From positions 215,691-279,690 of the forward strand of contig JAFRDH010000019.1 in assembly GCA_017403955.1 (NCBI GenBank): 64,000 nt of DNA, in the 5' to 3' direction. The translations under genes and the position numbers were made by a program. The notes below the pieces were generated by a model, which had not been told where the DNA came from, made no database searches, and saw only the letters and a program-made list of their open reading frames with translations. Shown here in pieces: positions 1-64,000 of the stretch. Position 1 is the first letter of the stretch, and each line of letters starts with the position of its first letter. The stretch is from Mogibacterium sp. (lineage in GTDB: Bacteria; Bacillota; Clostridia; Peptostreptococcales; Anaerovoracaceae).

Positions 1-884
<884 letters not shown>

Positions 885-896
885 TGATTCTCCCTC

Positions 897-2603
897 CTAT
901 ATCTTCATGAAGTTCGTGATGTGATCACCGCCGCCGACCATCGGACGTACCATTTCGTCGATATCCAGCATGCAGTCAATGACCCATCCTTCTCCTGAAG
1001 CCATTGCTTCCCTGATAGTGTCTGCAAGATCCTTCTGGTTACTTACCCTGCGGCCGTGCAGTCCGTAAGCCTCTGCAAGCTTCACGAAATCCGGCCCGCG
1101 GTCAAGAGTTGTCTCCGAGAAGTTTCCTTTATATATAAGGTTCTGCCACTGTCTTACCATTCCCAGTGTCCGATTGTCGAATATGAACGTTATAATAGGA
1201 AGCTTATAGTACTGTTCCGTAGAGAGCTCATTGCAGTTCATGCGGAAGCTTCCGTCTCCTGCGATATGGATGACCGTTTTGTCAGGATTTCCGACCTGCG
1301 CTCCGATAGCAGCACCGAGTCCGAATCCCATCGTACCGAATCCTCCTGAGGTGAGGAGCTGTCCCGGATAATCAAAATGGAAATGCTGGATCGCCCACAT
1401 CTGATGCTGTCCTACGTCTGTAGCGACTATAGTATCTGAAGGAACGATCTTTGCGATGGTCGCGCAGACCTGTTTAGGATTGAGCGTTTCACCGCCGTCA
1501 GCGTATTCGGTCTCTGTCGGATGAGAGAACACGAACTTCTTCCATTCAGGATGGCTCTGCTGAGTCAGTCTTTCGTTCAGCATCGCAAGAACTTCCTTGG
1601 CATCACCTACTATGTGATGGTCTGTCATGACGTTCTTGTTGATCTCAGAACGGTCTATATCTATATGTACGATCTTGGCCTGTTTTGCAAAGCTTGAAGG
1701 ATCAAGCGCAACACGATCTGAGAATCTGCAGCCGACAGCTATAAGCAGATCACATTCATCGCATGCAATGTTGGATGCCTGAGATCCGTGCATTCCGATC
1801 ATACCTGTTACATTAGGGCTCCTTCCGGAAATTCCGCCGCCGCCCATGACCGTTATTGCCGTTGGCGCATCCACAAGTTCAGCAAAGCGATTGAATTCCG
1901 CGTCTGCCCTGCTCCTGACGACGCCGCCTCCGCAGATAAGCATAGGTTTCTCTGATTCGCCTATCATTTTGACCAGGATGTCGATATCTTCCTCATCTAT
2001 TGAAGGCGGACGGAAATCTACCATATTACGGTCAAAGAGATCCTTGAGCCTGCCGGATTCTCTGTGTTTTGAACGAGGAATCGGCTCATACTCTGCGGTC
2101 TCGGCGGTGACATTCTTGAGAATATCGATGAACACCGGACCCGGGCGTCCGCTTCTTGCGATAGCGAAGGCCGCTCTGACAGTATCCGCAAGTTTGTTGA
2201 CATCTACGACCTGGAAAATACACTTTGTTATCGGCAGCATTATGCCTGTACTGTCGACTTCCTGGAATGAATCCTTTCCTATAAGATTCTCAGCAACATT
2301 GCATGAGATAAAAACGATCGGCGAGGAATCCATGTATGCAGTTGCGACTCCGGTAGTGAGATTGGTAGCTCCCGGGCCGGAAGTTGCGAACACAACTCCT
2401 ACTTTGCCTGTGCTGCGGGCATAACCGTCTGCGGCATGTGACGCACCTTGTTCGTGTGCGGTCAAATAGTGCCTTACTCTGTCAGAATACTTGCCTAACG
2501 CATCATATACATTCAGGATCGTGCCTCCGGGATATCCGAAAATGGCTTCGGTTCCCTGTTCTACAAGGCATTCCATCAATATTTCAGCTCCAGATAACTT
2601 CAC
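897..2603 (-). CDS. ilvB: Acetolactate synthase large (catalytic) subunit
   Basis: Thiamine-diphosphate and FAD dependent enzyme condensing two pyruvates (or pyruvate plus 2-oxobutyrate), the committed step of branched-chain amino acid synthesis. The 568 residues show the N-terminal TPP domain with the catalytic Glu in YLTAHEQGASHAADGYAR, the central FAD-associated domain, and the C-terminal ThDP motif GDGSFRMNCNEL followed by IIFDN-like TFIFDNRTLGMVRQWQ. Length and motifs match biosynthetic AHAS rather than catabolic AlsS. It is the first structural gene after the leader peptide and attenuator and is followed closely by ilvN. Confidence 0.95.
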   Translation of the reverse strand: MKLSGAEILMECLVEQGTEAIFGYPGGTILNVYDALGKYSDRVRHYLTAHEQGASHAADGYARSTGKVGVVFATSGPGATNLTTGVATAYMDSSPIVFISCNVAENLIGKDSFQEVDSTGIMLPITKCIFQVVDVNKLADTVRAAFAIARSGRPGPVFIDILKNVTAETAEYEPIPRSKHRESGRLKDLFDRNMVDFRPPSIDEEDIDILVKMIGESEKPMLICGGGVVRSRADAEFNRFAELVDAPTAITVMGGGGISGRSPNVTGMIGMHGSQASNIACDECDLLIAVGCRFSDRVALDPSSFAKQAKIVHIDIDRSEINKNVMTDHHIVGDAKEVLAMLNERLTQQSHPEWKKFVFSHPTETEYADGGETLNPKQVCATIAKIVPSDTIVATDVGQHQMWAIQHFHFDYPGQLLTSGGFGTMGFGLGAAIGAQVGNPDKTVIHIAGDGSFRMNCNELSTEQYYKLPIITFIFDNRTLGMVRQWQNLIYKGNFSETTLDRGPDFVKLAEAYGLHGRRVSNQKDLADTIREAMASGEGWVIDCMLDIDEMVRPMVGGGDHITNFMKI

Positions 2604-2630
2604 TTTTATTTAGCTCCTTCCACAATAGTA

Positions 2631-2671
2631 TAAAAAAGTCCCTATAATCACCAAAAGTTGATTACAGGGAC
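2631..2671 (-). terminator. ilv attenuator (intrinsic terminator before ilvB)
   Basis: On the minus strand a 13-bp stem (arms 2659-2671 and 2638-2650, one G-U pair) with an 8-nt loop is followed by a run of six U at 2632-2637. It lies between the ilv leader peptide and the ilvB start, so it would stop transcription before the structural genes unless ribosome stalling prevents it. No convincing competing antiterminator helix was identified by eye. Confidence 0.85.
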
Positions 2672-2745
2672 TGCATTTTTCCGGTATATGTGTCGAATCC
2701 CGGAGATTATAGATCGCAGATCATTGCACAACTTTCGGCATTATT

Positions 2746-2826
2746 CTACTCACTAAGTAAAAGCCCTAGTAGCTGAATAAGGCCGATAATAATCATGATG
2801 CTGCTGATGAACAGACTGTTAATCAT
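2746..2826 (-). CDS. ilv operon leader peptide (26 aa)
   Basis: Short reading frame starting ATG ATT AAC with an AGGAG ribosome binding site 6-7 nt upstream. The peptide contains the run IMIIIGLIQLLGLLL, that is 8 Ile and 7 Leu among 26 residues. Such enrichment in the end products of the downstream pathway, with an intrinsic terminator 75 nt further on and then ilvB, is the classic design of translation-coupled attenuation. The peptide itself is not expected to have another function. Too short for ordinary gene callers. Confidence 0.85.
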   Translation of the reverse strand: MINSLFISSIMIIIGLIQLLGLLLSE

Positions 2827-2879
2827 CTAAATCTCCTAAAAATCAACAAAAAACCGATAATTTTTTAGTGGTTTTCACA

Positions 2880-2908
2880 ATACTAACATGGCACATTATG
2901 CTTGTCAA
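2880..2908 (-). promoter_or_regulatory. Probable ilv promoter
   Basis: On the minus strand TTGACA (2903-2908), a 17-nt spacer and TAGTAT (2880-2885) form a sigma-A type promoter. The predicted start near 2873 puts the leader peptide about 45 nt into the transcript. It sits just beyond the 3' end of the acyl-CoA ligase gene. Confidence 0.6.
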
Positions 2909-2926
2909 GATTGCAAAGCCTTTATT

Positions 2927-4804
2927 TCAGGCACGTTTGTTATCTTCGACAAATCTTCTGATCTTAAGAGCAGTCGTCTTGTCGAACTCACGCTTCCTGA
3001 TGATGATATGCGCGATCTTCTTGAATCTCGGATGATCGCTGTTGATTTTATCGACTTCACCTTCGATCAGAGCGTACGCTTCTTCTTCTGTATAGTTATC
3101 TCCGAGTTTCTCTTTGACTGCTTCCTCGTCAAGTCTGACTGTAGCGCAGATACCATTCCATGGAGATGACGGATCTGTATCGCCGCCCCAGACCATACAC
3201 TCAGATATATATTTGCAGTCGAGCAGGTATCCTTCGAGCTCCTCAGGGAAAACATTCTTGCCGTTAGCAGCGATAATTACGTTCTTCTTACGGCCTGTGA
3301 TGAATACATAATTATCTGAATCCAGATAGCCGAGGTCTCCGGTGTGGAACCAGCCGTCTGCATCCAGAACTTCAGCAGTTCTCTCCGGGTCCTTGTAGTA
3401 ACCCATCATAACTACCGGACCTCTGAAGCAGATCTCGCCGATACCGTTTTCATCTTTTCCGAGGATCTTGCATTCTACGAACGGAAGAAGATGTCCGGCA
3501 GACGAATTCTTCATATATTTCTTCTTGTCAGGATTGAGCGCTACGATAGGCGAACATTCTGACAATCCATAACCCTGAAGGGCATTGATATCCAGATCAC
3601 AGAAGAAGTCGAGGATCTTCGGATCGATTGCCGCGCCGCCTGAGATGATAGCTCTCAGCTCGCCGCCGAAGACTTCCTTGATCGAATTACGTATCTTCTT
3701 AGGGAATCTTATCCTGATGTGCTTCTCTTCGGTCTTCTCAAGAAGGAGTTTGAGGAGAAGTTTGTCGCTGACCTTATCATGAAGGCTGCGGAAAATCTTA
3801 TTGTAGAAATTCTCTATAATAATAGGTACAGCAAGCATGATAGTCGGCTTTGCCTCAAGGATGTCTTTACGGATGTATTTGAGGCCTCTCGAGAAAGCGA
3901 TCGATGCTCCGCTGTATACGCATGTCAGGAAAGTAGCTGTGCATTCATATGCATGATGCATCGGAAGAACAGAGAAACATGTATCTCCCGGTTTTGCCTC
4001 AAACATCGACTGGCACAGGATCGCATCGAGAACAAGATTGCGGTTGCTGAGCATAACGCCTTTGCTGACGCCTGTCGTTCCTGATGTGAAAAGGATAGCC
4101 GCAAGATCAGTGTTGATGACTCTTGCATCAATATAGCTGCGGTCTCCGCTCCAGACTTTCTTGCGTCCGTTTTCACGAAGGAGTTTCCACGACAGGAGTC
4201 CTTCTTCTACGGATTCATCCTGTTCCATGTCCGCATTGATGACATAACGGAGCTGGGTATCTCCTGCAGCCTTGATGTTCTTGAACATCTTATAGTACTT
4301 GTCATTCATCGTCATGACTGCGGCAAGTTCGCCCTTGATCGTCAGCTGGTGAAGCTCGTCTTCATTCAGTTCTCTGTCGAGAGGCACTACAACGCCGACT
4401 CCGCCGGTCACTGCAAGATATGACTCGCCCCATTCAGATGAGTTTCTTCCTATTACTCCTATATGTTTGCCTTTGAGTCCGAGTCCGAGCAAAGATGTTC
4501 CGAGCGCGTTGACATCTTCATAAACACGCTTGAAGGTGATCTCCTTGTACGGATCCTTCGGCCCGTATTTCTGCTTGAACAGCGGCTCATCAGGATGATG
4601 CTCTGCAGAATAGGCAAGCATATCCTTGATATCCGTCACAACGTGCTTGTTCTTGAACAAGTAGCGCTTGTCCTTGGAGTCTTTGAGTTCGTCAAGCATC
4701 TCAGCGATGACCTGGCGTTCTCTCTTCTTGATGTTCTTATATTCGTTATCGGTATAGCTGCGGTCCGCAGTATACGGCGCACCTTTTAATTGTGTATTTT
4801 CCAT
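2927..4804 (-). CDS. Long-chain fatty-acid-CoA ligase (AMP-binding)
   Basis: Acyl-adenylate forming enzyme that activates a carboxylic acid with ATP and transfers it to CoA. The 625 residues show the AMP-binding P-loop ILFTSGTTGVSKGVMLSN near residue 235, the aromatic core motif LQGYGLSECSP near 410, the hinge motif GWFHTGDLGYLDSDNYVFIT near 485 and GRKKNVIIAANGKNVFPEE near 510. An N-terminal extension of about 40 charged residues precedes the usual domain. Closest type is the FadD/Faa-like long-chain ligase, but the true acid is not evident. It stands alone, divergent from the leucine-dehydrogenase family gene. A second, 588-residue paralogue lies at 55363-57129. Confidence 0.85.
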   Translation of the reverse strand: MENTQLKGAPYTADRSYTDNEYKNIKKRERQVIAEMLDELKDSKDKRYLFKNKHVVTDIKDMLAYSAEHHPDEPLFKQKYGPKDPYKEITFKRVYEDVNALGTSLLGLGLKGKHIGVIGRNSSEWGESYLAVTGGVGVVVPLDRELNEDELHQLTIKGELAAVMTMNDKYYKMFKNIKAAGDTQLRYVINADMEQDESVEEGLLSWKLLRENGRKKVWSGDRSYIDARVINTDLAAILFTSGTTGVSKGVMLSNRNLVLDAILCQSMFEAKPGDTCFSVLPMHHAYECTATFLTCVYSGASIAFSRGLKYIRKDILEAKPTIMLAVPIIIENFYNKIFRSLHDKVSDKLLLKLLLEKTEEKHIRIRFPKKIRNSIKEVFGGELRAIISGGAAIDPKILDFFCDLDINALQGYGLSECSPIVALNPDKKKYMKNSSAGHLLPFVECKILGKDENGIGEICFRGPVVMMGYYKDPERTAEVLDADGWFHTGDLGYLDSDNYVFITGRKKNVIIAANGKNVFPEELEGYLLDCKYISECMVWGGDTDPSSPWNGICATVRLDEEAVKEKLGDNYTEEEAYALIEGEVDKINSDHPRFKKIAHIIIRKREFDKTTALKIRRFVEDNKRA

Positions 4805-4954
4805 CGGTTCCGATTCCTTTTACTTGTCATAGCATTATCTAAGCAATTCTATTACAAACGCTGTACAGATTCAATGTTAACTTTGATCAGATAAATGTTT
4901 AACCAGCACATATTTGTGTTCTCAAACAAAAACAGCATGTTTCATTTGTATCTA

Positions 4955-4983
4955 TTGACAAAAATAAACTGATGCACTATTGT
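4955..4983 (+). promoter_or_regulatory. Promoter of the amino-acid dehydrogenase gene
   Basis: TTGACA (4955-4960), a 17-nt spacer and TATTGT (4978-4983). It gives a 5' untranslated region of roughly 75 nt before the GGAGG site and ATG at 5065. Confidence 0.6.
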
Positions 4984-5064
4984 TTATTTATTATTGCAAG
5001 ATTATTATTATATGACTACAATATTTTTAACGTATTACTTAAACTAACCGGAGGGACAGCAGAT

Positions 5065-6108
5065 ATGACAAATATAGAAATGATCCGCGCATACGGGCAT
5101 GAGCAGGTAGCTTATTTTAACAACGAGAAAGCCGGTCTTAAGGCTATTATCGCATTACACAATACAAATCTCGGACCGGCAGTAGGCGGTTGCCGTCTGT
5201 GGCCATATGCAAGTGAAGAAGACGCTTTATTCGACGTACTTCGTCTTTCACGCGGCATGAGTCACAAGAACGCTGCTGCAGGAATGCCTCTCGGAGGAGC
5301 TAAGGGCGTTATTCTTGCTCATCCATCCCAGAAGACCGAAGAAATGTTCGAAGCTTTTGGCGAAGCAGTCAACACATTCATGGGCAAGTATTATACAGCT
5401 GAGGATGTCAACACAGACACTAAAGACGCTGAATATATGCTCCGTACAACTCAGTACGTAGTAGGACGCGAGGACGTATCCGGCGACCCTTCACCATTCA
5501 CAGCAATCGGTGTTTTCGATGGTATCCGCGCAGTTGCTCAGTTCATGAACGGATCTGACAGTCTTGACGGTATGACGATAGCTGTACAGGGTCTTGGTAA
5601 AGTCGGAATGGATCTGGCAAAACATCTCCATGCTGCAGGCGCAAAGCTGATCGTTTGCAACAACTCTAACCGTGAAGCTATGAAATTCGCTGTTGAAGAA
5701 CTCGGTGCGACCGAGGTAGGAAGAGACGAGATCTACAGCGTAAAGTGTGATATCTTCGCTCCATGTGCTCTCGGCGCTGTAGTTAACCCTAAGACGATTC
5801 CTCTGTTCAACTGCAGAGCTATCGCCGGTGCTGCCAACAATGTTATCTATGACGATGCTGCAGGAGAAGCATTGAAGGCTCGCGGTATCCTTTATGCACC
5901 TGACTTCATCATCAACGGCGGCGGAGTTATCAACGCAGGTCAGGAAGCATTCACGACTTATGATAAGGAAAACGTTCTGAAGCAGGTACACAACATTTAC
6001 AACACCGTATACAGAATGCTTGAAGAATCAAAGGCTACAGGCGTTCCTGAAGGAGTTATTGCTACTCAGTTCGCTGAGAACCGCATCAAGAACGGTCTCG
6101 ACGCATAG
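5065..6108 (+). CDS. Glu/Leu/Phe/Val dehydrogenase family (probable leucine dehydrogenase)
   Basis: NAD(P)-dependent oxidative deaminase of a branched-chain amino acid, or reductive amination in reverse. The start at 5065 is chosen because GGAGG lies 10 nt upstream and the family begins there; an upstream ATG at 4972 would lie inside the promoter. The 347 residues show VGGCRLWPY, the catalytic-lysine glycine-rich segment MPLGGAKGVI (~residue 80), the catalytic Asp region YTAEDVNTDTKD (~115) and a C-terminal Rossmann fold QGLGKVGMDLAKHL. The length fits leucine/valine dehydrogenase better than glutamate dehydrogenase (~420+). A role beside the ilv operon is plausible, but exact specificity is inference. 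Confidence 0.85.
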   Translation: MTNIEMIRAYGHEQVAYFNNEKAGLKAIIALHNTNLGPAVGGCRLWPYASEEDALFDVLRLSRGMSHKNAAAGMPLGGAKGVILAHPSQKTEEMFEAFGEAVNTFMGKYYTAEDVNTDTKDAEYMLRTTQYVVGREDVSGDPSPFTAIGVFDGIRAVAQFMNGSDSLDGMTIAVQGLGKVGMDLAKHLHAAGAKLIVCNNSNREAMKFAVEELGATEVGRDEIYSVKCDIFAPCALGAVVNPKTIPLFNCRAIAGAANNVIYDDAAGEALKARGILYAPDFIINGGGVINAGQEAFTTYDKENVLKQVHNIYNTVYRMLEESKATGVPEGVIATQFAENRIKNGLDA

Positions 6109-6129
6109 AAAACGCATCATAAACTGATA

Positions 6130-6167
6130 AACGCCATATGGATCAGCTCCATATGGCGTTTTCTTTT
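6130..6167 (+). terminator. Intrinsic terminator
   Basis: Perfect 13-bp stem (AACGCCATATGGA at 6130-6142 with its complement ending at 6160) and a 5-nt loop, followed by TTCTTTTGTT. It ends the amino-acid dehydrogenase transcript. Confidence 0.85.
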
Positions 6168-6173
6168 GTTGTT

Positions 6174-7472
6174 CTATTCCTCGACGCGGATGATGTTATC
6201 TATCGACTTGGTCGTATCCAGTTTGAGGGCTTCATCGAGTGCATATTTGAGTTTGGATCGTCCGACCTCAAACAGAATGAAGATCAGGGTCGCTACCCTC
6301 TCCCCGTTTGACTCATACGGTGCCTTCTGCTGGATAGCTTCGACGCTGATGTCATAGTATCCGAAAAGCGTAGTGATTTTGCCGAGTACGCCGGGTCTTT
6401 CTGCAACTGTCATGCGTACATAGTATTTGCTTTCAGCATCAACGTTCAGTTCAAGTTTCGCATCATACCTGAGCTGAGGCACAATATCATATGCCGAAGC
6501 CTTTCCGAGTTTGCGGGCGATACCGATGATGTCTCCGAGGACCGCACTTCCTGTCGGCAGCGGACCGGCGCCTCTTCCGTAGAACATAAGATTGTCGACA
6601 GCATTTCCTTTGACAAATACCGCATTGAATTCATTGCTGACAGAAGCAATCGGGTGATTCTTACGGAGCATCGTCGGTTCTACACTGCAGCTCATTTTGC
6701 CGTCAGATTCCTTTGCGCTCGCGAGCAGCTTGATCGAATAGCCTGCCTCTTTCGCATAGTTGATGTCTTCTAAGCCGATCGATGTGATACCCTGTGTAGG
6801 GATTTTGTCCGGAGCAATGCCCATACCGAAGATAAGTGAGATAAGTATCGATAATTTGTTTGCTGCATCGAGCCCTTCTACATCTGCTGTCGGATCAGCC
6901 TCCGCAAAGCCTTTGCGCTGTGCATCCTTCAGCACCTCATCATAATCCTTGCCGTACTCGCTCATCTGAGTAAGGATATAGTTGGTTGTTCCGTTGAGAA
7001 TACCGTGCACCTCAGAGAACCTGTTGGACAAAAGCGCTGTGGTGAGGGATGTCAGGATAGGGATGCCTCCTGCGACAGCCGCTTCGAATCTCAGCAGTAC
7101 ATGGTGTTCCTGCGCAAGCTCTGCCAGATATTTGCCGTTCGCAGCGATAGCAGCCTTATTGGCCGTGACCACACTCTTGCCGTTTCTGATCGCTTCAGCC
7201 ATATATTCTGTAGCCGGCTCGATCCCGCCGATCAGTTCTACGACAATATCTATCTCCGGATCTTCCAGTATCTCACGTACATCCGGTGTGTATTTTTCTT
7301 TAGGGATATCGATCCCGCGGTCCTTCTCAGGGCTGCGGTTGAGTATACGGACTATTTCGATATCGAATCCTGTAGTGTCCAGGATCTTGTCATGATTCAT
7401 CTCAAGTGCAAGATAAGTGCCTTTTCCGATATTACCGATACCGAGCATTCCGACTTTGATATGATTGTTCAT
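6174..7472 (-). CDS. hom: Homoserine dehydrogenase
   Basis: NAD(P)H-dependent reduction of aspartate semialdehyde to homoserine, feeding threonine, isoleucine and methionine synthesis. In 432 residues the N-terminal Rossmann motif GMLGIGNIGKGTYLALE is followed by VVTANKAAIAANGKYLAELA, the conserved GTTNYILTQMSE and the catalytic EADPTADVEGLDAANKLSIL. A C-terminal ACT domain (~residues 350-430, MTVAERPGVLGKITTLFGYY) suggests allosteric control by threonine. It is convergent with the leucine-dehydrogenase family gene. The upstream neighbour on the same strand is the FNR-controlled small peptide, separated by a terminator, so hom probably has its own promoter in 7473-7580, where no strong -35/-10 pair was seen. 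Confidence 0.95.
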   Translation of the reverse strand: MNNHIKVGMLGIGNIGKGTYLALEMNHDKILDTTGFDIEIVRILNRSPEKDRGIDIPKEKYTPDVREILEDPEIDIVVELIGGIEPATEYMAEAIRNGKSVVTANKAAIAANGKYLAELAQEHHVLLRFEAAVAGGIPILTSLTTALLSNRFSEVHGILNGTTNYILTQMSEYGKDYDEVLKDAQRKGFAEADPTADVEGLDAANKLSILISLIFGMGIAPDKIPTQGITSIGLEDINYAKEAGYSIKLLASAKESDGKMSCSVEPTMLRKNHPIASVSNEFNAVFVKGNAVDNLMFYGRGAGPLPTGSAVLGDIIGIARKLGKASAYDIVPQLRYDAKLELNVDAESKYYVRMTVAERPGVLGKITTLFGYYDISVEAIQQKAPYESNGERVATLIFILFEVGRSKLKYALDEALKLDTTKSIDNIIRVEE

Positions 7473-7579
7473 TGCCTCTCCTCTTTGGAACTATTGATTT
7501 GTTGAATGTTTCTATCAATCTTACCACATTCCCGGCCATATTTTCTTTTTGTTCTTTTTTTGTCAGCAAACGCGGGCAG

Positions 7580-7619
7580 TAAAAACCCGCGGTCAGTGAG
7601 TCGATCATGCCCGCGGGTT
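7580..7619 (-). terminator. Terminator after the 34-aa peptide gene
   Basis: Arms AACCCGCGG (7611-7619 and 7584-7592) pair around an 18-nt loop and on the minus strand are followed by TTTTT (7580-7584 region). The loop contains the 13-mer GTCGATCATGCCC (plus-strand reading), which also spans the start codon of the preceding peptide gene. Confidence 0.75.
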
Positions 7620-7647
7620 CTTGTTTATAATTGCATCTGTGTGACTA

Positions 7648-7752
7648 TTATCTGTCTTCTTCGTTAATAGCGCTCTTTACAGATGTAGCGATTACTGCTG
7701 TCCAATAAAGTGATGGTGCCAGTACTGCTGTTCCGATAATGAAGTCGATCAT
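7648..7752 (-). CDS. 34-aa hydrophobic peptide under a predicted FNR promoter
   Basis: Short gene MIDFIIGTAVLAPSLY... ending KSAINEEDR, with AAGGAG 10-12 nt before its ATG. Most of its length (residues 3-27) can form one transmembrane helix; the tail is charged. No family is recognised. A class II FNR promoter lies directly upstream and an intrinsic terminator directly downstream, so it has its own transcription unit. It could be a small membrane protein made in anoxia or a leader peptide; a leader for hom is less likely, because the residues are not threonine- or methionine-rich. The ribosome-site string AGGAGATTTAG is shared with the ilv leader peptide. Confidence 0.6.
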   Translation of the reverse strand: MIDFIIGTAVLAPSLYWTAVIATSVKSAINEEDR

Positions 7753-7832
7753 GCCCCTAAATCTCCTTTCGTGTTCCTGTTTTTTCCTTAGTTCTTTCTT
7801 AATGCTTTTTCTTGTTCTTAAGTACAGTCCGA

Positions 7833-7878
7833 AGGATAACACTCGGGAGATCCGTAAAAATTGATTATAATCAATTTT
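7833..7878 (-). promoter_or_regulatory. FNR box and class II promoter
   Basis: Perfect palindrome AAAATTGAT-TATA-ATCAATTTT at 7857-7878 contains TTGAT-N4-ATCAA, the FNR consensus. On the minus strand TATCCT at 7833-7838 can serve as -10; the palindrome centre (7867.5) then falls close to -41.5, the position used by class II FNR activation. The neighbouring regulator has FNR-like recognition residues. Confidence 0.8.
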
Positions 7879-7903
7879 CGAAATAATTATTTTTTTAACA
7901 TTT

Positions 7904-8602
7904 TCAGTATTTGTAGGTGTCACGAAGAGCTTGAAAATCAAGGATTCTGATGCTGCTCTGCCCGGTCTTGGTGATGACCCCATCGCGCTCAAGTTCCTTG
8001 ATTTTGCGGCTTACTGTCTCCGGTCTCAAGTGTATGCTCGCTGAGATCTCTTCAAGTCTCATGACGATCGTATCTGAGCGTGCATACTTGCTCTGTCTCA
8101 GCAGAAATCCTGCGATCCTTGCTTTCGGATCTTCTGTCGCCAGCAGAAGGACTCGCTCATTCGCAGCACGGAGTTTCTGGCTGAGAAGCCTTATCACGCT
8201 GAGCGATACGTGGGGATCCTCCATCATCGACTCGATCTCCTGCCTCGGGATCTTGCAGCAATCTGTAGTATCCAGGCAGACCGCGTCATATGAGTACTCG
8301 CTTCCGTCTATGAAGATACCTTCCCATATGATTTCACCTGCCCAGAAAATCCCGACGATCTCTTCTCTTCCATCGCTGTCATAAGTGCATAATTTGATTT
8401 TGCCTGTATGGAGCAAATAAATGCCATCGCATGGGTCTCCTTCTCTGAAGAGATAGCTCCCCTTGCGGTATTTCTTACGGATGGCCGAATCCATTATTTG
8501 TATGCGTCTTGCTTCATCAAGGCCCGAAATCACTGTCAGGCTGTTGATACACATCCTGTTGCAATTTCTGCATTTGTCTTTCGTTAAGTTTGTAGTGTTC
8601 AC
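7904..8602 (-). CDS. Crp/Fnr family regulator, FNR-like
   Basis: Transcription factor of 232 residues with GTG start: N-terminal cysteine cluster C11-x2-C14-x3-C18 that could ligate an oxygen-sensitive Fe-S cluster, a cyclic-nucleotide-binding-like beta roll (YLFREGDPCDGIYLLHTGKI), dimerisation helix and C-terminal winged helix LEEISASIHLRPETVSRKIK. The recognition helix E-T-V-S-R matches the E..SR residues with which E. coli FNR reads TTGAT; additional cysteines in DTTDCCK (~residue 120) may supply the fourth ligand. The perfect FNR box just downstream supports this. The ribosome site before the GTG is weak. Probably a redox or oxygen sensor. Confidence 0.85.
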   Translation of the reverse strand: MNTTNLTKDKCRNCNRMCINSLTVISGLDEARRIQIMDSAIRKKYRKGSYLFREGDPCDGIYLLHTGKIKLCTYDSDGREEIVGIFWAGEIIWEGIFIDGSEYSYDAVCLDTTDCCKIPRQEIESMMEDPHVSLSVIRLLSQKLRAANERVLLLATEDPKARIAGFLLRQSKYARSDTIVMRLEEISASIHLRPETVSRKIKELERDGVITKTGQSSIRILDFQALRDTYKY

Positions 8603-8660
8603 GGTATTGTTCTTTCAGTATCTTTTCCTTTTAGTATTGTTTCGTCCAGAGCCTGCTCGC

Positions 8661-9116
8661 CTATTGCTCCGACAGCTCGATGACTTTGGCAAAATCCGCG
8701 CGGTCGATGTGGAACGCATCGGTTACGCCGGCAAGAGCCTCCTGATCTGCCTGTCTGCAGAACTGCACAAGTCGTTTTGCCTGCTCCATCACATCCTGTG
8801 ATGCTTTGAAGCATGTCCCGTGTTCTTTGTCGTACCATACATTCCAGCGTTTGAAAGTATCAGGGTCAGTGTATATGTCTATGTATCTGCCGTGGAAGTT
8901 GATATCGAACCAGTCCGTGCCGAATGTATAGGCTCCGCCCTCGAGCGAGCCATCTTCTTTGATCATGCACTCTCTGGCGAAATGGCATTCATCAATATCA
9001 CTGTAAGCGATCTTCAGATAATGATTCTTCCTTGTGCTGAACCACGCACCCCCGTGAAAAATCTTGTCAAGCATCTTCTGTTTCAGCAATTCCTGTTCAT
9101 CAGGTTTTTTAAACAT
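8661..9116 (-). CDS. Conserved hypothetical protein, 151 aa
   Basis: Not recognised. A soluble, acidic, aromatic-rich protein (GGAYTFGTDWFDINFHGRYI, DPDTFKRWNVWYDKEHGTCF) without signal peptide or membrane segment. A strong site GGAGGGCGGGAG precedes the ATG at 9116. It lies upstream of, and on the same strand as, the FNR-like regulator with about 58 nt between them, so co-transcription is possible. No catalytic motif is obvious. Confidence 0.7.
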   Translation of the reverse strand: MFKKPDEQELLKQKMLDKIFHGGAWFSTRKNHYLKIAYSDIDECHFARECMIKEDGSLEGGAYTFGTDWFDINFHGRYIDIYTDPDTFKRWNVWYDKEHGTCFKASQDVMEQAKRLVQFCRQADQEALAGVTDAFHIDRADFAKVIELSEQ

Positions 9117-9423
9117 CTCCCGCCCTCCTTATTTGCTCTGTATCACCGCAACTATATATCACTCAGATTCTACCATGAGGCAAGAGATTCCTTAATATGA
9201 ATTTCTCTATTCCGCCTTTCATTTCTGATCATTGAAACACATCTCTTATCATTGAGCGGTATATGTGAGGGGGTGGGTAATAATGCATAATTATTCATTT
9301 GGTTTTTCACCTGGTGAAATTAGTTGTGTAGCATTCTCAGTATTTTCATGGCAAAATGGCTCGCAGTCATTTATTGTGTTTGGATTTTTATGCAAAATTA
9401 TTAATTTTTTTGCATTTTTATGC

Positions 9424-9452
9424 GTGACATTGCATATTTGTTATGCTACAAT
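9424..9452 (+). promoter_or_regulatory. Promoter of the C69 dipeptidase gene
   Basis: GTGACA (9424-9429), a 17-nt spacer and TACAAT (9447-9452) preceded by TGC, an extended -10. The upstream 9150-9420 stretch is AT-rich and repeats TTTATGCA-like words; no gene is supported there. Confidence 0.6.
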
Positions 9453-9496
9453 CGGTTCAATTACAAAAACCGTTGAACAAGAAAGAAGGTGCAATC

Positions 9497-11473
9497 ATGA
9501 AAAAGAAGGGTATTAAGAGGACTGCAGTATCATTAGTCACAGCTCTGATTATGGTACTGACCAGTGTGCAAATGGCATTCTGCTGCACAAACATGTATTT
9601 CGGCAGCGAGACCACAGAAAATGGTTCAACCTTCATCGGCAGATCAGAGGACTCCGGATGGTCCAAGTACATTAAATGTTATACGGTACATGATGCAGAG
9701 GATCACGAAGCAGGCGCTATGTACAAGAGCTTAAGTACCGGCTTCGAGATGCCTTATCCGGAACATACTTACCGCTATACTCTGGTAAAAGATACTACTG
9801 ATTATCCTGATCTGGTCGAAGAAGAGATGGCTCAGGCAGGAACCAATGAAATGGGCGTTGCTGTATCAGCTTCAGTAACATTGTCCGGACTCAAGTCCGA
9901 AATCAAAGCAGTAGATCCGATGGTAAGAGGCGGACTTTGTGAAGAAGACATTCCATCAGTCGTACTGATGCAGGCTTCTACCGCAAGACAGGGTGCCGAA
10001 GCGCTCGTAAATATATATGAAACACTCGGAGCAGGCGGAAGAGATATGACGATCATCGTTGATGACAAAGAAGCCTGGGTCGTTCAGTCCCTCTCAGGAC
10101 ATGTAGCTGCAGCTACTCTTTGTCCATCCAACATGGTCGCTACAACACCTAACATCACAGCAAACGTACCTGTCACAAATGACGAGAACACGATCGCTTC
10201 TACCAACCTCTACAGCGTTGCTGAAGCAGCAGAATCACTGGTAACAGATGCAGACGGCAATATCCTGGTCGCAGACAGCTATGCTGCAAAGCCAAAATCA
10301 ATGTCAAAGCGTCTCTACAACTGCTACCTCTACCTGAAGGGCGAAGAATTCGCAGACAGTGTTGAAGCAGCTACCACAGAGGCCGGCGGACAGTACATCG
10401 ATTACTTCCTTGAGCCAAGCGTCGAGAAATATTCAACATACGATGTTCTCATGAGTCTGGCATATCGTGGTGAAGGCGGCAAGTACTACGCTGATTCCTC
10501 AACAGGCAACAGCATCGGCATCGGCAACGACAACAACCTTGAAGTCCATATGTTCGAATCAAGAAAGAACATGCCTTACGAAATGGCAGTTGTTCAGTGG
10601 GAATCACTCGGACCGGTCGAATTCGGCTGCTACATCCCTGGATACAACGCACTTATCACAGACACGATCGAAGAGAACAAGATCGGTCTCGATACAATGA
10701 CATACAACTACGAGAATCCTGAACTCAACTCATTCCGTACCGCTTACTTCGAACTTTACTTCCTCTGCAAAGGAAGGGATAATCAGGACGGACTTACAGT
10801 CGGGACCGGCGAAGCAAGAGCGAAATACGGCGCAGGCGTAAAGGCATTCTGGGAAGCATATCAGAAAGAGCTGATCGCACAGCAGCCTGCAATCGATGCA
10901 GAGATGGCTAAGATCCTCGCATATGACAAGGGACTTGCAGAACAGAAAGCTACCGAGCTCAACAAGCATCTCCAGAAAGAATGCCTCGGATACGTAGTAC
11001 AGATGGTCAACGAGCTGAAAGCATTCGAGTCAACACCACAGGAAGGCGATTTCGTACCAAGCTGCATGGGACAGCTCCCTACCTACAGCTTCGAAGCGAT
11101 CGGGGGCACAGGACTCCCTGAAGAGACAGTAGAGCCAACACAGCCGACCAAGCCGGATAAGCCACATGTAACCAAGCCTGCAAAGGTAAAGAAGGCTTCT
11201 ATCAAGGTCAAGGGCACCATCAAGGTCAAGGCTAAGAAGAACACTAAGATCAAAGCAAACAAGGCATTTGTTGTAAAGAGCTCAAAGGCAGTTACTTATA
11301 AGAAGGTAAGCGGCAACAAGAAGATCACCGTAGCTAAGAACGGAACGATCACAGTCAAGAAGGGCCTCAAGAAAGGCGCAGTATACAAGATCAAAGTCAA
11401 GATCAAAGCCCCTGCAGGCAAGGGATACAGCGCACTTTCCAAGACCGTCACACTGAAGATCAAAGTCAAATAA
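9497..11473 (+). CDS. Secreted C69-family dipeptidase with C-terminal basic module
   Basis: N-terminal-nucleophile peptidase of the PepD/C69 family acting outside the cell on dipeptides or small peptides. The start ATG at 9497 follows GAAAGAAGG. Signal peptide (KKKGIKRTAVSLVTALIMVL... to MAFC) leads to CCTNMYFGSETTENGSTFIG; the second Cys is the expected autoprocessed nucleophile, followed by the family segment GRSEDSGWSK. The catalytic domain runs to ~residue 545, then a Pro/Thr linker (VEPTQPTKPDKPHVTKPAK) and a lysine-rich beta module (~575-658) with VSGNKKITVAKNGTITVKKG. The same C-terminal module ends the CAP protein at 35582-38230, so it may anchor proteins to the cell wall. Confidence 0.88.
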   Translation: MKKKGIKRTAVSLVTALIMVLTSVQMAFCCTNMYFGSETTENGSTFIGRSEDSGWSKYIKCYTVHDAEDHEAGAMYKSLSTGFEMPYPEHTYRYTLVKDTTDYPDLVEEEMAQAGTNEMGVAVSASVTLSGLKSEIKAVDPMVRGGLCEEDIPSVVLMQASTARQGAEALVNIYETLGAGGRDMTIIVDDKEAWVVQSLSGHVAAATLCPSNMVATTPNITANVPVTNDENTIASTNLYSVAEAAESLVTDADGNILVADSYAAKPKSMSKRLYNCYLYLKGEEFADSVEAATTEAGGQYIDYFLEPSVEKYSTYDVLMSLAYRGEGGKYYADSSTGNSIGIGNDNNLEVHMFESRKNMPYEMAVVQWESLGPVEFGCYIPGYNALITDTIEENKIGLDTMTYNYENPELNSFRTAYFELYFLCKGRDNQDGLTVGTGEARAKYGAGVKAFWEAYQKELIAQQPAIDAEMAKILAYDKGLAEQKATELNKHLQKECLGYVVQMVNELKAFESTPQEGDFVPSCMGQLPTYSFEAIGGTGLPEETVEPTQPTKPDKPHVTKPAKVKKASIKVKGTIKVKAKKNTKIKANKAFVVKSSKAVTYKKVSGNKKITVAKNGTITVKKGLKKGAVYKIKVKIKAPAGKGYSALSKTVTLKIKVK

Positions 11474-11497
11474 TAAAAACATATCGCTAAAGTAATC

Positions 11498-11530
11498 GAG
11501 GGCAGCACCGCCGGGTGCCGCCCTCTTTTT
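11498..11530 (+). terminator. Intrinsic terminator of the C69 gene
   Basis: GAGGGC-AGCACC pairs with GGTGC-CGCCCTC around GCCG, then TTTTT at 11526-11530. Confidence 0.85.
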
Positions 11531-11583
11531 CAAGTCCGCAAAGCTGAGGTAATATAATGATTTGCGTTCTTATTCATTATTGA

Positions 11584-12462
11584 TCAGGCATGTCCGCCTT
11601 TGAGGATCGCCATCACCTCTGCGAGGTTCGGGCTCTTTCTCTGCAGCTTCTCGCCGGTCTGGAGTTTGAGGAATCCATCATATTTCTCATGTGGGAGTAC
11701 ATAGAACTGATCTTCCTCGATCGCTTTCCATACCTGCTCAGCATGTCCATCGATCGGATAACCTGTCTCAATCACATGCTTTGCTTCTGCCTGGCCCTTC
11801 TTGAACTCTTCACTCTGATAATACGGATCGCTGTCGTCTTTGAATCTCTCAGGACGATACCACTCACTATGGTCAAGATTTGTCTGTACATAGCCCGGGC
11901 AGAATACTCCCATAGCGATGTCAGCACCGATAGCCTGCAGTTCGTAGTTGATACTCTCAGCAAGAGCAACCGCTGCATGCTTGGTCGTATAATAAGGCAC
12001 CATTCCGATCCAGTTAATGACACCTGCTACCGAGCATGTGTTCATGATGTTGCAGTGAGTGCCCTGCTTGAGCATTACAGGAATGACCTGACGCATGAAA
12101 TAAACGTGTGACATAAGGTTGGTCTGAACGATCCACTCCCAGTCACGAAGCGGCAGATTGTATCCGTTGCCGGGTACAGCAACGCCTGCGTTGTTCATGA
12201 GAAGATCGATCTGGCCATACTTCTCAAGTGTAGCTTTAACGACTTTTTCAGTTTCTTCATAAATGCCTACGTCAGCAGTGATAAGAGTGATATCCTCTGC
12301 GCCGTTTTCTCTGGCAACCGCCTCGACTTTTGCAAGCTCATCGCCCATGATGTCTACCGCAACGATCTTCATGCCGCGGATAGCAGCCTGCTTAACGAAT
12401 TCTCTACCAAAGCCGTATGCTGCTCCGGTAATAATAGCAACTCTTCTTTTAAAATCTTTCAT
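11584..12462 (-). CDS. Short-chain dehydrogenase/reductase (partner of OYE-ADC copy 1)
   Basis: NAD(P)-dependent oxidoreductase of the classical SDR family, 292 residues. Start at 12462 is preferred (GGAGG just upstream); an ATG 18 nt earlier is possible. It shows VAIITGAAYGFGREF (TGxxxGxG cofactor loop), LLMNNAGVAVPGNGYN (NNAG), the catalytic Ser in NTCSVAGVIN and YYTTKHAAVALAES (YxxxK). Asp in VDIMGD after beta 2 suggests NAD(H) preference. It is 89 nt downstream of the OYE-ADC gene. Both halves of the double SDR at 22793-24586 are close paralogues, so it probably reduces or oxidises a hydroxyl/keto group on the product of the flavoenzyme; the substrate is unknown. Confidence 0.85.
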   Translation of the reverse strand: MKDFKRRVAIITGAAYGFGREFVKQAAIRGMKIVAVDIMGDELAKVEAVARENGAEDITLITADVGIYEETEKVVKATLEKYGQIDLLMNNAGVAVPGNGYNLPLRDWEWIVQTNLMSHVYFMRQVIPVMLKQGTHCNIMNTCSVAGVINWIGMVPYYTTKHAAVALAESINYELQAIGADIAMGVFCPGYVQTNLDHSEWYRPERFKDDSDPYYQSEEFKKGQAEAKHVIETGYPIDGHAEQVWKAIEEDQFYVLPHEKYDGFLKLQTGEKLQRKSPNLAEVMAILKGGHA

Positions 12463-12508
12463 AGCGTCCTCCGTTTTCATGAAATATCAGTCATATTGAA
12501 TCAGCGAG

Positions 12509-12550
12509 TGTGTCAGAAAGAACCGTCCCCGGTGGCACACCGGCGGCACA
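12509..12550 (-). repeat. Stop-codon-abutting short repeat, copy A
   Basis: Minus-strand reading GTGCCACCGGGGACGGTTCT with flanking GTGTG/CACAC-type ends. Starts immediately after the stop codon of OYE-ADC copy 1. The same core (GGGGACGG[TC]T[CT]T) occurs at 38491, 57665 and 60833, each time directly 3' of a minus-strand gene. Confidence 0.75.
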
Positions 12551-15364
12551 TTATTTGCGGCCGGTTTCCATGAATGTGGTTCTGTCATACCATGCAGGCA
12601 TGATCATTGGCATCAGTTCATCAGGATCTACGTCTTCGAGTTTCTGAAGTGCTGTGATGAGCAGGTTGTTTTCTGCATAAGCTCCGCCTACGATGGTGTT
12701 GACCGGCAGGCAGCCCCATGGATCGTCAACGCTGGAGTTGAGTTCAAGCTTGGTGATGTATCCAGGTGTCCATGCGTCATACAGATATTTGACCACGTTG
12801 CGGATAAGGCATGTGTTCTTGAAGCCCCATACACCGTTTTCATCAGGCAGACGGTCGAAGTGGAAGTAGTATCCGCTTCCGGCTGTTTCTTTGCCCGGAG
12901 CAGGTGCCTGGAAGAGCACGTGTGTCAGCGGATGGTTGTATGACCCGAGTTCCATTTCGACATCTATGATCTTAGCTCCGCGTCTTGCTACAGTTACTTT
13001 GACCTTGCCGTCATCCGTCTTCCTGATCACGAACTCTGATCCGAGCTTCTTAGGGATCGCTGAGTTATCGCGTCCGAGCTGTGTAGCCATCTCCGCGCCA
13101 TCTCCTCCAAGGAGCAGGCTGATAGGATACATTCCGAGCTGTCCTTTGTATGTGCAGTAAATACCGAGAATCGTCTCATAGTAGTTGTCTGCGAATGAAG
13201 GCTCCTTGATATGGCAAACCGAAAGTGTTACGACCGGTACCGAGAATGGTTCGAGCGGTGCCGGCAGCAGTTTGCGGATCGCAGCAGGATCTGTCAGGAA
13301 TGCAAGGTAGATACCTTCCTGCTTGTCCATTCTGGAGACTTTGGCAAAATTCTTCATGTCTTCTGCAGAAAGCACGAAGCTTGGCTCAGGCTTTTTGAAG
13401 AGATCAGCGCCGACTTCGTAGCCTGTCTTTGTAGCAGGAGCAATCGTTCCGTCCTGGATAGCAGAACCAACGAGCTTTACGCAGATTCCCTTTTCCTCGA
13501 GCGCTTCCTTGAGGCTCTGGTCCGGACGATATCCGAGCGACAGTACGACAGCCTCTGCATCGATCTTCTTCTCTTCCTTAGTGTCCACATTCTCTACAAG
13601 AACACCATCAGGCAGGATCTCCTTGAGTGCATGTCCGAGAGCCCAGTGGATATCCATCTTATTGAGTCTTGACATAACGTCTGCAACGTTGGTCTTGTAT
13701 GCATTCGTTCCCGCAGCCTTGAGCATATCTACGAATGTGACTTTGCAGCCCTTGTCTCCGAGATACTCGCCTGCTTCAAGTCCCGTGAGACCTGCGCCGA
13801 TCATAGCAACCGACTTGCCGGAGATATCCTTCTTGCCTGTCAGGACTTCCTCGATGGTGTATACATTGTCTCCGTTAACTCCAGGGAGTGATGCAGGGAA
13901 GATCGGAGCTGAACCTGTAGCAAGAACGACTGCATCCGGTTCCATTGCAGCGATCTCATCTGCAGTAGCCTCTTTGCCGAGTTGAACGTCAACACCAAGT
14001 TTAGCGAAGCTGTCTGCGAAGTAGTCTGCGATCCACTGCATTCTCTCTTTGAGTGGAGGAAGCTTAGCAAGATTAACGGTTCCGCCGAGTTCTTCCTGAC
14101 GATCGATAAGAGTGACCTTGACGCCTCTCTTTGCCAGAGTCTCAGCTGCTGTCATTCCGCCCGGGCCTCCGCCGACTACTACTACCTTATGGCCCTTTGT
14201 ATCCGGCTCGAGTTCGCCGAGTCTGTACTCATTACATGTGCGAGGGTTGACTGCGCACTCGAAAGGCAGGCCCTGTGCATTGAGTCCGAGCAGTGTCTCG
14301 AAGCATCTCAGGCAGTTGATACATCTCTTGAGCTCGCTCTCTCTGCCCTCCTGAACTTTGCGTCCCCATTCAGGGTCAGCAAGCCATGATCTGCCCATGC
14401 CGACGAAATCTACTACGCCGCCTTCGAGGAACGCTTCAGCGACTGCAGGCTCTCTGATAGCGGAAACAGCGATGACAGGTACAGATACGTGATCTTTGAC
14501 TGCCTTGATGAAGTCTTTTCTCCAGCCCTGCTGGAATGAGATCGGTTCAACCGATGTGATACCTGTTTCATAAAGACCGCAGCTGACATCGATGAAGTCA
14601 ACACCTGCTTTCTCAAGTACCATGCAGATCTTGATTCCATCCTGGATATGGATGTAGTCCTCAGTAACGCCGATATTGCCAAGGAATTCCTCTACAGAAA
14701 CACGGCATCCGAGAGCATAATCCTTTCCGCACTTTTTGCGGATATCTTCAATGATCTCGAGAACGATGCGCATGCGGTTCTCAAAGCTTCCGCCGTATTC
14801 ATCTGTTCTCTTGTTTGTGTATGGTGAGAGGAACTGCTGGAGCAGATATCCATGAGCGCAGTGAAGCTCGATACCATCGATTCCTGCTTTCTTGCAGCGA
14901 AGAGCAGCGTCTCCGAACTGACCGACGAGTTCATGGATCTCTTCGAGAGTCATCGGACGAGTCTCCTGCATGGATACTTTGCATACCCTGTCTGATGCGG
15001 ATACACATGGCTGTCCGCCGATAAGGGATGACATTCCCTCACGTCCCGGATGATGGAGCTGGATGAAGATCTTCGATCCATATTTATGAACAGTACTTGC
15101 GAGTTTAGCGAGTGACGGGATGTGTCTGTCGCTTGTTGCAGCGATCTGTCTGAACATTCCGACACCGGTCTTTTCATTTACTTTGCAGATTTCAGGCATG
15201 ATGAGTCCGCATCCGCCCTTTGCTCTTGCTTCGAAATAAGCGAGCATTGCAGGACCGACGGTACCGTCAAGCTCTGCAAGGTTGGTTCCCATAGGGGTCA
15301 TAACAAGGCGGTTCTTAAGTTCAACATTGCCTATTTTGCCCTTTTCAAATAGCTTATCGTACAT
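12551..15364 (-). CDS. OYE / Fe-S / FAD-NAD(P) oxidoreductase fused to an acetoacetate-decarboxylase-like domain (copy 1)
   Basis: Protein of 937 residues. Residues 1-~340: old-yellow-enzyme TIM barrel with FMN (VELKNRLVMTPMGTN, IFIQLHHPGREG, active-site HGYLLQQFLSPYTNKRTDEY). Then four cysteines in CINCLRC and FECAVNP for a 4Fe-4S cluster, spaced C-x2-C-x2-C-x15-C. Residues ~390-650: FAD and NAD(P)H dinucleotide folds (VVVVGGGPGGMTAAETLA; VAMIGAGLTGLEAGEYLG). This much resembles 2,4-dienoyl-CoA reductase, 2-enoate reductase, BaiCD and daidzein reductase. Residues ~690-937 match the acetoacetate-decarboxylase superfamily, with the Schiff-base lysine in AIPKKLGSEF. A combined reductase/decarboxylase or aldolase-like activity is inferred. 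Divergent from a PucR regulator; SDR follows. Confidence 0.85.
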   Translation of the reverse strand: MYDKLFEKGKIGNVELKNRLVMTPMGTNLAELDGTVGPAMLAYFEARAKGGCGLIMPEICKVNEKTGVGMFRQIAATSDRHIPSLAKLASTVHKYGSKIFIQLHHPGREGMSSLIGGQPCVSASDRVCKVSMQETRPMTLEEIHELVGQFGDAALRCKKAGIDGIELHCAHGYLLQQFLSPYTNKRTDEYGGSFENRMRIVLEIIEDIRKKCGKDYALGCRVSVEEFLGNIGVTEDYIHIQDGIKICMVLEKAGVDFIDVSCGLYETGITSVEPISFQQGWRKDFIKAVKDHVSVPVIAVSAIREPAVAEAFLEGGVVDFVGMGRSWLADPEWGRKVQEGRESELKRCINCLRCFETLLGLNAQGLPFECAVNPRTCNEYRLGELEPDTKGHKVVVVGGGPGGMTAAETLAKRGVKVTLIDRQEELGGTVNLAKLPPLKERMQWIADYFADSFAKLGVDVQLGKEATADEIAAMEPDAVVLATGSAPIFPASLPGVNGDNVYTIEEVLTGKKDISGKSVAMIGAGLTGLEAGEYLGDKGCKVTFVDMLKAAGTNAYKTNVADVMSRLNKMDIHWALGHALKEILPDGVLVENVDTKEEKKIDAEAVVLSLGYRPDQSLKEALEEKGICVKLVGSAIQDGTIAPATKTGYEVGADLFKKPEPSFVLSAEDMKNFAKVSRMDKQEGIYLAFLTDPAAIRKLLPAPLEPFSVPVVTLSVCHIKEPSFADNYYETILGIYCTYKGQLGMYPISLLLGGDGAEMATQLGRDNSAIPKKLGSEFVIRKTDDGKVKVTVARRGAKIIDVEMELGSYNHPLTHVLFQAPAPGKETAGSGYYFHFDRLPDENGVWGFKNTCLIRNVVKYLYDAWTPGYITKLELNSSVDDPWGCLPVNTIVGGAYAENNLLITALQKLEDVDPDELMPMIMPAWYDRTTFMETGRK

Positions 15365-15553
15365 AATTCATCCTCCTTACTGACAATAACTAAGGTAAGA
15401 TAATTTTATAACAATCCCCACAGTGCTGCCACGTTCACGATACATGAAATCATATTGACAATTTGTTTACCGTATACTAATCTCAGTACATGAAAAAAAC
15501 ATGTCAAGATTTGTTGTGTGGGGAATCTATTTTCAGGCGGAGGTCGATTATTC
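15365..15553. promoter_or_regulatory. Divergent control region between OYE-ADC copy 1 and PucR regulator 1
   Basis: AT-rich. TTGACA at 15455-15460 on the plus strand has no good -10 at 17 nt. On the minus strand TATAAA lies near 15400. The dyad ACATG-N7-CATGT at about 15488-15504 and a second TACATGAAA near 15441 are candidate regulator sites. The TTGTGCA motif found at the second module is absent. Confidence 0.4.
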
Positions 15554-17059
15554 ATGAAATTCAGTGAAATCATTGATTTTCTGGGGCAAAACACGGATAT
15601 TGAGGTGCTTTCCAGGGCTCCTGAGCACGAAATATCCAGAATCAGGCTCTGGGACGGCAATAATGCTAAACACCCCAATTCCACCCTGTATTTTAGTTAT
15701 GAGAGACAACCGGAAATCTGGCCGGAGAACTTCATACTGATATCCGACGACCCGGAAAAACCTGCAAACGGTAAGCCCGGCAACCTTGCAGTGATTCCTT
15801 CATCGCAGTTCGCAGCAGTCTTCAACAGCATCCAGGACATCATTACAGGCCGGAGCAATGAAGATTTTTACAATCATCTTATGGATGTTGCGGATAATGT
15901 CCGCAATGTCGAGGCCCTGATCGATGTAGCTTCGCAGTCCTTTAACGCGTCACTGGTTCTGATAGACAGAGATTTCAGGATCCTTGCATATTCAACGCAG
16001 GTGCCTGTAACAGATGAATTATGGGCAGACAATATCAGGAAAGGATACTGTGATTATGAATTTATCAGCGAAGTCCGCAAACTGAAGTCTGTTCAGATGG
16101 CAGATTCAAGTTCCGCGCCGTTCGAGGTGACATGCAAGGCATCTCCTTACCGGAAGCTGGCATGCAGGGTATATTGCAAAGATGCATGGATCGGTTCCCT
16201 TCTTCTTATCGAAGGAGATAATACATATGTCACCAGTCATGTAGAAATGCTCCGAGTTCTGAGCGGTGTCACAGGTTATTCTATTCTCGCGCATTCCCCT
16301 GAACTCCTGTACAGGACAAGTGACTACCACAGTTTCCTTTACAATCTCATCATCGGAACTCCCCCGGAGAACCTTCCGGAGGCATATCGGAATCTTGAAT
16401 TTGCAGACAGCATGAAGGTCCTGTACTTTAAATCTGCCAACGAAGACGGTTCCTTTGTCAGAGGTTCTGAAGTCCGCGAATCATTCCACAAAATGATGCC
16501 TGACTGTCACGTCATTTCTCACCGCAAAGCTGTGATCGTAGTTTGCAGTCTTGATGAATATACGGATGCCAATGATTTGGTGGATCTCTTCCTTCCTGAG
16601 AGTAATGTCCGGGTCGGAGTCAGCACAACTTTTCACAACATCCAGCTCCTTAAAAATGCACTGGCCGAAGCACATGACGCACTCAAAACAGGATCCGTGC
16701 TCGAGCCTCAGAGCCGCGTCTTCTCTTTTGACAAGTACAGCACATACATTCTGCTTGATCATTTGTCGGAGTCTGAGTCATTGACCAGATATTATCATCA
16801 GGCCATACCGTTCCTACTGGAATACGATAAGATCAACAACACTGAGCTTCTCCGTACTCTGAGAGAGTACCTGAAGAACAATTGCAGCATAAAAGACACT
16901 GCCACGGCGCTGTTTTTGCACCGGAACAGTGTCATATACAGGCTCAGCAGGATCAATTCCCTGTGCGGGATCGATCTTGATGACCCGGATGTGCGTTTCA
17001 GCCTGCGACTGTCCTTCTGCATCCTGCAGATTTCTGGAAAGACTGCGAAGCACCGCTGA
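15554..17059 (+). CDS. PucR-type transcriptional regulator 1
   Basis: DNA-binding regulator of 501 residues. Start at 15554 is chosen from GGAGG upstream and from the matching start of its paralogue at 27758 (both M[KR]FSEII). The N-terminal half resembles ligand-sensing regions (FNASLVLIDRDFRILAYSTQ), with a middle GGDEF-like/CdaR segment, and the C-terminal PucR helix-turn-helix is clear: DTATALFLHRNSVIYRLSRI then CGIDLDDPDVRFSLRLSF. Divergent from OYE-ADC copy 1, so it probably controls that gene and the SDR in response to their substrate. Not linked to purine genes here. Confidence 0.82.
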   Translation: MKFSEIIDFLGQNTDIEVLSRAPEHEISRIRLWDGNNAKHPNSTLYFSYERQPEIWPENFILISDDPEKPANGKPGNLAVIPSSQFAAVFNSIQDIITGRSNEDFYNHLMDVADNVRNVEALIDVASQSFNASLVLIDRDFRILAYSTQVPVTDELWADNIRKGYCDYEFISEVRKLKSVQMADSSSAPFEVTCKASPYRKLACRVYCKDAWIGSLLLIEGDNTYVTSHVEMLRVLSGVTGYSILAHSPELLYRTSDYHSFLYNLIIGTPPENLPEAYRNLEFADSMKVLYFKSANEDGSFVRGSEVRESFHKMMPDCHVISHRKAVIVVCSLDEYTDANDLVDLFLPESNVRVGVSTTFHNIQLLKNALAEAHDALKTGSVLEPQSRVFSFDKYSTYILLDHLSESESLTRYYHQAIPFLLEYDKINNTELLRTLREYLKNNCSIKDTATALFLHRNSVIYRLSRINSLCGIDLDDPDVRFSLRLSFCILQISGKTAKHR

Positions 17060-17149
17060 TAACTATCAGTATTTATCCCACAGTATTATTATTGTACAAT
17101 TAATTAGCAATTAATGAATGCTCATATCAAGCAGGGAAGGTCAGCAGCT

Positions 17150-18248
17150 ATGTCAAATAATACAAATCGAAGGAACATGGTCGATCAGACTATATTAATA
17201 TTCGCAATAAGCGTTATATTGATAAGCGCTGTATCTTCTGCTGCCCTTTATGCAGTCGCTTCATACACCGTTACTCATGAGATAAGCAGTCACGCTGAAG
17301 CAGCTGCAGGATCTCTTGAGGACTATATTGAGCAATATCCTGCGCACGAATGGCTGCTGCAATACTGGTATGACCATTATACAGATCTTGATATTGAGTA
17401 TGATGTCTCGTATGAGAACAGCACCGATACAGCAAATAAAGCCAAGCTGCTGACAAACCGTTATCCAGATTTTCTGCTTGAGTACGCTACTACTGAAGAA
17501 ATCAAAGCACTGCCACCGGAAGACCAGCAACTTTATGCTGAGATCATCTACTCATGGCTGATAACATTTATCAACTCTCTTGCAGTCCACTATGATATAG
17601 ACTTTCTCTTCTGTAATGTGACCGAGGAGCCATTCGATCAATCCTTTTTCCTGTTCATAGCTTCTAATGAGGACAGGTCCAGGGGGTGCGAGCATGGGGA
17701 GCTTTACCCGATGGGTACGGTCCTCGCAAACAATCCGGAACAGACAAAGGCGATCAAAAGTGCAGTCTCCGGCAAGACGAAATGATTCGATCAGTCCAAA
17801 TAATCCTGAAGAAATGTTTGTAACAGTCTGGATCGGTAAGCTCGACCTGACTACGGGCAAGCTTGTTTCTGCTAATGCAGGTCATGAGAAACCTGTTCTG
17901 ATGAGAGCAGGCGGGGACTTTGAACTGATCTCTCAGAAGCATGATTTTGTCATCGGCGGAATGGAAAATATCAATTATCATGAAACTGAGACTATTCTTG
18001 AACCGGGTTCAAAGCTTTTCCTGTATACTGACGGTCTCCCTGAGGCAACTGATGCAGCAGACAATATGTTCGGGACAGGGCGGATGGTCGAAGTCCTCAA
18101 CCGCTGTAAAGAAAACGCTCCTGAAGACATCCTCAGGAGCATGAAAGAATCAGTTGATGAGTTCACGGGTGACGCAGATCAGTTCGATGACCTCACGATG
18201 CTTTGTCTTGAATTCAACGGGCCTGCAGATACCACAGTTCTCCATTAG
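17150..18248 (+). pseudogene. SpoIIE-type serine phosphatase with sensor domain, internally deleted
   Basis: The first part (17150-17785, MSNNTNRRNMVDQT...) has one membrane helix (TILIFAISVILISAVSSAAL) and an extracytoplasmic sensor-like region, then stops after AVSGKTK. The next frame continues from ~17785 to 18248 with the C-terminal half of a PP2C/SpoIIE phosphatase: EEMFVTVWIGKLDLTTGKLV, ANAGHEKPVL, FLYTDGLPEATDA, DQFDDLTMLCLEF. The second membrane helix, HAMP region and N-terminal half of the phosphatase domain are missing and the frame is shifted at the join, so a deletion of several hundred bases is inferred. The 3' end overlaps the convergent next gene by 35 nt. Confidence 0.75.
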
Positions 18249-18876
18249 GCATCACTCTGAGATCTCCGGGCAGAATGTCTGTGACTTGTCCGTCCAGATC
18301 CATTACCACAGTTTCTTCCCAGTATCTGTAATCCGGGCCATCGCCTTCTTCATGCCATCTGCTGAAGTAAAGTCTGTCCCCGTCCCGCAGGAAGAAGCTG
18401 TCGTGATCGCCCATCTCAAAGCAGACCTTTTCAGGCCATACGATCTCAAATTCATTTGTGCCCACACACTGCCTCGTCAGAGTAAGAGGTGCAATGTCAA
18501 GGCGCAGATTATAGCAATCTTTGATACTGTCAAGCGGAAGCGTATCTATGACTTCCGCTTTTTGAGTGCTGCAGCTGAAACGGATGATCTGCATCAGACC
18601 GCCCGGAAAGTCCACATTCAGAATGAAAATGCCGCCATCATAATACACCGGCTCTGCAGAATAATTGCCTTTCTCTTTCGGTACAGGTCTGTAAACTTTT
18701 CCGTCCGGATAGTGTATCAGGCAGAGTGTCCGCCCCTTGACTTCTTCTCCTTGCCTGAATACTTCTTCAGCTTCGTACAGATCGCCATGTTCATAGCTGA
18801 TCCCGTAGTACCACTCATCAGTCCCGCAAGGCACAAGATCTATATATGTGATCCCGTCCGCATCTATGATTTTCAT
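18214..18876 (-). CDS. Conserved hypothetical protein, 220 aa
   Basis: Not recognised. Soluble, acidic and aromatic-rich, with many short beta-like segments (DEWYYGISYEHGDLYEAEEV, DRLYFSRWHEEGDGPDYRYW, VVMDLDGQVTDILPGDLRVM) and no signal peptide, suggesting a beta-propeller-like or WD-type cytoplasmic protein. It starts 10 nt after the YciI-like gene, so they form one operon. Its 3' end overlaps the broken phosphatase on the opposite strand. Confidence 0.65.
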   Translation of the reverse strand: MKIIDADGITYIDLVPCGTDEWYYGISYEHGDLYEAEEVFRQGEEVKGRTLCLIHYPDGKVYRPVPKEKGNYSAEPVYYDGGIFILNVDFPGGLMQIIRFSCSTQKAEVIDTLPLDSIKDCYNLRLDIAPLTLTRQCVGTNEFEIVWPEKVCFEMGDHDSFFLRDGDRLYFSRWHEEGDGPDYRYWEETVVMDLDGQVTDILPGDLRVMPNGELWYLQAR

Positions 18877-18885
18877 AAGCAGCCT

Positions 18886-19188
18886 CTATTTACCGACTTT
18901 CTCATCGTTAACGATAACAACATTCATTGTCTCTACAGTTACGCTCTCCCAGACCTCTTCGATGATATACGGCTCACTTGCCAGGTATTTATCCAGCAGG
19001 TCACGGCTCGCAAAATCCATCACCAGCACCGACCCGACAGGTTTTTTCTCTTCATCCAGGATCCCTCCCGCGCAGACGATACTTCCATATTCTTTGACTT
19101 TCGAGATATTCTCAAGGTGACGGGCTCTGACACTCATTCTCTTCTCCAGCATACCTTCCCCGTCATAAGCTGTTACTAAATACTGCAT
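18886..19188 (-). CDS. YciI-like protein, 100 aa
   Basis: Small ferredoxin-like fold protein of the YciI/YCII-related family. It shows the expected RARHLENISKVKEYGSIVCA (conserved His) and GSVLVMDFASRDLLDKYLAS (conserved Asp), followed by EPYIIEEVWESVTVE. The biochemical role of the family is poorly known, possibly a small enzyme or dehalogenase-like function. It lies between dinB and the 220-aa hypothetical in a same-strand series with very short gaps. Confidence 0.8.
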   Translation of the reverse strand: MQYLVTAYDGEGMLEKRMSVRARHLENISKVKEYGSIVCAGGILDEEKKPVGSVLVMDFASRDLLDKYLASEPYIIEEVWESVTVETMNVVIVNDEKVGK

Positions 19189-19201
19189 CTCTTGTCCTCC
19201 G

Positions 19202-20443
19202 TTATCTATTGTTATAGTGTTTGCGCATGTACTCTATTGTCCGGTGCAGGATCAGCCCCTTATATATTTCTTCAAGATGTCCTGCAAAGTCCAGTCCGTA
19301 TCTCGCCTGCAGCTCCTGCAGCCTTTTTCCTATTATATCCTGCTTTTCCGCATCAGGCTCACCCATATAATCATCAAGCGTCATCTGTCTCCCGTCGTCT
19401 CCCGAAAGATTATAGATCCCGGCTCCTACAAGCCTCACCGGCCGTTTTTCGACTTCTTCGAGCATCCGCACTGTCTCAGTATATATCGCAGAAGCGTTAT
19501 CTGCCGATGATATGGTCCTTGACCTGGTGATACTCTTCATATCATAGTATGTCAGCTTGAGCGTCACACCTTTGCCGTGCAGATCATGGCGCCTGGCTCT
19601 GTTCTCAACACAGAGAGCCAGTAAGACGAGGACATCTTTGAGAAAATCATAATTATTAACATCCTCCTGAAATGTCACCTCGCGGCTTATCGATTTCGCA
19701 TCCTCCGGCTTATACTCGACCACCTTGCGGTCATCTATCCCGAATGCCAGATCCGCGATCATGCGCCCGTGCTTGCCAAAGCGCTCTATGATCTCATCGC
19801 GGCGCTCCTGTATATCGCAGACAGTATATATGCCCAGCTTTTTGAGCTTTTCAGCAGTCCTGGCCCCGACGGTATAAAGCGCCTGTACGTCCCGGTCTAT
19901 CATCAGATCTATAAAAGCCTCTGCATCAGGTATCTCAAAATATCCGTCCGGTTTCTTCTCTTCACTCGCTGTTTTGGCAGCCGTCTTGGAATAAGCAACA
20001 CCGACCGAACACGTAAGACCGGTCTCATTCCTGACCCTCGTTTTGATCTCCTTCGCCATCTCGCATGCACGCTCGAAGGTACCCGCGCTGTAAGTCACAT
20101 CAAGATAAGCTTCATCCAGTGCGATCGGCTCCATTTTGACAGCATAATCATTCCAGATATTCCTCAGCACAGCCGAAACCGCTCTGTATTTGTCAAAATC
20201 CGGATGCATGAATATCCCGTGCGGGCAGAGTCTGTATGCTTCTTTGATATTCATAGCGGAATGGACTCCGTATTTGCGCGCTTCGTAGCTGCAGGTAGAA
20301 ACGACCCCGCGCTCGGACGGAAGAGAGCCGATAATAAGCGGCTTTCCGGCCAGAGAAGGATCATCCCTGATCTCCACAGAAGCATAGAAAGCGTCCATAT
20401 CCACATGTATTATTATAGGTTGTCTCGGTTGTTTCTTAGTCAT
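19202..20443 (-). CDS. dinB: DNA polymerase IV (Y-family)
   Basis: Translesion DNA polymerase without proofreading. The 413 residues contain VDMDAFYASVEIRDDPSLAG, GVVSTCSYEARKYGVHSAMN, and the catalytic acidic pair in IALDEAYLDVTYSAG, followed by the thumb helix-hairpin-helix AEKLKKLGIYTVCDI and the little-finger domain SREVTFQEDV. A typical C-terminal clamp-binding segment may be in MTLDDYMG. It follows the amylase gene with one base between, an unusual but clear operon arrangement. Confidence 0.93.
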   Translation of the reverse strand: MTKKQPRQPIIIHVDMDAFYASVEIRDDPSLAGKPLIIGSLPSERGVVSTCSYEARKYGVHSAMNIKEAYRLCPHGIFMHPDFDKYRAVSAVLRNIWNDYAVKMEPIALDEAYLDVTYSAGTFERACEMAKEIKTRVRNETGLTCSVGVAYSKTAAKTASEEKKPDGYFEIPDAEAFIDLMIDRDVQALYTVGARTAEKLKKLGIYTVCDIQERRDEIIERFGKHGRMIADLAFGIDDRKVVEYKPEDAKSISREVTFQEDVNNYDFLKDVLVLLALCVENRARRHDLHGKGVTLKLTYYDMKSITRSRTISSADNASAIYTETVRMLEEVEKRPVRLVGAGIYNLSGDDGRQMTLDDYMGEPDAEKQDIIGKRLQELQARYGLDFAGHLEEIYKGLILHRTIEYMRKHYNNR

Positions 20444-20444
20444 C

Positions 20445-22076
20445 TTATTGTTCTGCTGTGAAAACGGCTATGCTGTATCCGGGCAGGACCAGTTCCCCGC
20501 CCTTATACTCGATCCGCTCTTCGCTTGTATTAAGTACTGCAGCCAGTTCATACCCCTCAGCAGCCTGCCCTATCTCCTTCTCAACTGTCTGTCCGCGCAG
20601 ATTCATCACGATCAGCGCATCGCTGTATTCCCCGCTTCTCCTATAAAACGCCGCAACATCACTATCGCTGAGTGAACCGGCATTTTCTGTCAGTCCTCTC
20701 GCGATCACCGGAAAAGCGTTTCTTACCCGTATCACCTCTTTGAACCAGCGGTGCAGCGACATTTCATCATTCAGCTGATCGGCCAGACACGGGAACTTCA
20801 TGCTCACTTCATCCATATCCGGCGGTCCCGCACACATTGAAGGATCATCATCGCCCCAGTACATAGGCGCCCGTCTGTTCTCGTCTTTGCCCGCTCCGGT
20901 CATACCTATCTCTTCACCATAATACGCGAATGCATTCCCGGTCATCAGAAGGTCCATGGCATATGCCATTTTAGTGGTCTGTCCGTTATCGTCAGGGTAA
21001 TATCCCGCGCTTCTGTCCATGTCATGGTTCGTATAGAAAGGCGCGTTTATATGATCCGGGTCCGCATTCCCGAAGGTCTCTTCAGACCATATCATTTCAT
21101 TGACAAAGTCAGAAGCTGCCGATCCTCCTTTAAGCGTTCTCGCAATGATCCCGTCCGGGCCCGCAAAAGGAAAATCGAAGAGCGAATCGATCCCGCCGGT
21201 GTAAAGCGCAGCGATAGTATCGCGGTCCGTCCACGCTTCCCCAACAATATAACAGTCCGGATCGATGCTGCGGGCAGTCTCCGCAAGGAAGCGGAGGAAT
21301 TCTGCATTAGCTGCAGTATCGTTCTTGTAATATGACGTTACTGCATCCAGTCTGAAGCCGTCAACTCCTTTACTGAGCCAATAATCCATGATATATCGGA
21401 TCTCATCTCTCACAAAATCGCTACTGAGATCAAGCTCCGGCATCTCAGACCAGAAACCCGACTCGTAGTACCACCCGGTGTCTTGCAGATTGGTAAATCC
21501 GTCTGAAGGCTCCCTGGTAAAGTTATAATAGTCAAAGTATTTGCAATATGACGGATCAGGCTCCCAATCAGAAGGAAGCTCATGCAGATAATCCGATGCT
21601 GCCTTGAACCATTCATGGTCTTCTGATGTATGGTTCAGTACAAGGTCCATATACACACGGATCCCTCTTGCGTGGCACTCCTCCAGCAAGGCTTCATAGT
21701 CCTCCATCGTTCCGAAAGCAGGATCTACCGCATAATAATCGTCTATATCGTACTTATGATATGTCGATGACGGGTGTACAGGTGTCAGCCAGACCGCATC
21801 AAATCCAAGATCTTGTATATAGTCCAGTTTTGACCTGATCCCGTTCAGGTCACCGATACCATCCCCGTTCGAATCGCAGAACGAATAAACAAATATCTCA
21901 TATGTCGTACGATAATTATCATCAGGCGAATTCCGTTCAAGGTCCCTGTTGAAATCGAGCATGTGAACAGACTGCGCGGCAGACTTGCTGCCCGCAGCAT
22001 TTCTTACAGCGATGCATCCTGCTGCCAACAGGACAACACCGAGTATGATACACATGATTTTCTGAAACCTGCTCAT
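20445..22076 (-). CDS. GH13 alpha-amylase family lipoprotein
   Basis: Surface glycoside hydrolase acting on alpha-glucans or oligosaccharides. The start MSRFQKIMCI at 22076 is preferred to upstream codons because it gives a lipoprotein signal IILGVVLLAAGC (lipobox LAAG-C). The 543-residue protein contains the four GH13 regions: DLVLNHTS, GFRLDAVTSY (nucleophile Asp), GEAWTD (acid Glu) and YTNHDMDR. Region EIFVYSFCDSNGDGIGDLNG is typical for oligo-1,6-glucosidase/neopullulanase relatives. No clear ribosome site was seen before the start. dinB follows directly. Confidence 0.88.
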   Translation of the reverse strand: MSRFQKIMCIILGVVLLAAGCIAVRNAAGSKSAAQSVHMLDFNRDLERNSPDDNYRTTYEIFVYSFCDSNGDGIGDLNGIRSKLDYIQDLGFDAVWLTPVHPSSTYHKYDIDDYYAVDPAFGTMEDYEALLEECHARGIRVYMDLVLNHTSEDHEWFKAASDYLHELPSDWEPDPSYCKYFDYYNFTREPSDGFTNLQDTGWYYESGFWSEMPELDLSSDFVRDEIRYIMDYWLSKGVDGFRLDAVTSYYKNDTAANAEFLRFLAETARSIDPDCYIVGEAWTDRDTIAALYTGGIDSLFDFPFAGPDGIIARTLKGGSAASDFVNEMIWSEETFGNADPDHINAPFYTNHDMDRSAGYYPDDNGQTTKMAYAMDLLMTGNAFAYYGEEIGMTGAGKDENRRAPMYWGDDDPSMCAGPPDMDEVSMKFPCLADQLNDEMSLHRWFKEVIRVRNAFPVIARGLTENAGSLSDSDVAAFYRRSGEYSDALIVMNLRGQTVEKEIGQAAEGYELAAVLNTSEERIEYKGGELVLPGYSIAVFTAEQ

Positions 22077-22233
22077 TTTTCTATAACCCGTCTTATTGTT
22101 TTGCGGGACCTGCTTTTCTTGCGAGCCCTTGATGTGGACCGTGCACGATTTGCTAATATGATACCACATCCGGCCTTCATACGGATCCGGGATTCGACTT
22201 CAAGAGTCCGGCTCGGGCGGCGGAAGTTCAACT

Positions 22234-22272
22234 TTACTGAAAAACCGCATGTAAATGGTCTATTTTCAGTAA
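22234..22272. repeat. Dyad 1, TTACTGAAAA-N19-TTTTCAGTAA
   Basis: Perfect 10-bp inverted repeat with a 19-nt spacer. Identical arms and spacer length recur at 22510-22548, with a different spacer sequence. Confidence 0.85.
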
Positions 22273-22509
22273 TGGATCCCCAAAATCGGGAGCGGCAAAA
22301 GCTAACGGCACCGGGTTGAATAATTATTCGTTTACAGGGAATAATATTAAAAAGCTTGAAACGCAGTGAAATCAACGGTTTCAGCAACCGGCCTCTTTTT
22401 CGGCAAAAAATGAAGCCCACATGATCTCGCCGCTGTGTATTTTTAAAAGATAGAATTTCTCTTCTGCGCTTAATAATCCAGGCAAAGTCGATCAATTGGC
22501 CTTATCCGA

Positions 22510-22548
22510 TTACTGAAAATGCAACGTGACATAGTCATTTTTCAGTAA
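22510..22548. repeat. Dyad 2, TTACTGAAAA-N19-TTTTCAGTAA
   Basis: Same perfect 10-bp arms and 19-nt spacing as at 22234-22272, 276 bp away. Possible pair of operator sites, or ends of a small repeat element. Confidence 0.85.
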
Positions 22549-22681
22549 AACTGAACTTAGGCGCTGTTTCAGCACCTTGACCGATCCGGGCAGACATTAA
22601 ACCATTATACATTTCGTGCATAATCTGCGATAACAACTAAACCACGGTATAGGTCGTTGAAATACGACATCAGTTTTTGAT

Positions 22682-22728
22682 GCGCAAAAAGAAGCTGCCG
22701 CTCCACGTGTATATGGTACGGCAGCCCT
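22682..22728 (-). terminator. Probable terminator after the tandem SDR gene
   Basis: On the minus strand GGGCTGCCG ... CGGCAGCTTCTTTTTG: a 7-bp GC-rich stem with a long loop and a T-rich tail (22689-22728 region). It lies 65-110 nt beyond the stop codon of the double SDR gene. Confidence 0.65.
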
Positions 22729-22731
22729 TAT

Positions 22732-22793
22732 TCATTTGGTTGCAATCATTTGGTTGCGATCATCTGGTTGTGATCATCTGATTGTAGTCATCT
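22732..22793. repeat. 14-bp tandem repeat, about 4.4 copies
   Basis: Units TCATTTGGTTGCAA, TCATTTGGTTGCGA, TCATCTGGTTGTGA, TCATCTGATTGTAG, then TCATCT. The array ends at the stop codon of the double SDR gene and so forms the start of its 3' untranslated region. Too short and without spacers to be CRISPR. Confidence 0.9.
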
Positions 22794-24586
22794 TATTTCA
22801 GATAGCCTCTAAGTGGTCCGCCCGGAAGGTTGGTCACATCCTTGATAGCATCTGAGATCGATGCGACTTCAGGGTTGGTCCTTGCGATAGTCTGTTCCAC
22901 CTGTTTGATGATGTGTTCATCATATTCACGGTGAGTGACTACATAGAACTCGTCCTTCTCGATCGCGTCAAAGACTCTTGCGCCAAATCCTTCGATCGGG
23001 TAGCCTGTTCCGATAACGAACTGAGCAGCAGCCTTGCCCTTCGCAAAGATATCGCTCTGATAGTACGGATCATCTCCGTGAGCATATCTTGGAGGACGAT
23101 ACTCATCAGCATGATCGAAGCTTGTGCGTACAAATCCCGGACAGAATACTCCAAGGTGGATATCCGAGCCGGTCTCCTGCATCTCGTATTCGATGCACTC
23201 AGACAGAGCAACAGCAGCGTTCTTTGTTGTGTAGTATGCTGCCATGCCTGTGCTGGTGATGAGTCCTGCGACAGAGCATGTGTTCATGATGTTGCAGTGT
23301 GTGCCCTGTTTTCTCATGATTGGAATTACCTGCCTCATGAAGTAAACGTGTGACAGGTAGTTCGTGCGGAAGATCCACTCCCAATCCTGCAGCGGAATCA
23401 CGAATCCAGGTCCAGGCGTGCAGGTTCCTGCATTGTTCATCAGGAGGTCGATCTGTCCCCACTTGTCCATTACCGCATTAACAACTTTTTCAGTCTCTTC
23501 ATACAGCGATACGTCTGCAGGTATGATCATGATATCTTCTGCACCGTATTCTTTTGCAACGTCTTCGATCTTGGCAAGTTCGTCAGCCATGATATCTACA
23601 GCTGCGATCTTCATCTTTCTCTTGGCTGCTTCTTTGACGAATTCCTTACCGAATCCGAATGCAGCACCGGTGATGATTGCTACTCTGCCCGTCAGATCTC
23701 TGTCTCCCTTCTCATATTCCTTAGGCTGTTTGCCTACGTTTCTGAGATCCGGGTTAACATTGTTGACACTGTCGTAGATCTGCTTTCTGATCAGAGGATC
23801 ATACTGAGGATGTGTTACGATATAGAACTGATCGTTCTCGATCGCCTCAAAGCATTTCTCGCCAAAGCCATCGATCGGAAGTCCTGTGGTAACGACGTGT
23901 TCGCTTGCCTTTTCAAACAGCTGGAACTCTGCGCTTGAATAGTACGGATCTGTAGGATCGGAGAATCTTGCAGGTCTGTGGCGCTCAGCGTGGTGAAGGT
24001 CGGTCTGAACAAATCCAGGGCAGAAAATACTGATATGGATGTTTTCTACGCCGATCTCTTTGAGCTCGTTACGGGTCGCGCGGCTCAGTGAAACAGCAGC
24101 ATGCTTGGTCGAATAGTAGCCAGGCATCGCATTACTTGTGATAAGTCCTGCGATCGAGCATACGTTGAGAATATTGCAATGTGTTCCCTGCTTCATCATG
24201 ATAGGAATTACCTGTCTCATCATGTAAATATGTGAGAAGACATTGGCATACATCATCCATTCCCAATCTCTCAGAGGAAGGTTTGCGATCATGCCGCCCT
24301 TACCTGTCCCTGCATTGTTGATCAGAAGGTCGATCTGTCCCCATTTTTCCATTGCTGTCTTGACGATCTTCTGGGTGTCCTCGAACAGAGATACATCAGC
24401 CTGCAGACATACGATCTCTTCTGCACCGAGTTCTTTTGCCAGAGGCTCCACCAGCTGGACCTCATCTCCTTCGATATCTACAGCCAGGATCTTCATTCCG
24501 CGCTTAGCAGCTTCTTTGACATATTCTTTACCAAAGCCGTTGGCAGCTCCGGTAATTATTGCCACTTTGCCTTTAAAGTCTTTCAT
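22793..24586 (-). CDS. Tandem double-domain short-chain dehydrogenase (SDR-SDR fusion)
   Basis: One 597-residue protein holding two complete classical SDR domains. Domain 1 (~1-290): VAIITGAANGFGKEYVKEAA, LLINNAGTGKG, Ser in NVCSIAGLIT, YYSTKHAAVSLSRA. Domain 2 (~300-597, after linker VGKQPKEYEKGDRDLTGR): VAIITGAAFGFGKEFVKEAA, LLMNNAGTCTPG, NTCSVAGLIT, YYTTKNAAVALSEC. Both active sites (S-YxxxK) and cofactor loops are intact, and both domains resemble the single-domain SDR at 11584-12462, domain 2 more so. It follows OYE-ADC copy 2 by 11 nt. The two domains might interconvert two positions or two epimers of a hydroxyl group; substrate unknown. Confidence 0.88.
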   Translation of the reverse strand: MKDFKGKVAIITGAANGFGKEYVKEAAKRGMKILAVDIEGDEVQLVEPLAKELGAEEIVCLQADVSLFEDTQKIVKTAMEKWGQIDLLINNAGTGKGGMIANLPLRDWEWMMYANVFSHIYMMRQVIPIMMKQGTHCNILNVCSIAGLITSNAMPGYYSTKHAAVSLSRATRNELKEIGVENIHISIFCPGFVQTDLHHAERHRPARFSDPTDPYYSSAEFQLFEKASEHVVTTGLPIDGFGEKCFEAIENDQFYIVTHPQYDPLIRKQIYDSVNNVNPDLRNVGKQPKEYEKGDRDLTGRVAIITGAAFGFGKEFVKEAAKRKMKIAAVDIMADELAKIEDVAKEYGAEDIMIIPADVSLYEETEKVVNAVMDKWGQIDLLMNNAGTCTPGPGFVIPLQDWEWIFRTNYLSHVYFMRQVIPIMRKQGTHCNIMNTCSVAGLITSTGMAAYYTTKNAAVALSECIEYEMQETGSDIHLGVFCPGFVRTSFDHADEYRPPRYAHGDDPYYQSDIFAKGKAAAQFVIGTGYPIEGFGARVFDAIEKDEFYVVTHREYDEHIIKQVEQTIARTNPEVASISDAIKDVTNLPGGPLRGYLK

Positions 24587-24597
24587 GATAGCCTCCT

Positions 24598-27408
24598 TTA
24601 TTTTCTGCCGCCTTCCATGAAGGTCGTTTTGTCATACCATGCAGGCATAATGAGTTTCATCGTGGACTCTGCATCAACATCTTCAAGCTTCTGGAGTGCT
24701 GTGATGAGCAGGTTGTTGTGAGCATAAGCGCCGCCTATGATAGTGTTGACCGGCAGGCAGCCCCATGGATCATCGATGCTTGACTTGAGTTCGAGTTTGT
24801 TAACGAATCCCGGTTTCCAGTCATCGTAGTTGTATACGCATACATTTCTGATCAGGCAGGTGTTTGTGAATTTCCATACACCGTTCTCATCAGGCAGTCT
24901 GTCAAAGTGGAAGTAATATCCGCTTCCCTTGGTTTCTGCGCCAGGAGCCGGTGCCTGATACAGTACATGTGTGAGAGGATGGTTGTACTGACCGAGTTCC
25001 ATTTCAACATTCACTACCTGTGTTCCGCGTCTTGCAACACTGACTGAGATCTTTCCGTCATTGTCTCTGATCACAAATTCCGCATCCAGTTTCTTAGGAA
25101 TCGCTGAGTTGTCACGGCCGAGCTGTGTTGCCATTTCAGCGCCGTCTCCTCCGAGGAGCAGGCTGATCGGATAAAGTCCGAGCTGTCCGTTGTATGTGCA
25201 GTATACGCCGAGGATCGTCTCATAGTAGTTGTCTGCAAATGTCGGATCCTTGATGTGGCAGACTGAAAGTGTTACTACCGGCATCGAGAATGGCTTGAGC
25301 GGTGGAGGCAGGATCTTCGCGATCGCTTCAGGCTGTGTGAGGTATGCGAGATAGATTCCTTCCTGGCCTCTCATGTGAGATACTTCAGCGAACTTTTTGA
25401 ACTGTTCATCGCTGATCTTGAAGCTTGGTTCTTCCTTCTTGAACAGTTCTGCACCTACTTCATATCCGCCGCGGGATGCAGGTGCGATCGTTCCGTCAAC
25501 GACAGCAGATCCGATGACCTTTACGCAGAGGCCCTTTTCTTCGAGTCCTGCCTTGAGGCTCTGATCAGGTTTGTAACCAAGTGACAGTACGACTGCATCA
25601 GCATCGAGCTTCTTCTCTTCCTTAGTATCAACGTTTTCAACAATGACTCCGTCAGCTGTGATCTCCTTGAGAGCATTTCCGAGCTCATACTTTGCACCGA
25701 GCTTTGCAAGTCTTGTCTGTACGTCTACTACATTCAGTCTGTAAGCATTAGGCGCAGCGACCTTGAGCATATCGACGATCGTTACATCAGCTCCGGTTTC
25801 TGCGACGTATTCTGCTGCTTCAAGACCTGTGAGTCCGGCACCGATCATGGCTACCTTCTTGCCTGAAAGATCGACCTTGCCGTTAAGTACATCATTTACT
25901 GCAAATACATTGTCACCGTTAACGCCAGGGATCTTCGATGGGAATATCGAAGTTGATCCTGTTGCAAGAACGACTGCATCCGGTTCCATTGCAGCGATCT
26001 CATCTACTGTAGCTTCTTTGCCGAGGCAGATCTTGACGCCGCTCTTCTTCATATCCTGTGCCAGATAATCGATGAACCACTGCATCCTTTCTTTCCGCGG
26101 AGGTTTCTTAGCGAGGTTTACTGTACCGCCGAGTTCTTCCTGACGGTCGATAAGTGTAACATCAACACCTCTCTTAGCCAGAGTAGCAGCAGCATACATT
26201 CCGCCAGGACCGCCGCCGATAACGACTGCCTTCTTGTCGGAAGTAACAGGCTCGAGTTCTCCGTAACGGAGCTCGTTGCATGCTCTCGGGTTGACTGCGC
26301 ATTCATAAGGCAGACCCGCAGCATTGAGTCCGAGCAGTGATTCGAAGCATCTGAGGCAAGCGATACACTTGTTCAGTTCATCTTCTCTGCCTTCCTGTAC
26401 TTTTCTTCCCCACTCAGCATCTGCGATCCATGTTCTGCCCATTCCTACGAAGTCGACTACGCCTTCCTCGAGGAAGTTCTGAGCAACAGCAGGCTCTCTG
26501 ATAACAGATACAGCGATAACAGGAATATTGACTACGTCTTTTACTGCCTTTACGAATGGTTTTCTCCAGCCCTGAGGGAATGAGATAGGCTCAACCGAGA
26601 AGCTTCCTGTTTCATACAGGCCATCGGATACATCGATAAAGTCGATGCCTTCTGCCTCAAGTGCTTTTACGATTTTGATACCGTCTTCGAGTCTGATCTG
26701 ATCTCCTGTGTATCCGATCTTGTCGAGGAATTCAACAACAGATACTCTGCAGCCGAGTGGGAAGTCAGGACCGCACTTCTCACGGATATCTCTGATGATC
26801 TCAACGACTATGCGGAGTCTGTTCTCAAAGCTTCCGCCATATTCGTCTGTTCTGTAGTTTGTGTAAGGCGAGAGAAACTGCTGCAGCAGATAACCATGAG
26901 CGCAGTGGAGCTCGATACCGTCGATGCCTGCCTTCTTGCAGCGAAGAGCAGCGTCACCGAACTGTCCTACGAGTTCATGGATCTCATCGATCGTCATCGG
27001 ACGTGTCTCCTGCTGAGAAACTTTGCAGACACGGTCTGATGCGGATACACATGGCTGTCCGCCGATAAGTGAAGATACTCCCTCTCTGCCAGGGTGATGG
27101 AGCTGGATGAATATCTTTGATCCGTGTTTGTGAACAGCTGCAGCCAGCTCAGCAAGGCCTTTGATGTGATAGTCCTTGGTCGCCGCGATCTGTCTCAGCA
27201 TTCCTGCTCCGGTTTTTTCATTTACTCTGCAGATCTCAGGCATAATGAGTCCGCAGCCGCCTTTTGCCCTGTCCTCATAATATTTGATCAAAGCAGGGCC
27301 GGGAGTTCCGTCGAGGTTAGCAAGGTTTGTTCCCATAGGGGTCATTACAAGTCTGTTTTTCAGCTCGACATTCCCGATTTTTCCTTTTTCAAATAGTTTT
27401 TCGTACAT
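24598..27408 (-). CDS. OYE / Fe-S / FAD-NAD(P) oxidoreductase fused to an acetoacetate-decarboxylase-like domain (copy 2)
   Basis: 936 residues with the same four-part layout as copy 1 and high similarity along its whole length. OYE barrel: VELKNRLVMTPMGTNLA, QLHHPGREG, HGYLLQQFLSPYTNYRTDEY. Cys set CIACLRC and YECAVNP. FAD fold VVIGGGPGGMYAAATLAKRG, NAD(P) fold VAMIGAGLTGLEAAEYVA. ADC-like domain from ~690 with FADNYYETILGVYCTYNGQL and the Schiff-base lysine in SAIPKKLDAEF. Ribosome site AGGAGC precedes the ATG. It is divergent from PucR regulator 2 and followed by the double SDR. Retention of all active-site motifs argues that the fusion is functional and not an accident. Confidence 0.85.
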   Translation of the reverse strand: MYEKLFEKGKIGNVELKNRLVMTPMGTNLANLDGTPGPALIKYYEDRAKGGCGLIMPEICRVNEKTGAGMLRQIAATKDYHIKGLAELAAAVHKHGSKIFIQLHHPGREGVSSLIGGQPCVSASDRVCKVSQQETRPMTIDEIHELVGQFGDAALRCKKAGIDGIELHCAHGYLLQQFLSPYTNYRTDEYGGSFENRLRIVVEIIRDIREKCGPDFPLGCRVSVVEFLDKIGYTGDQIRLEDGIKIVKALEAEGIDFIDVSDGLYETGSFSVEPISFPQGWRKPFVKAVKDVVNIPVIAVSVIREPAVAQNFLEEGVVDFVGMGRTWIADAEWGRKVQEGREDELNKCIACLRCFESLLGLNAAGLPYECAVNPRACNELRYGELEPVTSDKKAVVIGGGPGGMYAAATLAKRGVDVTLIDRQEELGGTVNLAKKPPRKERMQWFIDYLAQDMKKSGVKICLGKEATVDEIAAMEPDAVVLATGSTSIFPSKIPGVNGDNVFAVNDVLNGKVDLSGKKVAMIGAGLTGLEAAEYVAETGADVTIVDMLKVAAPNAYRLNVVDVQTRLAKLGAKYELGNALKEITADGVIVENVDTKEEKKLDADAVVLSLGYKPDQSLKAGLEEKGLCVKVIGSAVVDGTIAPASRGGYEVGAELFKKEEPSFKISDEQFKKFAEVSHMRGQEGIYLAYLTQPEAIAKILPPPLKPFSMPVVTLSVCHIKDPTFADNYYETILGVYCTYNGQLGLYPISLLLGGDGAEMATQLGRDNSAIPKKLDAEFVIRDNDGKISVSVARRGTQVVNVEMELGQYNHPLTHVLYQAPAPGAETKGSGYYFHFDRLPDENGVWKFTNTCLIRNVCVYNYDDWKPGFVNKLELKSSIDDPWGCLPVNTIIGGAYAHNNLLITALQKLEDVDAESTMKLIMPAWYDKTTFMEGGRK

Positions 27409-27757
27409 AGATGCTCCTTTCTTGATCAGTGCATAATTAGTTCTTAATTAGACGCATGTGGAGATATATGTTCTGTAATTAAAGTATAGAATCTGTGAAA
27501 TCTACCCGCATTATCACGATTACCCAAAACATCAAAGGACATTTGTGCAGTGTGAACTATTGAACAAAAAGAACCTGCATGATTTCCCTCTTTTTGCCTC
27601 CTGTAAGGCTCTGATGCGGGGATACAATTGTGCACTGTACCGATTGACTAATTGTGCAGTGTGAACTAATTTAATAAGTACAATTAATCGGACAATCACT
27701 TCATTCCTTTTATCTTGAGTATGATCCCGGAAGCACCCTTCAAAGGAGGAACAGCCA
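27409..27757. promoter_or_regulatory. Divergent control region with repeated TTGTGCA operators
   Basis: A 17-nt sequence TTGTGCAGTGTGAACTA occurs exactly twice (27543-27559 and 27652-27668). A related CAATTGTGCACTGTAC lies at 27625-27640. TTGACT at 27644-27649 with TAATTT 17 nt on is a possible promoter for the regulator, and the second repeat fills its spacer, which fits autorepression. Related sites precede the third OYE-ADC unit at 29291 and 29341. Confidence 0.7.
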
Positions 27758-29287
27758 ATGAGATTCAGCGAAATAATCGAACACCTCAGAGATTTGTCTG
27801 TCTTAGAAGTCATTTCTTCAGATATTGACGAGGAGATAACCGAAGTAAAGTTCATAGATCCCCGTCAGAAACAATTTAGCAGCAGTGTTCTGTATTTCAG
27901 CAACAGAAAGCAGGACTTCAATTCTCTTCCGCCTCAGTGCATCATAACCGATCAGAATGACATAAATAATGCCGGTGTGGCTGGCGGGAATATCGCATTG
28001 GTCCCGGAAAATGACTTCGGATATGTCTTCAACAGCGTGTTCCAGATGGTCGCAGACTCGCACAAAGACAGGTTCTATGATTCTCTTATGAGAACACTCG
28101 ATGGCGTCAGGAATGTCGATGCTCTTATAGACATTGCATCGCAGGCTTTCGGAGCTTCTCTTATTTTTATCGACCGGGATTTCCGTATTCAGGGTTATTC
28201 CACACAGATACCGGTCACCGACAAATTATGGAAACGGAACATCGAGCAGGGTTATTGCGACTATGAGTTCATCAAAGCCGTCAAATCGCTCAAGTCTGTC
28301 CAGATGTCCGACTCGTCCATGTCAGCAATCGAAGTCTCCTGCACTTCCTCGCCGTTCAAGAAATTCTCATGCAAAGTCTTCTGCCGCGATATTTGGGTGG
28401 GTTACATCATAGTCATCGAAAATAATGAGTCTTACAGGCCTGAACACGCGGAAATGCTCAAGACTCTGAGCGGGGTGCTTGGTTATGCCGTCATGAAATA
28501 TGAGCCGAATTATCTGTATATGACGAGCGAATACCATAGTTTCCTGTACAATCTCATAATAGGTGCAGATATATCATCCTTGCCGGAAGCATACAGGAAT
28601 CTGTCGTTCCCTTCTGAGATGCAGGTTTTCTACTGCCGGGCCACGGCCAACAAGCAGGCATTCCCGCAGGAGAGAGATCTGACCAATCATCTGGCATCTG
28701 TTTTCCCTGATTGTCACGTTATAGGGCGCAGGCACAGCGCCGCTATTCTGGGAAGTCACAGCATGCTGTCAAGAGTCGGCCTGATGCTTTCTGCATTCCC
28801 CTCTGAATGTCACGTCAAAGTCGGGACCAGTCTCCCCTTCGAAGACATTTCTGAATTGAAAAGCCACTATGATGAAGCTCACGACGCGTTTGAACTCGGA
28901 GAGACCATAGACCCTGACCTCAGCATTTACACGTTCGAAGATTACGGATTATATGTGATGCTGCGCACAGTAGAGTCATCGGAAAATCTCAGCAGATATC
29001 TCCACCCTGCTCTTCCCAAGCTTGCGGCTTATGATCTGGATAACGGGAGCAATCTCGAGCTCACTCTGCATACATATCTGAAATGCGCCTGCAACACCAC
29101 AGAGACAGCAGAATCGCTTTTCCTCCACAGGAACAGCGTCATATACAGGCTCCGGCGCATCGAGGAACTTTGCGGGATCGACCTGAACGATACCGACCTC
29201 AGATTCAGGCTCAGGCTGTCCTTCGCCATCAACAACGTTATTAACGGCAAGCGTAAATGGAATGCTGAACGCCCTGCTTCTGGATAG
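27758..29287 (+). CDS. PucR-type transcriptional regulator 2
   Basis: 509-residue paralogue of the regulator at 15554-17059, beginning MRFSEIIEHLRDLSVLEVIS after AAAGGAGG. It shares the segments FGASLIFIDRDFRIQGYSTQ, CDYEFIKAVKSLKSVQMSDS and TSEYHSFLYNLIIGAD, and ends with the PucR helix-turn-helix TAESLFLHRNSVIYRLRRIE and CGIDLNDTDLRFRLRLSF. Its divergent promoter region and the promoter of the next unit share TTGTGCA-type repeats, so it probably controls OYE-ADC copies 2 and 3 together. The effector is unknown, likely the substrate of these enzymes. Confidence 0.82.
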   Translation: MRFSEIIEHLRDLSVLEVISSDIDEEITEVKFIDPRQKQFSSSVLYFSNRKQDFNSLPPQCIITDQNDINNAGVAGGNIALVPENDFGYVFNSVFQMVADSHKDRFYDSLMRTLDGVRNVDALIDIASQAFGASLIFIDRDFRIQGYSTQIPVTDKLWKRNIEQGYCDYEFIKAVKSLKSVQMSDSSMSAIEVSCTSSPFKKFSCKVFCRDIWVGYIIVIENNESYRPEHAEMLKTLSGVLGYAVMKYEPNYLYMTSEYHSFLYNLIIGADISSLPEAYRNLSFPSEMQVFYCRATANKQAFPQERDLTNHLASVFPDCHVIGRRHSAAILGSHSMLSRVGLMLSAFPSECHVKVGTSLPFEDISELKSHYDEAHDAFELGETIDPDLSIYTFEDYGLYVMLRTVESSENLSRYLHPALPKLAAYDLDNGSNLELTLHTYLKCACNTTETAESLFLHRNSVIYRLRRIEELCGIDLNDTDLRFRLRLSFAINNVINGKRKWNAERPASG

Positions 29288-29290
29288 TCC

Positions 29291-29381
29291 ATATTGTGCA
29301 TCAGTTACAAATGCTCTTTATTGTTTTGGTGAGGCTGTATATTGTGCACAATCCAAAGCAAATCCATAATTAATATATAAT
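29291..29381 (+). promoter_or_regulatory. Activator-type promoter of the third OYE-ADC unit
   Basis: ATATTGTGCA at 29291-29300 and the perfect palindrome ATTGTGCACAAT at 29341-29352. TATAAT at 29376-29381 has no -35 match; with a start near 29388 the palindrome centre lies near -41.5, as expected for activation by a bound regulator. Confidence 0.6.
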
Positions 29382-29420
29382 CAATTATTGTTTGTTTTAC
29401 TGAGTTATAGAGGTGTAGTT

Positions 29421-29612
29421 ATGAAAGCAATTGCAAAGTTTGTTGGTTGCCTTATGGCACTTTTATGCGTAGCACATACGACCGAATGGTTTCTTGAAGG
29501 AAGACATGTTGCTGCAGCCTACGGCATACCTGTAAAGAAGGCTCTGCCTCAGTGCCTGCTCAGAGGATTCCTGTGGTGGAAACCTCTCAAAGAACAACTT
29601 AACAAGGAATAA
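29421..29612 (+). CDS. Small protein of 63 aa before OYE-ADC copy 3
   Basis: Not recognised. Starts MKAIAKFVGCLMALLC with GAGGTG upstream; an N-terminal hydrophobic stretch (~3-18) is followed by TEWFLEGRHVAAAYGIPVKK and LPQCLLRGFLWWKPLKEQ, so it may be a small membrane-associated protein. It lies 27 nt before OYE-ADC copy 3 and behind the TTGTGCA palindrome promoter, so the two are co-expressed. Neither of the other two OYE-ADC copies has such a partner. Confidence 0.6.
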   Translation: MKAIAKFVGCLMALLCVAHTTEWFLEGRHVAAAYGIPVKKALPQCLLRGFLWWKPLKEQLNKE

Positions 29613-29639
29613 TCACACTGCATACAGGAGGGACACACA

Positions 29640-32453
29640 ATGTACGATATACTATTTCAGAAAGGCAAAATAGGCAATGTCGAGTTAAAGAACAGGCTCG
29701 TTATGTCCCCAATGGGAAGCAATCTCGCAGAGCTTGACGGTTCTGCAGGAGATGCAATGATCGCCTATTATGAAGAAAGAGCCAAGGGAGGCTGCGGACT
29801 GATCATGCCTGAGATCTGCCGTGTCAATGATGCGACCGGCGCAGGTTCATTCAGACAGCTTTCCGTTACTAAGGACCGCCACATCGAAGGACTGGCTAAA
29901 CTCGCTGCTGCTGTCCACAAACACGGTTCCAAGATTTTCATCCAGCTCCATCACCCGGGCAGAGAAGGTGTATCCAAACTGATCGGCGGCAAGCCTTGTG
30001 TATCCGCGTCAGACCGCATGTGCCTTTTCTCAAGGCAGGAGACCCGTGCCCTGACACTCGATGAAGTACATGAACTGATCGAACAGTTCAGCGATGGTGC
30101 TGTAAGATGTCAGAAAGCAGGTATCGATGGTATCGAACTTCACTGTGCTCACGGATATCTTCTCGAGCAGTTCCTCTCGCCATATACCAACTTCCGTACA
30201 GACGAATACGGCGGGAATTTCGAGAACAGAATGCGTTTTGTCAAAGAGATCATAGAAAAGATCCGTGAGAAATGCGGACCTGACTACCCTGTAGGAATCA
30301 GACTCTCAGTAGATGAGATGCTTGAGTACAACGGAGTAAAGGAAGATTATATCACCCTCGAAGAAGGCGTTAAGATCGTCAAATACTTCGAAGAAGTCGG
30401 GATCGACTTTATCGATGTCAGTTGCGGTATCTATGAGACAATGAACTTCGCGATCGAGCCTACTTCATTCCCTGAAGGCTGGAGAAGACCGATGATCCAG
30501 GCTGTCAAGGATGCGGTCAAGATCCCTGTTATGGCTGTAAGTGCGATCAGAAGCCCTGAGATCGCAGCTCAGTTCATCGAAGAAGGCGTCTATGACTTCG
30601 CTGAGTTCGGAAGAACATGGCTCGCAGAACCTGAATGGGGCGTCAAAGTACAGGAAGGCCGTATCAGTGAGCTCAACAAGTGCATCAACTGCCTGCGCTG
30701 CTTCGAGACACTTCTCGGCATCAACGCACAGCTCCTCCCATTCCAGTGCGCAGTCAATCCGCGTATGGGAAGAGAGTTCAAGCTCGGCGATCTCGAACCG
30801 GCTCCTGCAGGCAAAACTGCAATAGTAGTAGGCGGAGGTCCAGGCGGAATGTATGCTGCAAGGACACTCGCACAGAGAGGCGTCAAGGTCACACTCTTTG
30901 ACCGCAAGGAAGAGCTCGGCGGAACCATCAATCTGGCAAAGCTTCCTCCTCTCAAGGAAAGAATGCAGAACTTCATCGACTATATGAGCAATGAGCTCGG
31001 AAGACTCGGTGTTGATGTGAAACTCGGAAAGGACGTATCAGCTGACGATATCGCAGCTATGGCTCCTGACGCAGTCGTTCTCGCTACAGGTTCGAAGAGC
31101 ATAGTTCCTTCAAGCATCCCTGGAGCTGACGGTGCTAACGTATTCACCGTAGAAGAAGCTCTTACAGGCAAAGTGGATTTCACAGGCAAGCACGTTGCAA
31201 TGATCGGTGCAGGTCTTACCGGACTGGAAGCTGCTGAATGCCTCGGAGAGAAAGGCATCAAAGTCACGATCGTTGACATGGTAGACCGTCCTGCACCTAC
31301 AGCTTACTTCGCCAATGTAATGGATGTAATGAGCAGGATCAGGAAGATGGATGTCACTCTCGAACTCAAGAATGCCCTCAAGGCTGTCGAAGCAGATGGC
31401 GTTTGCATCGAGAATGTCGAGACAGGCGAACAGAAGAAGATCGAATGCGATGCTGTAGTAATGTCGCTCGGATATAAACCTGATCAGAGCCTCAAGGCTG
31501 CACTCGAAGAGAAAGGCCTCTGTGTAAAGCTGGTCGGTTCCGCAATCGTCGACGGAACGATGGGCCCTGCTACCAGAAGCGGTTACGATGTCGGTGCAGA
31601 GCTGTTCAGAGCTGAGAAGCCAAGCTTTATTGTTTCAAAGGAAAAGATGGCGAAGTTCGCAACAGACTGCGCTATGAAGAAGCAGGAAGGTATCTACATG
31701 CTGTACTCAACAGATCCTGCTGCAATAAGAAGGATCCTGCCGGCACCGCTTGAGCCATACTCACTGCCTCTTGTATACCTGTCAGCTAACCACATCAACG
31801 AGCCTACATTCGCAGACAACTACTATGAATCGATCCTCGGTGTTTATGCTACTTATAAGGGCCAGCTCGGTCTCTACTGCATCAGTCTGGTGCTCGGAGG
31901 TCAGGGTGCAGAAATGGCGACTGCTCTCGGACGTGATGTACTGTCGATCCCTAAGAAGGTCGATGCTGAATTCGTTATCAGAAAGGATGACGCTGCAGGC
32001 AAAGTCACTGTAGGCGTATCCAGAAGAGGAACCCAGCTGATCGATATGACGCTCAGACTCGGTGAGTACAACCATCCGATGACTCACCTGATCTTCCAGG
32101 CTCCATCTGCCGGAAGACAGACACAGGGCTACGGTTACTACATGCACTTCGATCAGATGCCTGATGCTGAAGGCGGATTCAAGTTCAATACCGCACTCAC
32201 CAAGGTGCTCTGCAAGTATGATTATAAAGGCTGGATCCCTGCATTTGTCGAGGATCTCAAACTCAAATCAAGCGTAGACGATCCTTGGGCAGAACTTCCG
32301 GTCGAAACTATTATCGGTGCAGGATATTCACAGAATGATCTCTATCTCGGACCAAGCCAGTTCGTAGAAGAAGCTGATCCGGATGAAGTGATCCCTAAGA
32401 TCCTGCCTGCATGGTATGACCTCAGTGCTTTCGGAGTCACGGGAAGAAAATAA
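29640..32453 (+). CDS. OYE / Fe-S / FAD-NAD(P) oxidoreductase fused to an acetoacetate-decarboxylase-like domain (copy 3)
   Basis: 937 residues, same architecture as copies 1 and 2 but the most divergent. OYE barrel: VELKNRLVMSPMGSNLAELD, QLHHPGREG, HGYLLEQFLSPYTNFRTDEY. Cys set CINCLRC and FQCAVNP. FAD fold VVGGGPGGMYAARTLAQRGV and NAD(P) fold MIGAGLTGLEAAECLGEKG. ADC-like domain with FADNYYESILGVYATYKGQL and lysine motif LSIPKKVDAEF; the end differs (DQMPDAEGGFKFNTALTKVL). It starts after CAGGAGGG and has no SDR beside it. Likely works on a related but different substrate, or is expressed under other conditions. Confidence 0.85.
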   Translation: MYDILFQKGKIGNVELKNRLVMSPMGSNLAELDGSAGDAMIAYYEERAKGGCGLIMPEICRVNDATGAGSFRQLSVTKDRHIEGLAKLAAAVHKHGSKIFIQLHHPGREGVSKLIGGKPCVSASDRMCLFSRQETRALTLDEVHELIEQFSDGAVRCQKAGIDGIELHCAHGYLLEQFLSPYTNFRTDEYGGNFENRMRFVKEIIEKIREKCGPDYPVGIRLSVDEMLEYNGVKEDYITLEEGVKIVKYFEEVGIDFIDVSCGIYETMNFAIEPTSFPEGWRRPMIQAVKDAVKIPVMAVSAIRSPEIAAQFIEEGVYDFAEFGRTWLAEPEWGVKVQEGRISELNKCINCLRCFETLLGINAQLLPFQCAVNPRMGREFKLGDLEPAPAGKTAIVVGGGPGGMYAARTLAQRGVKVTLFDRKEELGGTINLAKLPPLKERMQNFIDYMSNELGRLGVDVKLGKDVSADDIAAMAPDAVVLATGSKSIVPSSIPGADGANVFTVEEALTGKVDFTGKHVAMIGAGLTGLEAAECLGEKGIKVTIVDMVDRPAPTAYFANVMDVMSRIRKMDVTLELKNALKAVEADGVCIENVETGEQKKIECDAVVMSLGYKPDQSLKAALEEKGLCVKLVGSAIVDGTMGPATRSGYDVGAELFRAEKPSFIVSKEKMAKFATDCAMKKQEGIYMLYSTDPAAIRRILPAPLEPYSLPLVYLSANHINEPTFADNYYESILGVYATYKGQLGLYCISLVLGGQGAEMATALGRDVLSIPKKVDAEFVIRKDDAAGKVTVGVSRRGTQLIDMTLRLGEYNHPMTHLIFQAPSAGRQTQGYGYYMHFDQMPDAEGGFKFNTALTKVLCKYDYKGWIPAFVEDLKLKSSVDDPWAELPVETIIGAGYSQNDLYLGPSQFVEEADPDEVIPKILPAWYDLSAFGVTGRK

Positions 32454-32482
32454 GTTTCAGCAAGTCCTGAATAAAAAAATCG

Positions 32483-32516
32483 GGCTGCCCACCTGAATGG
32501 TGAGGCAGCCTTTTTT
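32483..32516. terminator. Bidirectional terminator
   Basis: GGCTGCC (32483-32489) pairs with GGCAGCC (32504-32510); TTTTTT follows on the plus strand and a run of seven T follows on the minus strand. It serves OYE-ADC copy 3 and the convergent glmS. Confidence 0.85.
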
Positions 32517-32530
32517 CGTGATGCGTCATA

Positions 32531-34399
32531 TCATTCGACTGTTACAGATTTTGCCAGATTGCGAGGCTTGTCTACATCAAGTCCTCTTGCGACACTTGTG
32601 TAGTATCCGAGAAGCTGAAGCGGTATGACCGCCAGACTACCGGCAAAATGTTCATCGGTCCTTGGGACATATATCGTGAAATTGACAGAATCTTCCACAC
32701 TGTAGTTGCCGTCTGTAGTGACTCCCAGCAGATATGCACCTCTGGCCTTGCACTCGGCCATATTGCTTATAGTCTTCTCGAGAAGTTCCCTCTGAGTCAA
32801 TACACCTATAACAAGTATGCCCTTCTCAATGAGACTTATAGTTCCGTGCTTAAGTTCTCCTGCAGCATATGCTTCGCTGTGGATGTAGCTGATCTCTTTC
32901 ATCTTGAGACTGCCCTCAAGGCTGATCGCATAATCTGCGCCTCTGCCGATATAGAAGATATTCTGGGCATTAGAGAACTTAGACGAGAACCACTGTATGC
33001 GTTCCTTGTTCTCCAGAGCTTTCCCGATCTTGCCCGGGATCGTCTGCAGTTCTTCTATGTAATAGTTATAGTCCTTTTCATCGATCTTACCTTTTGCCTT
33101 GGCAAGGGCAAGCGCGATCGTATACATTGCTGCGAGCTGGGCACTGTATGCCTTGGTCGTAGCGACTGCGATCTCAGGTCCGGCAAGAGTATATAGAACG
33201 TTTTCTGCTTCTCTTGCTATCGTTGAACCGACCACATTGACTATGGCAAGTGTACGGATGCCATGTTCCTTAGCTGCTCTCAGCGCGGCAAGGCTGTCTG
33301 CGGTCTCTCCGGACTGAGATATAATAATTACAAGAGCGTTCTTGTCGAGCAGTATTTTCTTGTATCTGAATTCCGAAGCGATCTCTGCTCTTACAGGTAT
33401 CTCAGCAAGATTTTCAATAGCATATTGCCCGACTACACCTGCATGCCATGCGGATCCGCAGGCAACGATGCGGACTTCGCTGATCCCGGACAATATCTCT
33501 TCTGTAAGACCCGCTCCGGAAAGATCTATCCGTCCATCCTTAATTATACTGTTTAGAGTATCTCTTACAGCCTGCGGCTGCTCATGGATCTCCTTTATCA
33601 TGAAATGCTCATAGCCGCCTTTCTCAGCAGCCTCCGCATCCCAGGAGATATGAGTCATCTCCATATCCACTTCGTCTCCGTTAAGGTCGAAGAAATGGAT
33701 CTCGCCCGGCAGCACCCTTACCGACTGAAGGTTATCTATATAGTAAATATCTCTTGTGTATTTGAGTAGAGCTGGTACATCTGACGCGATGAAGGATTCG
33801 CTGTCTTTGACACCGATGACCATCGGGCTGTCTTTTCTTGCGGCGTAGATCTCTCCCGGATAGTCTTTGAACATCAGCGCAAGAGCGTATGATCCTCGGA
33901 CACGTACCATCATTCTGTTTATGGCATCGATCGGTCCTATCTTATATTTCTTGTAATAGTAGTCGACAAGCTTGATGACTACTTCTGTATCAGTCGAACT
34001 GTAGAAAGAATAGCCATTGCCGATCAGCTTGGCTCTCAGTTCTTCGTAGTTCTCTATTATGCCGTTATGAACACCGACTACATCAGATTCGACCGTACCG
34101 GAAGCTGTTCTGCGGGCATTGCCGCTGACATGAGGATGGGCATTTGTCTCTGTCGGCTCTCCGTGAGTTGCCCATCTTGTATGTCCTATACCGCAAGTGC
34201 CCGGGAGCAGAGCTCCTCCGTCAGTCTTGTCGAAAAGGTTCTTCAGCTTGCCTGTCGCCTTTACGACTTCGGCAAGTGACTTATCGTTTCTTACAGCCAG
34301 ACCTGCCGAGTCATAACCTCTGTATTCGAGTTTTGACAGTCCGTCGAGCAAAATCGGCGCTGCCTGCTGCGTTCCTGTAAAACCTACTATTCCGCACAT
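32531..34399 (-). CDS. glmS: Glutamine-fructose-6-phosphate aminotransferase
   Basis: Makes glucosamine-6-phosphate for peptidoglycan. The start at 34399 is fixed by MCGIVGFTG, whose Cys2 becomes the N-terminal nucleophile of the glutaminase domain, and by AAAGGGGGAAC upstream. The 622 residues have TGTCGIGHTRWATHGEPTE-type glutaminase motifs and two SIS domains with CGSAWHAGVVGQYAIE, ISQSGETADSLAALRAAK and AYAAGELKHGTISLIE, ending LAKSVTVE. No glmS ribozyme space exists upstream, since only 34 nt separate it from the pyruvate-kinase-like gene. Confidence 0.95.
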   Translation of the reverse strand: MCGIVGFTGTQQAAPILLDGLSKLEYRGYDSAGLAVRNDKSLAEVVKATGKLKNLFDKTDGGALLPGTCGIGHTRWATHGEPTETNAHPHVSGNARRTASGTVESDVVGVHNGIIENYEELRAKLIGNGYSFYSSTDTEVVIKLVDYYYKKYKIGPIDAINRMMVRVRGSYALALMFKDYPGEIYAARKDSPMVIGVKDSESFIASDVPALLKYTRDIYYIDNLQSVRVLPGEIHFFDLNGDEVDMEMTHISWDAEAAEKGGYEHFMIKEIHEQPQAVRDTLNSIIKDGRIDLSGAGLTEEILSGISEVRIVACGSAWHAGVVGQYAIENLAEIPVRAEIASEFRYKKILLDKNALVIIISQSGETADSLAALRAAKEHGIRTLAIVNVVGSTIAREAENVLYTLAGPEIAVATTKAYSAQLAAMYTIALALAKAKGKIDEKDYNYYIEELQTIPGKIGKALENKERIQWFSSKFSNAQNIFYIGRGADYAISLEGSLKMKEISYIHSEAYAAGELKHGTISLIEKGILVIGVLTQRELLEKTISNMAECKARGAYLLGVTTDGNYSVEDSVNFTIYVPRTDEHFAGSLAVIPLQLLGYYTSVARGLDVDKPRNLAKSVTVE

Positions 34400-34433
34400 A
34401 GTTGTTCCCCCTTTTTTATCTAATCCCTTTTTA

Positions 34434-35426
34434 TCATCTCTGTTGCTTGAACGACTCTGCCTCGCACACTGTTTTGTACAGATAGCGGATGGCGAGTACC
34501 GGATTCTCTCCTGCGGCTGTCTCACCGGTGACCATGACGGATGAAGCACCATCGAGTACAGCGTTGAAAATGTCGCTGACCTCTGCCCTTGTCGGGACCT
34601 GCCTGTGGATCATGGAGTCAAGCATCTGAGTAACTACCATAAAGTCCCTGCCGGCTTCCCGGCACTTAGCGGATATCTTCTTCTGCGCTGCAGGAAGTTC
34701 CCACAGATCCATGGCATTTCCGAGATCTCCGCGGGCTATTACTATCTCGTCACAATGCGGGATGAGCTCATCGAGACTTTTTATCCCGTCCATATTTTCT
34801 ATCTTCGCAAGCAACCTGATATCTTTGCACCCTGCCTCATCCAGAGCCTTGCGCACTTCTATCAGGTCCTCTTTGCTTCGTACGAACGGCTGCATGACCG
34901 CAGTCACACCGAACTCTCCGGCTCTTGCTATCTGTTCCAGATCATTCCGGGTCATTGCCGGTGTCTGAATAACACGCCCCGGCAGAGCCACACTTTTCCT
35001 GCTTTCCAGGATACCACCCCTGACAACACGCAGGCTCTTGCCCGAACCCGATTCTGTTCTGAGAAGGATCTTACCGTCATCCAGCAAAAGTTCCTGTCCC
35101 CGGTCACTGCCTTCAAGTACTTCCATTACGGTTTCCGGAAGCGGGATATCTGACGTCTCTATTAGATCCCCTTCACGGAGCCATGCAGGCTCTTCCAGTT
35201 TTCCTATCCTGAGTTCCGGGCCCTGCATGTCTATCAGCAGTTCCGGAACGATCCCGCATTCACCTGCTGCCTTGTGACAATTTCCGATCAGTTCAGATGC
35301 AGCTTCAAGCGAAGTATGAGAAAGGTTCAGGCGGACTCCGTCCATCCCTTCCATGAACATCTGCTTTAATATTTCTGCATCCCTGCATGCAGGTCCGATA
35401 GTACCGTAGATTTTTACTCTTTTCAT
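34434..35426 (-). CDS. Short pyruvate-kinase-like protein
   Basis: 330 residues beginning MKRVKIYGTIGPACRDAE (chosen start 35426). It has the N-terminal barrel motif GVRLNLSHTS, the B-domain-like segment LLIDMQGPELRIG, the signature LLAKIENMDGIKSLDELI, IVIARGDLGNAMD and TGETAAGENP. The regulatory C-terminal domain of ordinary pyruvate kinases (~470 residues or more) is absent, and some conserved positions differ (DMQGPELR for DTKGPEIR). It could be a C-domain-less pyruvate kinase or a related phosphoenolpyruvate/pyruvate enzyme. It is co-directional with glmS, 34 nt apart. Activity is likely, but physiological role is unsure. Confidence 0.75.
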   Translation of the reverse strand: MKRVKIYGTIGPACRDAEILKQMFMEGMDGVRLNLSHTSLEAASELIGNCHKAAGECGIVPELLIDMQGPELRIGKLEEPAWLREGDLIETSDIPLPETVMEVLEGSDRGQELLLDDGKILLRTESGSGKSLRVVRGGILESRKSVALPGRVIQTPAMTRNDLEQIARAGEFGVTAVMQPFVRSKEDLIEVRKALDEAGCKDIRLLAKIENMDGIKSLDELIPHCDEIVIARGDLGNAMDLWELPAAQKKISAKCREAGRDFMVVTQMLDSMIHRQVPTRAEVSDIFNAVLDGASSVMVTGETAAGENPVLAIRYLYKTVCEAESFKQQR

Positions 35427-35522
35427 GACCTCTATTCTTTTTCCCGTTATGTTGTCATAAAACACATCACTATTCTAACCGCAATCAGGACAAATGTCAG
35501 CATTTTTGAAGGCACACATCAG

Positions 35523-35550
35523 AAAAACCGCACCGGAATGTCCGATGCGG
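35523..35550 (-). terminator. Terminator after the CAP-domain gene
   Basis: CCGCATCGGA pairs with TCCGGTGCGG (35528-35537 and 35541-35550) with a 3-nt loop; TTTTT follows on the minus strand at 35523-35527. Confidence 0.8.
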
Positions 35551-35581
35551 CTGTTCTTCTGTTGATGTGACACTATTCCCA

Positions 35582-38230
35582 TCACTTGACTTTGATCGTT
35601 ACCGTCACGGTCTTGCTTGCTGAATTGTAGTAAGCATTGCCCGCAGCGGTGACTGTGATCTTGACCTTGTAGGTTCCCTTCTTGAGTTTTTTCTTGACTG
35701 TTATCTTGCCATTTGAAGCAACAGTGATCTTGCGGTTGCCGCTGGTTTTCCGGTAAGTAACATTGCCCTTATTCCCGCTGACAGTCATGGCAGTTTTGGC
35801 TGCGATGGTCTGGTTCTTCTTCTTGAGCTTGGAGTACTTCACCTTGACAGTCTTCGCTTTGACAGTCAAAGTGTTAGCTGCTTTGACGATATCGAAGTAA
35901 TCTTCGAATGTGCCATCGTATTTACCCTTGAAGGTGTATTTTACAGTCACCATTCCGATGCTTTTATTTCCTGAATAGCTGACCGTATAGTCCTTGTCTT
36001 TGACCAAAGTGTAGTCACCTGCCTTGAATACGCCATTCACAGTTCTGCCCTGCGGACTGTAAACAAGGCTTGTAGTATTCATAGTATAGGAGTCGATCGC
36101 AGGAAGCTCCTCGCCCTGCTTCACAACCGTCTCGCAGGCGGTGCAATACTGATGCTCCGTGTGTCCTGAGTTATAGATCTCAGCAGGTTTCATTGTCGTG
36201 ATCAGTTTATCTTCCGGATGGCTGTCCGGATTCTTCTCAAGAACCTCTCCGATCTCGAGAAGCATGCCGCATTCCTTGCAGTATGTATCCCCGGAATAGC
36301 CATCTGAAACACATGTAGCGACCACTTCACCTCTTAGCTCAGTTTCAGGATGCTCACAAATTTTGCGTGTTACCTTGACCGTTGCTTCGAGGTTCTTGAA
36401 CTTGTAGCTGTCAGTGGCATTGTAATGTGCAGTGAATTCTCTTGTTTCTCCATCAGCCAGTTCGGCATCCAGATCCTCAGCTGCGAACTCCCAGCCTTCA
36501 GGGAGGATAGCACTGCCCGGCTTGTCAGGAACGATGTACTCTTCTTCCGGCATGACCAGAGGATGCTCTGCCTGAACTACATGAACAGTTACCGGAGCCG
36601 CAGTCACTTTTACATTATCCTTTGTATCCTCTACTTCAGCCTCAATGGTATATTTTCCCAATTCTTCCGGGACCCATGTCCATTCTTTTTCATAATAATC
36701 TTCAGTATAATACTCGGCGGCCTTATTACCTGATTCATCGGTAATTGTATAGGTAAAACGTTCCGCGGTTGATCCGCCGTGAGTCCAGCAATCTATGTCT
36801 ACCGGACTGTAGACCTGAATATCATTATCCGGATCTATATAGAGAGTCGCAGATTCCAGTGGCTTTGAAGCAACGATCATGAACTCATTTACAGGAACAG
36901 TGACGGCTTCATCGCACGTTATCAGCACGTAGAACAATCCCGCATCAGTGAATCTGATTTCGTGTTTGTCATTATCGATTTCTATGCCCTTTTGGCTGCC
37001 ATATTTGTCTAAACTCAGAGTAATATGGCTGAGGAGTTCCTCATTCTCTGCCTCTGAATCCGAAGCCTTGAACGGGATCACATCTCCCTTATTTACTCCA
37101 TCAAGGACCCCGTATCCGTATGCACCGGTCGGAAGATAATATACGGAAACAAACTTGTCATCCTCTGGATCCATTATCATAAGATCGACTTTCTTTGCTG
37201 CTGCTTTTGCAGGCGCAGCTGATGCGAGTTTTGGTGCAGACTTCACTGTACTGCTTTTGCTTTCTCCGAACATCCACGAATCGTCATCTTCTTCGAAGTA
37301 ATCCGGATAATATGGATCACTGTCATAATCATATTCATCGAATCCGATACCAAACGGATTGCCCTCTATCGTGATCGTTCTGCTTATCGTAGTACCCGGG
37401 GATGTCTTCAGTTTAGCTGTGATAGTCACTGTTCCCGGATAAGTACTCATTATTTTGCCGTCCGTAGTTACATTTGCGATGAGTTTGTTGCTCGAAGTCC
37501 ACGTAAAGTTCTTTGGGTCGAGCTTGACCTCATGACTTAGCCCTGCGTTCGCATCAAAAGTTACGGTGGCAGGTATATCCTGTGTGATCAAAAAGTTGCT
37601 GAAAGGCTCATCCATATTGAATTCGCCGGCGTTCTTTTCAACGATATTGAAATTGCTCGCTTTCAGATAGTCAGTCTTGACCTCAACTCTTGCCCTGTAA
37701 GTTTTGGTTCCGGTCTTAGTAGTCATTTCCGACTTGACCTTTGTTGAACTCAGGATGAGTATACAATGCGGGGAATAACCTTCAACGCTGATAAATCCGA
37801 TGCCTGCGCTGACAGCTTTGTTGTAAAGCATGTTCTTCTTATGGCCGGACGAAGTCATCCATACGTCATCGATAACGGAAGTTCCTGTCATGTATGTGCC
37901 GATGGCCCAGTTTTCTTTCTCAAGTCTCTTGCTTATGGTTCCCCTGTCGGTTCCGTTTGGCCTCGTGTGCTTGCTGTCAATGTAAACAGAGGCTTCTGCC
38001 GCTCTCTGAACAGCAAGGTCACACAGCTCTTTATCGAGTTTGACAGGCTTGAGTCCCGCTGCCTTCCTCACCTTGTTAAGTGCAGTAAGTGCATCCTGTA
38101 CCTCTGAGTATTTCTGCACTGCATTGACATATAAATACCCTGTTCCTGATGTTGCAGCGTCTACAGTAACGACCATACTGCTTAAAATCAGTACAGAGAT
38201 CAGTAAGACAGATAGAAACTTTTTCATCAT
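35582..38230 (-). CDS. Secreted CAP/SCP-domain surface protein with Ig-like repeats
   Basis: 882-residue exported protein: signal peptide (MMKKFLSVLLISVLILSSMV), then a CAP domain (~40-165: ALNKVRKAAGLKPVKLDKEL, SGHKKNMLYNKAVSAGIGF), a BIG2-like domain (~210-290: WTSSNKLIANVTTDGKI, GTVTITAKL), an Asp/Tyr-rich linker, several Ig/MBG-like domains, a Cys-containing segment (CEHPETELRGEVVATCVSDG, YCKECGMLLEIGE, YCTACETVV) and a C-terminal lysine-rich module VSGNKGNVTYRKTSGNRKIT, VKKKLKKGTYKVKITV. That last module also ends the C69 dipeptidase at 9497-11473. Likely wall-associated; ligand unknown. Confidence 0.85.
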   Translation of the reverse strand: MMKKFLSVLLISVLILSSMVVTVDAATSGTGYLYVNAVQKYSEVQDALTALNKVRKAAGLKPVKLDKELCDLAVQRAAEASVYIDSKHTRPNGTDRGTISKRLEKENWAIGTYMTGTSVIDDVWMTSSGHKKNMLYNKAVSAGIGFISVEGYSPHCILILSSTKVKSEMTTKTGTKTYRARVEVKTDYLKASNFNIVEKNAGEFNMDEPFSNFLITQDIPATVTFDANAGLSHEVKLDPKNFTWTSSNKLIANVTTDGKIMSTYPGTVTITAKLKTSPGTTISRTITIEGNPFGIGFDEYDYDSDPYYPDYFEEDDDSWMFGESKSSTVKSAPKLASAAPAKAAAKKVDLMIMDPEDDKFVSVYYLPTGAYGYGVLDGVNKGDVIPFKASDSEAENEELLSHITLSLDKYGSQKGIEIDNDKHEIRFTDAGLFYVLITCDEAVTVPVNEFMIVASKPLESATLYIDPDNDIQVYSPVDIDCWTHGGSTAERFTYTITDESGNKAAEYYTEDYYEKEWTWVPEELGKYTIEAEVEDTKDNVKVTAAPVTVHVVQAEHPLVMPEEEYIVPDKPGSAILPEGWEFAAEDLDAELADGETREFTAHYNATDSYKFKNLEATVKVTRKICEHPETELRGEVVATCVSDGYSGDTYCKECGMLLEIGEVLEKNPDSHPEDKLITTMKPAEIYNSGHTEHQYCTACETVVKQGEELPAIDSYTMNTTSLVYSPQGRTVNGVFKAGDYTLVKDKDYTVSYSGNKSIGMVTVKYTFKGKYDGTFEDYFDIVKAANTLTVKAKTVKVKYSKLKKKNQTIAAKTAMTVSGNKGNVTYRKTSGNRKITVASNGKITVKKKLKKGTYKVKITVTAAGNAYYNSASKTVTVTIKVK

Positions 38231-38445
38231 GCTTTTCCCCTTAATATCCCTTATTAGTATTACTTAATTGAATATATATTATCACAGCTAACAGCAATCC
38301 CGTAAATGCATTTTTCATTAAGATCTATATAATCACTGGAAAAGGTCATGGCGGATCTGATAAATGAAGCACCCTCTTGATCCGTTTCGCATTTTTGCTT
38401 CTCTTGCACCATACAGGGAAGGTTCTTCCGGACACATTTTCACGC

Positions 38446-38470
38446 AAAAAAGACGGTGCCTCGAGCACCG
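38446..38470 (-). terminator. Terminator after the lipoprotein gene at 38536
   Basis: CGGTGC-TCGAG-GCACCG stem followed on the minus strand by TCTTTTTT. It lies just beyond repeat copy B. Confidence 0.75.
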
Positions 38471-38490
38471 CCCTTATTGTTTCCGAAAAA

Positions 38491-38535
38491 TGTGTCAGAG
38501 AAAACCGTCCCCGGTGACACACCCGGTGACACACA
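38491..38535 (-). repeat. Stop-codon-abutting short repeat, copy B
   Basis: Minus-strand reading has GTGTCACCGGG twice, then GGGGACGGTTTTCTCTGACA. Ends at the base next to the stop codon of the lipoprotein gene. Same core as copies A, C and D. Confidence 0.75.
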
Positions 38536-39159
38536 TCACTGTTCAATGTTGGTCGCATCGCCCAAAGTGCTGAATTCTGCCGATTTGACGACCAAAGTCT
38601 TTGTGTCTTCCTCATCATCGAAGCTGTCATAATCTGCTTCTGCGACTTTTCCGTCAAAATATACATTGTACACGAATGGCCCGTAGTTCATCCAGAACAC
38701 CATCTCTTCAAGATCATGGCCGCTGAAGGTCCAGCCCGCATCCTGAAGTTCCTGTCCGGTCTTGCCTGCAAGTGCATCAAGTTCTTCCTGACTCAGGATC
38801 TGATCACTCAGGTCTTCGATCTCATCGATAGCCAGAGGAGCTACTATCTTATTCTGCTGCTCTTCATAGTCATCATCTGAATAATCGATATCGAAGTAAG
38901 CCGTTGCCTGATCCGAAGATATTGTTGCTCTGGCGCGATAATACTTGTCCCCGAGTTTAAATGCATATACCACGACATCATCATATACTGCTGACTGGAT
39001 ATCATCAGGCTCTGCTGCAATTATATCTCCAATGGTCTTAAGTGAATCGACTGAAACGGGTTCACCCGAACCTGAGTCGTCGCTTCCGGAACCTCCGCAG
39101 CCCGCCAGAGACAGCATCATCATGAGAATTACAAGTATCAGTGCCAACATTCTTTTCAT
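38536..39159 (-). CDS. Lipoprotein of unknown function, 207 aa
   Basis: Begins MKRMLALILVILMMMLSLAG followed by Cys: a lipobox LSLAG-C, then a Gly/Ser/Asp-rich linker. The mature part is acidic (SDDDYEEQQNKIVAPLAID, LAGKTGQELQDAGWTFSGHD) and resembles small secreted PepSY-less lipoproteins common in Clostridia; no named family is assigned. It may form an operon with the next lipoprotein gene upstream (39222-39620, 62 nt away). Confidence 0.75.
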   Translation of the reverse strand: MKRMLALILVILMMMLSLAGCGGSGSDDSGSGEPVSVDSLKTIGDIIAAEPDDIQSAVYDDVVVYAFKLGDKYYRARATISSDQATAYFDIDYSDDDYEEQQNKIVAPLAIDEIEDLSDQILSQEELDALAGKTGQELQDAGWTFSGHDLEEMVFWMNYGPFVYNVYFDGKVAEADYDSFDDEEDTKTLVVKSAEFSTLGDATNIEQ

Positions 39160-39221
39160 AGTTCAAACCCTGCCTTCTATTCTTTTATCTTTCATTTTAT
39201 ACGGTTTCGCGCATGAGCAGC

Positions 39222-39620
39222 TTAACCGTAGCCATGATCCTTATGATCCCAGATTTTTGATGTAAAATCAGCTCTTTCGAACGTCCAGGTAAAGTCCTCA
39301 TAAGTGTAATTCGATTCCAGTCCGTTCTGATGATCTTCGCCATCTGTCACAAACGTTGACGTCAAAACGATAAGGCAGTCAGGCGAAGCTCCTCTTATCT
39401 CAGCTTCTGCATATACTACATCGTCTCCCGCATAGCTGATTTCCTTCATCGTGCAGCCTTCCCATTCGCTGAAATATGTCTGCAGCGCCTCAACGGCTGC
39501 CTGATAATCTTCATCTGTAAAAATCTTGGATTTGATAGGTTTTACTGTAGTCATTCCGCTGCATGCTACAAGAGTGACCAGTGAAACGATCATTACTAAT
39601 GTTACAATTATTTTTCTCAT
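39222..39620 (-). CDS. Small lipoprotein, 132 aa
   Basis: Begins MRKIIVTLVMIVSLVTLVAC with lipobox LVA-C. The mature part (FTDEDYQAAVEALQTYFSEW, YAGDDVVYAEAEIRGASPD, LIVLTSTFVTDGEDHQNGLE) is acidic and of unknown function. It is followed on the same strand by another lipoprotein gene and preceded by the SGNH hydrolase gene. Confidence 0.75.
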   Translation of the reverse strand: MRKIIVTLVMIVSLVTLVACSGMTTVKPIKSKIFTDEDYQAAVEALQTYFSEWEGCTMKEISYAGDDVVYAEAEIRGASPDCLIVLTSTFVTDGEDHQNGLESNYTYEDFTWTFERADFTSKIWDHKDHGYG

Positions 39621-39660
39621 GGGCCTGATATCCTCCCCTGCATCCGACAGTTATGATTTG

Positions 39661-40218
39661 CTAACTAATAATATCATACGATGCCAGTGTCTTGTAAAGA
39701 TTCCGAGCGAACGTTTCATGCCCTTCCGGTGCGAAATGCACCCCATCGAATGTCAGTTCCACACCCCATTCACCGGCGTCTGCAAACAGACATCCTTTCC
39801 TCTCTGCCAGTTCACGGTACTCGTCCCCGAGGTAGTATGATTCTTCTATGATATCTCCTGTCTCGACCCAGTCGCCCGGCTCAAGATGCGGAGGCGCAAT
39901 GAGAAGGATCGGTATTCCGGCACTGCTGATCGAATCGATGAACCGCTCCATCTGTTCCGCTATCTCCTCTGCACTGATCCGCCGGAACAGATCGTTAGTA
40001 CCCAGCATCACGATGACAAGATCAGGTCCGTTGTTTCTGATCATCATTACATATCGCGGATGATCGCGTGGGATAGTCAGACCGTTGATCCCGCAGTTGA
40101 TAACATCACAATTATCCAGCCGGTCTGTCCACCTTATCTCCTCAGGATATCTTGACCCGAGAAATGACCTCGGATCATACCCATATGTATTCGAATCACC
40201 AATGCACAGTATCTTCAT
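39661..40218 (-). CDS. SGNH/GDSL hydrolase
   Basis: Cytoplasmic esterase/lipase-like hydrolase, 185 residues from MKILCIGDSNTYGYDPR (start 40218, AGGAG upstream; a longer open frame from 40326 lacks a site). Blocks: GDSN with the nucleophile Ser, CGINGLTIPRDH (Gly), GTNDL (Asn), and DGVHFAPEGH (Asp-His). Substrate unknown. A second SGNH protein of a different branch is at 53500-54165. Confidence 0.88.
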   Translation of the reverse strand: MKILCIGDSNTYGYDPRSFLGSRYPEEIRWTDRLDNCDVINCGINGLTIPRDHPRYVMMIRNNGPDLVIVMLGTNDLFRRISAEEIAEQMERFIDSISSAGIPILLIAPPHLEPGDWVETGDIIEESYYLGDEYRELAERKGCLFADAGEWGVELTFDGVHFAPEGHETFARNLYKTLASYDIIS

Positions 40219-40747
40219 ATCACTCCTGCCCCATTCTTTTTTCATTATGATATCACACGACGACAAGATATCACACGATGACATGTCATTACTGTAATCT
40301 TTGCCAGAAATCATTTGATTTGTCATGAAAGCGTCTTGGAAGAAGGCAAATAAGAGCTGTCTTTTATGTTTTTACTGTAAAAGCAAGCGTTATTAGGGTG
40401 TCTTGTCATGAAAATTGGCGGTTTTTCATGACAAAATATCGTTTCAAACTTGTTTTTTTCAGTATAAATGCTTGAAAACGGGTAATATGGGACATAGAAC
40501 AGTCTGTTTCATGACAGAATGAAATATTTCATGTATTTTTACAGTAATTCAACCAGGAGCAAATCTCCAACAAGCTCGCTTGATTCGAGCTCCCGGCGTC
40601 TGTTATTATCACACCCATTAGGGGCTAACCAATATTACAGTAAAAGCTATTCTTTAGTAGCCGGTAAAGTCTTTTCCTGATGCTGACGAAAAAAGTCCGG
40701 GATCTCCCCGACCCCGGACCAATAATTATTAATCTTTTTTCAGAAGG
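40219..40747. repeat. Intergenic array of TTAC[TA]GTAA and TGTCATGAAA motifs
   Basis: TTACTGTAA at 40289 and 40372, TTACAGTAA at 40539 and 40635. TGTCATGAAA at 40321 and 40405, its complement at 40423 and 40507. The two motifs are 32-33 nt apart (start to start) in each unit, units are ~84 bp, and the two right-hand units are inverted relative to the left-hand ones about position ~40418, where TTGTCATGAAAA-N8-TTTTCATGACAA forms a 12-bp stem. No gene seen. A short direct repeat GATATCACACGA also occurs near 40250-40278. Confidence 0.7.
40689..40719 (-). terminator. Terminator after sstT
   Basis: GTCCGGG pairs with CCCGGAC (40713-40719 with 40695-40701), followed on the minus strand by TTTTTT. 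Confidence 0.85.
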
Positions 40748-41977
40748 TTACAGCGGAAGTTCGCGTCCTTCTTTCTTCCATGAATAGAATTCTGCTGTTG
40801 CAGTAAAGATAGCATCTCCGGAGGAGTTCAGAGCTGTCTCTACAGAATCCTGGATAACGCTGATGATGAATCCGATTCCTACCATCTGCATAGCGATGTC
40901 TGTAGGGATACCGAACATCGAGCATCCGAGAGGTACGAGCAGAAGAGATCCGCCTGCTACACCGGAAGTTCCACATGCGGAAAGTGTAGCTACGATGCTC
41001 AGAAGGATAGCCATCGGGAAGGAAACCTCTACGCCTGTTGTCCAGCATGCAACCAATGTGAGTGTTGTGATCGTTACTGCTGCACCGTCCATGTTGATCG
41101 TTGATCCAAGCGGGATCGATACAGAGTACATATCCTCATCAAGTCCGAGGTCCTTGCAGAGCTCCATGTTTACAGGGATATTAGCAGCAGAACTTCTTGT
41201 GAAGAATGCTGTAAGAGCACTTCTCTTGATGCAGTACCACATGAGTGGGTAAGGATTGCGTCTGAGAACAATAGCAACGATGATAGCATTGATTCCAAGC
41301 GAAGTGAAAAGCATGGTGCATACCAGCAGAGCAACCAGCTGTCCATAGCTCTTGAAGATCGCAAGACCGCTTGTTGAAACTGCGTTGAATACAAGACCCA
41401 GGATACCGAAAGGTGCACAGTTGATGACCCAGCGAACTACCTTAGAAAGTGCATCCGCCATATCGCTGAAGAATGCCTTGGTTCCCTTGCCTGCTGCCTT
41501 CAGAGCAAGGCCGACAACGACTGCCCAGAACAGAATCGCAATGTAGTTAGCATTTGCGATGGCATGTACCGGGTTAGCGATAAAGCTCAGGCAAAGGTTC
41601 TTGAGTACCTCGAACAGTGAGCCCGGAGGAGTCAGGTCTTCTGCAATATTCTCAATATCTGTCAGCGGTACAGTGACCTTGAAGATAAAGTTCGTGCATA
41701 CAGCTACGAACGCTGCGATAAGCGTACTGAGCATGTATAAGAAAATAACTGTCTTGAATCTGTCTGCGTTTCCACCTTTTGCATTAGCAAGTGAAGATGC
41801 TACAAGGACAAATACCAGAATAGGCGCGATACCTTTGAGAGCTCCTACGAACATGTCTCCGAGAATTGAGATCCATGTTAGCTGCGGAAGCGCGAATCCG
41901 AGGATCGCTCCGATGATGAGACCGATGAAAATTCTCAGTACCAGGCTGATATTCATCCACTTCTGAAATAAATTCAT
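40748..41977 (-). CDS. sstT: Serine/threonine:sodium symporter
   Basis: Membrane transporter of the dicarboxylate/amino acid:cation symporter family, 409 residues (start at MNLFQKWMNISLVLRIF, AGAGG upstream). It has the family's hairpin and core motifs: FTRSSAANIPVNMELCKDLG, PLGSTINMDGAAVTITTLTL, LLSIVATLSACGTSGVAGGS and VIQDSVETALNSSGDAIFTA, which match SstT closely. It imports serine and threonine with sodium. Alone in its transcription unit, between two terminators. Confidence 0.9.
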   Translation of the reverse strand: MNLFQKWMNISLVLRIFIGLIIGAILGFALPQLTWISILGDMFVGALKGIAPILVFVLVASSLANAKGGNADRFKTVIFLYMLSTLIAAFVAVCTNFIFKVTVPLTDIENIAEDLTPPGSLFEVLKNLCLSFIANPVHAIANANYIAILFWAVVVGLALKAAGKGTKAFFSDMADALSKVVRWVINCAPFGILGLVFNAVSTSGLAIFKSYGQLVALLVCTMLFTSLGINAIIVAIVLRRNPYPLMWYCIKRSALTAFFTRSSAANIPVNMELCKDLGLDEDMYSVSIPLGSTINMDGAAVTITTLTLVACWTTGVEVSFPMAILLSIVATLSACGTSGVAGGSLLLVPLGCSMFGIPTDIAMQMVGIGFIISVIQDSVETALNSSGDAIFTATAEFYSWKKEGRELPL

Positions 41978-42003
41978 AATAACCTCTTTTCTAAATATAA
42001 CAA

Positions 42004-42031
42004 CAAAAAAAGGGAAGACATCCATCTTCCC
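42004..42031 (-). terminator. Terminator between the AAA/VWA operon and sstT
   Basis: GGGAAGA-TGGATG-TCTTCCC stem followed by TTTTTTT on the minus strand. It could also act as an attenuator in the sstT leader, since it is 27 nt before the sstT start. Confidence 0.8.
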
Positions 42032-42107
42032 AATACACCCGAATAACAATATAACAAATATCAATAATTATTTGTAGTTCTTTAATAAAAACACTGTCAC
42101 GGGCAGT

Positions 42108-43736
42108 TTATTGCTTTCTGTCAAGGACATATCTGAACCATGCAAGGAACTCTGCTCCGAGTTTTGCTACCAGATTTTCAGCCTCCTCAGGTTTTGCTGA
42201 AGCCGCATACAGGCATTGCTGTGCGATCTGATACTTTCTTGCAACGGTCATACGAGCGATCTCCTCGTCTGTATATTTAGCAAGGTCGGCCATCTCCTCC
42301 TGCGCCCGGAAAAATCTGATGAACGCTTCGGCAGTATCCCGTCCTACGATCGGTTCGATCAAAGCGAAATCATTGTCCGAGCTGTCGAGTATGCGCGAAA
42401 CCATCTCCCAGCGGCGCGGATCCGCATAACCCTCCGTTCCTGTGAAAGTCGTTCTGAGATAAAGGTCATTGTTCGCGAGGAATTCCATGACATACGGGTT
42501 GATTCTTTTTCTCACAGCCCACGGCATCCAGTTTTCGACAGTAGTCCGGATATAGATATGAGCAAAACGTCCGAACAGCGGCTCCGCGAGATCATGAGCA
42601 ACGCTCGATTCAGCGCGGTCGTTTCCTGCGGCGACTATTCGCGCATTCGGTGGGAGCGGCCAGCGGTTATTGACAAAACGCTCAAGCACGATCTTGAAGA
42701 TTACTGCCTGCGTCTGTTTTGTCGCGTTCGTAAGTTCATCAAAGAATAAGATGTGCAGCTTGCCGTCTTCACACAGACGCTCTAGCTTGACGAGCCACAC
42801 CGGTTTGATATCTATGATCTCGTCAGTCGTCTCGTTATAAACAGCACGGCCGTTGATCGACTCAGGGGTCTCATTTACAAGCTCTATATCCAGAACATCA
42901 GGATCTATCTCTTTTACCCTGTCACTCTTGCCGTCGCCCGCAAGACCGTGGATGAACACAGGGATATCAGCCTTGACAAAGGCGCGTATCATGTCAAGTT
43001 CATCGTGCTCTTCGATATGATATGATGTCCCTGCGCTGCCCGAAGCGATCTCTTCGTCATCTTCAGCAAGGAGCTCGTCAATGAACTGTGCCTTGAGATA
43101 AGCAGCCGACTCTTCACGGCCAAGTCCGGCAAAAAGAGCTTTGCCCGAGATCAGGAGTTTATTGATCTCGTCATAATACCAGCGTACCGGCCTCACCTCT
43201 ATAAATATCTCTTCAGCTGAATTGACAGCGCTCCCATCAGAAAGCTGCACATATCCGGTCGTTGTTTCTTCGGTAACAGGAACCCTTATGATCTGCTTCG
43301 CTCCGAGGCGGTAGACATCCCGTTTCACCCCGGCGACCGTATAACTTGTTCCGGTCTTCCGGAGAGTTCCTTCGCGGTACTGCTTTTCCGCCATTTCGCG
43401 CATCGAAGGATCAAGTATGACGGAAGGATACGTTCCGAGTTCCACGGTCACGACATCATTCACTTCACGGGAATTGCTGAGAAGTTTCTCATCGCCAGGC
43501 TCAAGAAGCAGCGCCGGCCTTACCGCGCAATTGCTGCATTTATTATCGCGTCCGAATCGGTCTGCGCAGTCATCACCGGAAAGGAAGTAGTTGACGCTTT
43601 TGCCACTGAACGTGAAACCGTCATCCGGGATCGTGACCAGGACCAGATCGCTCGCCTGCGCCTCAGGTCCGACTACGCGGAAGAGGTGAAGCGGATTCTC
43701 GAATAACTGTCTATGTGATAAGAAAAGTGATTTCAT
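42108..43736 (-). CDS. MoxR-like AAA+ ATPase
   Basis: 542-residue protein: an unusual N-terminal region (~1-230) with cysteines in DDCADRFGRDNKCSNCAVRP, which may bind metal, then an AAA domain with Walker A GLAGDGKS, Walker B LHILFFDELTN, sensor RIVAAGNDRAESSVAHDLAE and an Arg-finger region. Such MoxR-like ATPases work with a VWA-domain partner as chaperones that insert metals or activate enzymes. The VWA gene is directly upstream and overlaps by 26 nt, which supports a two-subunit complex. Client unknown. Confidence 0.8.
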   Translation of the reverse strand: MKSLFLSHRQLFENPLHLFRVVGPEAQASDLVLVTIPDDGFTFSGKSVNYFLSGDDCADRFGRDNKCSNCAVRPALLLEPGDEKLLSNSREVNDVVTVELGTYPSVILDPSMREMAEKQYREGTLRKTGTSYTVAGVKRDVYRLGAKQIIRVPVTEETTTGYVQLSDGSAVNSAEEIFIEVRPVRWYYDEINKLLISGKALFAGLGREESAAYLKAQFIDELLAEDDEEIASGSAGTSYHIEEHDELDMIRAFVKADIPVFIHGLAGDGKSDRVKEIDPDVLDIELVNETPESINGRAVYNETTDEIIDIKPVWLVKLERLCEDGKLHILFFDELTNATKQTQAVIFKIVLERFVNNRWPLPPNARIVAAGNDRAESSVAHDLAEPLFGRFAHIYIRTTVENWMPWAVRKRINPYVMEFLANNDLYLRTTFTGTEGYADPRRWEMVSRILDSSDNDFALIEPIVGRDTAEAFIRFFRAQEEMADLAKYTDEEIARMTVARKYQIAQQCLYAASAKPEEAENLVAKLGAEFLAWFRYVLDRKQ

Positions 43737-44793
43737 ATTTGTCTATCTCCTCTGGTTTTTTAACGTATATAACTCTTCCTCCCGGCGGATTCACCGGGGT
43801 ATCGCTGTAAACTAGCCAGATCGCGTCACACCTCGTGACAGGCATGTCCGCATATCCGTCTGTGAATATGATCTTGGTCTCGGCATCGCCTGTAAAGGCC
43901 TTGACAGCAGTCTCGAAATTCGTCCCGCCTGCACCTTTTATTTCCAGCTTGGATATATCTTTTTCGGAATGGATCTCCTGGAATCCGTAGAACTCTGTAT
44001 CGAAGCATCCAACTTTAACGACAGCATCTTCTCTCAGCAGATCCTTTACTCCCCTGACGAATGCTCTCAGAAGATCTGCATCGATCGAAGCACTCGTGTC
44101 CAGCAGTATCTCAGCGTGTGGAACAGGATATGGTTTGAACTGCTCGATCAGGATGCCGTCCCTTATCCTGTCTGCCGGGAACCAGTCGTAGTCCAGCTGC
44201 AGGCTCGCCTCCAGAAGGTCCGATAGGCCCGCAACAGCCTGTGCAAGTCCGGGGTCTTCGATGTCACGGTCCTGCGCTCCCTTAAGATCTCCCGCCTGTT
44301 TGTCCATATCGTCCTTCTGCGGAGGGGCGATATCTTTCACTTCAGCCTGTTCTTCAGGCATTTCATCTTCAGCAGCTTCCGGTTCATCCTCTTCAGCCTG
44401 TTCTAAGAGGATATCATACATTTCCTCAACGCTCATGCCCTTTGCGTCCTTGTGCCGTGGGAGATTTGCAGGCGGTTCAAACCCATCGTCAATAAGAAGT
44501 TCTGTAACAACAGCCGTGCAAGCGTTATTCCAGATCTCCCGGTTTCGCCTTCTTCCCCTCATCTGGTGATTGAGCTGTATATGCATCAGCTGCTCTGCGA
44601 ACAGAAATGCATGAGTGTTCTGCGGGAACCGCCGCATCCTTCGGCTGTTGTAATAAATGACATTATTACTGTATCCTATAGGATCTGCTTCCGGAACGTT
44701 CTTGAACTCGACTACATTCATCAGGTCGATCCATTCAGGACATTTCTCCAGAATATTCAATTGTGTCTCTTCCAAGTCGAATGTAAAGTCCAT
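43711..44793 (-). CDS. VWA-like metallopeptidase-related protein
   Basis: 360 residues of the DUF2201/VWA-like type: N-terminal putative metallopeptidase-like region (PQNTHAFLFAEQLMHIQLNH, AEQLMHIQLNH resembling a degenerate HExxH), an acidic linker (~130-180), and a C-terminal VWA-like domain with MIDAS-like EILLDTSASIDADLLRAFVR, GGTNFETAVKAF and IIFTDGYADMPV. Partner of the overlapping AAA ATPase gene. Probably acts in assembly or quality control of another protein complex. Confidence 0.78.
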   Translation of the reverse strand: MDFTFDLEETQLNILEKCPEWIDLMNVVEFKNVPEADPIGYSNNVIYYNSRRMRRFPQNTHAFLFAEQLMHIQLNHQMRGRRRNREIWNNACTAVVTELLIDDGFEPPANLPRHKDAKGMSVEEMYDILLEQAEEDEPEAAEDEMPEEQAEVKDIAPPQKDDMDKQAGDLKGAQDRDIEDPGLAQAVAGLSDLLEASLQLDYDWFPADRIRDGILIEQFKPYPVPHAEILLDTSASIDADLLRAFVRGVKDLLREDAVVKVGCFDTEFYGFQEIHSEKDISKLEIKGAGGTNFETAVKAFTGDAETKIIFTDGYADMPVTRCDAIWLVYSDTPVNPPGGRVIYVKKPEEIDKYEITFLIT

Positions 44794-44906
44794 CTATGAA
44801 GTCTGCCTTTGCTCTTTGCTTTCAATGATTCCTTTTGATGAGTCTATAATACCATATTTACCGCAAGTAAATGCCCCGGAGCTCATTCTCCGGAGCATTT
44901 GCTCAG

Positions 44907-45401
44907 CTATTTACTTATCCTGTCAGCTATTGTTGACGCTGTATATGAGTCAGGCTTGACTTCACATTCGTAACCCATAGCGTGGACCCATCCGGTAAGA
45001 GCCTGGATCAGATCTCTTGTCTTACCATGCGGAGCATTTCCTGCGTCGATGTGTATGGAGAACGGGCAATTATCTATCAGTACACGATATTCATCATTAT
45101 CCAGTTCGTCAAGCAGGGCCTTTGCGGTTTCGAGGCTGATATAAGTTTCTGTTTCGAGTTTTTCTCTTACAACACTTATCAAGTCACGGAATTCAGTCTT
45201 GTAGAAGAAAATTCCACCGTGCCCTTTGCAGATTATGGAAATAACTGTAACGATCTTTGTTCCGGAACTATGATTTTGTGAATCTGTTCCGATCGTTATT
45301 TCCATAGGTTCCCCATAAACAGAATTCCTTTCATAAAACAGTTTCAGCTTTTCAGGAATCATGCTAAGACTCAATTTCCCATAAGTTTCAGAATTCCACA
45401 T
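44907..45401 (-). CDS. YkuK-like RNase H-fold protein (DUF458)
   Basis: 164 residues from MWNSETYGKLSL, start 45401 with AAAGGAG upstream; the longer open frame would read into the tRNA gene. It has ITIGTDSQNHSSGTKIVTVI, ETYISLETAKALLDELDND, HIDAGNAPHGKTRDLIQALT and VKPDSYTASTIADRISK, as expected of the YkuK family. Predicted RNase H-like fold; biological role not established. It is 28 nt downstream of the tRNA gene. Confidence 0.8.
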   Translation of the reverse strand: MWNSETYGKLSLSMIPEKLKLFYERNSVYGEPMEITIGTDSQNHSSGTKIVTVISIICKGHGGIFFYKTEFRDLISVVREKLETETYISLETAKALLDELDNDEYRVLIDNCPFSIHIDAGNAPHGKTRDLIQALTGWVHAMGYECEVKPDSYTASTIADRISK

Positions 45402-45429
45402 TACAGTTCTCCTTTCTTTGATTTTTTGT

Positions 45430-45506
45430 TGGTACTCCAGATAGGATTCGAACCTACACTTTATGGAATCTGAGTCCATCTCCTCTACCGGTTGGGATAC
45501 TGGAGC
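45430..45506 (-). tRNA. tRNA-like gene, anticodon CAG (Leu codon CUG), short variable loop
   Basis: Minus-strand cloverleaf of 74 nt plus encoded CCA. Acceptor GCTCCAG/CTGGAGT (7 bp if G1-U72 is accepted), D arm with GG in the loop, anticodon stem ATGGA/TCCAT with loop CTCAGAT (T33, anticodon CAG), variable loop of only 5 nt, T arm GTAGG-TTCGAAT-CCTAT, discriminator A73. Leucine tRNAs normally have a long variable arm, so this one is unusual; it may be a non-standard or decayed tRNA. Confidence 0.7.
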
Positions 45507-45536
45507 AAATCAACGCGCTATGAGTTAACAGCACAT

Positions 45537-45571
45537 AAAAAAACCACTCATCTCTGTCCTGAGACAAGTGG
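45537..45571 (-). terminator. Intrinsic terminator upstream of the tRNA
   Basis: CCACT-TGTC-TCAG-GACA-(6 nt bulge)-AGTGG, followed by TTTTTTT on the minus strand. It ends a transcript coming from about 45600-45700, where no convincing gene is visible. Confidence 0.6.
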
Positions 45572-45896
45572 CTGAAATCGCTGTAACGAATATGGCAGGC
45601 ATCTAACTCACATGCCGCACACTCTCTGCACTTGTCCCGGATCTGCACACAAAACTACGCTTCAGGTCTGAGTCCTGAGCTCTTGTGATCATATTGATTC
45701 CTTTTAGCGTGATTCCTGTATATAACATTTGTTTTCTGTTCCTCTTTTCAGGTTTTTCCTCTGAGAATATATCACACGTATAGCAGGCTGTATATTTACC
45801 CTGTGGTTTAACACTATACGTCAGTTCTTATATACAATTTACAAGTATTCTCTTTAAGACATTATCAGGGGGGGAGAAAAGCATATTGTTCCGGTA
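45572..45896. other. Gene-free 0.3-kb stretch
   Basis: Only a GTG-started minus-strand frame (from 45648) with cysteines in KCRECAACELDACH is seen, running through the terminator and tRNA; no ribosome site. It may be the tail of a lost gene. Otherwise nothing recognised. Confidence 0.4.
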
Positions 45897-47054
45897 CTAT
45901 CTGGCTGTGGAGAGTATCTCGCGATAGATCAGCCCGCCTTTCCCCGGGCAGACCTCGTTCAATGTTTCAAGAAGCAAAGTCTCCGCTTCCTCTGCCTGAT
46001 CTTCACACTGAAGTGCTTCAGGAGCCATCTTGAGCCAGAGGCAGCGCAAGGAATCGAGCAATACTCTCATCTCCGGATCAAAATTCCCGTTGCTGCCGTT
46101 TCCGGAAGTGAAGAATTCCCTGCTCTGACGGCAGGCCGTGATCTTTGTGATCAGATCAGATTTCTGCCCCGCTTCGCTTCCCGTGAACATACGCACGCAG
46201 GCAGCGACCTCTGTTGACTCCGGGAAAACGCCTGCAGCTGCATCCGCACATATCGATGCTGCTTCGTGAAATCCATATTTACGGTAAACCTTCTCAAGTT
46301 TTGATGGCACACCGGCACACTGCACCAGGAAGCGGTAAAGCTTCTCGACATATGATTTTCCGTAACTTCGGTTATACTCTTTGCGCCTCAGAGTGACGAA
46401 TTCGTCCAGAGTCTGGTCTGACACCCTGATCATATGCGCACCTGCCTGTGCAGAAAAATCCGGCTGCATTATCAGGTCAACGAACGAGTCGATATCCGCC
46501 TGAGCAGCATTTCGAAGCGCCCGGTCATATATATGCAGAGCCTCCACACTCTGCTCTATCGGAATACCTGCATCCATTCTTACTTTGACAATATTCATGA
46601 CCGTCAGATCTTCCTCGGTAAAGACCTCACTGCGCTTCTTCTTTGCAGCGGTTACCAGTCCTGCCTGCGAAAGCATGTCTATCTGGTCCTTCGTAAGTCC
46701 GGACATCCGTGCGGCATCTTCTTTTGAGAAAATCGTAGGATCCGTCTTGTCGTCTACTTTATGGATAGCATCAAGAAGCGCCATCTCAGGCGGACGCTTG
46801 AGTTTATCCGTTTCAATAAGATCACGAATCACACTAAGCGGATAGTATCTTTCCTTCTGCAGCATACGGATCAAATTGACCGTTTCGATGCAGGACGGAT
46901 CATACCAGGACATATTCTTTCCGGTCTTCATCACAGGTCTGATCAGGCCCACCCTGATATAGTACTTCAGTGTCGTGACATTTGTATCTGTCTGCTTAGC
47001 CAGTTCCCCTATCTTTATCAATCCTTCTGTTGATACCCGGCTGTCATCCTTCAT
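45897..47054 (-). CDS. MerR-family regulator with two HTH-like domains
   Basis: 385-residue regulator. N-terminal MerR winged helix (LIKIGELAKQTDTNVTTLKY, YIRVGLIRP, YDPSCIETVNLIRMLQKERY) followed by a second MerR-like segment (~115-185: FSKEDAARMSGLTKDQIDML, EEDLTVMNIVKVRMDAGIPI) and a long helical C-terminal effector region. AGGAGG precedes the start. It is the last gene of the transketolase/SCP2/ADH series (66 nt after the ADH stop, with a stem-loop at 47077-47108 between them), so it probably controls that operon through the inverted repeat at 51074-51109. Confidence 0.82.
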   Translation of the reverse strand: MKDDSRVSTEGLIKIGELAKQTDTNVTTLKYYIRVGLIRPVMKTGKNMSWYDPSCIETVNLIRMLQKERYYPLSVIRDLIETDKLKRPPEMALLDAIHKVDDKTDPTIFSKEDAARMSGLTKDQIDMLSQAGLVTAAKKKRSEVFTEEDLTVMNIVKVRMDAGIPIEQSVEALHIYDRALRNAAQADIDSFVDLIMQPDFSAQAGAHMIRVSDQTLDEFVTLRRKEYNRSYGKSYVEKLYRFLVQCAGVPSKLEKVYRKYGFHEAASICADAAAGVFPESTEVAACVRMFTGSEAGQKSDLITKITACRQSREFFTSGNGSNGNFDPEMRVLLDSLRCLWLKMAPEALQCEDQAEEAETLLLETLNEVCPGKGGLIYREILSTAR

Positions 47055-47119
47055 TGAATATCCTCCTCAGTGCAATGGAGAGCGGCCCATACATGAAGGA
47101 CCGCTCCCCGTAAAGTTTC

Positions 47120-48331
47120 TTATTGACAGTCTATCACAATTTTGATCACGTCAGGCGGATTTTTCAGCGCCAGTTCCAGCGCTTCCTTGTAATCATCCAG
47201 CTTGAAATGATGAGTTACGAACCCTTCGACGCTGTATTTACCATCCCGTATCCATTCCTGGACAAGATCGAATGTGTAAAGCTTTCTGCCTTCCCATTCT
47301 TCCATTCCATGTGCATCGACTCCTACCAGATGGAGCTCCTGCCACCATACAGGGGTCTCGTCGAAATTGATCGGGCGCATATGATGACCGATTTTGACCA
47401 AAGTTCCTCTGGCCTTCAGAAGCCTGACGCCTGTCGTATTCGACCAGTCTCCACCGATACAGTCATAGATCCTGTCAAAACCGCCGAAAAAGTATTTGTT
47501 ACCCCTCATACCTGTATATACTTCGCTTCCGCCTGTCGCTTCGGATGCAGCTTCATAGATTTCGCCTTTAAGTACATGATCCGCACCGAGCTTCAGCGCA
47601 AATTCCTGCTTTGACTGGACCCGTTCAAGTACCCAGACCTCACAGTCAGGTTCAACGACCTTGATAGCCTGCACGATACCGAGGCCAATCGTCCCGCATC
47701 CCATGACCAGGATCTTTTCGCCATTTTTCGGAGGAGCGCACAATACTGCATGGACGGATACACATGAAGGCTCTATCATGACCGCCTGCTCATCGGTAAT
47801 TTCATCATAAACATGCGCAAGTCCTTTTGCGGGATAAATGAAGGAATCACTCCATCCTGCGCCTGTCATCAGTTCTCCGTAAGGTGAAGGCGTCCCGAAA
47901 TTAGTGCAGAAATTATAGTCTCCGCTTTCGCAGTACGCGCAGCGTTTGCGGATGCCCTTGGTGTCACATCCTGCCATGTAAGCGCGGATAGTAACACGGT
48001 CGCCGATCTTGAAGTCAGTTACACCGCTTCCCACTTCTGTTACCACGCCGACATTTTCATGTCCGAGAAAAGTTCTCTGGGTGCCCGGTATCGGTTCAAG
48101 CGCTGATGTCAGACCTGTCGTCGCTTTGTAAAAACTGATATCCGTACCGCACAGACCGCATGCAATATTACGGACTCTTACCCAGTCATCCGCAGGAAGC
48201 GACGGTTCAGGAAGACCGGTCTCATATTTCACGGCGTTCAGTTTGGTAGACAGCAGCTTTTTCGCATGGCCCGCGGCGGCCTTTGTCGCAAGGATCCGCG
48301 GTATATCCCTATCAAAAAATACTGTTTTCAT
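47120..48331 (-). CDS. Zinc-dependent medium-chain alcohol dehydrogenase
   Basis: 403 residues. Catalytic zinc ligands in ACGLCGTDISFYK and FLGHENVGVVTEVGSG, structural zinc cysteines in AGCDTKGIRKRCAYCESGDY, and the coenzyme fold KILVMGCGTIGLGIVQAIKV with Glu in LERVQ after beta 2 pointing to NAD(H). It is longer than common forms (~350) owing to extra loops such as FFGGFDRIYDCIGGDW. Starts after CGGAGGGAG, 13 nt behind the SCP2-like gene. Candidate roles: polyol or sugar alcohol dehydrogenase, or a 20-alpha-hydroxysteroid dehydrogenase type enzyme by analogy with desC; the sequence alone does not decide. Confidence 0.85.
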   Translation of the reverse strand: MKTVFFDRDIPRILATKAAAGHAKKLLSTKLNAVKYETGLPEPSLPADDWVRVRNIACGLCGTDISFYKATTGLTSALEPIPGTQRTFLGHENVGVVTEVGSGVTDFKIGDRVTIRAYMAGCDTKGIRKRCAYCESGDYNFCTNFGTPSPYGELMTGAGWSDSFIYPAKGLAHVYDEITDEQAVMIEPSCVSVHAVLCAPPKNGEKILVMGCGTIGLGIVQAIKVVEPDCEVWVLERVQSKQEFALKLGADHVLKGEIYEAASEATGGSEVYTGMRGNKYFFGGFDRIYDCIGGDWSNTTGVRLLKARGTLVKIGHHMRPINFDETPVWWQELHLVGVDAHGMEEWEGRKLYTFDLVQEWIRDGKYSVEGFVTHHFKLDDYKEALELALKNPPDVIKIVIDCQ

Positions 48332-48344
48332 ATCTCCCTCCGTA

Positions 48345-49133
48345 TCAGGTCAGCATATCCTGCAGAATAGCCATATAGTCGTTCAGATACAATGCATATT
48401 CAGGACTTCCTACAGTCTCAACATAGTGCTTTTCCGCAGCTTCTACAAACTCCACTTCCTTGCCGAGCACCTTAAGAGCGCCGTCAAGTGAATAGAAATG
48501 GAAGAGCACGAATGGCGTACGGCGTTTATACACACCATGTCCGGATTTGGATTTTCCGGCTTTGATCCTCAGATAGCAGGCGATATACGCCGGGATATCG
48601 TTATGATCCACTGTGAACTGGTAGATCCGGTCAGGTTGTCTTTCGCAGAATTCCCGCATATCCGGATCTCCGAGCTTGTTGTACTGGCTCAGCGCTCTTG
48701 TGATCATGTAAAGCGAGCATTTTACCTTAAGCGCTTTTTCGCCTTCATCCTTGAGCTTGTCGTTAGGTTTTGTCATGATCATAAGCCCGAGCAGAAGCTG
48801 AAGGATCTTAGGAAGGACTCTGAGGTCTCCTTTGATACCGGGCATCGCAAGTCCGCCCTTGAACAATTTGAGCATTTTGCTGACAGAAGAGAACGTCAGA
48901 GTCAGATCAGGTTTTTCTGCCGGACCTTGAACGACAGTTAGCTTCCCATTATCAAAAATCATGTGACAACACAGCAGTTCGCCGTCATTTTTGGCGCCGA
49001 ACTGGACTACACCTGAGAATTTGAAAAACTTCTTTTTCAGGTTGTAATCATCATCCAGCAGGACCTGCATTGTCGGAAAAGCCGCATTAAAGAATAATTT
49101 TGCAGCCATTAATTCCTGTGAGGTTGCAGCCAT
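48345..49133 (-). CDS. SCP2-like sterol/lipid-binding domain protein
   Basis: 262 residues, N-terminal half resembling sterol carrier protein 2: GVVQFGAKNDGELLCCHMIF, DNGKLTVVQGPAEKPDLTLT, VSKMLKLFKGGLAMPGIKGD. The C-terminal half (REFCERQPDRIYQFTVDHND, HYVETVGSPEYALYLNDYM) is helical and not recognised. SCP2 domains bind hydrophobic ligands such as sterols and acyl-CoA. Its place inside the transketolase/ADH operon (12 nt behind tktC-like, 13 nt before ADH; strong AGGAGGTGATCAC site) suggests that the pathway substrate is hydrophobic. Confidence 0.7.
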   Translation of the reverse strand: MAATSQELMAAKLFFNAAFPTMQVLLDDDYNLKKKFFKFSGVVQFGAKNDGELLCCHMIFDNGKLTVVQGPAEKPDLTLTFSSVSKMLKLFKGGLAMPGIKGDLRVLPKILQLLLGLMIMTKPNDKLKDEGEKALKVKCSLYMITRALSQYNKLGDPDMREFCERQPDRIYQFTVDHNDIPAYIACYLRIKAGKSKSGHGVYKRRTPFVLFHFYSLDGALKVLGKEVEFVEAAEKHYVETVGSPEYALYLNDYMAILQDMLT

Positions 49134-49145
49134 GTGATCACCTCC

Positions 49146-50159
49146 TTATTCATCTTCCCAGCTCTCATCCTCTTCAAATTCGAGGCCCATCATCTCGCGG
49201 ACCTTGTCCACGATGCCGTTTGCATCAAATCCATAGTAAGCATACAGGTCCTCTGCATATCCGATTTCGGAGAAGACATCCTGCATACCATGCTTTCTGA
49301 ATACACAGCCTTTTCCGGATTCAGCGATCACAGAACCGACTGCATCTCCAAGTCCGCCGTATATATTATGTTCCTCGATCGTGAGGATCCTTCTGGTCTC
49401 AAGAACCGCCTTTACGATCGCTTCACGGTCTATCGGTTTGATCGTATGCATGTTGATGACTCTGACACTGAGGCCGTCAGTCTCTGCAAGTGTCTTTGCT
49501 GCATTCATTGCCTGAAGAACAGCGATACCGCAGCAGATGATGGTAAAATCAGTGCCCTCTCTCATGGTGATCGCTTTGCCGATCTCATACTCATAGTCCG
49601 GGCTTTCATAGCATGGCGGCTCGAAGCCTCTGCCGATACGTACATATACCGGTCCCGGAATATCGATACAGGCCTGTACAGCTCTGCTTGTTTCGATTCC
49701 GTCTGCAGGGCAGATGACCGTCATGTTCGGGATAGCACGCATGATCGCAAAGTCCTCGGTGCAGTGATGTGTCGTTCCGGCATGTCCGAAAGAAATACCG
49801 GCATGTGTTGCGATGATCTTGACCGGCAGATTCTGGTAAGCGATGTCAGTCCTGACCTGCTCTCCTGCACGCATTGTTGCAAAAATCGCCATAGTAGAGA
49901 CAAACGGGATAAGTCCGGCTTTGGCAAGTCCGGCAGCAATACCCATCATGTTCTGTTCCGCGATACCGACATTGTAGAAACGTTCAGGATATTTGTCTGC
50001 GAAAAACTTGATAGCGGTCGTTTTCTCCAGGTCAGCCGTCATGCCAACGATCTTATCGTTAGTTTCCGCAAGGTGGGCAAGTGTACGTCCATAGATCTCT
50101 CTTGCCGTCATGGTCGCGCCGTCATAGGCGGTCCAGTTTGTTCCGGTAATAACTGCCAT
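49146..50159 (-). CDS. Transketolase, C-terminal subunit (split type)
   Basis: 337 residues: pyrimidine-binding domain with GMTADLEKTTAIKFFADKYP, NVGIAEQNMMGIAAGLAKAG (catalytic Glu), and the C-terminal transketolase domain VRVINMHTIKPIDREAIVKA, LTIEEHNIYGGLGDAVGSVI. It forms the second half of a heteromeric transketolase with the product of 50161-50997, one nt away. Split transketolases transfer two-carbon ketol units; the DesB subunit of steroid-17,20-desmolase is of the same type. GGGAGG upstream. Confidence 0.88.
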   Translation of the reverse strand: MAVITGTNWTAYDGATMTAREIYGRTLAHLAETNDKIVGMTADLEKTTAIKFFADKYPERFYNVGIAEQNMMGIAAGLAKAGLIPFVSTMAIFATMRAGEQVRTDIAYQNLPVKIIATHAGISFGHAGTTHHCTEDFAIMRAIPNMTVICPADGIETSRAVQACIDIPGPVYVRIGRGFEPPCYESPDYEYEIGKAITMREGTDFTIICCGIAVLQAMNAAKTLAETDGLSVRVINMHTIKPIDREAIVKAVLETRRILTIEEHNIYGGLGDAVGSVIAESGKGCVFRKHGMQDVFSEIGYAEDLYAYYGFDANGIVDKVREMMGLEFEEDESWEDE

Positions 50160-50160
50160 C

Positions 50161-50997
50161 CTACTCGCCTCCCTTCATGATCTCTTCCTTTGCTTTCTCA
50201 CAAATCGCGGAGTCAGCGGAAGCATAGTGATACATTACCTTATCCTCCATGAAACTTACGCCTTTTCCCTTGATGGTATTAGCAAGGATCAATGTCGGTA
50301 CATCTGTTGCTTTCCATGCTGTTGTCAGCGCATCATCAACTGCATCCAGGTCATTGCCGTCGATATCAATGACATTCCAGCCAAATGATTTCCACTTGTC
50401 TGCAAATGGTTCAAGTGCCATTACCTGCTCGGTCGTTCCGTCGATCATGAATTTGTTACGGTCCACGATGCCGATCACATTTCCGAGTTTAAAATGAGCG
50501 GCGGACATAGCTGCTTCCCAGATGCTTCCTTCGCAGCATTCTCCGTCGCCCATCAGGCAAACTGTTTTATAATCTTTATTCAGACGTTTAGCCGCCAGTC
50601 CGAAGCCGACTGCCATAGAAAGGCCGTGTCCGAGACTTCCTGCAGAAGCATCGCAGCCTTTGATCTTCTTGCTGTCCGGATGCATAGCAAACGGACTTCT
50701 GAAGTGATTGAATGATTTCAGTTCCTCCTCAGGGAAATAACCTCTCTTAGCCAGAGCAGGGATATAGCCTGCTGCAGCGTGGCCTTTTGACAATATAAAA
50801 CGGTCTCTGTCTTCCATGTCCGGATCCTTCGGATCAATGTTCAGATGTTTGAAATACAGCATTGTCAGGATCTCAACAATGCTAAGCGAGCCTCCTACGT
50901 GAGCGCCACCGGACCAGAGCATCACATCGATGATAGTCATGCGGAGCTCTTTGGCAATTTGCGCATATTTCCGCTTTTCTTCTGCTGTGAGTGCCAT
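50161..50997 (-). CDS. Transketolase, N-terminal subunit (split type)
   Basis: 278 residues with the thiamine-diphosphate-binding half: LRMTIIDVMLWSGGAHVGGS, ILSKGHAAAGYIPALAKRG, GSLGHGLSMAVGFGLAAKR, and GDGECCEGSIWEAAMSAAHF followed by NVIGIVDRNKFMIDG (GDG-N28-N motif). First gene of the operon, starting after AAGGAGGG and behind a strong promoter overlapped by an inverted repeat. The same type of subunit is DesA in steroid desmolase and also occurs in ordinary pentose or polyol pathways. Confidence 0.88.
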   Translation of the reverse strand: MALTAEEKRKYAQIAKELRMTIIDVMLWSGGAHVGGSLSIVEILTMLYFKHLNIDPKDPDMEDRDRFILSKGHAAAGYIPALAKRGYFPEEELKSFNHFRSPFAMHPDSKKIKGCDASAGSLGHGLSMAVGFGLAAKRLNKDYKTVCLMGDGECCEGSIWEAAMSAAHFKLGNVIGIVDRNKFMIDGTTEQVMALEPFADKWKSFGWNVIDIDGNDLDAVDDALTTAWKATDVPTLILANTIKGKGVSFMEDKVMYHYASADSAICEKAKEEIMKGGE

Positions 50998-51067
50998 TGT
51001 TTTCCCTCCTTTTCTGAAATATTGAAATCTGAAAAATAGATAGTTCTACTCTCTACTTTCTGCTTTT

Positions 51068-51109
51068 ATAATAGTTTTATCTTGTACTTTTGTCAATACA
51101 AGATAAAAC
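51068..51109 (-). promoter_or_regulatory. Transketolase operon promoter with 13-bp inverted repeat
   Basis: Minus-strand TTGACA (51091-51096), a 17-nt spacer and TATTAT (51068-51073). GTTTTATCTTGTA (51074-51086) and its exact complement (51097-51109) flank the -35 box with a 10-nt centre. One arm fills the spacer, so a bound regulator, probably the MerR-type protein of the operon, would act directly on polymerase. Confidence 0.8.
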
Positions 51110-51135
51110 CGGTGCCACCCTATAAGTGACACCGG
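51105..51135 (-). terminator. Terminator of the ohrR-gpx-flavodoxin transcript
   Basis: CCGGTG-T-CAC ... GTG-G-CACCGG stem on the minus strand (arms 51109-51114 and 51130-51135 outermost), followed by TTTTA, which is also part of the operator arm of the next operon. The stem sequence resembles the CCGGTGACAC part of the stop-abutting repeats. Confidence 0.65.
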
Positions 51136-51186
51136 CGCGACAATAAAATCCTATAAATATTGTTATCTGGGCCTTTTATTTTAACG

Positions 51187-51597
51187 CTATTTTATAATTG
51201 TTTTGGCGAATTCTGCTGCTGCCTTAAGATCATTCTCATCAGGTTTTCCTTTGTGGATGCCCTTGAATTCACCCTTGCAGTGGAATTCACGTTTATCCAT
51301 CGGGATACCGGCTTTGTCTGCTTCTGCCTTGACCTTTTTGTATGTGGAATTCAGCATAGCTGCCGATCCGAAATTAACGATTTTTCCAACCATATTCTTG
51401 TCAAGTGAGGCAACGAATTCGCGCACCTCAGGATCGATGCTGAATGCGTAATATGAATTCCCGAGGAAAAGTATGTCTACCGGCTCAGTTACAGGTGTGC
51501 TGATCGGAAGCGCTTCTGCACCGACAGCATCAGCCACTGCTTCAGCAAGCCTTTTGGTATTACCGGTCTTGGTATAATATCTGACTGCGATTTTCAT
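51187..51597 (-). CDS. Flavodoxin
   Basis: FMN electron carrier of 136 residues. The phosphate-binding loop is RYYTKTGNTKRLAEAVADA, followed by LFLGNSYYAFSIDPEVREFV and VNFGSAAMLNSTYKKVKAEA. Last gene of the ohrR-gpx operon (8 nt after gpx), which suggests a role as electron donor under peroxide stress or for the oxidoreductases of the cell. Confidence 0.85.
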   Translation of the reverse strand: MKIAVRYYTKTGNTKRLAEAVADAVGAEALPISTPVTEPVDILFLGNSYYAFSIDPEVREFVASLDKNMVGKIVNFGSAAMLNSTYKKVKAEADKAGIPMDKREFHCKGEFKGIHKGKPDENDLKAAAEFAKTIIK

Positions 51598-51605
51598 AAG
51601 TCTCC

Positions 51606-52151
51606 TTACAGTGCTGCCTCAACAGCCATTTTGACGTCTTCCATATCTACAGTAGGCTCGAATCTTGCGATAACGATTCCTTCACGGTTTACAAGGAACT
51701 TAGTGAAGTTCCAGCCGATATAAGTCTTGTCGCCATACTTCTTATTGTTTGCTGCTGCAAACTTATTGAGTGCTGCGTTCTTAAGGCCTTTTCCGAAACC
51801 TTCAAACGGCTTCTCAGATGCGAGATATGCAAACAGTGGATCTGCGGTCTCTCCATTGACATCGATCTTAGCAAACTGAGGGAATTCTGTTCCGAACTTG
51901 AGAGTGCAGAACTCATGGATCTCGTCATCGGATTCAGGTGCCTGGTTTGCAAACTGGTTGCACGGGAAGTCGAGGATCTCAAAGCCCTTATCTCTCATTT
52001 CCTTATACATAGCCTCAAGTGGTTCATAGTGTGGTGTGAATCCGCAGCCGGTAGCTGTATTAACGATGAGCAGTACCTTTCCTTCATAATCCTTCAGGCT
52101 GACATCATTTCCTTTTCTGTCCTTTACTACAAAGTCATAAACTGTTTTCAT
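51606..52151 (-). CDS. Glutathione peroxidase family protein (Cys type)
   Basis: Thiol peroxidase of 181 residues: IVNTATGCGFTPHYEPLEAM holds the peroxidatic Cys (in place of selenocysteine), LDFPCNQFANQAPESDDEI the Gln-containing block and KFGTEFPQFAKIDVNGETA plus IGWNFTKFLVNREG the Trp block. In Firmicutes such enzymes usually use thioredoxin. Its start overlaps the ohrR stop by 4 nt, so peroxide-responsive expression is expected. Confidence 0.92.
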   Translation of the reverse strand: MKTVYDFVVKDRKGNDVSLKDYEGKVLLIVNTATGCGFTPHYEPLEAMYKEMRDKGFEILDFPCNQFANQAPESDDEIHEFCTLKFGTEFPQFAKIDVNGETADPLFAYLASEKPFEGFGKGLKNAALNKFAAANNKKYGDKTYIGWNFTKFLVNREGIVIARFEPTVDMEDVKMAVEAAL

Positions 52152-52612
52152 TTCGTAACTCCTTTCGTGTTGCCGTTCTTCTGGTTATTCAGTAATTCAT
52201 ACAGTAGTTCATATAATTGTTTTGCCTTTTCAACAGGCAGATCGATGCAGCTTCCAACCTTCTCAGGTATTTCTCTGGCCTGCTCCTGCAGTTCTCTTCC
52301 TTTCTGTGTGAGAGATATGATCACAACACGGTCATCGTCTTTGCTGCGGGTCCTCTCTATGTATCCGCTCTGCTCCATTTTCTTGAGCATCGGCGAGAGT
52401 GTGCCATTGTCCAGCATAAGTTTGCTGCCGATCTCGCTGACCGATATCCCATCCTTCTCCCAGAGAACCAGGAATGTGATGTATTGTGTATAAGTCAGCC
52501 CCAGAGGCTTGAGCAATGGGGTATAGAGTGCTGTCACACTTCTTGCAGCCGCGTACAGCGGGAAGCAGAGTTGATTGTCCAGTCTCATGATCTCGTTATA
52601 ATCGTATTCCAT
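52148..52612 (-). CDS. ohrR: OhrR-type MarR regulator
   Basis: 154-residue winged-helix repressor. MRLDNQLCFPLYAAARSVTA carries the reactive Cys typical of OhrR near residue 16-17, and the DNA-binding core is ISVSEIGSKLMLDNGTLSPM with wing RSKDDDRVVIISLTQKGREL. Oxidation by organic hydroperoxides would release it from the palindromes just upstream of its own gene, inducing ohrR, gpx and the flavodoxin gene. Assigned from the Cys motif and context. Confidence 0.85.
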   Translation of the reverse strand: MEYDYNEIMRLDNQLCFPLYAAARSVTALYTPLLKPLGLTYTQYITFLVLWEKDGISVSEIGSKLMLDNGTLSPMLKKMEQSGYIERTRSKDDDRVVIISLTQKGRELQEQAREIPEKVGSCIDLPVEKAKQLYELLYELLNNQKNGNTKGVTK

Positions 52613-52628
52613 ACGTCCTCCCGAATTT

Positions 52629-52674
52629 ATATTTGATGCAAATATGTTTTATCAAATATATTTGTGCCTGTCAA
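52629..52674 (-). promoter_or_regulatory. OhrR promoter and palindromic operators
   Basis: Palindromes ATATTTG-ATG-CAAATAT (52629-52645) and CAAATATATTTG (52653-52664) lie downstream of TTGACA (minus strand, 52669-52674). TAAAAC at 52646-52651 with a 17-nt spacer is the likely -10. The operators thus cover the promoter. Confidence 0.7.
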
Positions 52675-52717
52675 GTGTTTTCGGGAATAATTCGAAGAAA
52701 AATATTGAATCGTTGTT

Positions 52718-53290
52718 TCAGTCGTATATGGTGTAGTCCCGTTCGAAGAGTTCTTCGCTGATCTGTTCGTGCAGGATTTCTTCCGGAACCTTGCCGATCA
52801 GCTTCTCTGTAATGAATTTCTTGCTTTTCTGCGCGTATTTCGGCATTTTATTCTCAGCAAGAATGTGCGAGAACTCAGTCTTCCAGAGCAGACTCATCTT
52901 GTTCCTGAGCTTTGCCTTAGGATTAGGCTTCGCTTCTCTGACACGATAGAAGTCCACTTTCCCTTTGATGAGTTCGACAGATATGATCCCCCAGTACGCA
53001 GGAACGTGCTCGGGTGCATGAAGTGCATGTGTGGAACCTACCACAAGATAATTCTCATCGTAGTATTTATCATAATTTTTGACCTGAACAGCCAGTCTCG
53101 AATAACTGTCTGCATCACTTTTGATCTCTATCCCGCATATTTTATCCGGCAAGACCATGACAACATCAGCCCTGGCTTTGCCGGTCACTTTCTCTTCCAG
53201 AAACCGCACTTTGCCATGATACCTCTCCAGGTAATCAAACAGCGGCTCCCGGATGTCTGCATCCAGTAATAGCTTGCTCTTTTCGCTCAT
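52718..53290 (-). CDS. sce7726-like PD-(D/E)XK nuclease-fold protein
   Basis: 190 residues. ADIREPLFDYLERYHGKVRF and KARADVVMVLPDKICGIEIK give the D ... E-x-K pattern of a restriction-endonuclease-like fold, followed by DSYSRLAVQVKNYDKYYDEN and YLVVGSTHALHAPEHVPAYW. This matches the sce7726 family, whose function is not established, perhaps DNA repair or defence. It starts 6 nt behind the small DUF3006-type gene. Confidence 0.72.
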   Translation of the reverse strand: MSEKSKLLLDADIREPLFDYLERYHGKVRFLEEKVTGKARADVVMVLPDKICGIEIKSDADSYSRLAVQVKNYDKYYDENYLVVGSTHALHAPEHVPAYWGIISVELIKGKVDFYRVREAKPNPKAKLRNKMSLLWKTEFSHILAENKMPKYAQKSKKFITEKLIGKVPEEILHEQISEELFERDYTIYD

Positions 53291-53296
53291 TTTCTC

Positions 53297-53473
53297 TTAT
53301 TCAACGATTTCATATTGCAGGAACTCGCTTTTGAGTCTGGTCCCTTCACTGATACCATCAGGCAGAAGCGCACGCGCAATGAAAACCGGTTCTTCATCTT
53401 TGCCTGTGTCGGTCCTCTTCAGCCATGCATAATCACCGTCAAAACCGGTGACGACATAATATTTAGTTTCCAT
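53297..53473 (-). CDS. DUF3006-like small protein, 58 aa
   Basis: Short gene starting METKYYVVTGFDGDYAWLKR, with AAAGGA 9 nt upstream of the ATG and ending YEIVE. It has the DUF3006 pattern: a beta segment with D-G-D-Y-A-W, then VFIARALLPDGISEGTRLKS (the LP-x-G-x-x-E-G motif). It lies between SGNH hydrolase and the sce7726-like gene with very short gaps, so it belongs to their operon. Function unknown; DUF3006 proteins often occur beside nucleases or beta-lactamase-fold enzymes. Confidence 0.72.
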   Translation of the reverse strand: METKYYVVTGFDGDYAWLKRTDTGKDEEPVFIARALLPDGISEGTRLKSEFLQYEIVE

Positions 53474-53499
53474 CAATCACAGTCCTTTCGCTTTGCATC

Positions 53500-54165
53500 T
53501 CAGAAAAACAGCTTCAATTCGCTCTCGAGTTTCGGCATCCACCATTGCGAGTAGCCGACTTTGGTCGGATGGATAGGATCATACATGAAGATGTCATAAT
53601 CAGCTTTGTCTATTGCATTGAATTCTTTGTCCGTGTAGAGATCTATGACGCCTATACCCCATTTGTCCCGGATCTCATACAGACGATCGACCATAGCAGC
53701 ATATTCACTGCTTTCATAGTAAGACCCGGTGTAAAAGACTACAGGGCAGCCCCAGGTTTCGCGGCAATATTTGATTATGTATTCGATTGCTCCGGTTATT
53801 GTCCCGGTGTCAAAAGTGTCAAGCTCGCCAAGCGGCAGTTTCATTGTGGCGTCGTTGGTAGACAGCTGGCAGACAACACAGTCGACATGCATTTCCGGGT
53901 CCAGTTTGCAAAGCCTTTTAATATAGCTTTCTCCGTTTCCGAAAGCGGCCTCTGCCAAAACCGATGTTTTGTCTACGAGCGTCGTGCCGCTTTTGGCCTC
54001 TTTGATCGCATTCACTCCATCAAGATGCTCAAACAGCTCCACGAATGACTGCCCCTCTGCTGCCGCTCCATATGTCACACTGCTCCCGAGAAAGATTATC
54101 GTTTTTCCTGTCAGTAGAGAATCTTCAAGGCCCTGAGCATTTGCCCGCTTTGTTTCTTCACTCAT
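53500..54165 (-). CDS. SGNH/GDSL hydrolase family protein
   Basis: 221 residues. IIFLGSSVTYGAAAEGQSFV has the nucleophile Ser in a G-S-S-V-T variant of GDSL, QLSTNDATMKLPLGE holds the Asn block, and YDPIHPTKVGYSQWWMPK the Asp-His pair. No signal peptide. Probable esterase or acetylhydrolase; substrate unknown. Eleven nt downstream of the SanA-like gene. Confidence 0.82.
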   Translation of the reverse strand: MSEETKRANAQGLEDSLLTGKTIIFLGSSVTYGAAAEGQSFVELFEHLDGVNAIKEAKSGTTLVDKTSVLAEAAFGNGESYIKRLCKLDPEMHVDCVVCQLSTNDATMKLPLGELDTFDTGTITGAIEYIIKYCRETWGCPVVFYTGSYYESSEYAAMVDRLYEIRDKWGIGVIDLYTDKEFNAIDKADYDIFMYDPIHPTKVGYSQWWMPKLESELKLFF

Positions 54166-54176
54166 GATATATACCT

Positions 54177-54866
54177 TTATTGACGTGTCACTCTGCCGTC
54201 TCCATCAACAGGGATCTTTTCGCCAAGGAATGTCGGCGCAGGTTTCAGGATGCTTTTGACCAGATCCTTATCCCTTGCCAGAACTTCTCTCGCTTCTCTG
54301 AAGTATCGTCCGGAATACTTCCTCTGATCTGCTGAAGCTCCCAGGGCATCTATACCCAGTGCGTCAGCGATCTTGAGCGCCCTGAACATATGGTACTTCT
54401 GAGTGACAATGATCATTCTTTCCGAACAGAAAACCGCTTTTGCTCTATAGACCGAGTCATAAGTAGAAAATCCCGCATAGTCCATAAAGATATCTTCATC
54501 CGGCACTCCCTGTTTTATCACATACTGGTACATACAGTCCGGCTCACTGTATTCCGGAATACTGTTGTCGCCGCTCAGCAGCAGTTTCGGTGCAACACCT
54601 TTCCTGTACAGTTCGATCGCAGTATCGAGTCTGTCTTTCAGCATCGGTGAAGGCTGATTATCCGCCCACACAGCACATCCAAGGACCAGAATACACTGAG
54701 GATCTATGGATGCTAATTCCGCAGCGGCGTCATCACCAATTCCTGTTCCATTGTATGACAGTACCAGGGCGTGCCTTGTCGACGCTGTGACATATGCACT
54801 GACTCCGATCACCAAGACAGCAATTATTAACAACAGCCAAATCATTCTAGTAATGATCTTACTCAT
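54177..54866 (-). CDS. SanA/YdcF-like membrane protein (DUF218)
   Basis: 229 residues with an N-terminal membrane anchor (IWLLLIIAVLVIGVSAYVTA) and an extracytoplasmic DUF218 domain: CILVLGCAVWADNQPSPMLK, DRLDTAIELYRKGVAPKLLL, DYAGFSTYDSVYRAKAVF and IIVTQKYHMFRALKIADALG. This is the SanA/ElyC type, linked in other bacteria to envelope integrity and peptidoglycan precursor handling. Confidence 0.85.
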   Translation of the reverse strand: MSKIITRMIWLLLIIAVLVIGVSAYVTASTRHALVLSYNGTGIGDDAAAELASIDPQCILVLGCAVWADNQPSPMLKDRLDTAIELYRKGVAPKLLLSGDNSIPEYSEPDCMYQYVIKQGVPDEDIFMDYAGFSTYDSVYRAKAVFCSERMIIVTQKYHMFRALKIADALGIDALGASADQRKYSGRYFREAREVLARDKDLVKSILKPAPTFLGEKIPVDGDGRVTRQ

Positions 54867-54883
54867 TTTATTGCTTTCCCGCG

Positions 54884-55363
54884 TCAGACATTCTTTTTCC
54901 CGCTTCGTTCAGTAAGCTGACTGCCGGCCTCCGGCATCAGTTCATCGCTGATGATACCCAGCATCTCTCTGAATTTATCCACATCTTCAGGTGAAAAACG
55001 ATCTTCGATTCTCTCGCATACGAGGTGGATATAGTCGAATATAACGCCATATTCTTCACGATATCTGTTAGTTGCTTCGATGCGGAATTCTCTCTTGTCC
55101 TGGTCATTTCGCGTACGCCTGATATATCCTCTTTCCTCGAGTTTGTTAAGGCGGTATGCTGTGTTTGGTGCAGATAGCTTGGCATATCTTGAAAACTCAG
55201 CTACAGTCGGTGCCCCGAGAGCAATAATGATCTCCATATATATCACTTCCTGCAGGCTCAGATCGCCGGGCATGCTGCGTCCGCGTTCTTTCAGCGCACG
55301 GTCATACAGCATCAGCTTGAATTTGTCATACATGGTATTGAAATGCCGTTCAAGATCATTCAT
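54884..55363 (-). CDS. MarR-family regulator
   Basis: 159 residues. Winged helix: LGAPTVAEFSRYAKLSAPNT (recognition region), AYRLNKLEERGYIRRTRNDQ, then DKREFRIEATNRYREEYG. Its ATG shares one base with the stop of the acyl-CoA ligase gene (TGATG), so the two are translationally coupled, and it probably controls that operon through the dyad at 57193-57228. Ligand may be a fatty acid or acyl-CoA (inference). Confidence 0.85.
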   Translation of the reverse strand: MNDLERHFNTMYDKFKLMLYDRALKERGRSMPGDLSLQEVIYMEIIIALGAPTVAEFSRYAKLSAPNTAYRLNKLEERGYIRRTRNDQDKREFRIEATNRYREEYGVIFDYIHLVCERIEDRFSPEDVDKFREMLGIISDELMPEAGSQLTERSGKKNV

Positions 55364-57129
55364 CAGTCGCTCACCTTTTCTTCATAGCGTTTGACTTTTC
55401 CTGTCGTTGTCTTAGACATTTCTTCTGTCTGCAGGATAAGTCTGTGGATATGTTTGTATTTTGGCATATTACTGTTTATATGGTCAATATCCTGCTCTAC
55501 TGTTTTGCGGATCTGTTCTTCAGTATCGGCACCGTATTTATCTTTCATTATGTCCTCGTCGTAAACGATTTTTGCAACGAGCACTTCGTCCTTATCATCA
55601 GCACCTTCACGCCTGACCTCTCCGAAAACGATATTTTCTTTTACGTAAGGAAGTTCGGCTATTATTGTCTCGATCTCTTCCGGATAAACGTTCTTGCCGT
55701 TCTTGAGTACTATGACGTTCTTGGATCTTCCGGTGATGTGTATATATCCGTGTTCGTCGAGGTAAGCCAGATCACCTGTATGGAGCCAGCCGTCTTTCAG
55801 CACCTTTGCAGTCTCTGCCTCATCCTGATAATACCCCATCATAACACTTGGGGACTTTACAATGATCTCACCCACGCCCTCTTCATTCGGATCAGCGATC
55901 TGTACATCCATTCCCGGTGTTCCCAGCCCGATCGAGCCCGGCGAACGATTGAAAAGATTCTCAGCAGCTATGACCGGGGCGGACTCTGTCATGCCGTATC
56001 CCTGAACGACTTCCACGCCCAGATCTTCATAACCGCGGATGACTGCCCCGTCAAGTGCGGAGGCACCGCTTACGACCATACGCAGGCTGCCTCCCAGTTC
56101 ATTAAGCACGTCCTTAAAAAGCTTTCTCCTGACATCGATCTTTACTTTCCTGAGCATGCGGGACAACTTGACGCCTCTTTCAAAGGTCTTCTCCTTGCCC
56201 TGCTTGCGAATGCCCGCCATAATTTTCTTATACATAGCCTCCATCAGAAGAGGAACGCCAATAAATACCGAAACATGATATTCGACGAAATTCTTCTGGA
56301 GATATTTGAGTCCGTCGCAGAAGACAGTTGTCGCTCCGCATGAATACATCAGAAGCTGTCCTGTTGCACCGAATGTGTGATGGAACGGGAGGAGCGCTAT
56401 GTTAACGTCACCGTGTCTGATGTCTTCTACCTGCTTGAGACTGTAGACATTGAACATGATGTTTCTCTGATTCAGCATGACCGCCTTGGCAGCGCTTGTT
56501 GTGCCCGATGTGAAAATCAGATTGGAAAGCGCCTCGCGATTGACCTGCAGCGCATCGAAAGCGGTATTGCCGGATGCGATCAGTTCTCTTCCCTTCTCAA
56601 GAAGCTCACGGTATGTGAGATAGTTATCATCGTCATCCATGCATACATATGTGGAAACTGCAGTCGGTGTCGAAACCGGGTTTGCAGCGTCTTTTCTGAG
56701 CTGCTCTGCAAGAGATGAATGCTTCTTGTCAAAGATAAGAACGTTGCATCCGCTCTTCTGTATGGAAGTCTTGAGTTCGATGTACGGGAGCCCCTTATCG
56801 AGCGGCACACAAATGCCGAGACCGCACATTGTTGCAAGATACGCAAGCTGCCAATGGTATGAGTTTTCACCTATTATGGCTATCCTTGCATGGCGGATCC
56901 CTTTTGCCATCAGACCTGTACCCAGGCTGCGGACATCCTCCCGCAGTTCTTTGTATGATATGTTTCTGTAAACCGGCTCAGCCTTGCGTCCTGCCGACTT
57001 GTCCTTCAAAATAAAAGCTTTGTCATCGCCGTAAGTCTCTGCTGCATAGTCGAGCAGCGCACGTACATTTTCATGCTCCTCAGCAGGATACACCGGCTTC
57101 AACTGTTTTACCTGTATATTTTCACCCAT
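55363..57129 (-). CDS. Long-chain acyl-CoA synthetase (AMP-binding)
   Basis: 588-residue acyl-adenylating enzyme. NLIFTSGTTSAAKAVMLNQR is the P-loop (near 210), VVQGYGMTESAPVIAAENLF the A5 motif, GWLHTGDLAYLDEHGYIHIT the hinge, and GRSKNVIVLKNGKNVYPEEI the C-terminal domain start. Paralogue of 2927-4804 but shorter at the N-terminus. Coupled with the MarR gene downstream. Activates a fatty or other hydrophobic acid; specificity not visible. Confidence 0.85.
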   Translation of the reverse strand: MGENIQVKQLKPVYPAEEHENVRALLDYAAETYGDDKAFILKDKSAGRKAEPVYRNISYKELREDVRSLGTGLMAKGIRHARIAIIGENSYHWQLAYLATMCGLGICVPLDKGLPYIELKTSIQKSGCNVLIFDKKHSSLAEQLRKDAANPVSTPTAVSTYVCMDDDDNYLTYRELLEKGRELIASGNTAFDALQVNREALSNLIFTSGTTSAAKAVMLNQRNIMFNVYSLKQVEDIRHGDVNIALLPFHHTFGATGQLLMYSCGATTVFCDGLKYLQKNFVEYHVSVFIGVPLLMEAMYKKIMAGIRKQGKEKTFERGVKLSRMLRKVKIDVRRKLFKDVLNELGGSLRMVVSGASALDGAVIRGYEDLGVEVVQGYGMTESAPVIAAENLFNRSPGSIGLGTPGMDVQIADPNEEGVGEIIVKSPSVMMGYYQDEAETAKVLKDGWLHTGDLAYLDEHGYIHITGRSKNVIVLKNGKNVYPEEIETIIAELPYVKENIVFGEVRREGADDKDEVLVAKIVYDEDIMKDKYGADTEEQIRKTVEQDIDHINSNMPKYKHIHRLILQTEEMSKTTTGKVKRYEEKVSD

Positions 57130-57192
57130 TATTGTGTCCCTTTCTAACCTTTATCAGAATTATCAAGGACACAGTATAAACCACGCGAAAAC

Positions 57193-57228
57193 ATATTTCA
57201 ATATTTTTAATTAAAATTTTTGAAATAT
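57193..57228. promoter_or_regulatory. Nested palindrome upstream of the acyl-CoA synthetase/MarR operon
   Basis: ATATTTCAA (57193-57201) and its exact complement TTGAAATAT (57220-57228), with TTTTAATTAAAA (57205-57216) nested between. Candidate MarR operator; AT-rich promoter elements are not otherwise clear. Confidence 0.55.
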
Positions 57229-57257
57229 TTGCACCGGTGGGGACTGCTGTCCGACTC

Positions 57258-57638
57258 CTACCCCTCCACTTGTTCGAAGCCTGTTACTTTATAATTGGTT
57301 CCTTTAAGTGCTTTTACAAAATCTTCTTCTGTTTTCTCTTTCTTTGCCAGTACTTCCGCCCTGTGGCGTCCGAGATTGACATGTGCCCATGTATCTCCAG
57401 ACGCATTTATCGCATTTTCGACATTGGCGGCGCAATTGCTGCACATCATACCATCTATAGAAACATAGTATTTGAATGGATAATGAGATCGATCAGTGTC
57501 CTCAACGCGCTTTGGCAATACGCTCTCAGCGCTGCCGCAGCAACTCGATTTTGCCTTTCCCCTGACCTTTTGCACGGTCCCGTATACGGCAAACACTATC
57601 ATGAGTACCCCAACTATTATTATCAGTTTTGCTGCCAT
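57258..57638 (-). CDS. Membrane-anchored heavy-metal-associated (HMA) domain protein
   Basis: 126 residues: one N-terminal membrane helix (LIIIVGVLMIVFAVYGTV), a CC pair in KSSCCGSAESV, and an HMA domain with YVSIDGMMCSNCAANVENAI (MxCxxC) and HVNLGRHRAEVLAKKEKTEE. Resembles copper or other soft-metal chaperone domains, here tethered to the membrane. No P-type ATPase is adjacent in the window, so it may act as metal buffer or sensor. Confidence 0.82.
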   Translation of the reverse strand: MAAKLIIIVGVLMIVFAVYGTVQKVRGKAKSSCCGSAESVLPKRVEDTDRSHYPFKYYVSIDGMMCSNCAANVENAINASGDTWAHVNLGRHRAEVLAKKEKTEEDFVKALKGTNYKVTGFEQVEG

Positions 57639-57664
57639 CAGTTTCTTTCCTTTCTGTTCTTTTC

Positions 57665-57688
57665 GAGGAGACAGAGAACCGTCCCCTC
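57665..57688 (-). repeat. Stop-codon-abutting short repeat, copy C
   Basis: Minus-strand GGAGGGGACGGTTCTCTGTC then TCC, beginning at the stop codon of the ABC permease gene. A looser relative, GGTGGGGACTGCTGTCC, lies on the plus strand near 57235. Confidence 0.75.
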
Positions 57689-60052
57689 CTATTCTGTGCC
57701 CTTCAGGGCTTCTACCATGTTGATTTTGCGGTTTTTGCGGGATATCATCCAGCCGACGATAATTGCTACGCCGAGGTTGAGGGCTGTAGCAGGTATTATG
57801 CTCACCGGGCCGACCGTGGTTTCCATTTCATATTCTCCGGCAAGCATATTCATCAGGTAGGTGAGTGCCCAGATGCCTGAAGGGATACCAAACAGAGTTC
57901 CTGCGACAGATATCCAGAGGTTCTGGGATATCAGCAGTCGTCCGATCGCTTTGTTCCTGAAGCCAAGCACCTTGAGTGTCGCCATCTCACGGTAGCGCTC
58001 CATGTAGCTCATGATCCCGAGGTTATAAAGTACGATCAGGCAAAGCAGTACGGACGCGACTATAAGGACTATAACAAAGAAGTAAAATATCTTCATGAAA
58101 GAATCGAATGAGTCCAGGATATCCTGTTTGCTCTGCACGCTTGTGATCTTGCTGTCAGTGCTGATCTGGTCCTTAGTGGTCATGGTATACACGCTGTTTA
58201 TCTTGTATGTCTCGCTGTCTGTAAGACCGAGTGATTCTGCATATTCCTCTGTCATAGAAATGCTTTCCGTGAGAGAGCCGTTGATGCCACTTATCAGGAT
58301 CTCGTAGCTTTCATCCGTTCCATACAGCTCTATGATCACAACATCTCCCGCCTTTACATTAAAATCCCGCGCGAGCCTCTTACATACAAGTGCTCCTTCT
58401 TCCGGAAGGGCGATTATATTCGAGTCTTCATCTATGAACCTGTACATCCCGTGCGAGATGTTATAAACATCAACAGAAACTGTTTTGTCCCCTACCTTAG
58501 CACTTACAGAAGCACTGTAATCTCCCTCGAGTTTCCCTGCAAGTCTGACGGCATCTGTATTATCGGCATCTGATGACAGGAAGACTTTAGATGAATAAAC
58601 TGCGGTCCCGTCATAGAATGTGTCAAGGAAGTTCGTCATTGTCTGGTTCATGCCAAAAGATGCTACAAGCATCAGCATACAGCCAAAAGTGCCGATAAAT
58701 GACATAGCGCTGCGGGATTTGTGCCGGAAAATGTCTCTGAGGTTCCACTTTGTACCAAATCTCATCCTGCGCCAGAGAGGTGTTCCTTCTATGAGCATCC
58801 TGTGGATGTGTCTCGGAGTATACGGACGCAGCGTTTCTGCCGCCGTTCCACGGAGAAGATCTCTTACGGACAGATATCCTATGAAAATCGTGAGCAAGAT
58901 TATCAGAAGAACTATGCCCCAGATCCATAGCGGTATATGTATCGTCCAGTCAGGCATTACAAAATAAGTGCCCATCATTCCGTCCTGTGACATTACCATT
59001 TTGCAGAGAAAATAGCCAAGAACCATGCCCAGGATAGAACCCGCCAGAGAAATGATGACCGCGTATGAGGTGTAATGGCGGATTATCTTACCATCCCTGA
59101 AGCCCAGCGCTTTGAGCGTGCCGATCTGCGTCTTCTCACTGATAGTGATCCTGTTCATCGTGGTTATCATCGTCAGTATCGCTATAGCAAGGAAAAGCAC
59201 CGGCAGAACCGCGCCCATGGTTTTGCCCTCGTTCATCTCACCTCTAGACTCTACATAGGATACGTTTTCATCTTTCGTAAGGATAAGGAGTGAGCGCCCC
59301 AGAGCCTTGTCCACAGCAGCCTGTATTTCCTGCTTTTCCATCGATGAATTGACATTCAACTGGCAGAAGATTTTGTCACACGTTTCTTTGACGGCGATAC
59401 TCATGACATCGTCATCGAGATCCGGCTCTTCTTCCCTTATCTGCTGTTCGAGGACCTTTTTCAGCATTGCCGGCGCAGCATAAACGTAACCGTATGTATT
59501 GAAATCAGGCATCACCTGAGATTCATCGCGAACACAGATAAGATATTCTGCCGATTCGATCAGGCCTCTGACAGTGCCCGTGAACTCCATGTCCTCGAAC
59601 TTGACCGTCAACTTATCCCCCGGTTTTATCCCATTCAACTGAGCATATTTGTCCATCAGCCAGAAGCCATCAGCATCCCACCTGTCATATTCTTCGCCCT
59701 CCATCAGGACAAAGCCGGATGTGTGAGCGCTCTCTGTTATCGTGAGCGCAAGCTGATCGTCAGAATCTTTGACATCAGCATTTACAGAGAGAAATCTGCT
59801 GACGCCTGTCACGCCTTCAATATCCCTGATTTTATCCACATCGGCAGATGAGATCCCGTCTTCGTCAATGATTCTGTAATCGGCAAAGCCGCAATCTCTG
59901 AAGAAAGCGCTTGTGTCTTCGCCGATCGTTACCCATTCAGCATTAAACCCCACGAAAACGCTGATACCCAAAGCGATCAGAAGTATCATGGAGATGAACT
60001 GAACTTTATAGGCCTTAGCGGTCCTCCATAATTTACGTTTCAGCATTACCAA
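57689..60052 (-). CDS. ABC transporter permease, FtsX/MacB type
   Basis: 787-residue membrane protein with an N-terminal helix (FISMILLIALGISVFVGFN), a large extracytoplasmic domain (~45-260), and two FtsX regions: MGAVLPVLFLAIAILTMITT, IGTLKALGFRDGKIIRHYTS, and near the C-terminus MATLKVLGFRNKAIGRLLIS, ISVAGTLFGIPSGIWALTY. With the ATPase upstream (7-nt overlap) it forms an exporter or mechanotransmission complex, possibly for lipoproteins, peptides or antibiotics. Confidence 0.85.
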   Translation of the reverse strand: MVMLKRKLWRTAKAYKVQFISMILLIALGISVFVGFNAEWVTIGEDTSAFFRDCGFADYRIIDEDGISSADVDKIRDIEGVTGVSRFLSVNADVKDSDDQLALTITESAHTSGFVLMEGEEYDRWDADGFWLMDKYAQLNGIKPGDKLTVKFEDMEFTGTVRGLIESAEYLICVRDESQVMPDFNTYGYVYAAPAMLKKVLEQQIREEEPDLDDDVMSIAVKETCDKIFCQLNVNSSMEKQEIQAAVDKALGRSLLILTKDENVSYVESRGEMNEGKTMGAVLPVLFLAIAILTMITTMNRITISEKTQIGTLKALGFRDGKIIRHYTSYAVIISLAGSILGMVLGYFLCKMVMSQDGMMGTYFVMPDWTIHIPLWIWGIVLLIILLTIFIGYLSVRDLLRGTAAETLRPYTPRHIHRMLIEGTPLWRRMRFGTKWNLRDIFRHKSRSAMSFIGTFGCMLMLVASFGMNQTMTNFLDTFYDGTAVYSSKVFLSSDADNTDAVRLAGKLEGDYSASVSAKVGDKTVSVDVYNISHGMYRFIDEDSNIIALPEEGALVCKRLARDFNVKAGDVVIIELYGTDESYEILISGINGSLTESISMTEEYAESLGLTDSETYKINSVYTMTTKDQISTDSKITSVQSKQDILDSFDSFMKIFYFFVIVLIVASVLLCLIVLYNLGIMSYMERYREMATLKVLGFRNKAIGRLLISQNLWISVAGTLFGIPSGIWALTYLMNMLAGEYEMETTVGPVSIIPATALNLGVAIIVGWMISRKNRKINMVEALKGTE

Positions 60053-60747
60053 TCCACCTCTTCTGCAGATAATGGATGAGGCTGTTCATCTACGGATGTG
60101 ACTTTGCCGCTCCTGATATGAATAACAACGTCAGCCATTTTGGCTATATTCTGGTTGTGCGTCACGATGATTATCGTCTTGCCGTAATCTCTGGCCATCT
60201 TGAGGAGAAGCTTGAGCACAACAACGCCGGTTTCTGAGTCAAGCGCACCGGTAGGCTCATCGCAAAGCAGTATCTTAGGGTTCTTGGCCAAAGCTCTGCA
60301 GATAGAAACTCTTTGCTGTTCGCCGCCTGAGAGTTCATGCGGGAACTGATGAGAGTGATCTGCAAGTCCTACCTCCGCAAGAAGCTCTTCCGCTTTCATG
60401 TGATCCGGTGCTATTTCCTCAACGAGTGAAATGTTCTCCAGAACAGTAAGTGTCGGGATCAGATTATACGACTGGAAGACAAAGCCCACTTTGGCCGCTC
60501 TGTAGTCTGCAAGCTCATCGCTCGACAGAGTAGATATATCAGTGCCGTCTACGATTATCGTGCCGCTGGTAGGATTGTCCAGACCCCCGAGCAGATTGAG
60601 GAACGTACTCTTGCCGGCGCCCGAAGGTCCGAGAATGACCACGAACTTCCCGCCCTCGATCTCCAGATCGACATCAGCCAAAGCATTCTGTGTATGATCG
60701 CCCGTAACATATGTCCTTGTTACATCTTTGAATTCAACTATTTTCAT
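60046..60747 (-). CDS. ABC transporter ATP-binding protein (LolD/MacB-like)
   Basis: 233 residues with Walker [11 protein letters not shown]-loop [20 protein letters not shown], signature [15 protein letters not shown], Walker [15 protein letters not shown] and switch His in [18 protein letters not shown]. Type seen with FtsX-like permeases. Its gene follows a perfect 14-bp inverted repeat. Confidence 0.92.
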
Positions 60748-60765
60748 ATTAACCTCAATAAAAAA

Positions 60766-60799
60766 AGTATTAGTTAGTTTAATTTAACTAACTAATACT
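60766..60799. promoter_or_regulatory. Perfect 14-bp inverted repeat before the ABC transporter
   Basis: AGTATTAGTTAGTT (60766-60779), a 6-nt centre, then its exact complement (60786-60799). TTTTTTT follows on the minus strand. Either an operator of TetR-like type or an AT-rich terminator/attenuator placed 18 nt before the ATPase gene's start codon. Confidence 0.7.
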
Positions 60800-60832
60800 A
60801 ACACTTTCTCTCCTTAAAATAAAGCCTGAATC

Positions 60833-60861
60833 AGGAGACAGAGAGCCGTCCCCTTGCTCCG
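60833..60861 (-). repeat. Stop-codon-abutting short repeat, copy D
   Basis: Minus-strand GGAGCAAGGGGACGGCTCTC then TGTCTCC, beginning directly after the stop codon of the lipoprotein gene at 60862. Confidence 0.7.
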
Positions 60862-61362
60862 CTACCAGCCTGTTCCAAAGTCGGTGATGGTGTATGAGCC
60901 GTCCTCGGTTGGTCTGAGAATTCCAAGATTGAATTTGTCTTTGACCCAGCCGCTTTCTTCGTCATATTCGCCAGTTGCTGCCATAAGCTCATTCACGTCT
61001 ACGCCTTCTGTAGGGTGGAGATCATAGCGTACTTCGAAAGCAACTTCATCAGGACCAAGGTTGTAGTCTTTCAGGACTTCGGTTGCCTGCTCATCCTCGA
61101 CTGTATAGATCTTTTCAACATTGATCTTGACGTCATCTATTTTGTCTCCGTAAGCTTCTTCCAGCAAAGTCTGCATTGCAGCTATGATCTGGGTTTCAGC
61201 CTCCTCTGCATTGTCTTTTAGTGGAATATTGCTGCCCGCAGTTCCGGTTTCTTCACTCTTAGGTACATCAGTTTCCGGAGTATCCTGAGAGGATCCGCCA
61301 CAGGCTGTCATTGAAATCAACAGGAATGCAGCAAGCATAAGACATAATAGTTTTTTCATCAT
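60862..61362 (-). CDS. Lipoprotein, 166 aa
   Basis: MMKKLLCLMLAAFLLISMTA then Cys: lipobox SMTA-C. Mature part with a Ser/Asp/Glu-rich linker and NAEEAETQIIAAMQTLLEEA, KIYTVEDEQATEVLKDYNLG, DEESGWVKDKFNLGILRPTE. No family recognised; probably a small surface lipoprotein. Confidence 0.75.
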   Translation of the reverse strand: MMKKLLCLMLAAFLLISMTACGGSSQDTPETDVPKSEETGTAGSNIPLKDNAEEAETQIIAAMQTLLEEAYGDKIDDVKINVEKIYTVEDEQATEVLKDYNLGPDEVAFEVRYDLHPTEGVDVNELMAATGEYDEESGWVKDKFNLGILRPTEDGSYTITDFGTGW

Positions 61363-61422
61363 TTTGATTCTCCCATCTGTAACAACAGTTATATTTTGCC
61401 AATATTATATCATTTTTTTCTC

Positions 61423-61725
61423 TTAAATCAGTCTTGCATTGGATTTGTACTTAGGGTGGTATTTGATCCGAACATGCTGTCCTTCTTCAAGGTCAGATCG
61501 CGGATTTGACAGGACACTTTCGATCACCTCGCCATTCTCAATACGATATCTGACATATACATTGATATCGATATCTTCGGGAGTTCCATCATCTGTGATG
61601 CGGGATACGACGGCATCGGTCTCGATCCCATTCTCGTCTATACCACTCTTTATTCTGCGGTTTACCAGGATGATTCCGGCGATCACTGTCAGGAAAACTA
61701 TCCACATAATTATTCCCTTATCCAA
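61423..61725 (-). CDS. Small membrane protein, 100 aa
   Basis: One N-terminal membrane helix (IIMWIVFLTVIAGIILVN) and a soluble beta-rich domain (ETDAVVSRITDDGTPEDIDI, VRYRIENGEVIESVLSNPR, EEGQHVRIKYHPKYKSNARL) resembling DUF3592-type proteins, which are of unknown function. Confidence 0.7.
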   Translation of the reverse strand: MDKGIIMWIVFLTVIAGIILVNRRIKSGIDENGIETDAVVSRITDDGTPEDIDINVYVRYRIENGEVIESVLSNPRSDLEEGQHVRIKYHPKYKSNARLI

Positions 61726-61744
61726 TTTGCTTCACCTATATACT

Positions 61745-62290
61745 TCAGTCCTCATTTATAATTCTTTTTTCAAACCGGAACATACCATCATCGTGATCTT
61801 CATTTGTCTGCGCTTCTGCATCAGGATCGTTTGGATCCCGGTGATGACTATTGAAGAACTCAACAATATGAAACCCGCAACGATTCACATAAAAGTGGAT
61901 GTTCCTTTTTTCAAAGTATGGTGTTACCGTCTCCCATATGATCACTTCCGGATGTAATTTTTCCACTGCACACCATGCTGCATAGCCAATTCCTTTACTA
62001 TGCGCATGCGGATCAACGAACAACATCTCCAGATCGCCACGTTCACCATCTGTCCTGATAACAACACCGCCGACAGGCTTTCCGTCATGCATGATCCGGT
62101 ACGCCTCGCCGCCATCGATAGATTTCTCTATAGTATTGCGGGAGATGATCTCGCCCTCTTCTTCAAAATGGTCATCTCTACGGCCGAATTCCTCCAATGC
62201 ACCATATTTGAATGCTTCCTGATTATCCTTGATGAATTGCTCTCTGTCGTCTTTCTGCAAAGGGACCAGCATTACTTGTACTTTTTTCAT
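61745..62290 (-). CDS. GNAT acetyltransferase
   Basis: 181 residues from MKKVQVMLVPLQKDDREQFI; the start at 62290 gives a 4-nt overlap with the preceding gene and has GGAG upstream. GNAT motif A is visible as LEMLFVDPHAHSKGIGYAAW, followed by CAVEKLHPEVIIWETVTPYF and EKRNIHFYVNRCGFHIVEFF. Substrate unknown. Confidence 0.82.
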   Translation of the reverse strand: MKKVQVMLVPLQKDDREQFIKDNQEAFKYGALEEFGRRDDHFEEEGEIISRNTIEKSIDGGEAYRIMHDGKPVGGVVIRTDGERGDLEMLFVDPHAHSKGIGYAAWCAVEKLHPEVIIWETVTPYFEKRNIHFYVNRCGFHIVEFFNSHHRDPNDPDAEAQTNEDHDDGMFRFEKRIINED

Positions 62291-62730
62291 TCTTTTCTCT
62301 CCTGCCATGCGCCGGAACAGAAAAACGCTGTATTATATTCGCCCATTACCCAGTCGACAGCCCAATCGGCAGCACCGTCCAAAGAAAGATTTGCACCGTC
62401 GATCACCATTTTTCCTATCCTTTCAGGATATTTCTGAGCCATTATCAGCATTATGTTACCGCCATCTGAGAATCCGATGAAATCTGCTTTATCTATGCCA
62501 AGTTCATCCATAAACTCAATAGTATCTTCTGTCATCTGCCTGATAGTCAGTGGTGCTGTGCCCCTCGGAGTATCTCCATGAGCCCTCGAATCAGGCGCGA
62601 TACATCTGAATTCTTTGTCAGCAAAGTAATCAAACTGTCCTTTGAAATACACACACGATTCCTCGTTGCCATGGATCATGATAAGCGGCTTTCCTTGACC
62701 CTTTTCAATGTAATTCATTTTGATATCCAT
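62287..62730 (-). pseudogene. Alpha/beta hydrolase, C-terminally truncated
   Basis: 147 residues (family ~250). The N-terminal half is normal: LIMIHGNEESCVYFKGQFDY, APDSRAHGDTPRG and the nucleophile elbow DFIGFSDGGNIMLIMAQKYP. After KMVIDGANLSLDGAAD the frame runs only to FFCSGAWQERKE, so the lid and the segments carrying the catalytic Asp and His are missing. It has a strong AAGGAGG site and is coupled to the GNAT gene, so it may still be translated, but activity is unlikely. Confidence 0.65.
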
Positions 62731-62895
62731 ATGTTGTTAACCTCCTTAAGTCCCCGGACATCCGGCGTCTGTTATATCCCTTGAGAACAGTATAGCACGC
62801 AAGTTCAGTATAAATGCTATATATCATTGAAAATGTGGTGATATCTGAACATCTTCTGATATGATATAATTGAAAAAAATATTGGTAGATAATAG

Positions 62896-63033
62896 GGGAA
62901 CAAGGATATTCAATTCAGACTCGGAACGGTCGATGATACTGGTACAGTCTTCGTAGATTGGGACAACGGTTTACGCTCGGCGTTGTATATCGAGTCGATC
63001 ATATCCGGAAGCTGTGAATTTCTAACTAAATAG
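62896..63033 (+). pseudogene. DUF4314 fragment, 5' end missing
   Basis: Open frame without start codon: DIQFRLGTVDDTGTVFVDWD, then NGLRSALYIESIISGSC. It matches the C-terminal half of the intact DUF4314-type gene 26 nt downstream (GTVAHIDSNARISVNWDNGY), so it is probably the remnant of a tandem copy. Confidence 0.55.
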
Positions 63034-63058
63034 TCCATTACGAAATGAGGTGATTCGA

Positions 63059-63295
63059 ATGTATTTCGGGAGAGTTTATACAAATGCTTTTATTAAGCAG
63101 CTTCGCGAGAGATATCCGGAAGGAACTCGCATTGAGTTAGTTTCTTTATATGACCCATGTCGAGCAGATATTTCATACAGAGATCAGGGAACAGTCGCAC
63201 ACATCGACAGTAATGCCCGCATATCTGTCAACTGGGATAATGGATATATTTGCGACTTAATTTATGACGATGATGTTTTTCGAGTAATTGATTAA
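63059..63295 (+). CDS. DUF4314-domain protein, 78 aa
   Basis: Starts MYFGRVYTNAFIKQLRERYP with GAGGTG upstream (ATG at 63059). PEGTRIELVSLYDPCRADIS, DQGTVAHIDSNARISVNWDN and CDLIYDDDVFRVID follow the DUF4314 pattern (G-T-R-I-E ... G-T-V ... V-x-W-D-N-G). Such small proteins are frequent in mobile elements of Clostridia; no other element genes are visible here. A terminator follows. Confidence 0.75.
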   Translation: MYFGRVYTNAFIKQLRERYPEGTRIELVSLYDPCRADISYRDQGTVAHIDSNARISVNWDNGYICDLIYDDDVFRVID

Positions 63296-63300
63296 TCTCT

Positions 63301-63334
63301 GCCCTCAAGCCAGTTCCGCTTGGGGCTGGTTTTT
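63301..63334 (+). terminator. Terminator of the DUF4314 gene
   Basis: GCCCTCAAGC pairs with GCTTGGGGC (one bulge) around CAGTTCC, then TGGTTTTT. Confidence 0.7.
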
Positions 63335-63376
63335 CAGGTTATGCACACTAATAGGTCATTATGAAAACTGCTTGTT

Positions 63377-63550
63377 TCATAGTAGATCGTCTTCATATAC
63401 ATCGTCTGCTACTGATTCTTCGTTTTCATGCTGCTTTTTTGTAATATTCTCGTCCTTTGTTTCCAATGGAACTTTACGCCTTTTTGTCACCTTTGTATTA
63501 TACTCTGGAGGAATGTGCTTTTTTGACTTGGATATGATCCATATAATCAA
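63377..63550 (-). CDS. Possible small membrane-anchored peptide, 57 aa
   Basis: Minus-strand frame reading LIIWIISKSKKHIPPEYNTK, then a hydrophilic acidic tail ENEESVADDVYEDDLL. A short hydrophobic start and charged tail look coding, but the only start codons in frame are TTG (63550) and an internal GTG, and no good ribosome site is present; it could be a decayed gene. Confidence 0.35.
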   Translation of the reverse strand: MIIWIISKSKKHIPPEYNTKVTKRRKVPLETKDENITKKQHENEESVADDVYEDDLL

Positions 63551-63642
63551 CTCTATAATTAAAACCCTGCGTACTCATATGCGGACTCAGTCATAGGTCA
63601 GAATGCTGTCTGAACAGGTCGGTCTTTGTTGTCTTCTGTTTA

Positions 63643-64000
63643 TTATAGGTCTTTATCCACAATGTAGAGAGTGTGGCCTTTTGGAAGATCTTTTAATTCA
63701 CCTGCAACATTATATCCGGCCTTTTCGAAGAAACCGACATTCCAGTCATATATTTCTTCAGAAATAATTTTGGTCGCGCCTTGTTCTTTTGCCTTCTTTT
63801 CAAAATGTTTTAATAACAGCGTTCCCAATCCCTGATGACGGTAATCTTCATCCACCCAAATCTTCCAGATCCAGCCGGTATCGATTTCAGTCACTCCGGC
63901 CATGATCGCAGCGACGACTTTGCCGTCCTTGCTGACCAGTTTTCTGTTGATCTTGATGTAATCGTGTTTTATCTCAAGGTGCTCCTTATTAAAGCCTTCA
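63643..64000 (-). CDS. GNAT acetyltransferase (5' end outside window)
   Basis: The frame is open to the window edge. Visible blocks: KINRKLVSKDGKVVAAIMAG, then motif A IWVDEDYRHQGLGTLLLKHF (R-x-Q-G-L-G-T) and GATKIISEEIYDWNVGFFEK, AGYNVAGELKDLPKGHTLYI. Resembles small YobR/YedL-like acetyltransferases. The ATG at 63903 is internal; the true start lies beyond 64000. Confidence 0.82.
   Translation of the reverse strand, partial: EGFNKEHLEIKHDYIKINRKLVSKDGKVVAAIMAGVTEIDTGWIWKIWVDEDYRHQGLGTLLLKHFEKKAKEQGATKIISEEIYDWNVGFFEKAGYNVAGELKDLPKGHTLYIVDKDL

Follow-up and report, generated by a model that had tools for sequence, protein, structure and literature searches.

A family of old yellow enzyme-type reductases fused to an acetoacetate decarboxylase-like domain in some anaerobic bacteria

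The window considered here is a stretch of 64,000 nucleotides from a contig of Mogibacterium sp. (JAFRDH010000019.1). Within it lie three long open reading frames, designated F1, F2 and F3, in which an old yellow enzyme (OYE) domain, a presumed 4Fe-4S site, an FAD/NAD(P) domain and an acetoacetate decarboxylase (ADC)-like domain follow one another in a single chain. The features of these genes and of their neighbors are as follows.

11584..12480, minus strand: SDR (adh_short), 70 bp downstream of F1
12551..15364, minus strand: fusion copy F1, 937 aa, in the order OYE, 4Fe-4S, FAD/NAD(P), ADC-like
12554..13384, minus strand: ADC-like domain of F1, residues 661-937 (Pfam match 672-910)
13046..13051, minus strand: K772-K773 of F1, aligning with K115-K116 of the C. 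acetobutylicum ADC, 3bh2
13502..14188, minus strand: FAD/NAD(P) domain of F1 (Pyr_redox_2, from Pfam), residues 393-621
14255..14323, minus strand: Cys348, Cys351, Cys354 and Cys370 of F1 (residues 348-370), presumed 4Fe-4S site
14330..15364, minus strand: Oxidored_FMN domain of F1, residues 1-345, with H168, H171 and Y173 aligning with EIHAAHGYL of YqjM
15518..17059, plus strand: PucR-type regulator (HTH_30), divergent from F1
22793..24586, minus strand: tandem double SDR, 597 aa, 11 bp downstream of F2
24598..27408, minus strand: fusion copy F2, 936 aa, domain order as F1
25090..25095, minus strand: K772-K773 of F2
27758..29287, plus strand: second PucR-type regulator, divergent from F2 and upstream of F3
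29640..32453, plus strand: fusion copy F3, 937 aa, domain order as F1
31953..31958, plus strand: K772-K773 of F3

An earlier note on this sequence had proposed the four-part architecture and its threefold occurrence with all key motifs kept, and the Pfam searches, reading frames and alignment bear out both claims. In F1 the matches are Oxidored_FMN at residues 4-343 (4.7e-79), Pyr_redox_2 at 393-621 (2.2e-33) and ADC at 672-910 (4e-39); the first two domains are present in each copy, and the ADC family (PF06314) is matched at 5.3e-38 in F2 and 5.2e-36 in F3, with F1-F3 scoring 124.8-135 bits against a curated cut-off of 29.8. All three copies, with pairwise identities of 77% (F1-F2) and 66% (F1-F3), retain the Fe-S cysteines at 348, 351, 354 and 370, the OYE residues H168/H171/Y173, the two GxGxxG motifs and K772/K773. 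The reading frame at 12551..15364 exists as described, with its strand corrected to minus, and the reductase part, which had been taken to end at about residue 680, ends near residue 655 instead (the BaiCD model matches residues 2-653). A PF06314 profile search of the source genome (2.2 Mb, 25 contigs, 95.1% complete) returned exactly F1, F2 and F3, with no fourth ADC domain.

Scanning contigs with the ADC part, we found 44 related loci. In 41 of these the ADC part lies in one reading frame with the OYE part, the FAD part or both, some of the 41 being cut at contig ends and one (L046) being without the FAD part; of the other three, L047 and L052 are cut by a contig end, while in L036 the parts occupy two different frames and the start of the ADC part is missing. 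The titles of the 44 locus records name a MAG in 38 cases and an animal gut site in 20, and named records with matching loci include Mogibacterium timidum, Baileyella intestinalis and Mobilibacterium timonense. Nine of 197 genomes from the window's own family have a match (its own genome included), and in eight of the nine the ADC part is in frame with FAD and/or OYE. In g175, a genus of another family in the same class, 9 of 19 genomes match and 5 of 19 carry the fusion. Overlapping samples of the class, phylum and order gave PF06314 matches in 10 of 391, 14 of 398 and 29 of 297 genomes (own genome included), and a frame of more than 900 residues is present in two, one and seven of these matching genomes, respectively. 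The fusion-bearing genomes include the single-contig genomes G284 (one of the five in g175, with a chromosome of 4,044,777 bases), G1164 and G1171. The OYE-ADC fusion is an established, coherent family, carried by certain anaerobes of which many come from animal guts.

All 27 fused rows group together as a single clade in a 46-domain ADC tree (99/98, present in 200 of 200 bootstrap trees), adjoining the separate genes of G1125, G377, G1174 and G1172; the tree is midpoint-rooted, and some of its long-branch joins may be false, according to a program warning. A FastTree of the OYE part again places the fused rows together (1.0). Unfused counterparts are found in several places. Three of 20 ADC-family regions hold a fusion, three hold an ADC-like gene beside a separate OYE gene (L113, L122 and L125), and 14 have no OYE match. 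Among 120 relatives of G601, 17 genomes match, all from genus g330 and 16 of them strongly. Eight of the 16 have a PucR-type regulator divergent from consecutive OYE, ADC and SDR genes, and the other eight have the regulator divergent from ADC and SDR, with no OYE within the stretch seen (3.8 kb only for G1247, G1218 and G1249). L159 and L162 have a 4-base overlap between their OYE and ADC frames; in L160 and L161 one gene lies under an antisense frame and was placed by tblastn or profile matches. These separate-gene sets sit in genomes of 6.8-8.5 Mb. As g330 has PucR, OYE, ADC and SDR, the F1 arrangement can be regarded as the fused form of the g330 set, and all five fused loci of g175 likewise have PucR, the fusion and SDR. 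The eight OYE-less g330 loci and the 14 of 20 regions without OYE indicate that the ADC step is not always paired with a reductase.

OYE and ADC are also separate and side by side in G1125 and G377, and G1174 and G1172 have OYE, SDR and ADC as separate genes with the SDR between; no PucR match was found beside the separate genes of these four genomes. The G377 row consists of a glycyl-radical enzyme, its activase, ADC and OYE. The glycyl-radical enzyme scores 986.7 bits against a cut-off of 1000 for the sulfopropanediol dehydratase model, and could supply an aldehyde for the reductive aldol reaction considered below.

Within the window, each neighboring SDR is on the strand of its fusion, a single SDR following F1 and the tandem double SDR following F2. 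Across the 44 loci an SDR match lies directly downstream of the fusion in 28, upstream in L053, L058 and L059, and on the opposite strand in L054. Twelve loci, some of them cut, have no SDR match (L016-L020, L026, L028, L046, L049-L051 and L056); L016-L019, which are the nearest loci to F1, are uncut. A PucR-type match is present in 27 of the 44, some loci being cut, and is absent across kilobases upstream in L017-L020, L028 and L057. Beyond the fusion, SDR and regulator, the most frequent neighbor gene family occurs in eight loci, beside the F3-type set, and is of the 3-hydroxyacyl-CoA-dehydrogenase type (the one member tested, from L035, scores 380.7 bits with NF006143, cut-off 312). A further family, counted in seven loci, corresponds to a reading frame on the strand opposite the fusion region, and other families occur in four or five loci each. 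In L028 a PF04199 gene follows the fusion; phloroglucinol-type ring cleavage was dropped as a candidate, this neighbor being present in that one locus only, and the parts of PMC10470551 examined do not mention flavin, acetoacetate decarboxylase or PF04199.

The reductase half has the DCR-like succession of Oxidored_FMN, a four-cysteine motif and Pyr_redox_2, and all 27 fused proteins and all 10 separate partners retain H168, H171, Y173 and the cysteines of that motif. The nearest PDB match of the OYE half alone is YqjM (2e-49), which we take to be an enone reductase. In OYE-FeS-FAD scaffolds, the standard redox chain runs from NAD(P)H to FAD, to the 4Fe-4S cluster and to FMN. A BaiCD equivalog is excluded by score, as F1, F2 and F3 reach 479.7, 466.7 and 459.9 against the NF041087 curated cut-off of 825. 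The full-length model is poor (pLDDT 72.1, pTM 0.45) and too weak for domain contacts; its top fold matches are 2-naphthoyl-CoA reductase and 2,4-dienoyl-CoA reductase. Both enzymes have the three-part redox chain, 2,4-dienoyl-CoA reductase (1ps9) being alignable over residues 2-539 and 2-naphthoyl-CoA reductase (6qkg) over residues 1-653, but neither has an ADC domain, and 1ps9 is without the YqjM-type H168/H171 pair in the aligned part.

The earlier note had staked its reading on an ADC fold at the C-terminus, and the region does take that fold when modelled alone (mean pLDDT 89.4): the best 24 PDB chains in a Foldseek search all belong to the ADC superfamily (E from 2.2e-14 to 2.7e-11), and the first match outside it is far weaker (7e-4). 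The superfamily matches include 3bgt, 3bh2, 3c8w, MppR, Swit_4259 and the Streptomyces bingchenggensis aldolase-dehydratase. According to the PDB titles, an aldolase-dehydratase among these relatives was solved both as a pyruvate Schiff base (4zbt) and bound to a dienone product (6eej), and MppR was solved in complex with a pyruvate condensation product (4jmd). We take Swit_4259 to be an aldolase-dehydratase as well, and the ADC-like aldolase-dehydratases to be those called 'family V'. Swit_4259 (5upb), the S. bingchenggensis structures (4zbo, 4zbt and 6eej) and MppR (4jm3) have the fold and the lysine in common with the fused domain, and in the alignment 5upb, too, has a residue other than Arg at the R29 position, but identity to these proteins is just 12-16% in the fold search.

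The solved ADCs 3bh2 and 3bgt are presumably those of C. acetobutylicum and C. violaceum, and the placing of K772 rests on alignment to these two. Relative to the C. acetobutylicum enzyme, Q682 of F1 corresponds to R29, S715 to E61, E730 to E76, K772 to K115 and K773 to K116. We inspected these positions in an alignment of 48 rows, comprising four true ADCs, the three window copies, 24 other fused domains, ten OYE-linked and five OYE-less domains and two from another clade. Equivalents of K115, K116 and E76 are present in every row (27/27 fused, 10/10 linked, 5/5 OYE-less, 2/2 other, 4/4 true ADCs), so the lysine of the I-P-K-K motif, which had been called conserved, is indeed kept as a PKK lysine throughout the fused set. 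R29 and E61, in contrast, occur together in four of four true ADCs and in none of the remaining 44 rows, being replaced by Q and S, respectively, in all 27 fused domains, where E109 has also become D; the E30 column has Tyr in two linked rows, and the alignment may be off around there. A second comparison again found R29 with E61 in seven of seven true ADCs and in none of eight fused, three linked and 11 stand-alone ADC-like proteins, and K116 or E76 is gone as well in a few stand-alone, more distant ADC-like proteins. The fused domain thus resembles a true ADC in fold, in K115/K116 and in E76, and differs in R29/E61 and in its attachment to a reductase.

R29 and E61 are residues important for acetoacetate decarboxylation. 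Because both are replaced in 27 of 27 fused domains, 'acetoacetate decarboxylase' is, on sequence grounds, probably the wrong name for the fused domain, and as a name it was set aside on these residues. As the two are also absent from 11 of 11 stand-alone ADC-like proteins, their loss marks a protein as not a true ADC; it is not a mark of the fusion itself, and it specifies no particular reaction. By overall sequence, the clade is closer to true ADCs than to Swit_4259 or MppR. The true ADC 3bgt is matched at 1e-14; Swit_4259 (5upb) is matched at 0.056 by one profile and at 2.1e-7 by another, built from separate genes, and true ADCs score better with both.

The fused ADC domain is under purifying selection. 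Nei-Gojobori dN/dS was calculated for F1, F2 or F3 against a homologue from another genome in eight pairs; it is 0.06-0.16 for the ADC part, in agreement with the earlier claim that the fusion is under selection, and 0.03-0.06 for the OYE part and 0.06-0.11 for the FAD part (seven pairs, one saturated). Between the window copies it is 0.13-0.30. Many dS values exceed 1, and all of these ratios are rough.

Our reading, advanced tentatively and with confidence somewhat short of even, is that the fusion is a bifunctional flavoenzyme that couples enone reduction to a non-classical Schiff-base step. Electrons from NAD(P)H would pass through FAD and the 4Fe-4S cluster to FMN, which would reduce the C=C bond of an alpha,beta-unsaturated carbonyl compound. 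The ADC-like domain would hold a ketone as a Schiff base on K772, with K773 lowering the pKa of K772, and would work on the same molecule as the OYE domain, one step earlier or later, by an aldol condensation with loss of water or by a hydration/dehydration, so making or consuming the very type of enone on which OYE enzymes act. The neighboring SDR, where present, may interconvert ketone and alcohol, and the divergent PucR-type regulator may control the gene set; the electron path, Schiff base, shared substrate and regulation are the parts that we infer. For this reading speak the retention of K115/K116/E76 and of the OYE residues, the Schiff-base chemistry of the fold relatives and the adjoining of OYE and ADC genes; against it stand the closer sequence similarity to true ADCs, the ADC loci without OYE, and the fact that SDR and PucR neighbors are not universal.

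The ADC-like step is most likely not an acetoacetate-type decarboxylation, as R29 and E61 are gone; that option, raised in the earlier note, is weakened, and retro-aldol or hydration chemistry, raised beside it, is still a candidate. Aldol-dehydration in preference to other Schiff-base steps is a choice that we make doubtfully. In its most specific form, which we consider unlikely, the protein would carry out a reductive aldol reaction in one chain: its ADC-like half would condense a keto acid (e.g. pyruvate) with an aldehyde and dehydrate the product, and its OYE half would immediately reduce the resulting enone. If this were true, an anaerobe would build a C-C bond and dispose of reducing power in one protein.

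The main rival to the bifunctional Schiff-base reading makes the protein a reductive decarboxylase whose ADC domain would turn a beta-keto acid into a ketone with loss of CO2, either after the OYE half has reduced an unsaturated beta-keto acid or, in a variant, with a dehydrogenase oxidizing a 3-hydroxy acid to the beta-keto acid instead. Equivalents of K115, K116 and E76 are kept, the closest solved sequences are true ADCs, and the 3-hydroxyacyl-CoA-dehydrogenase-type family in 8 of 44 loci hints at 3-hydroxy and 3-oxo acids, but R29 and E61 are missing from all fused and linked rows, and we judge the two variants, taken together, to be rather unlikely.

A role in steroid or bile-acid metabolism, with the OYE half reducing a steroid ring enone and the ADC half isomerizing or cleaving through a dienamine, appears improbable. 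It draws on L020, where the gene directly upstream of the fusion encodes an OYE of BaiCD type (1090.1 bits with NF041087, whose cut-off is 825) that has a 3beta-HSD/epimerase-like domain as its fusion partner; the 5beta-reductase fusions described in PMC12238238 have this architecture. In L122 an extended SDR similar to HpnA and SdmB (below both cut-offs) adjoins OYE and ADC, and an animal gut site appears in the titles of 20 of the 44 records. The 3beta-HSD-like domain was matched in L020 only among all loci, however, many of which extend little upstream; the fusions themselves stay at 460-480, below the BaiCD cut-off of 825, and the g330 separate-gene sets belong to large genomes of 6.8-8.5 Mb.

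It is slightly less probable still that the ADC-like domain is non-catalytic and merely binds substrate or holds an oligomer together. The loss of R29 and E61 and the E109-to-D change seen in all 27 fused rows would fit such a role, but the equivalents of K115, K116 and E76 persist in 48 of 48 rows, whereas K116 or E76 is gone from some of the more remote stand-alone proteins, and the ADC part is under purifying selection. A fusion that arose by chance or in assembly, its halves being functionally unconnected, to which the 38 records titled as MAGs might have pointed, can be dismissed in view of the three copies in one window, the 41 fused loci of 44, the single-contig genomes, the single clade of fused rows and the neighboring unfused forms.

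To speak of a new enzyme type, as the earlier note had done, is too strong: PMC12238238 describes OYE-FeS steroid 5beta-reductases fused at the C-terminus to a 3beta-HSDH/isomerase, and elsewhere the two halves neighbor each other as separate genes. Those BaiCD/5beta-reductase fusions likewise place an extra C-terminal enzyme on the OYE-4Fe-4S-FAD scaffold in gut Bacillota, but their partner is a Rossmann dehydrogenase where ours is ADC-like, and our proteins score little over half the BaiCD cut-off. Since OYE fusions with another partner are published, the OYE-ADC fusion is better called a variant than a new type. Our search of the open-access literature found no publication on an OYE-ADC fusion and no tested reaction.

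The fusion defines a coherent family that offers an obvious lysine for mutation and a well-defined reaction pairing, for which the separate-gene sets of other genera are simple two-protein controls. Should both halves act on a common substrate, Schiff-base chemistry would be joined to flavin-dependent ene-reduction in anaerobes, an unusual combination that would help in understanding how plant or host compounds are metabolized in gut and rumen, and the protein would be of use as a biocatalyst.

Among the 44 loci carrying the ADC part, an SDR match occupies the position 3' of the fusion in 28, and in one further locus (L028) a PF04199 cyclase gene is found there. The SDR neighbor can itself be double, as in the window, and a similar double SDR lies 3' of the fusion in several relatives (e.g., L035, L038-L045, L048 and L055). 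The genes considered beside the fusion, or beside separate ADC-like and OYE genes, are:

window 22793-24586: tandem double SDR (597-aa ORF, two SDR domains)
L028:8932-9684: PF04199 cyclase gene, immediately 3' of the fusion
L035:2695-3654, with counterparts in seven other loci: gene of 3-hydroxyacyl-CoA-dehydrogenase type (assigned from the one family member tested), adjoining the SDR of the F3-type set
L125:5109-11762 (genome G377): consecutive genes for a glycyl-radical enzyme, its activase, an ADC-like protein and an OYE

Elsewhere in the window, positions 9443-11473 encode a peptidase of the C69 family whose start is signal-like and whose C-terminal tail is rich in lysine.

One copy of the fusion appears split. 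In L036:4246-7001 the OYE and ADC parts are in separate frames and the start of the ADC part is absent, reflecting either a broken copy or an assembly fault.

The OYE scaffold is also fused to other domains. A 1154-aa OYE-FeS-FAD protein with a fused 3beta-HSD/epimerase-like domain (L020:2342-5806) scores above the BaiCD cut-off (NF041087, 825) and directly adjoins the OYE-ADC fusion of that locus on its upstream side; L020 gave the only match among the loci searched for that domain. On contig 15 of the Mogibacterium sp. genome itself, a 991-aa fusion (L178:1635-4610) has the same scaffold, with an SDR domain placed after the OYE-FAD part.
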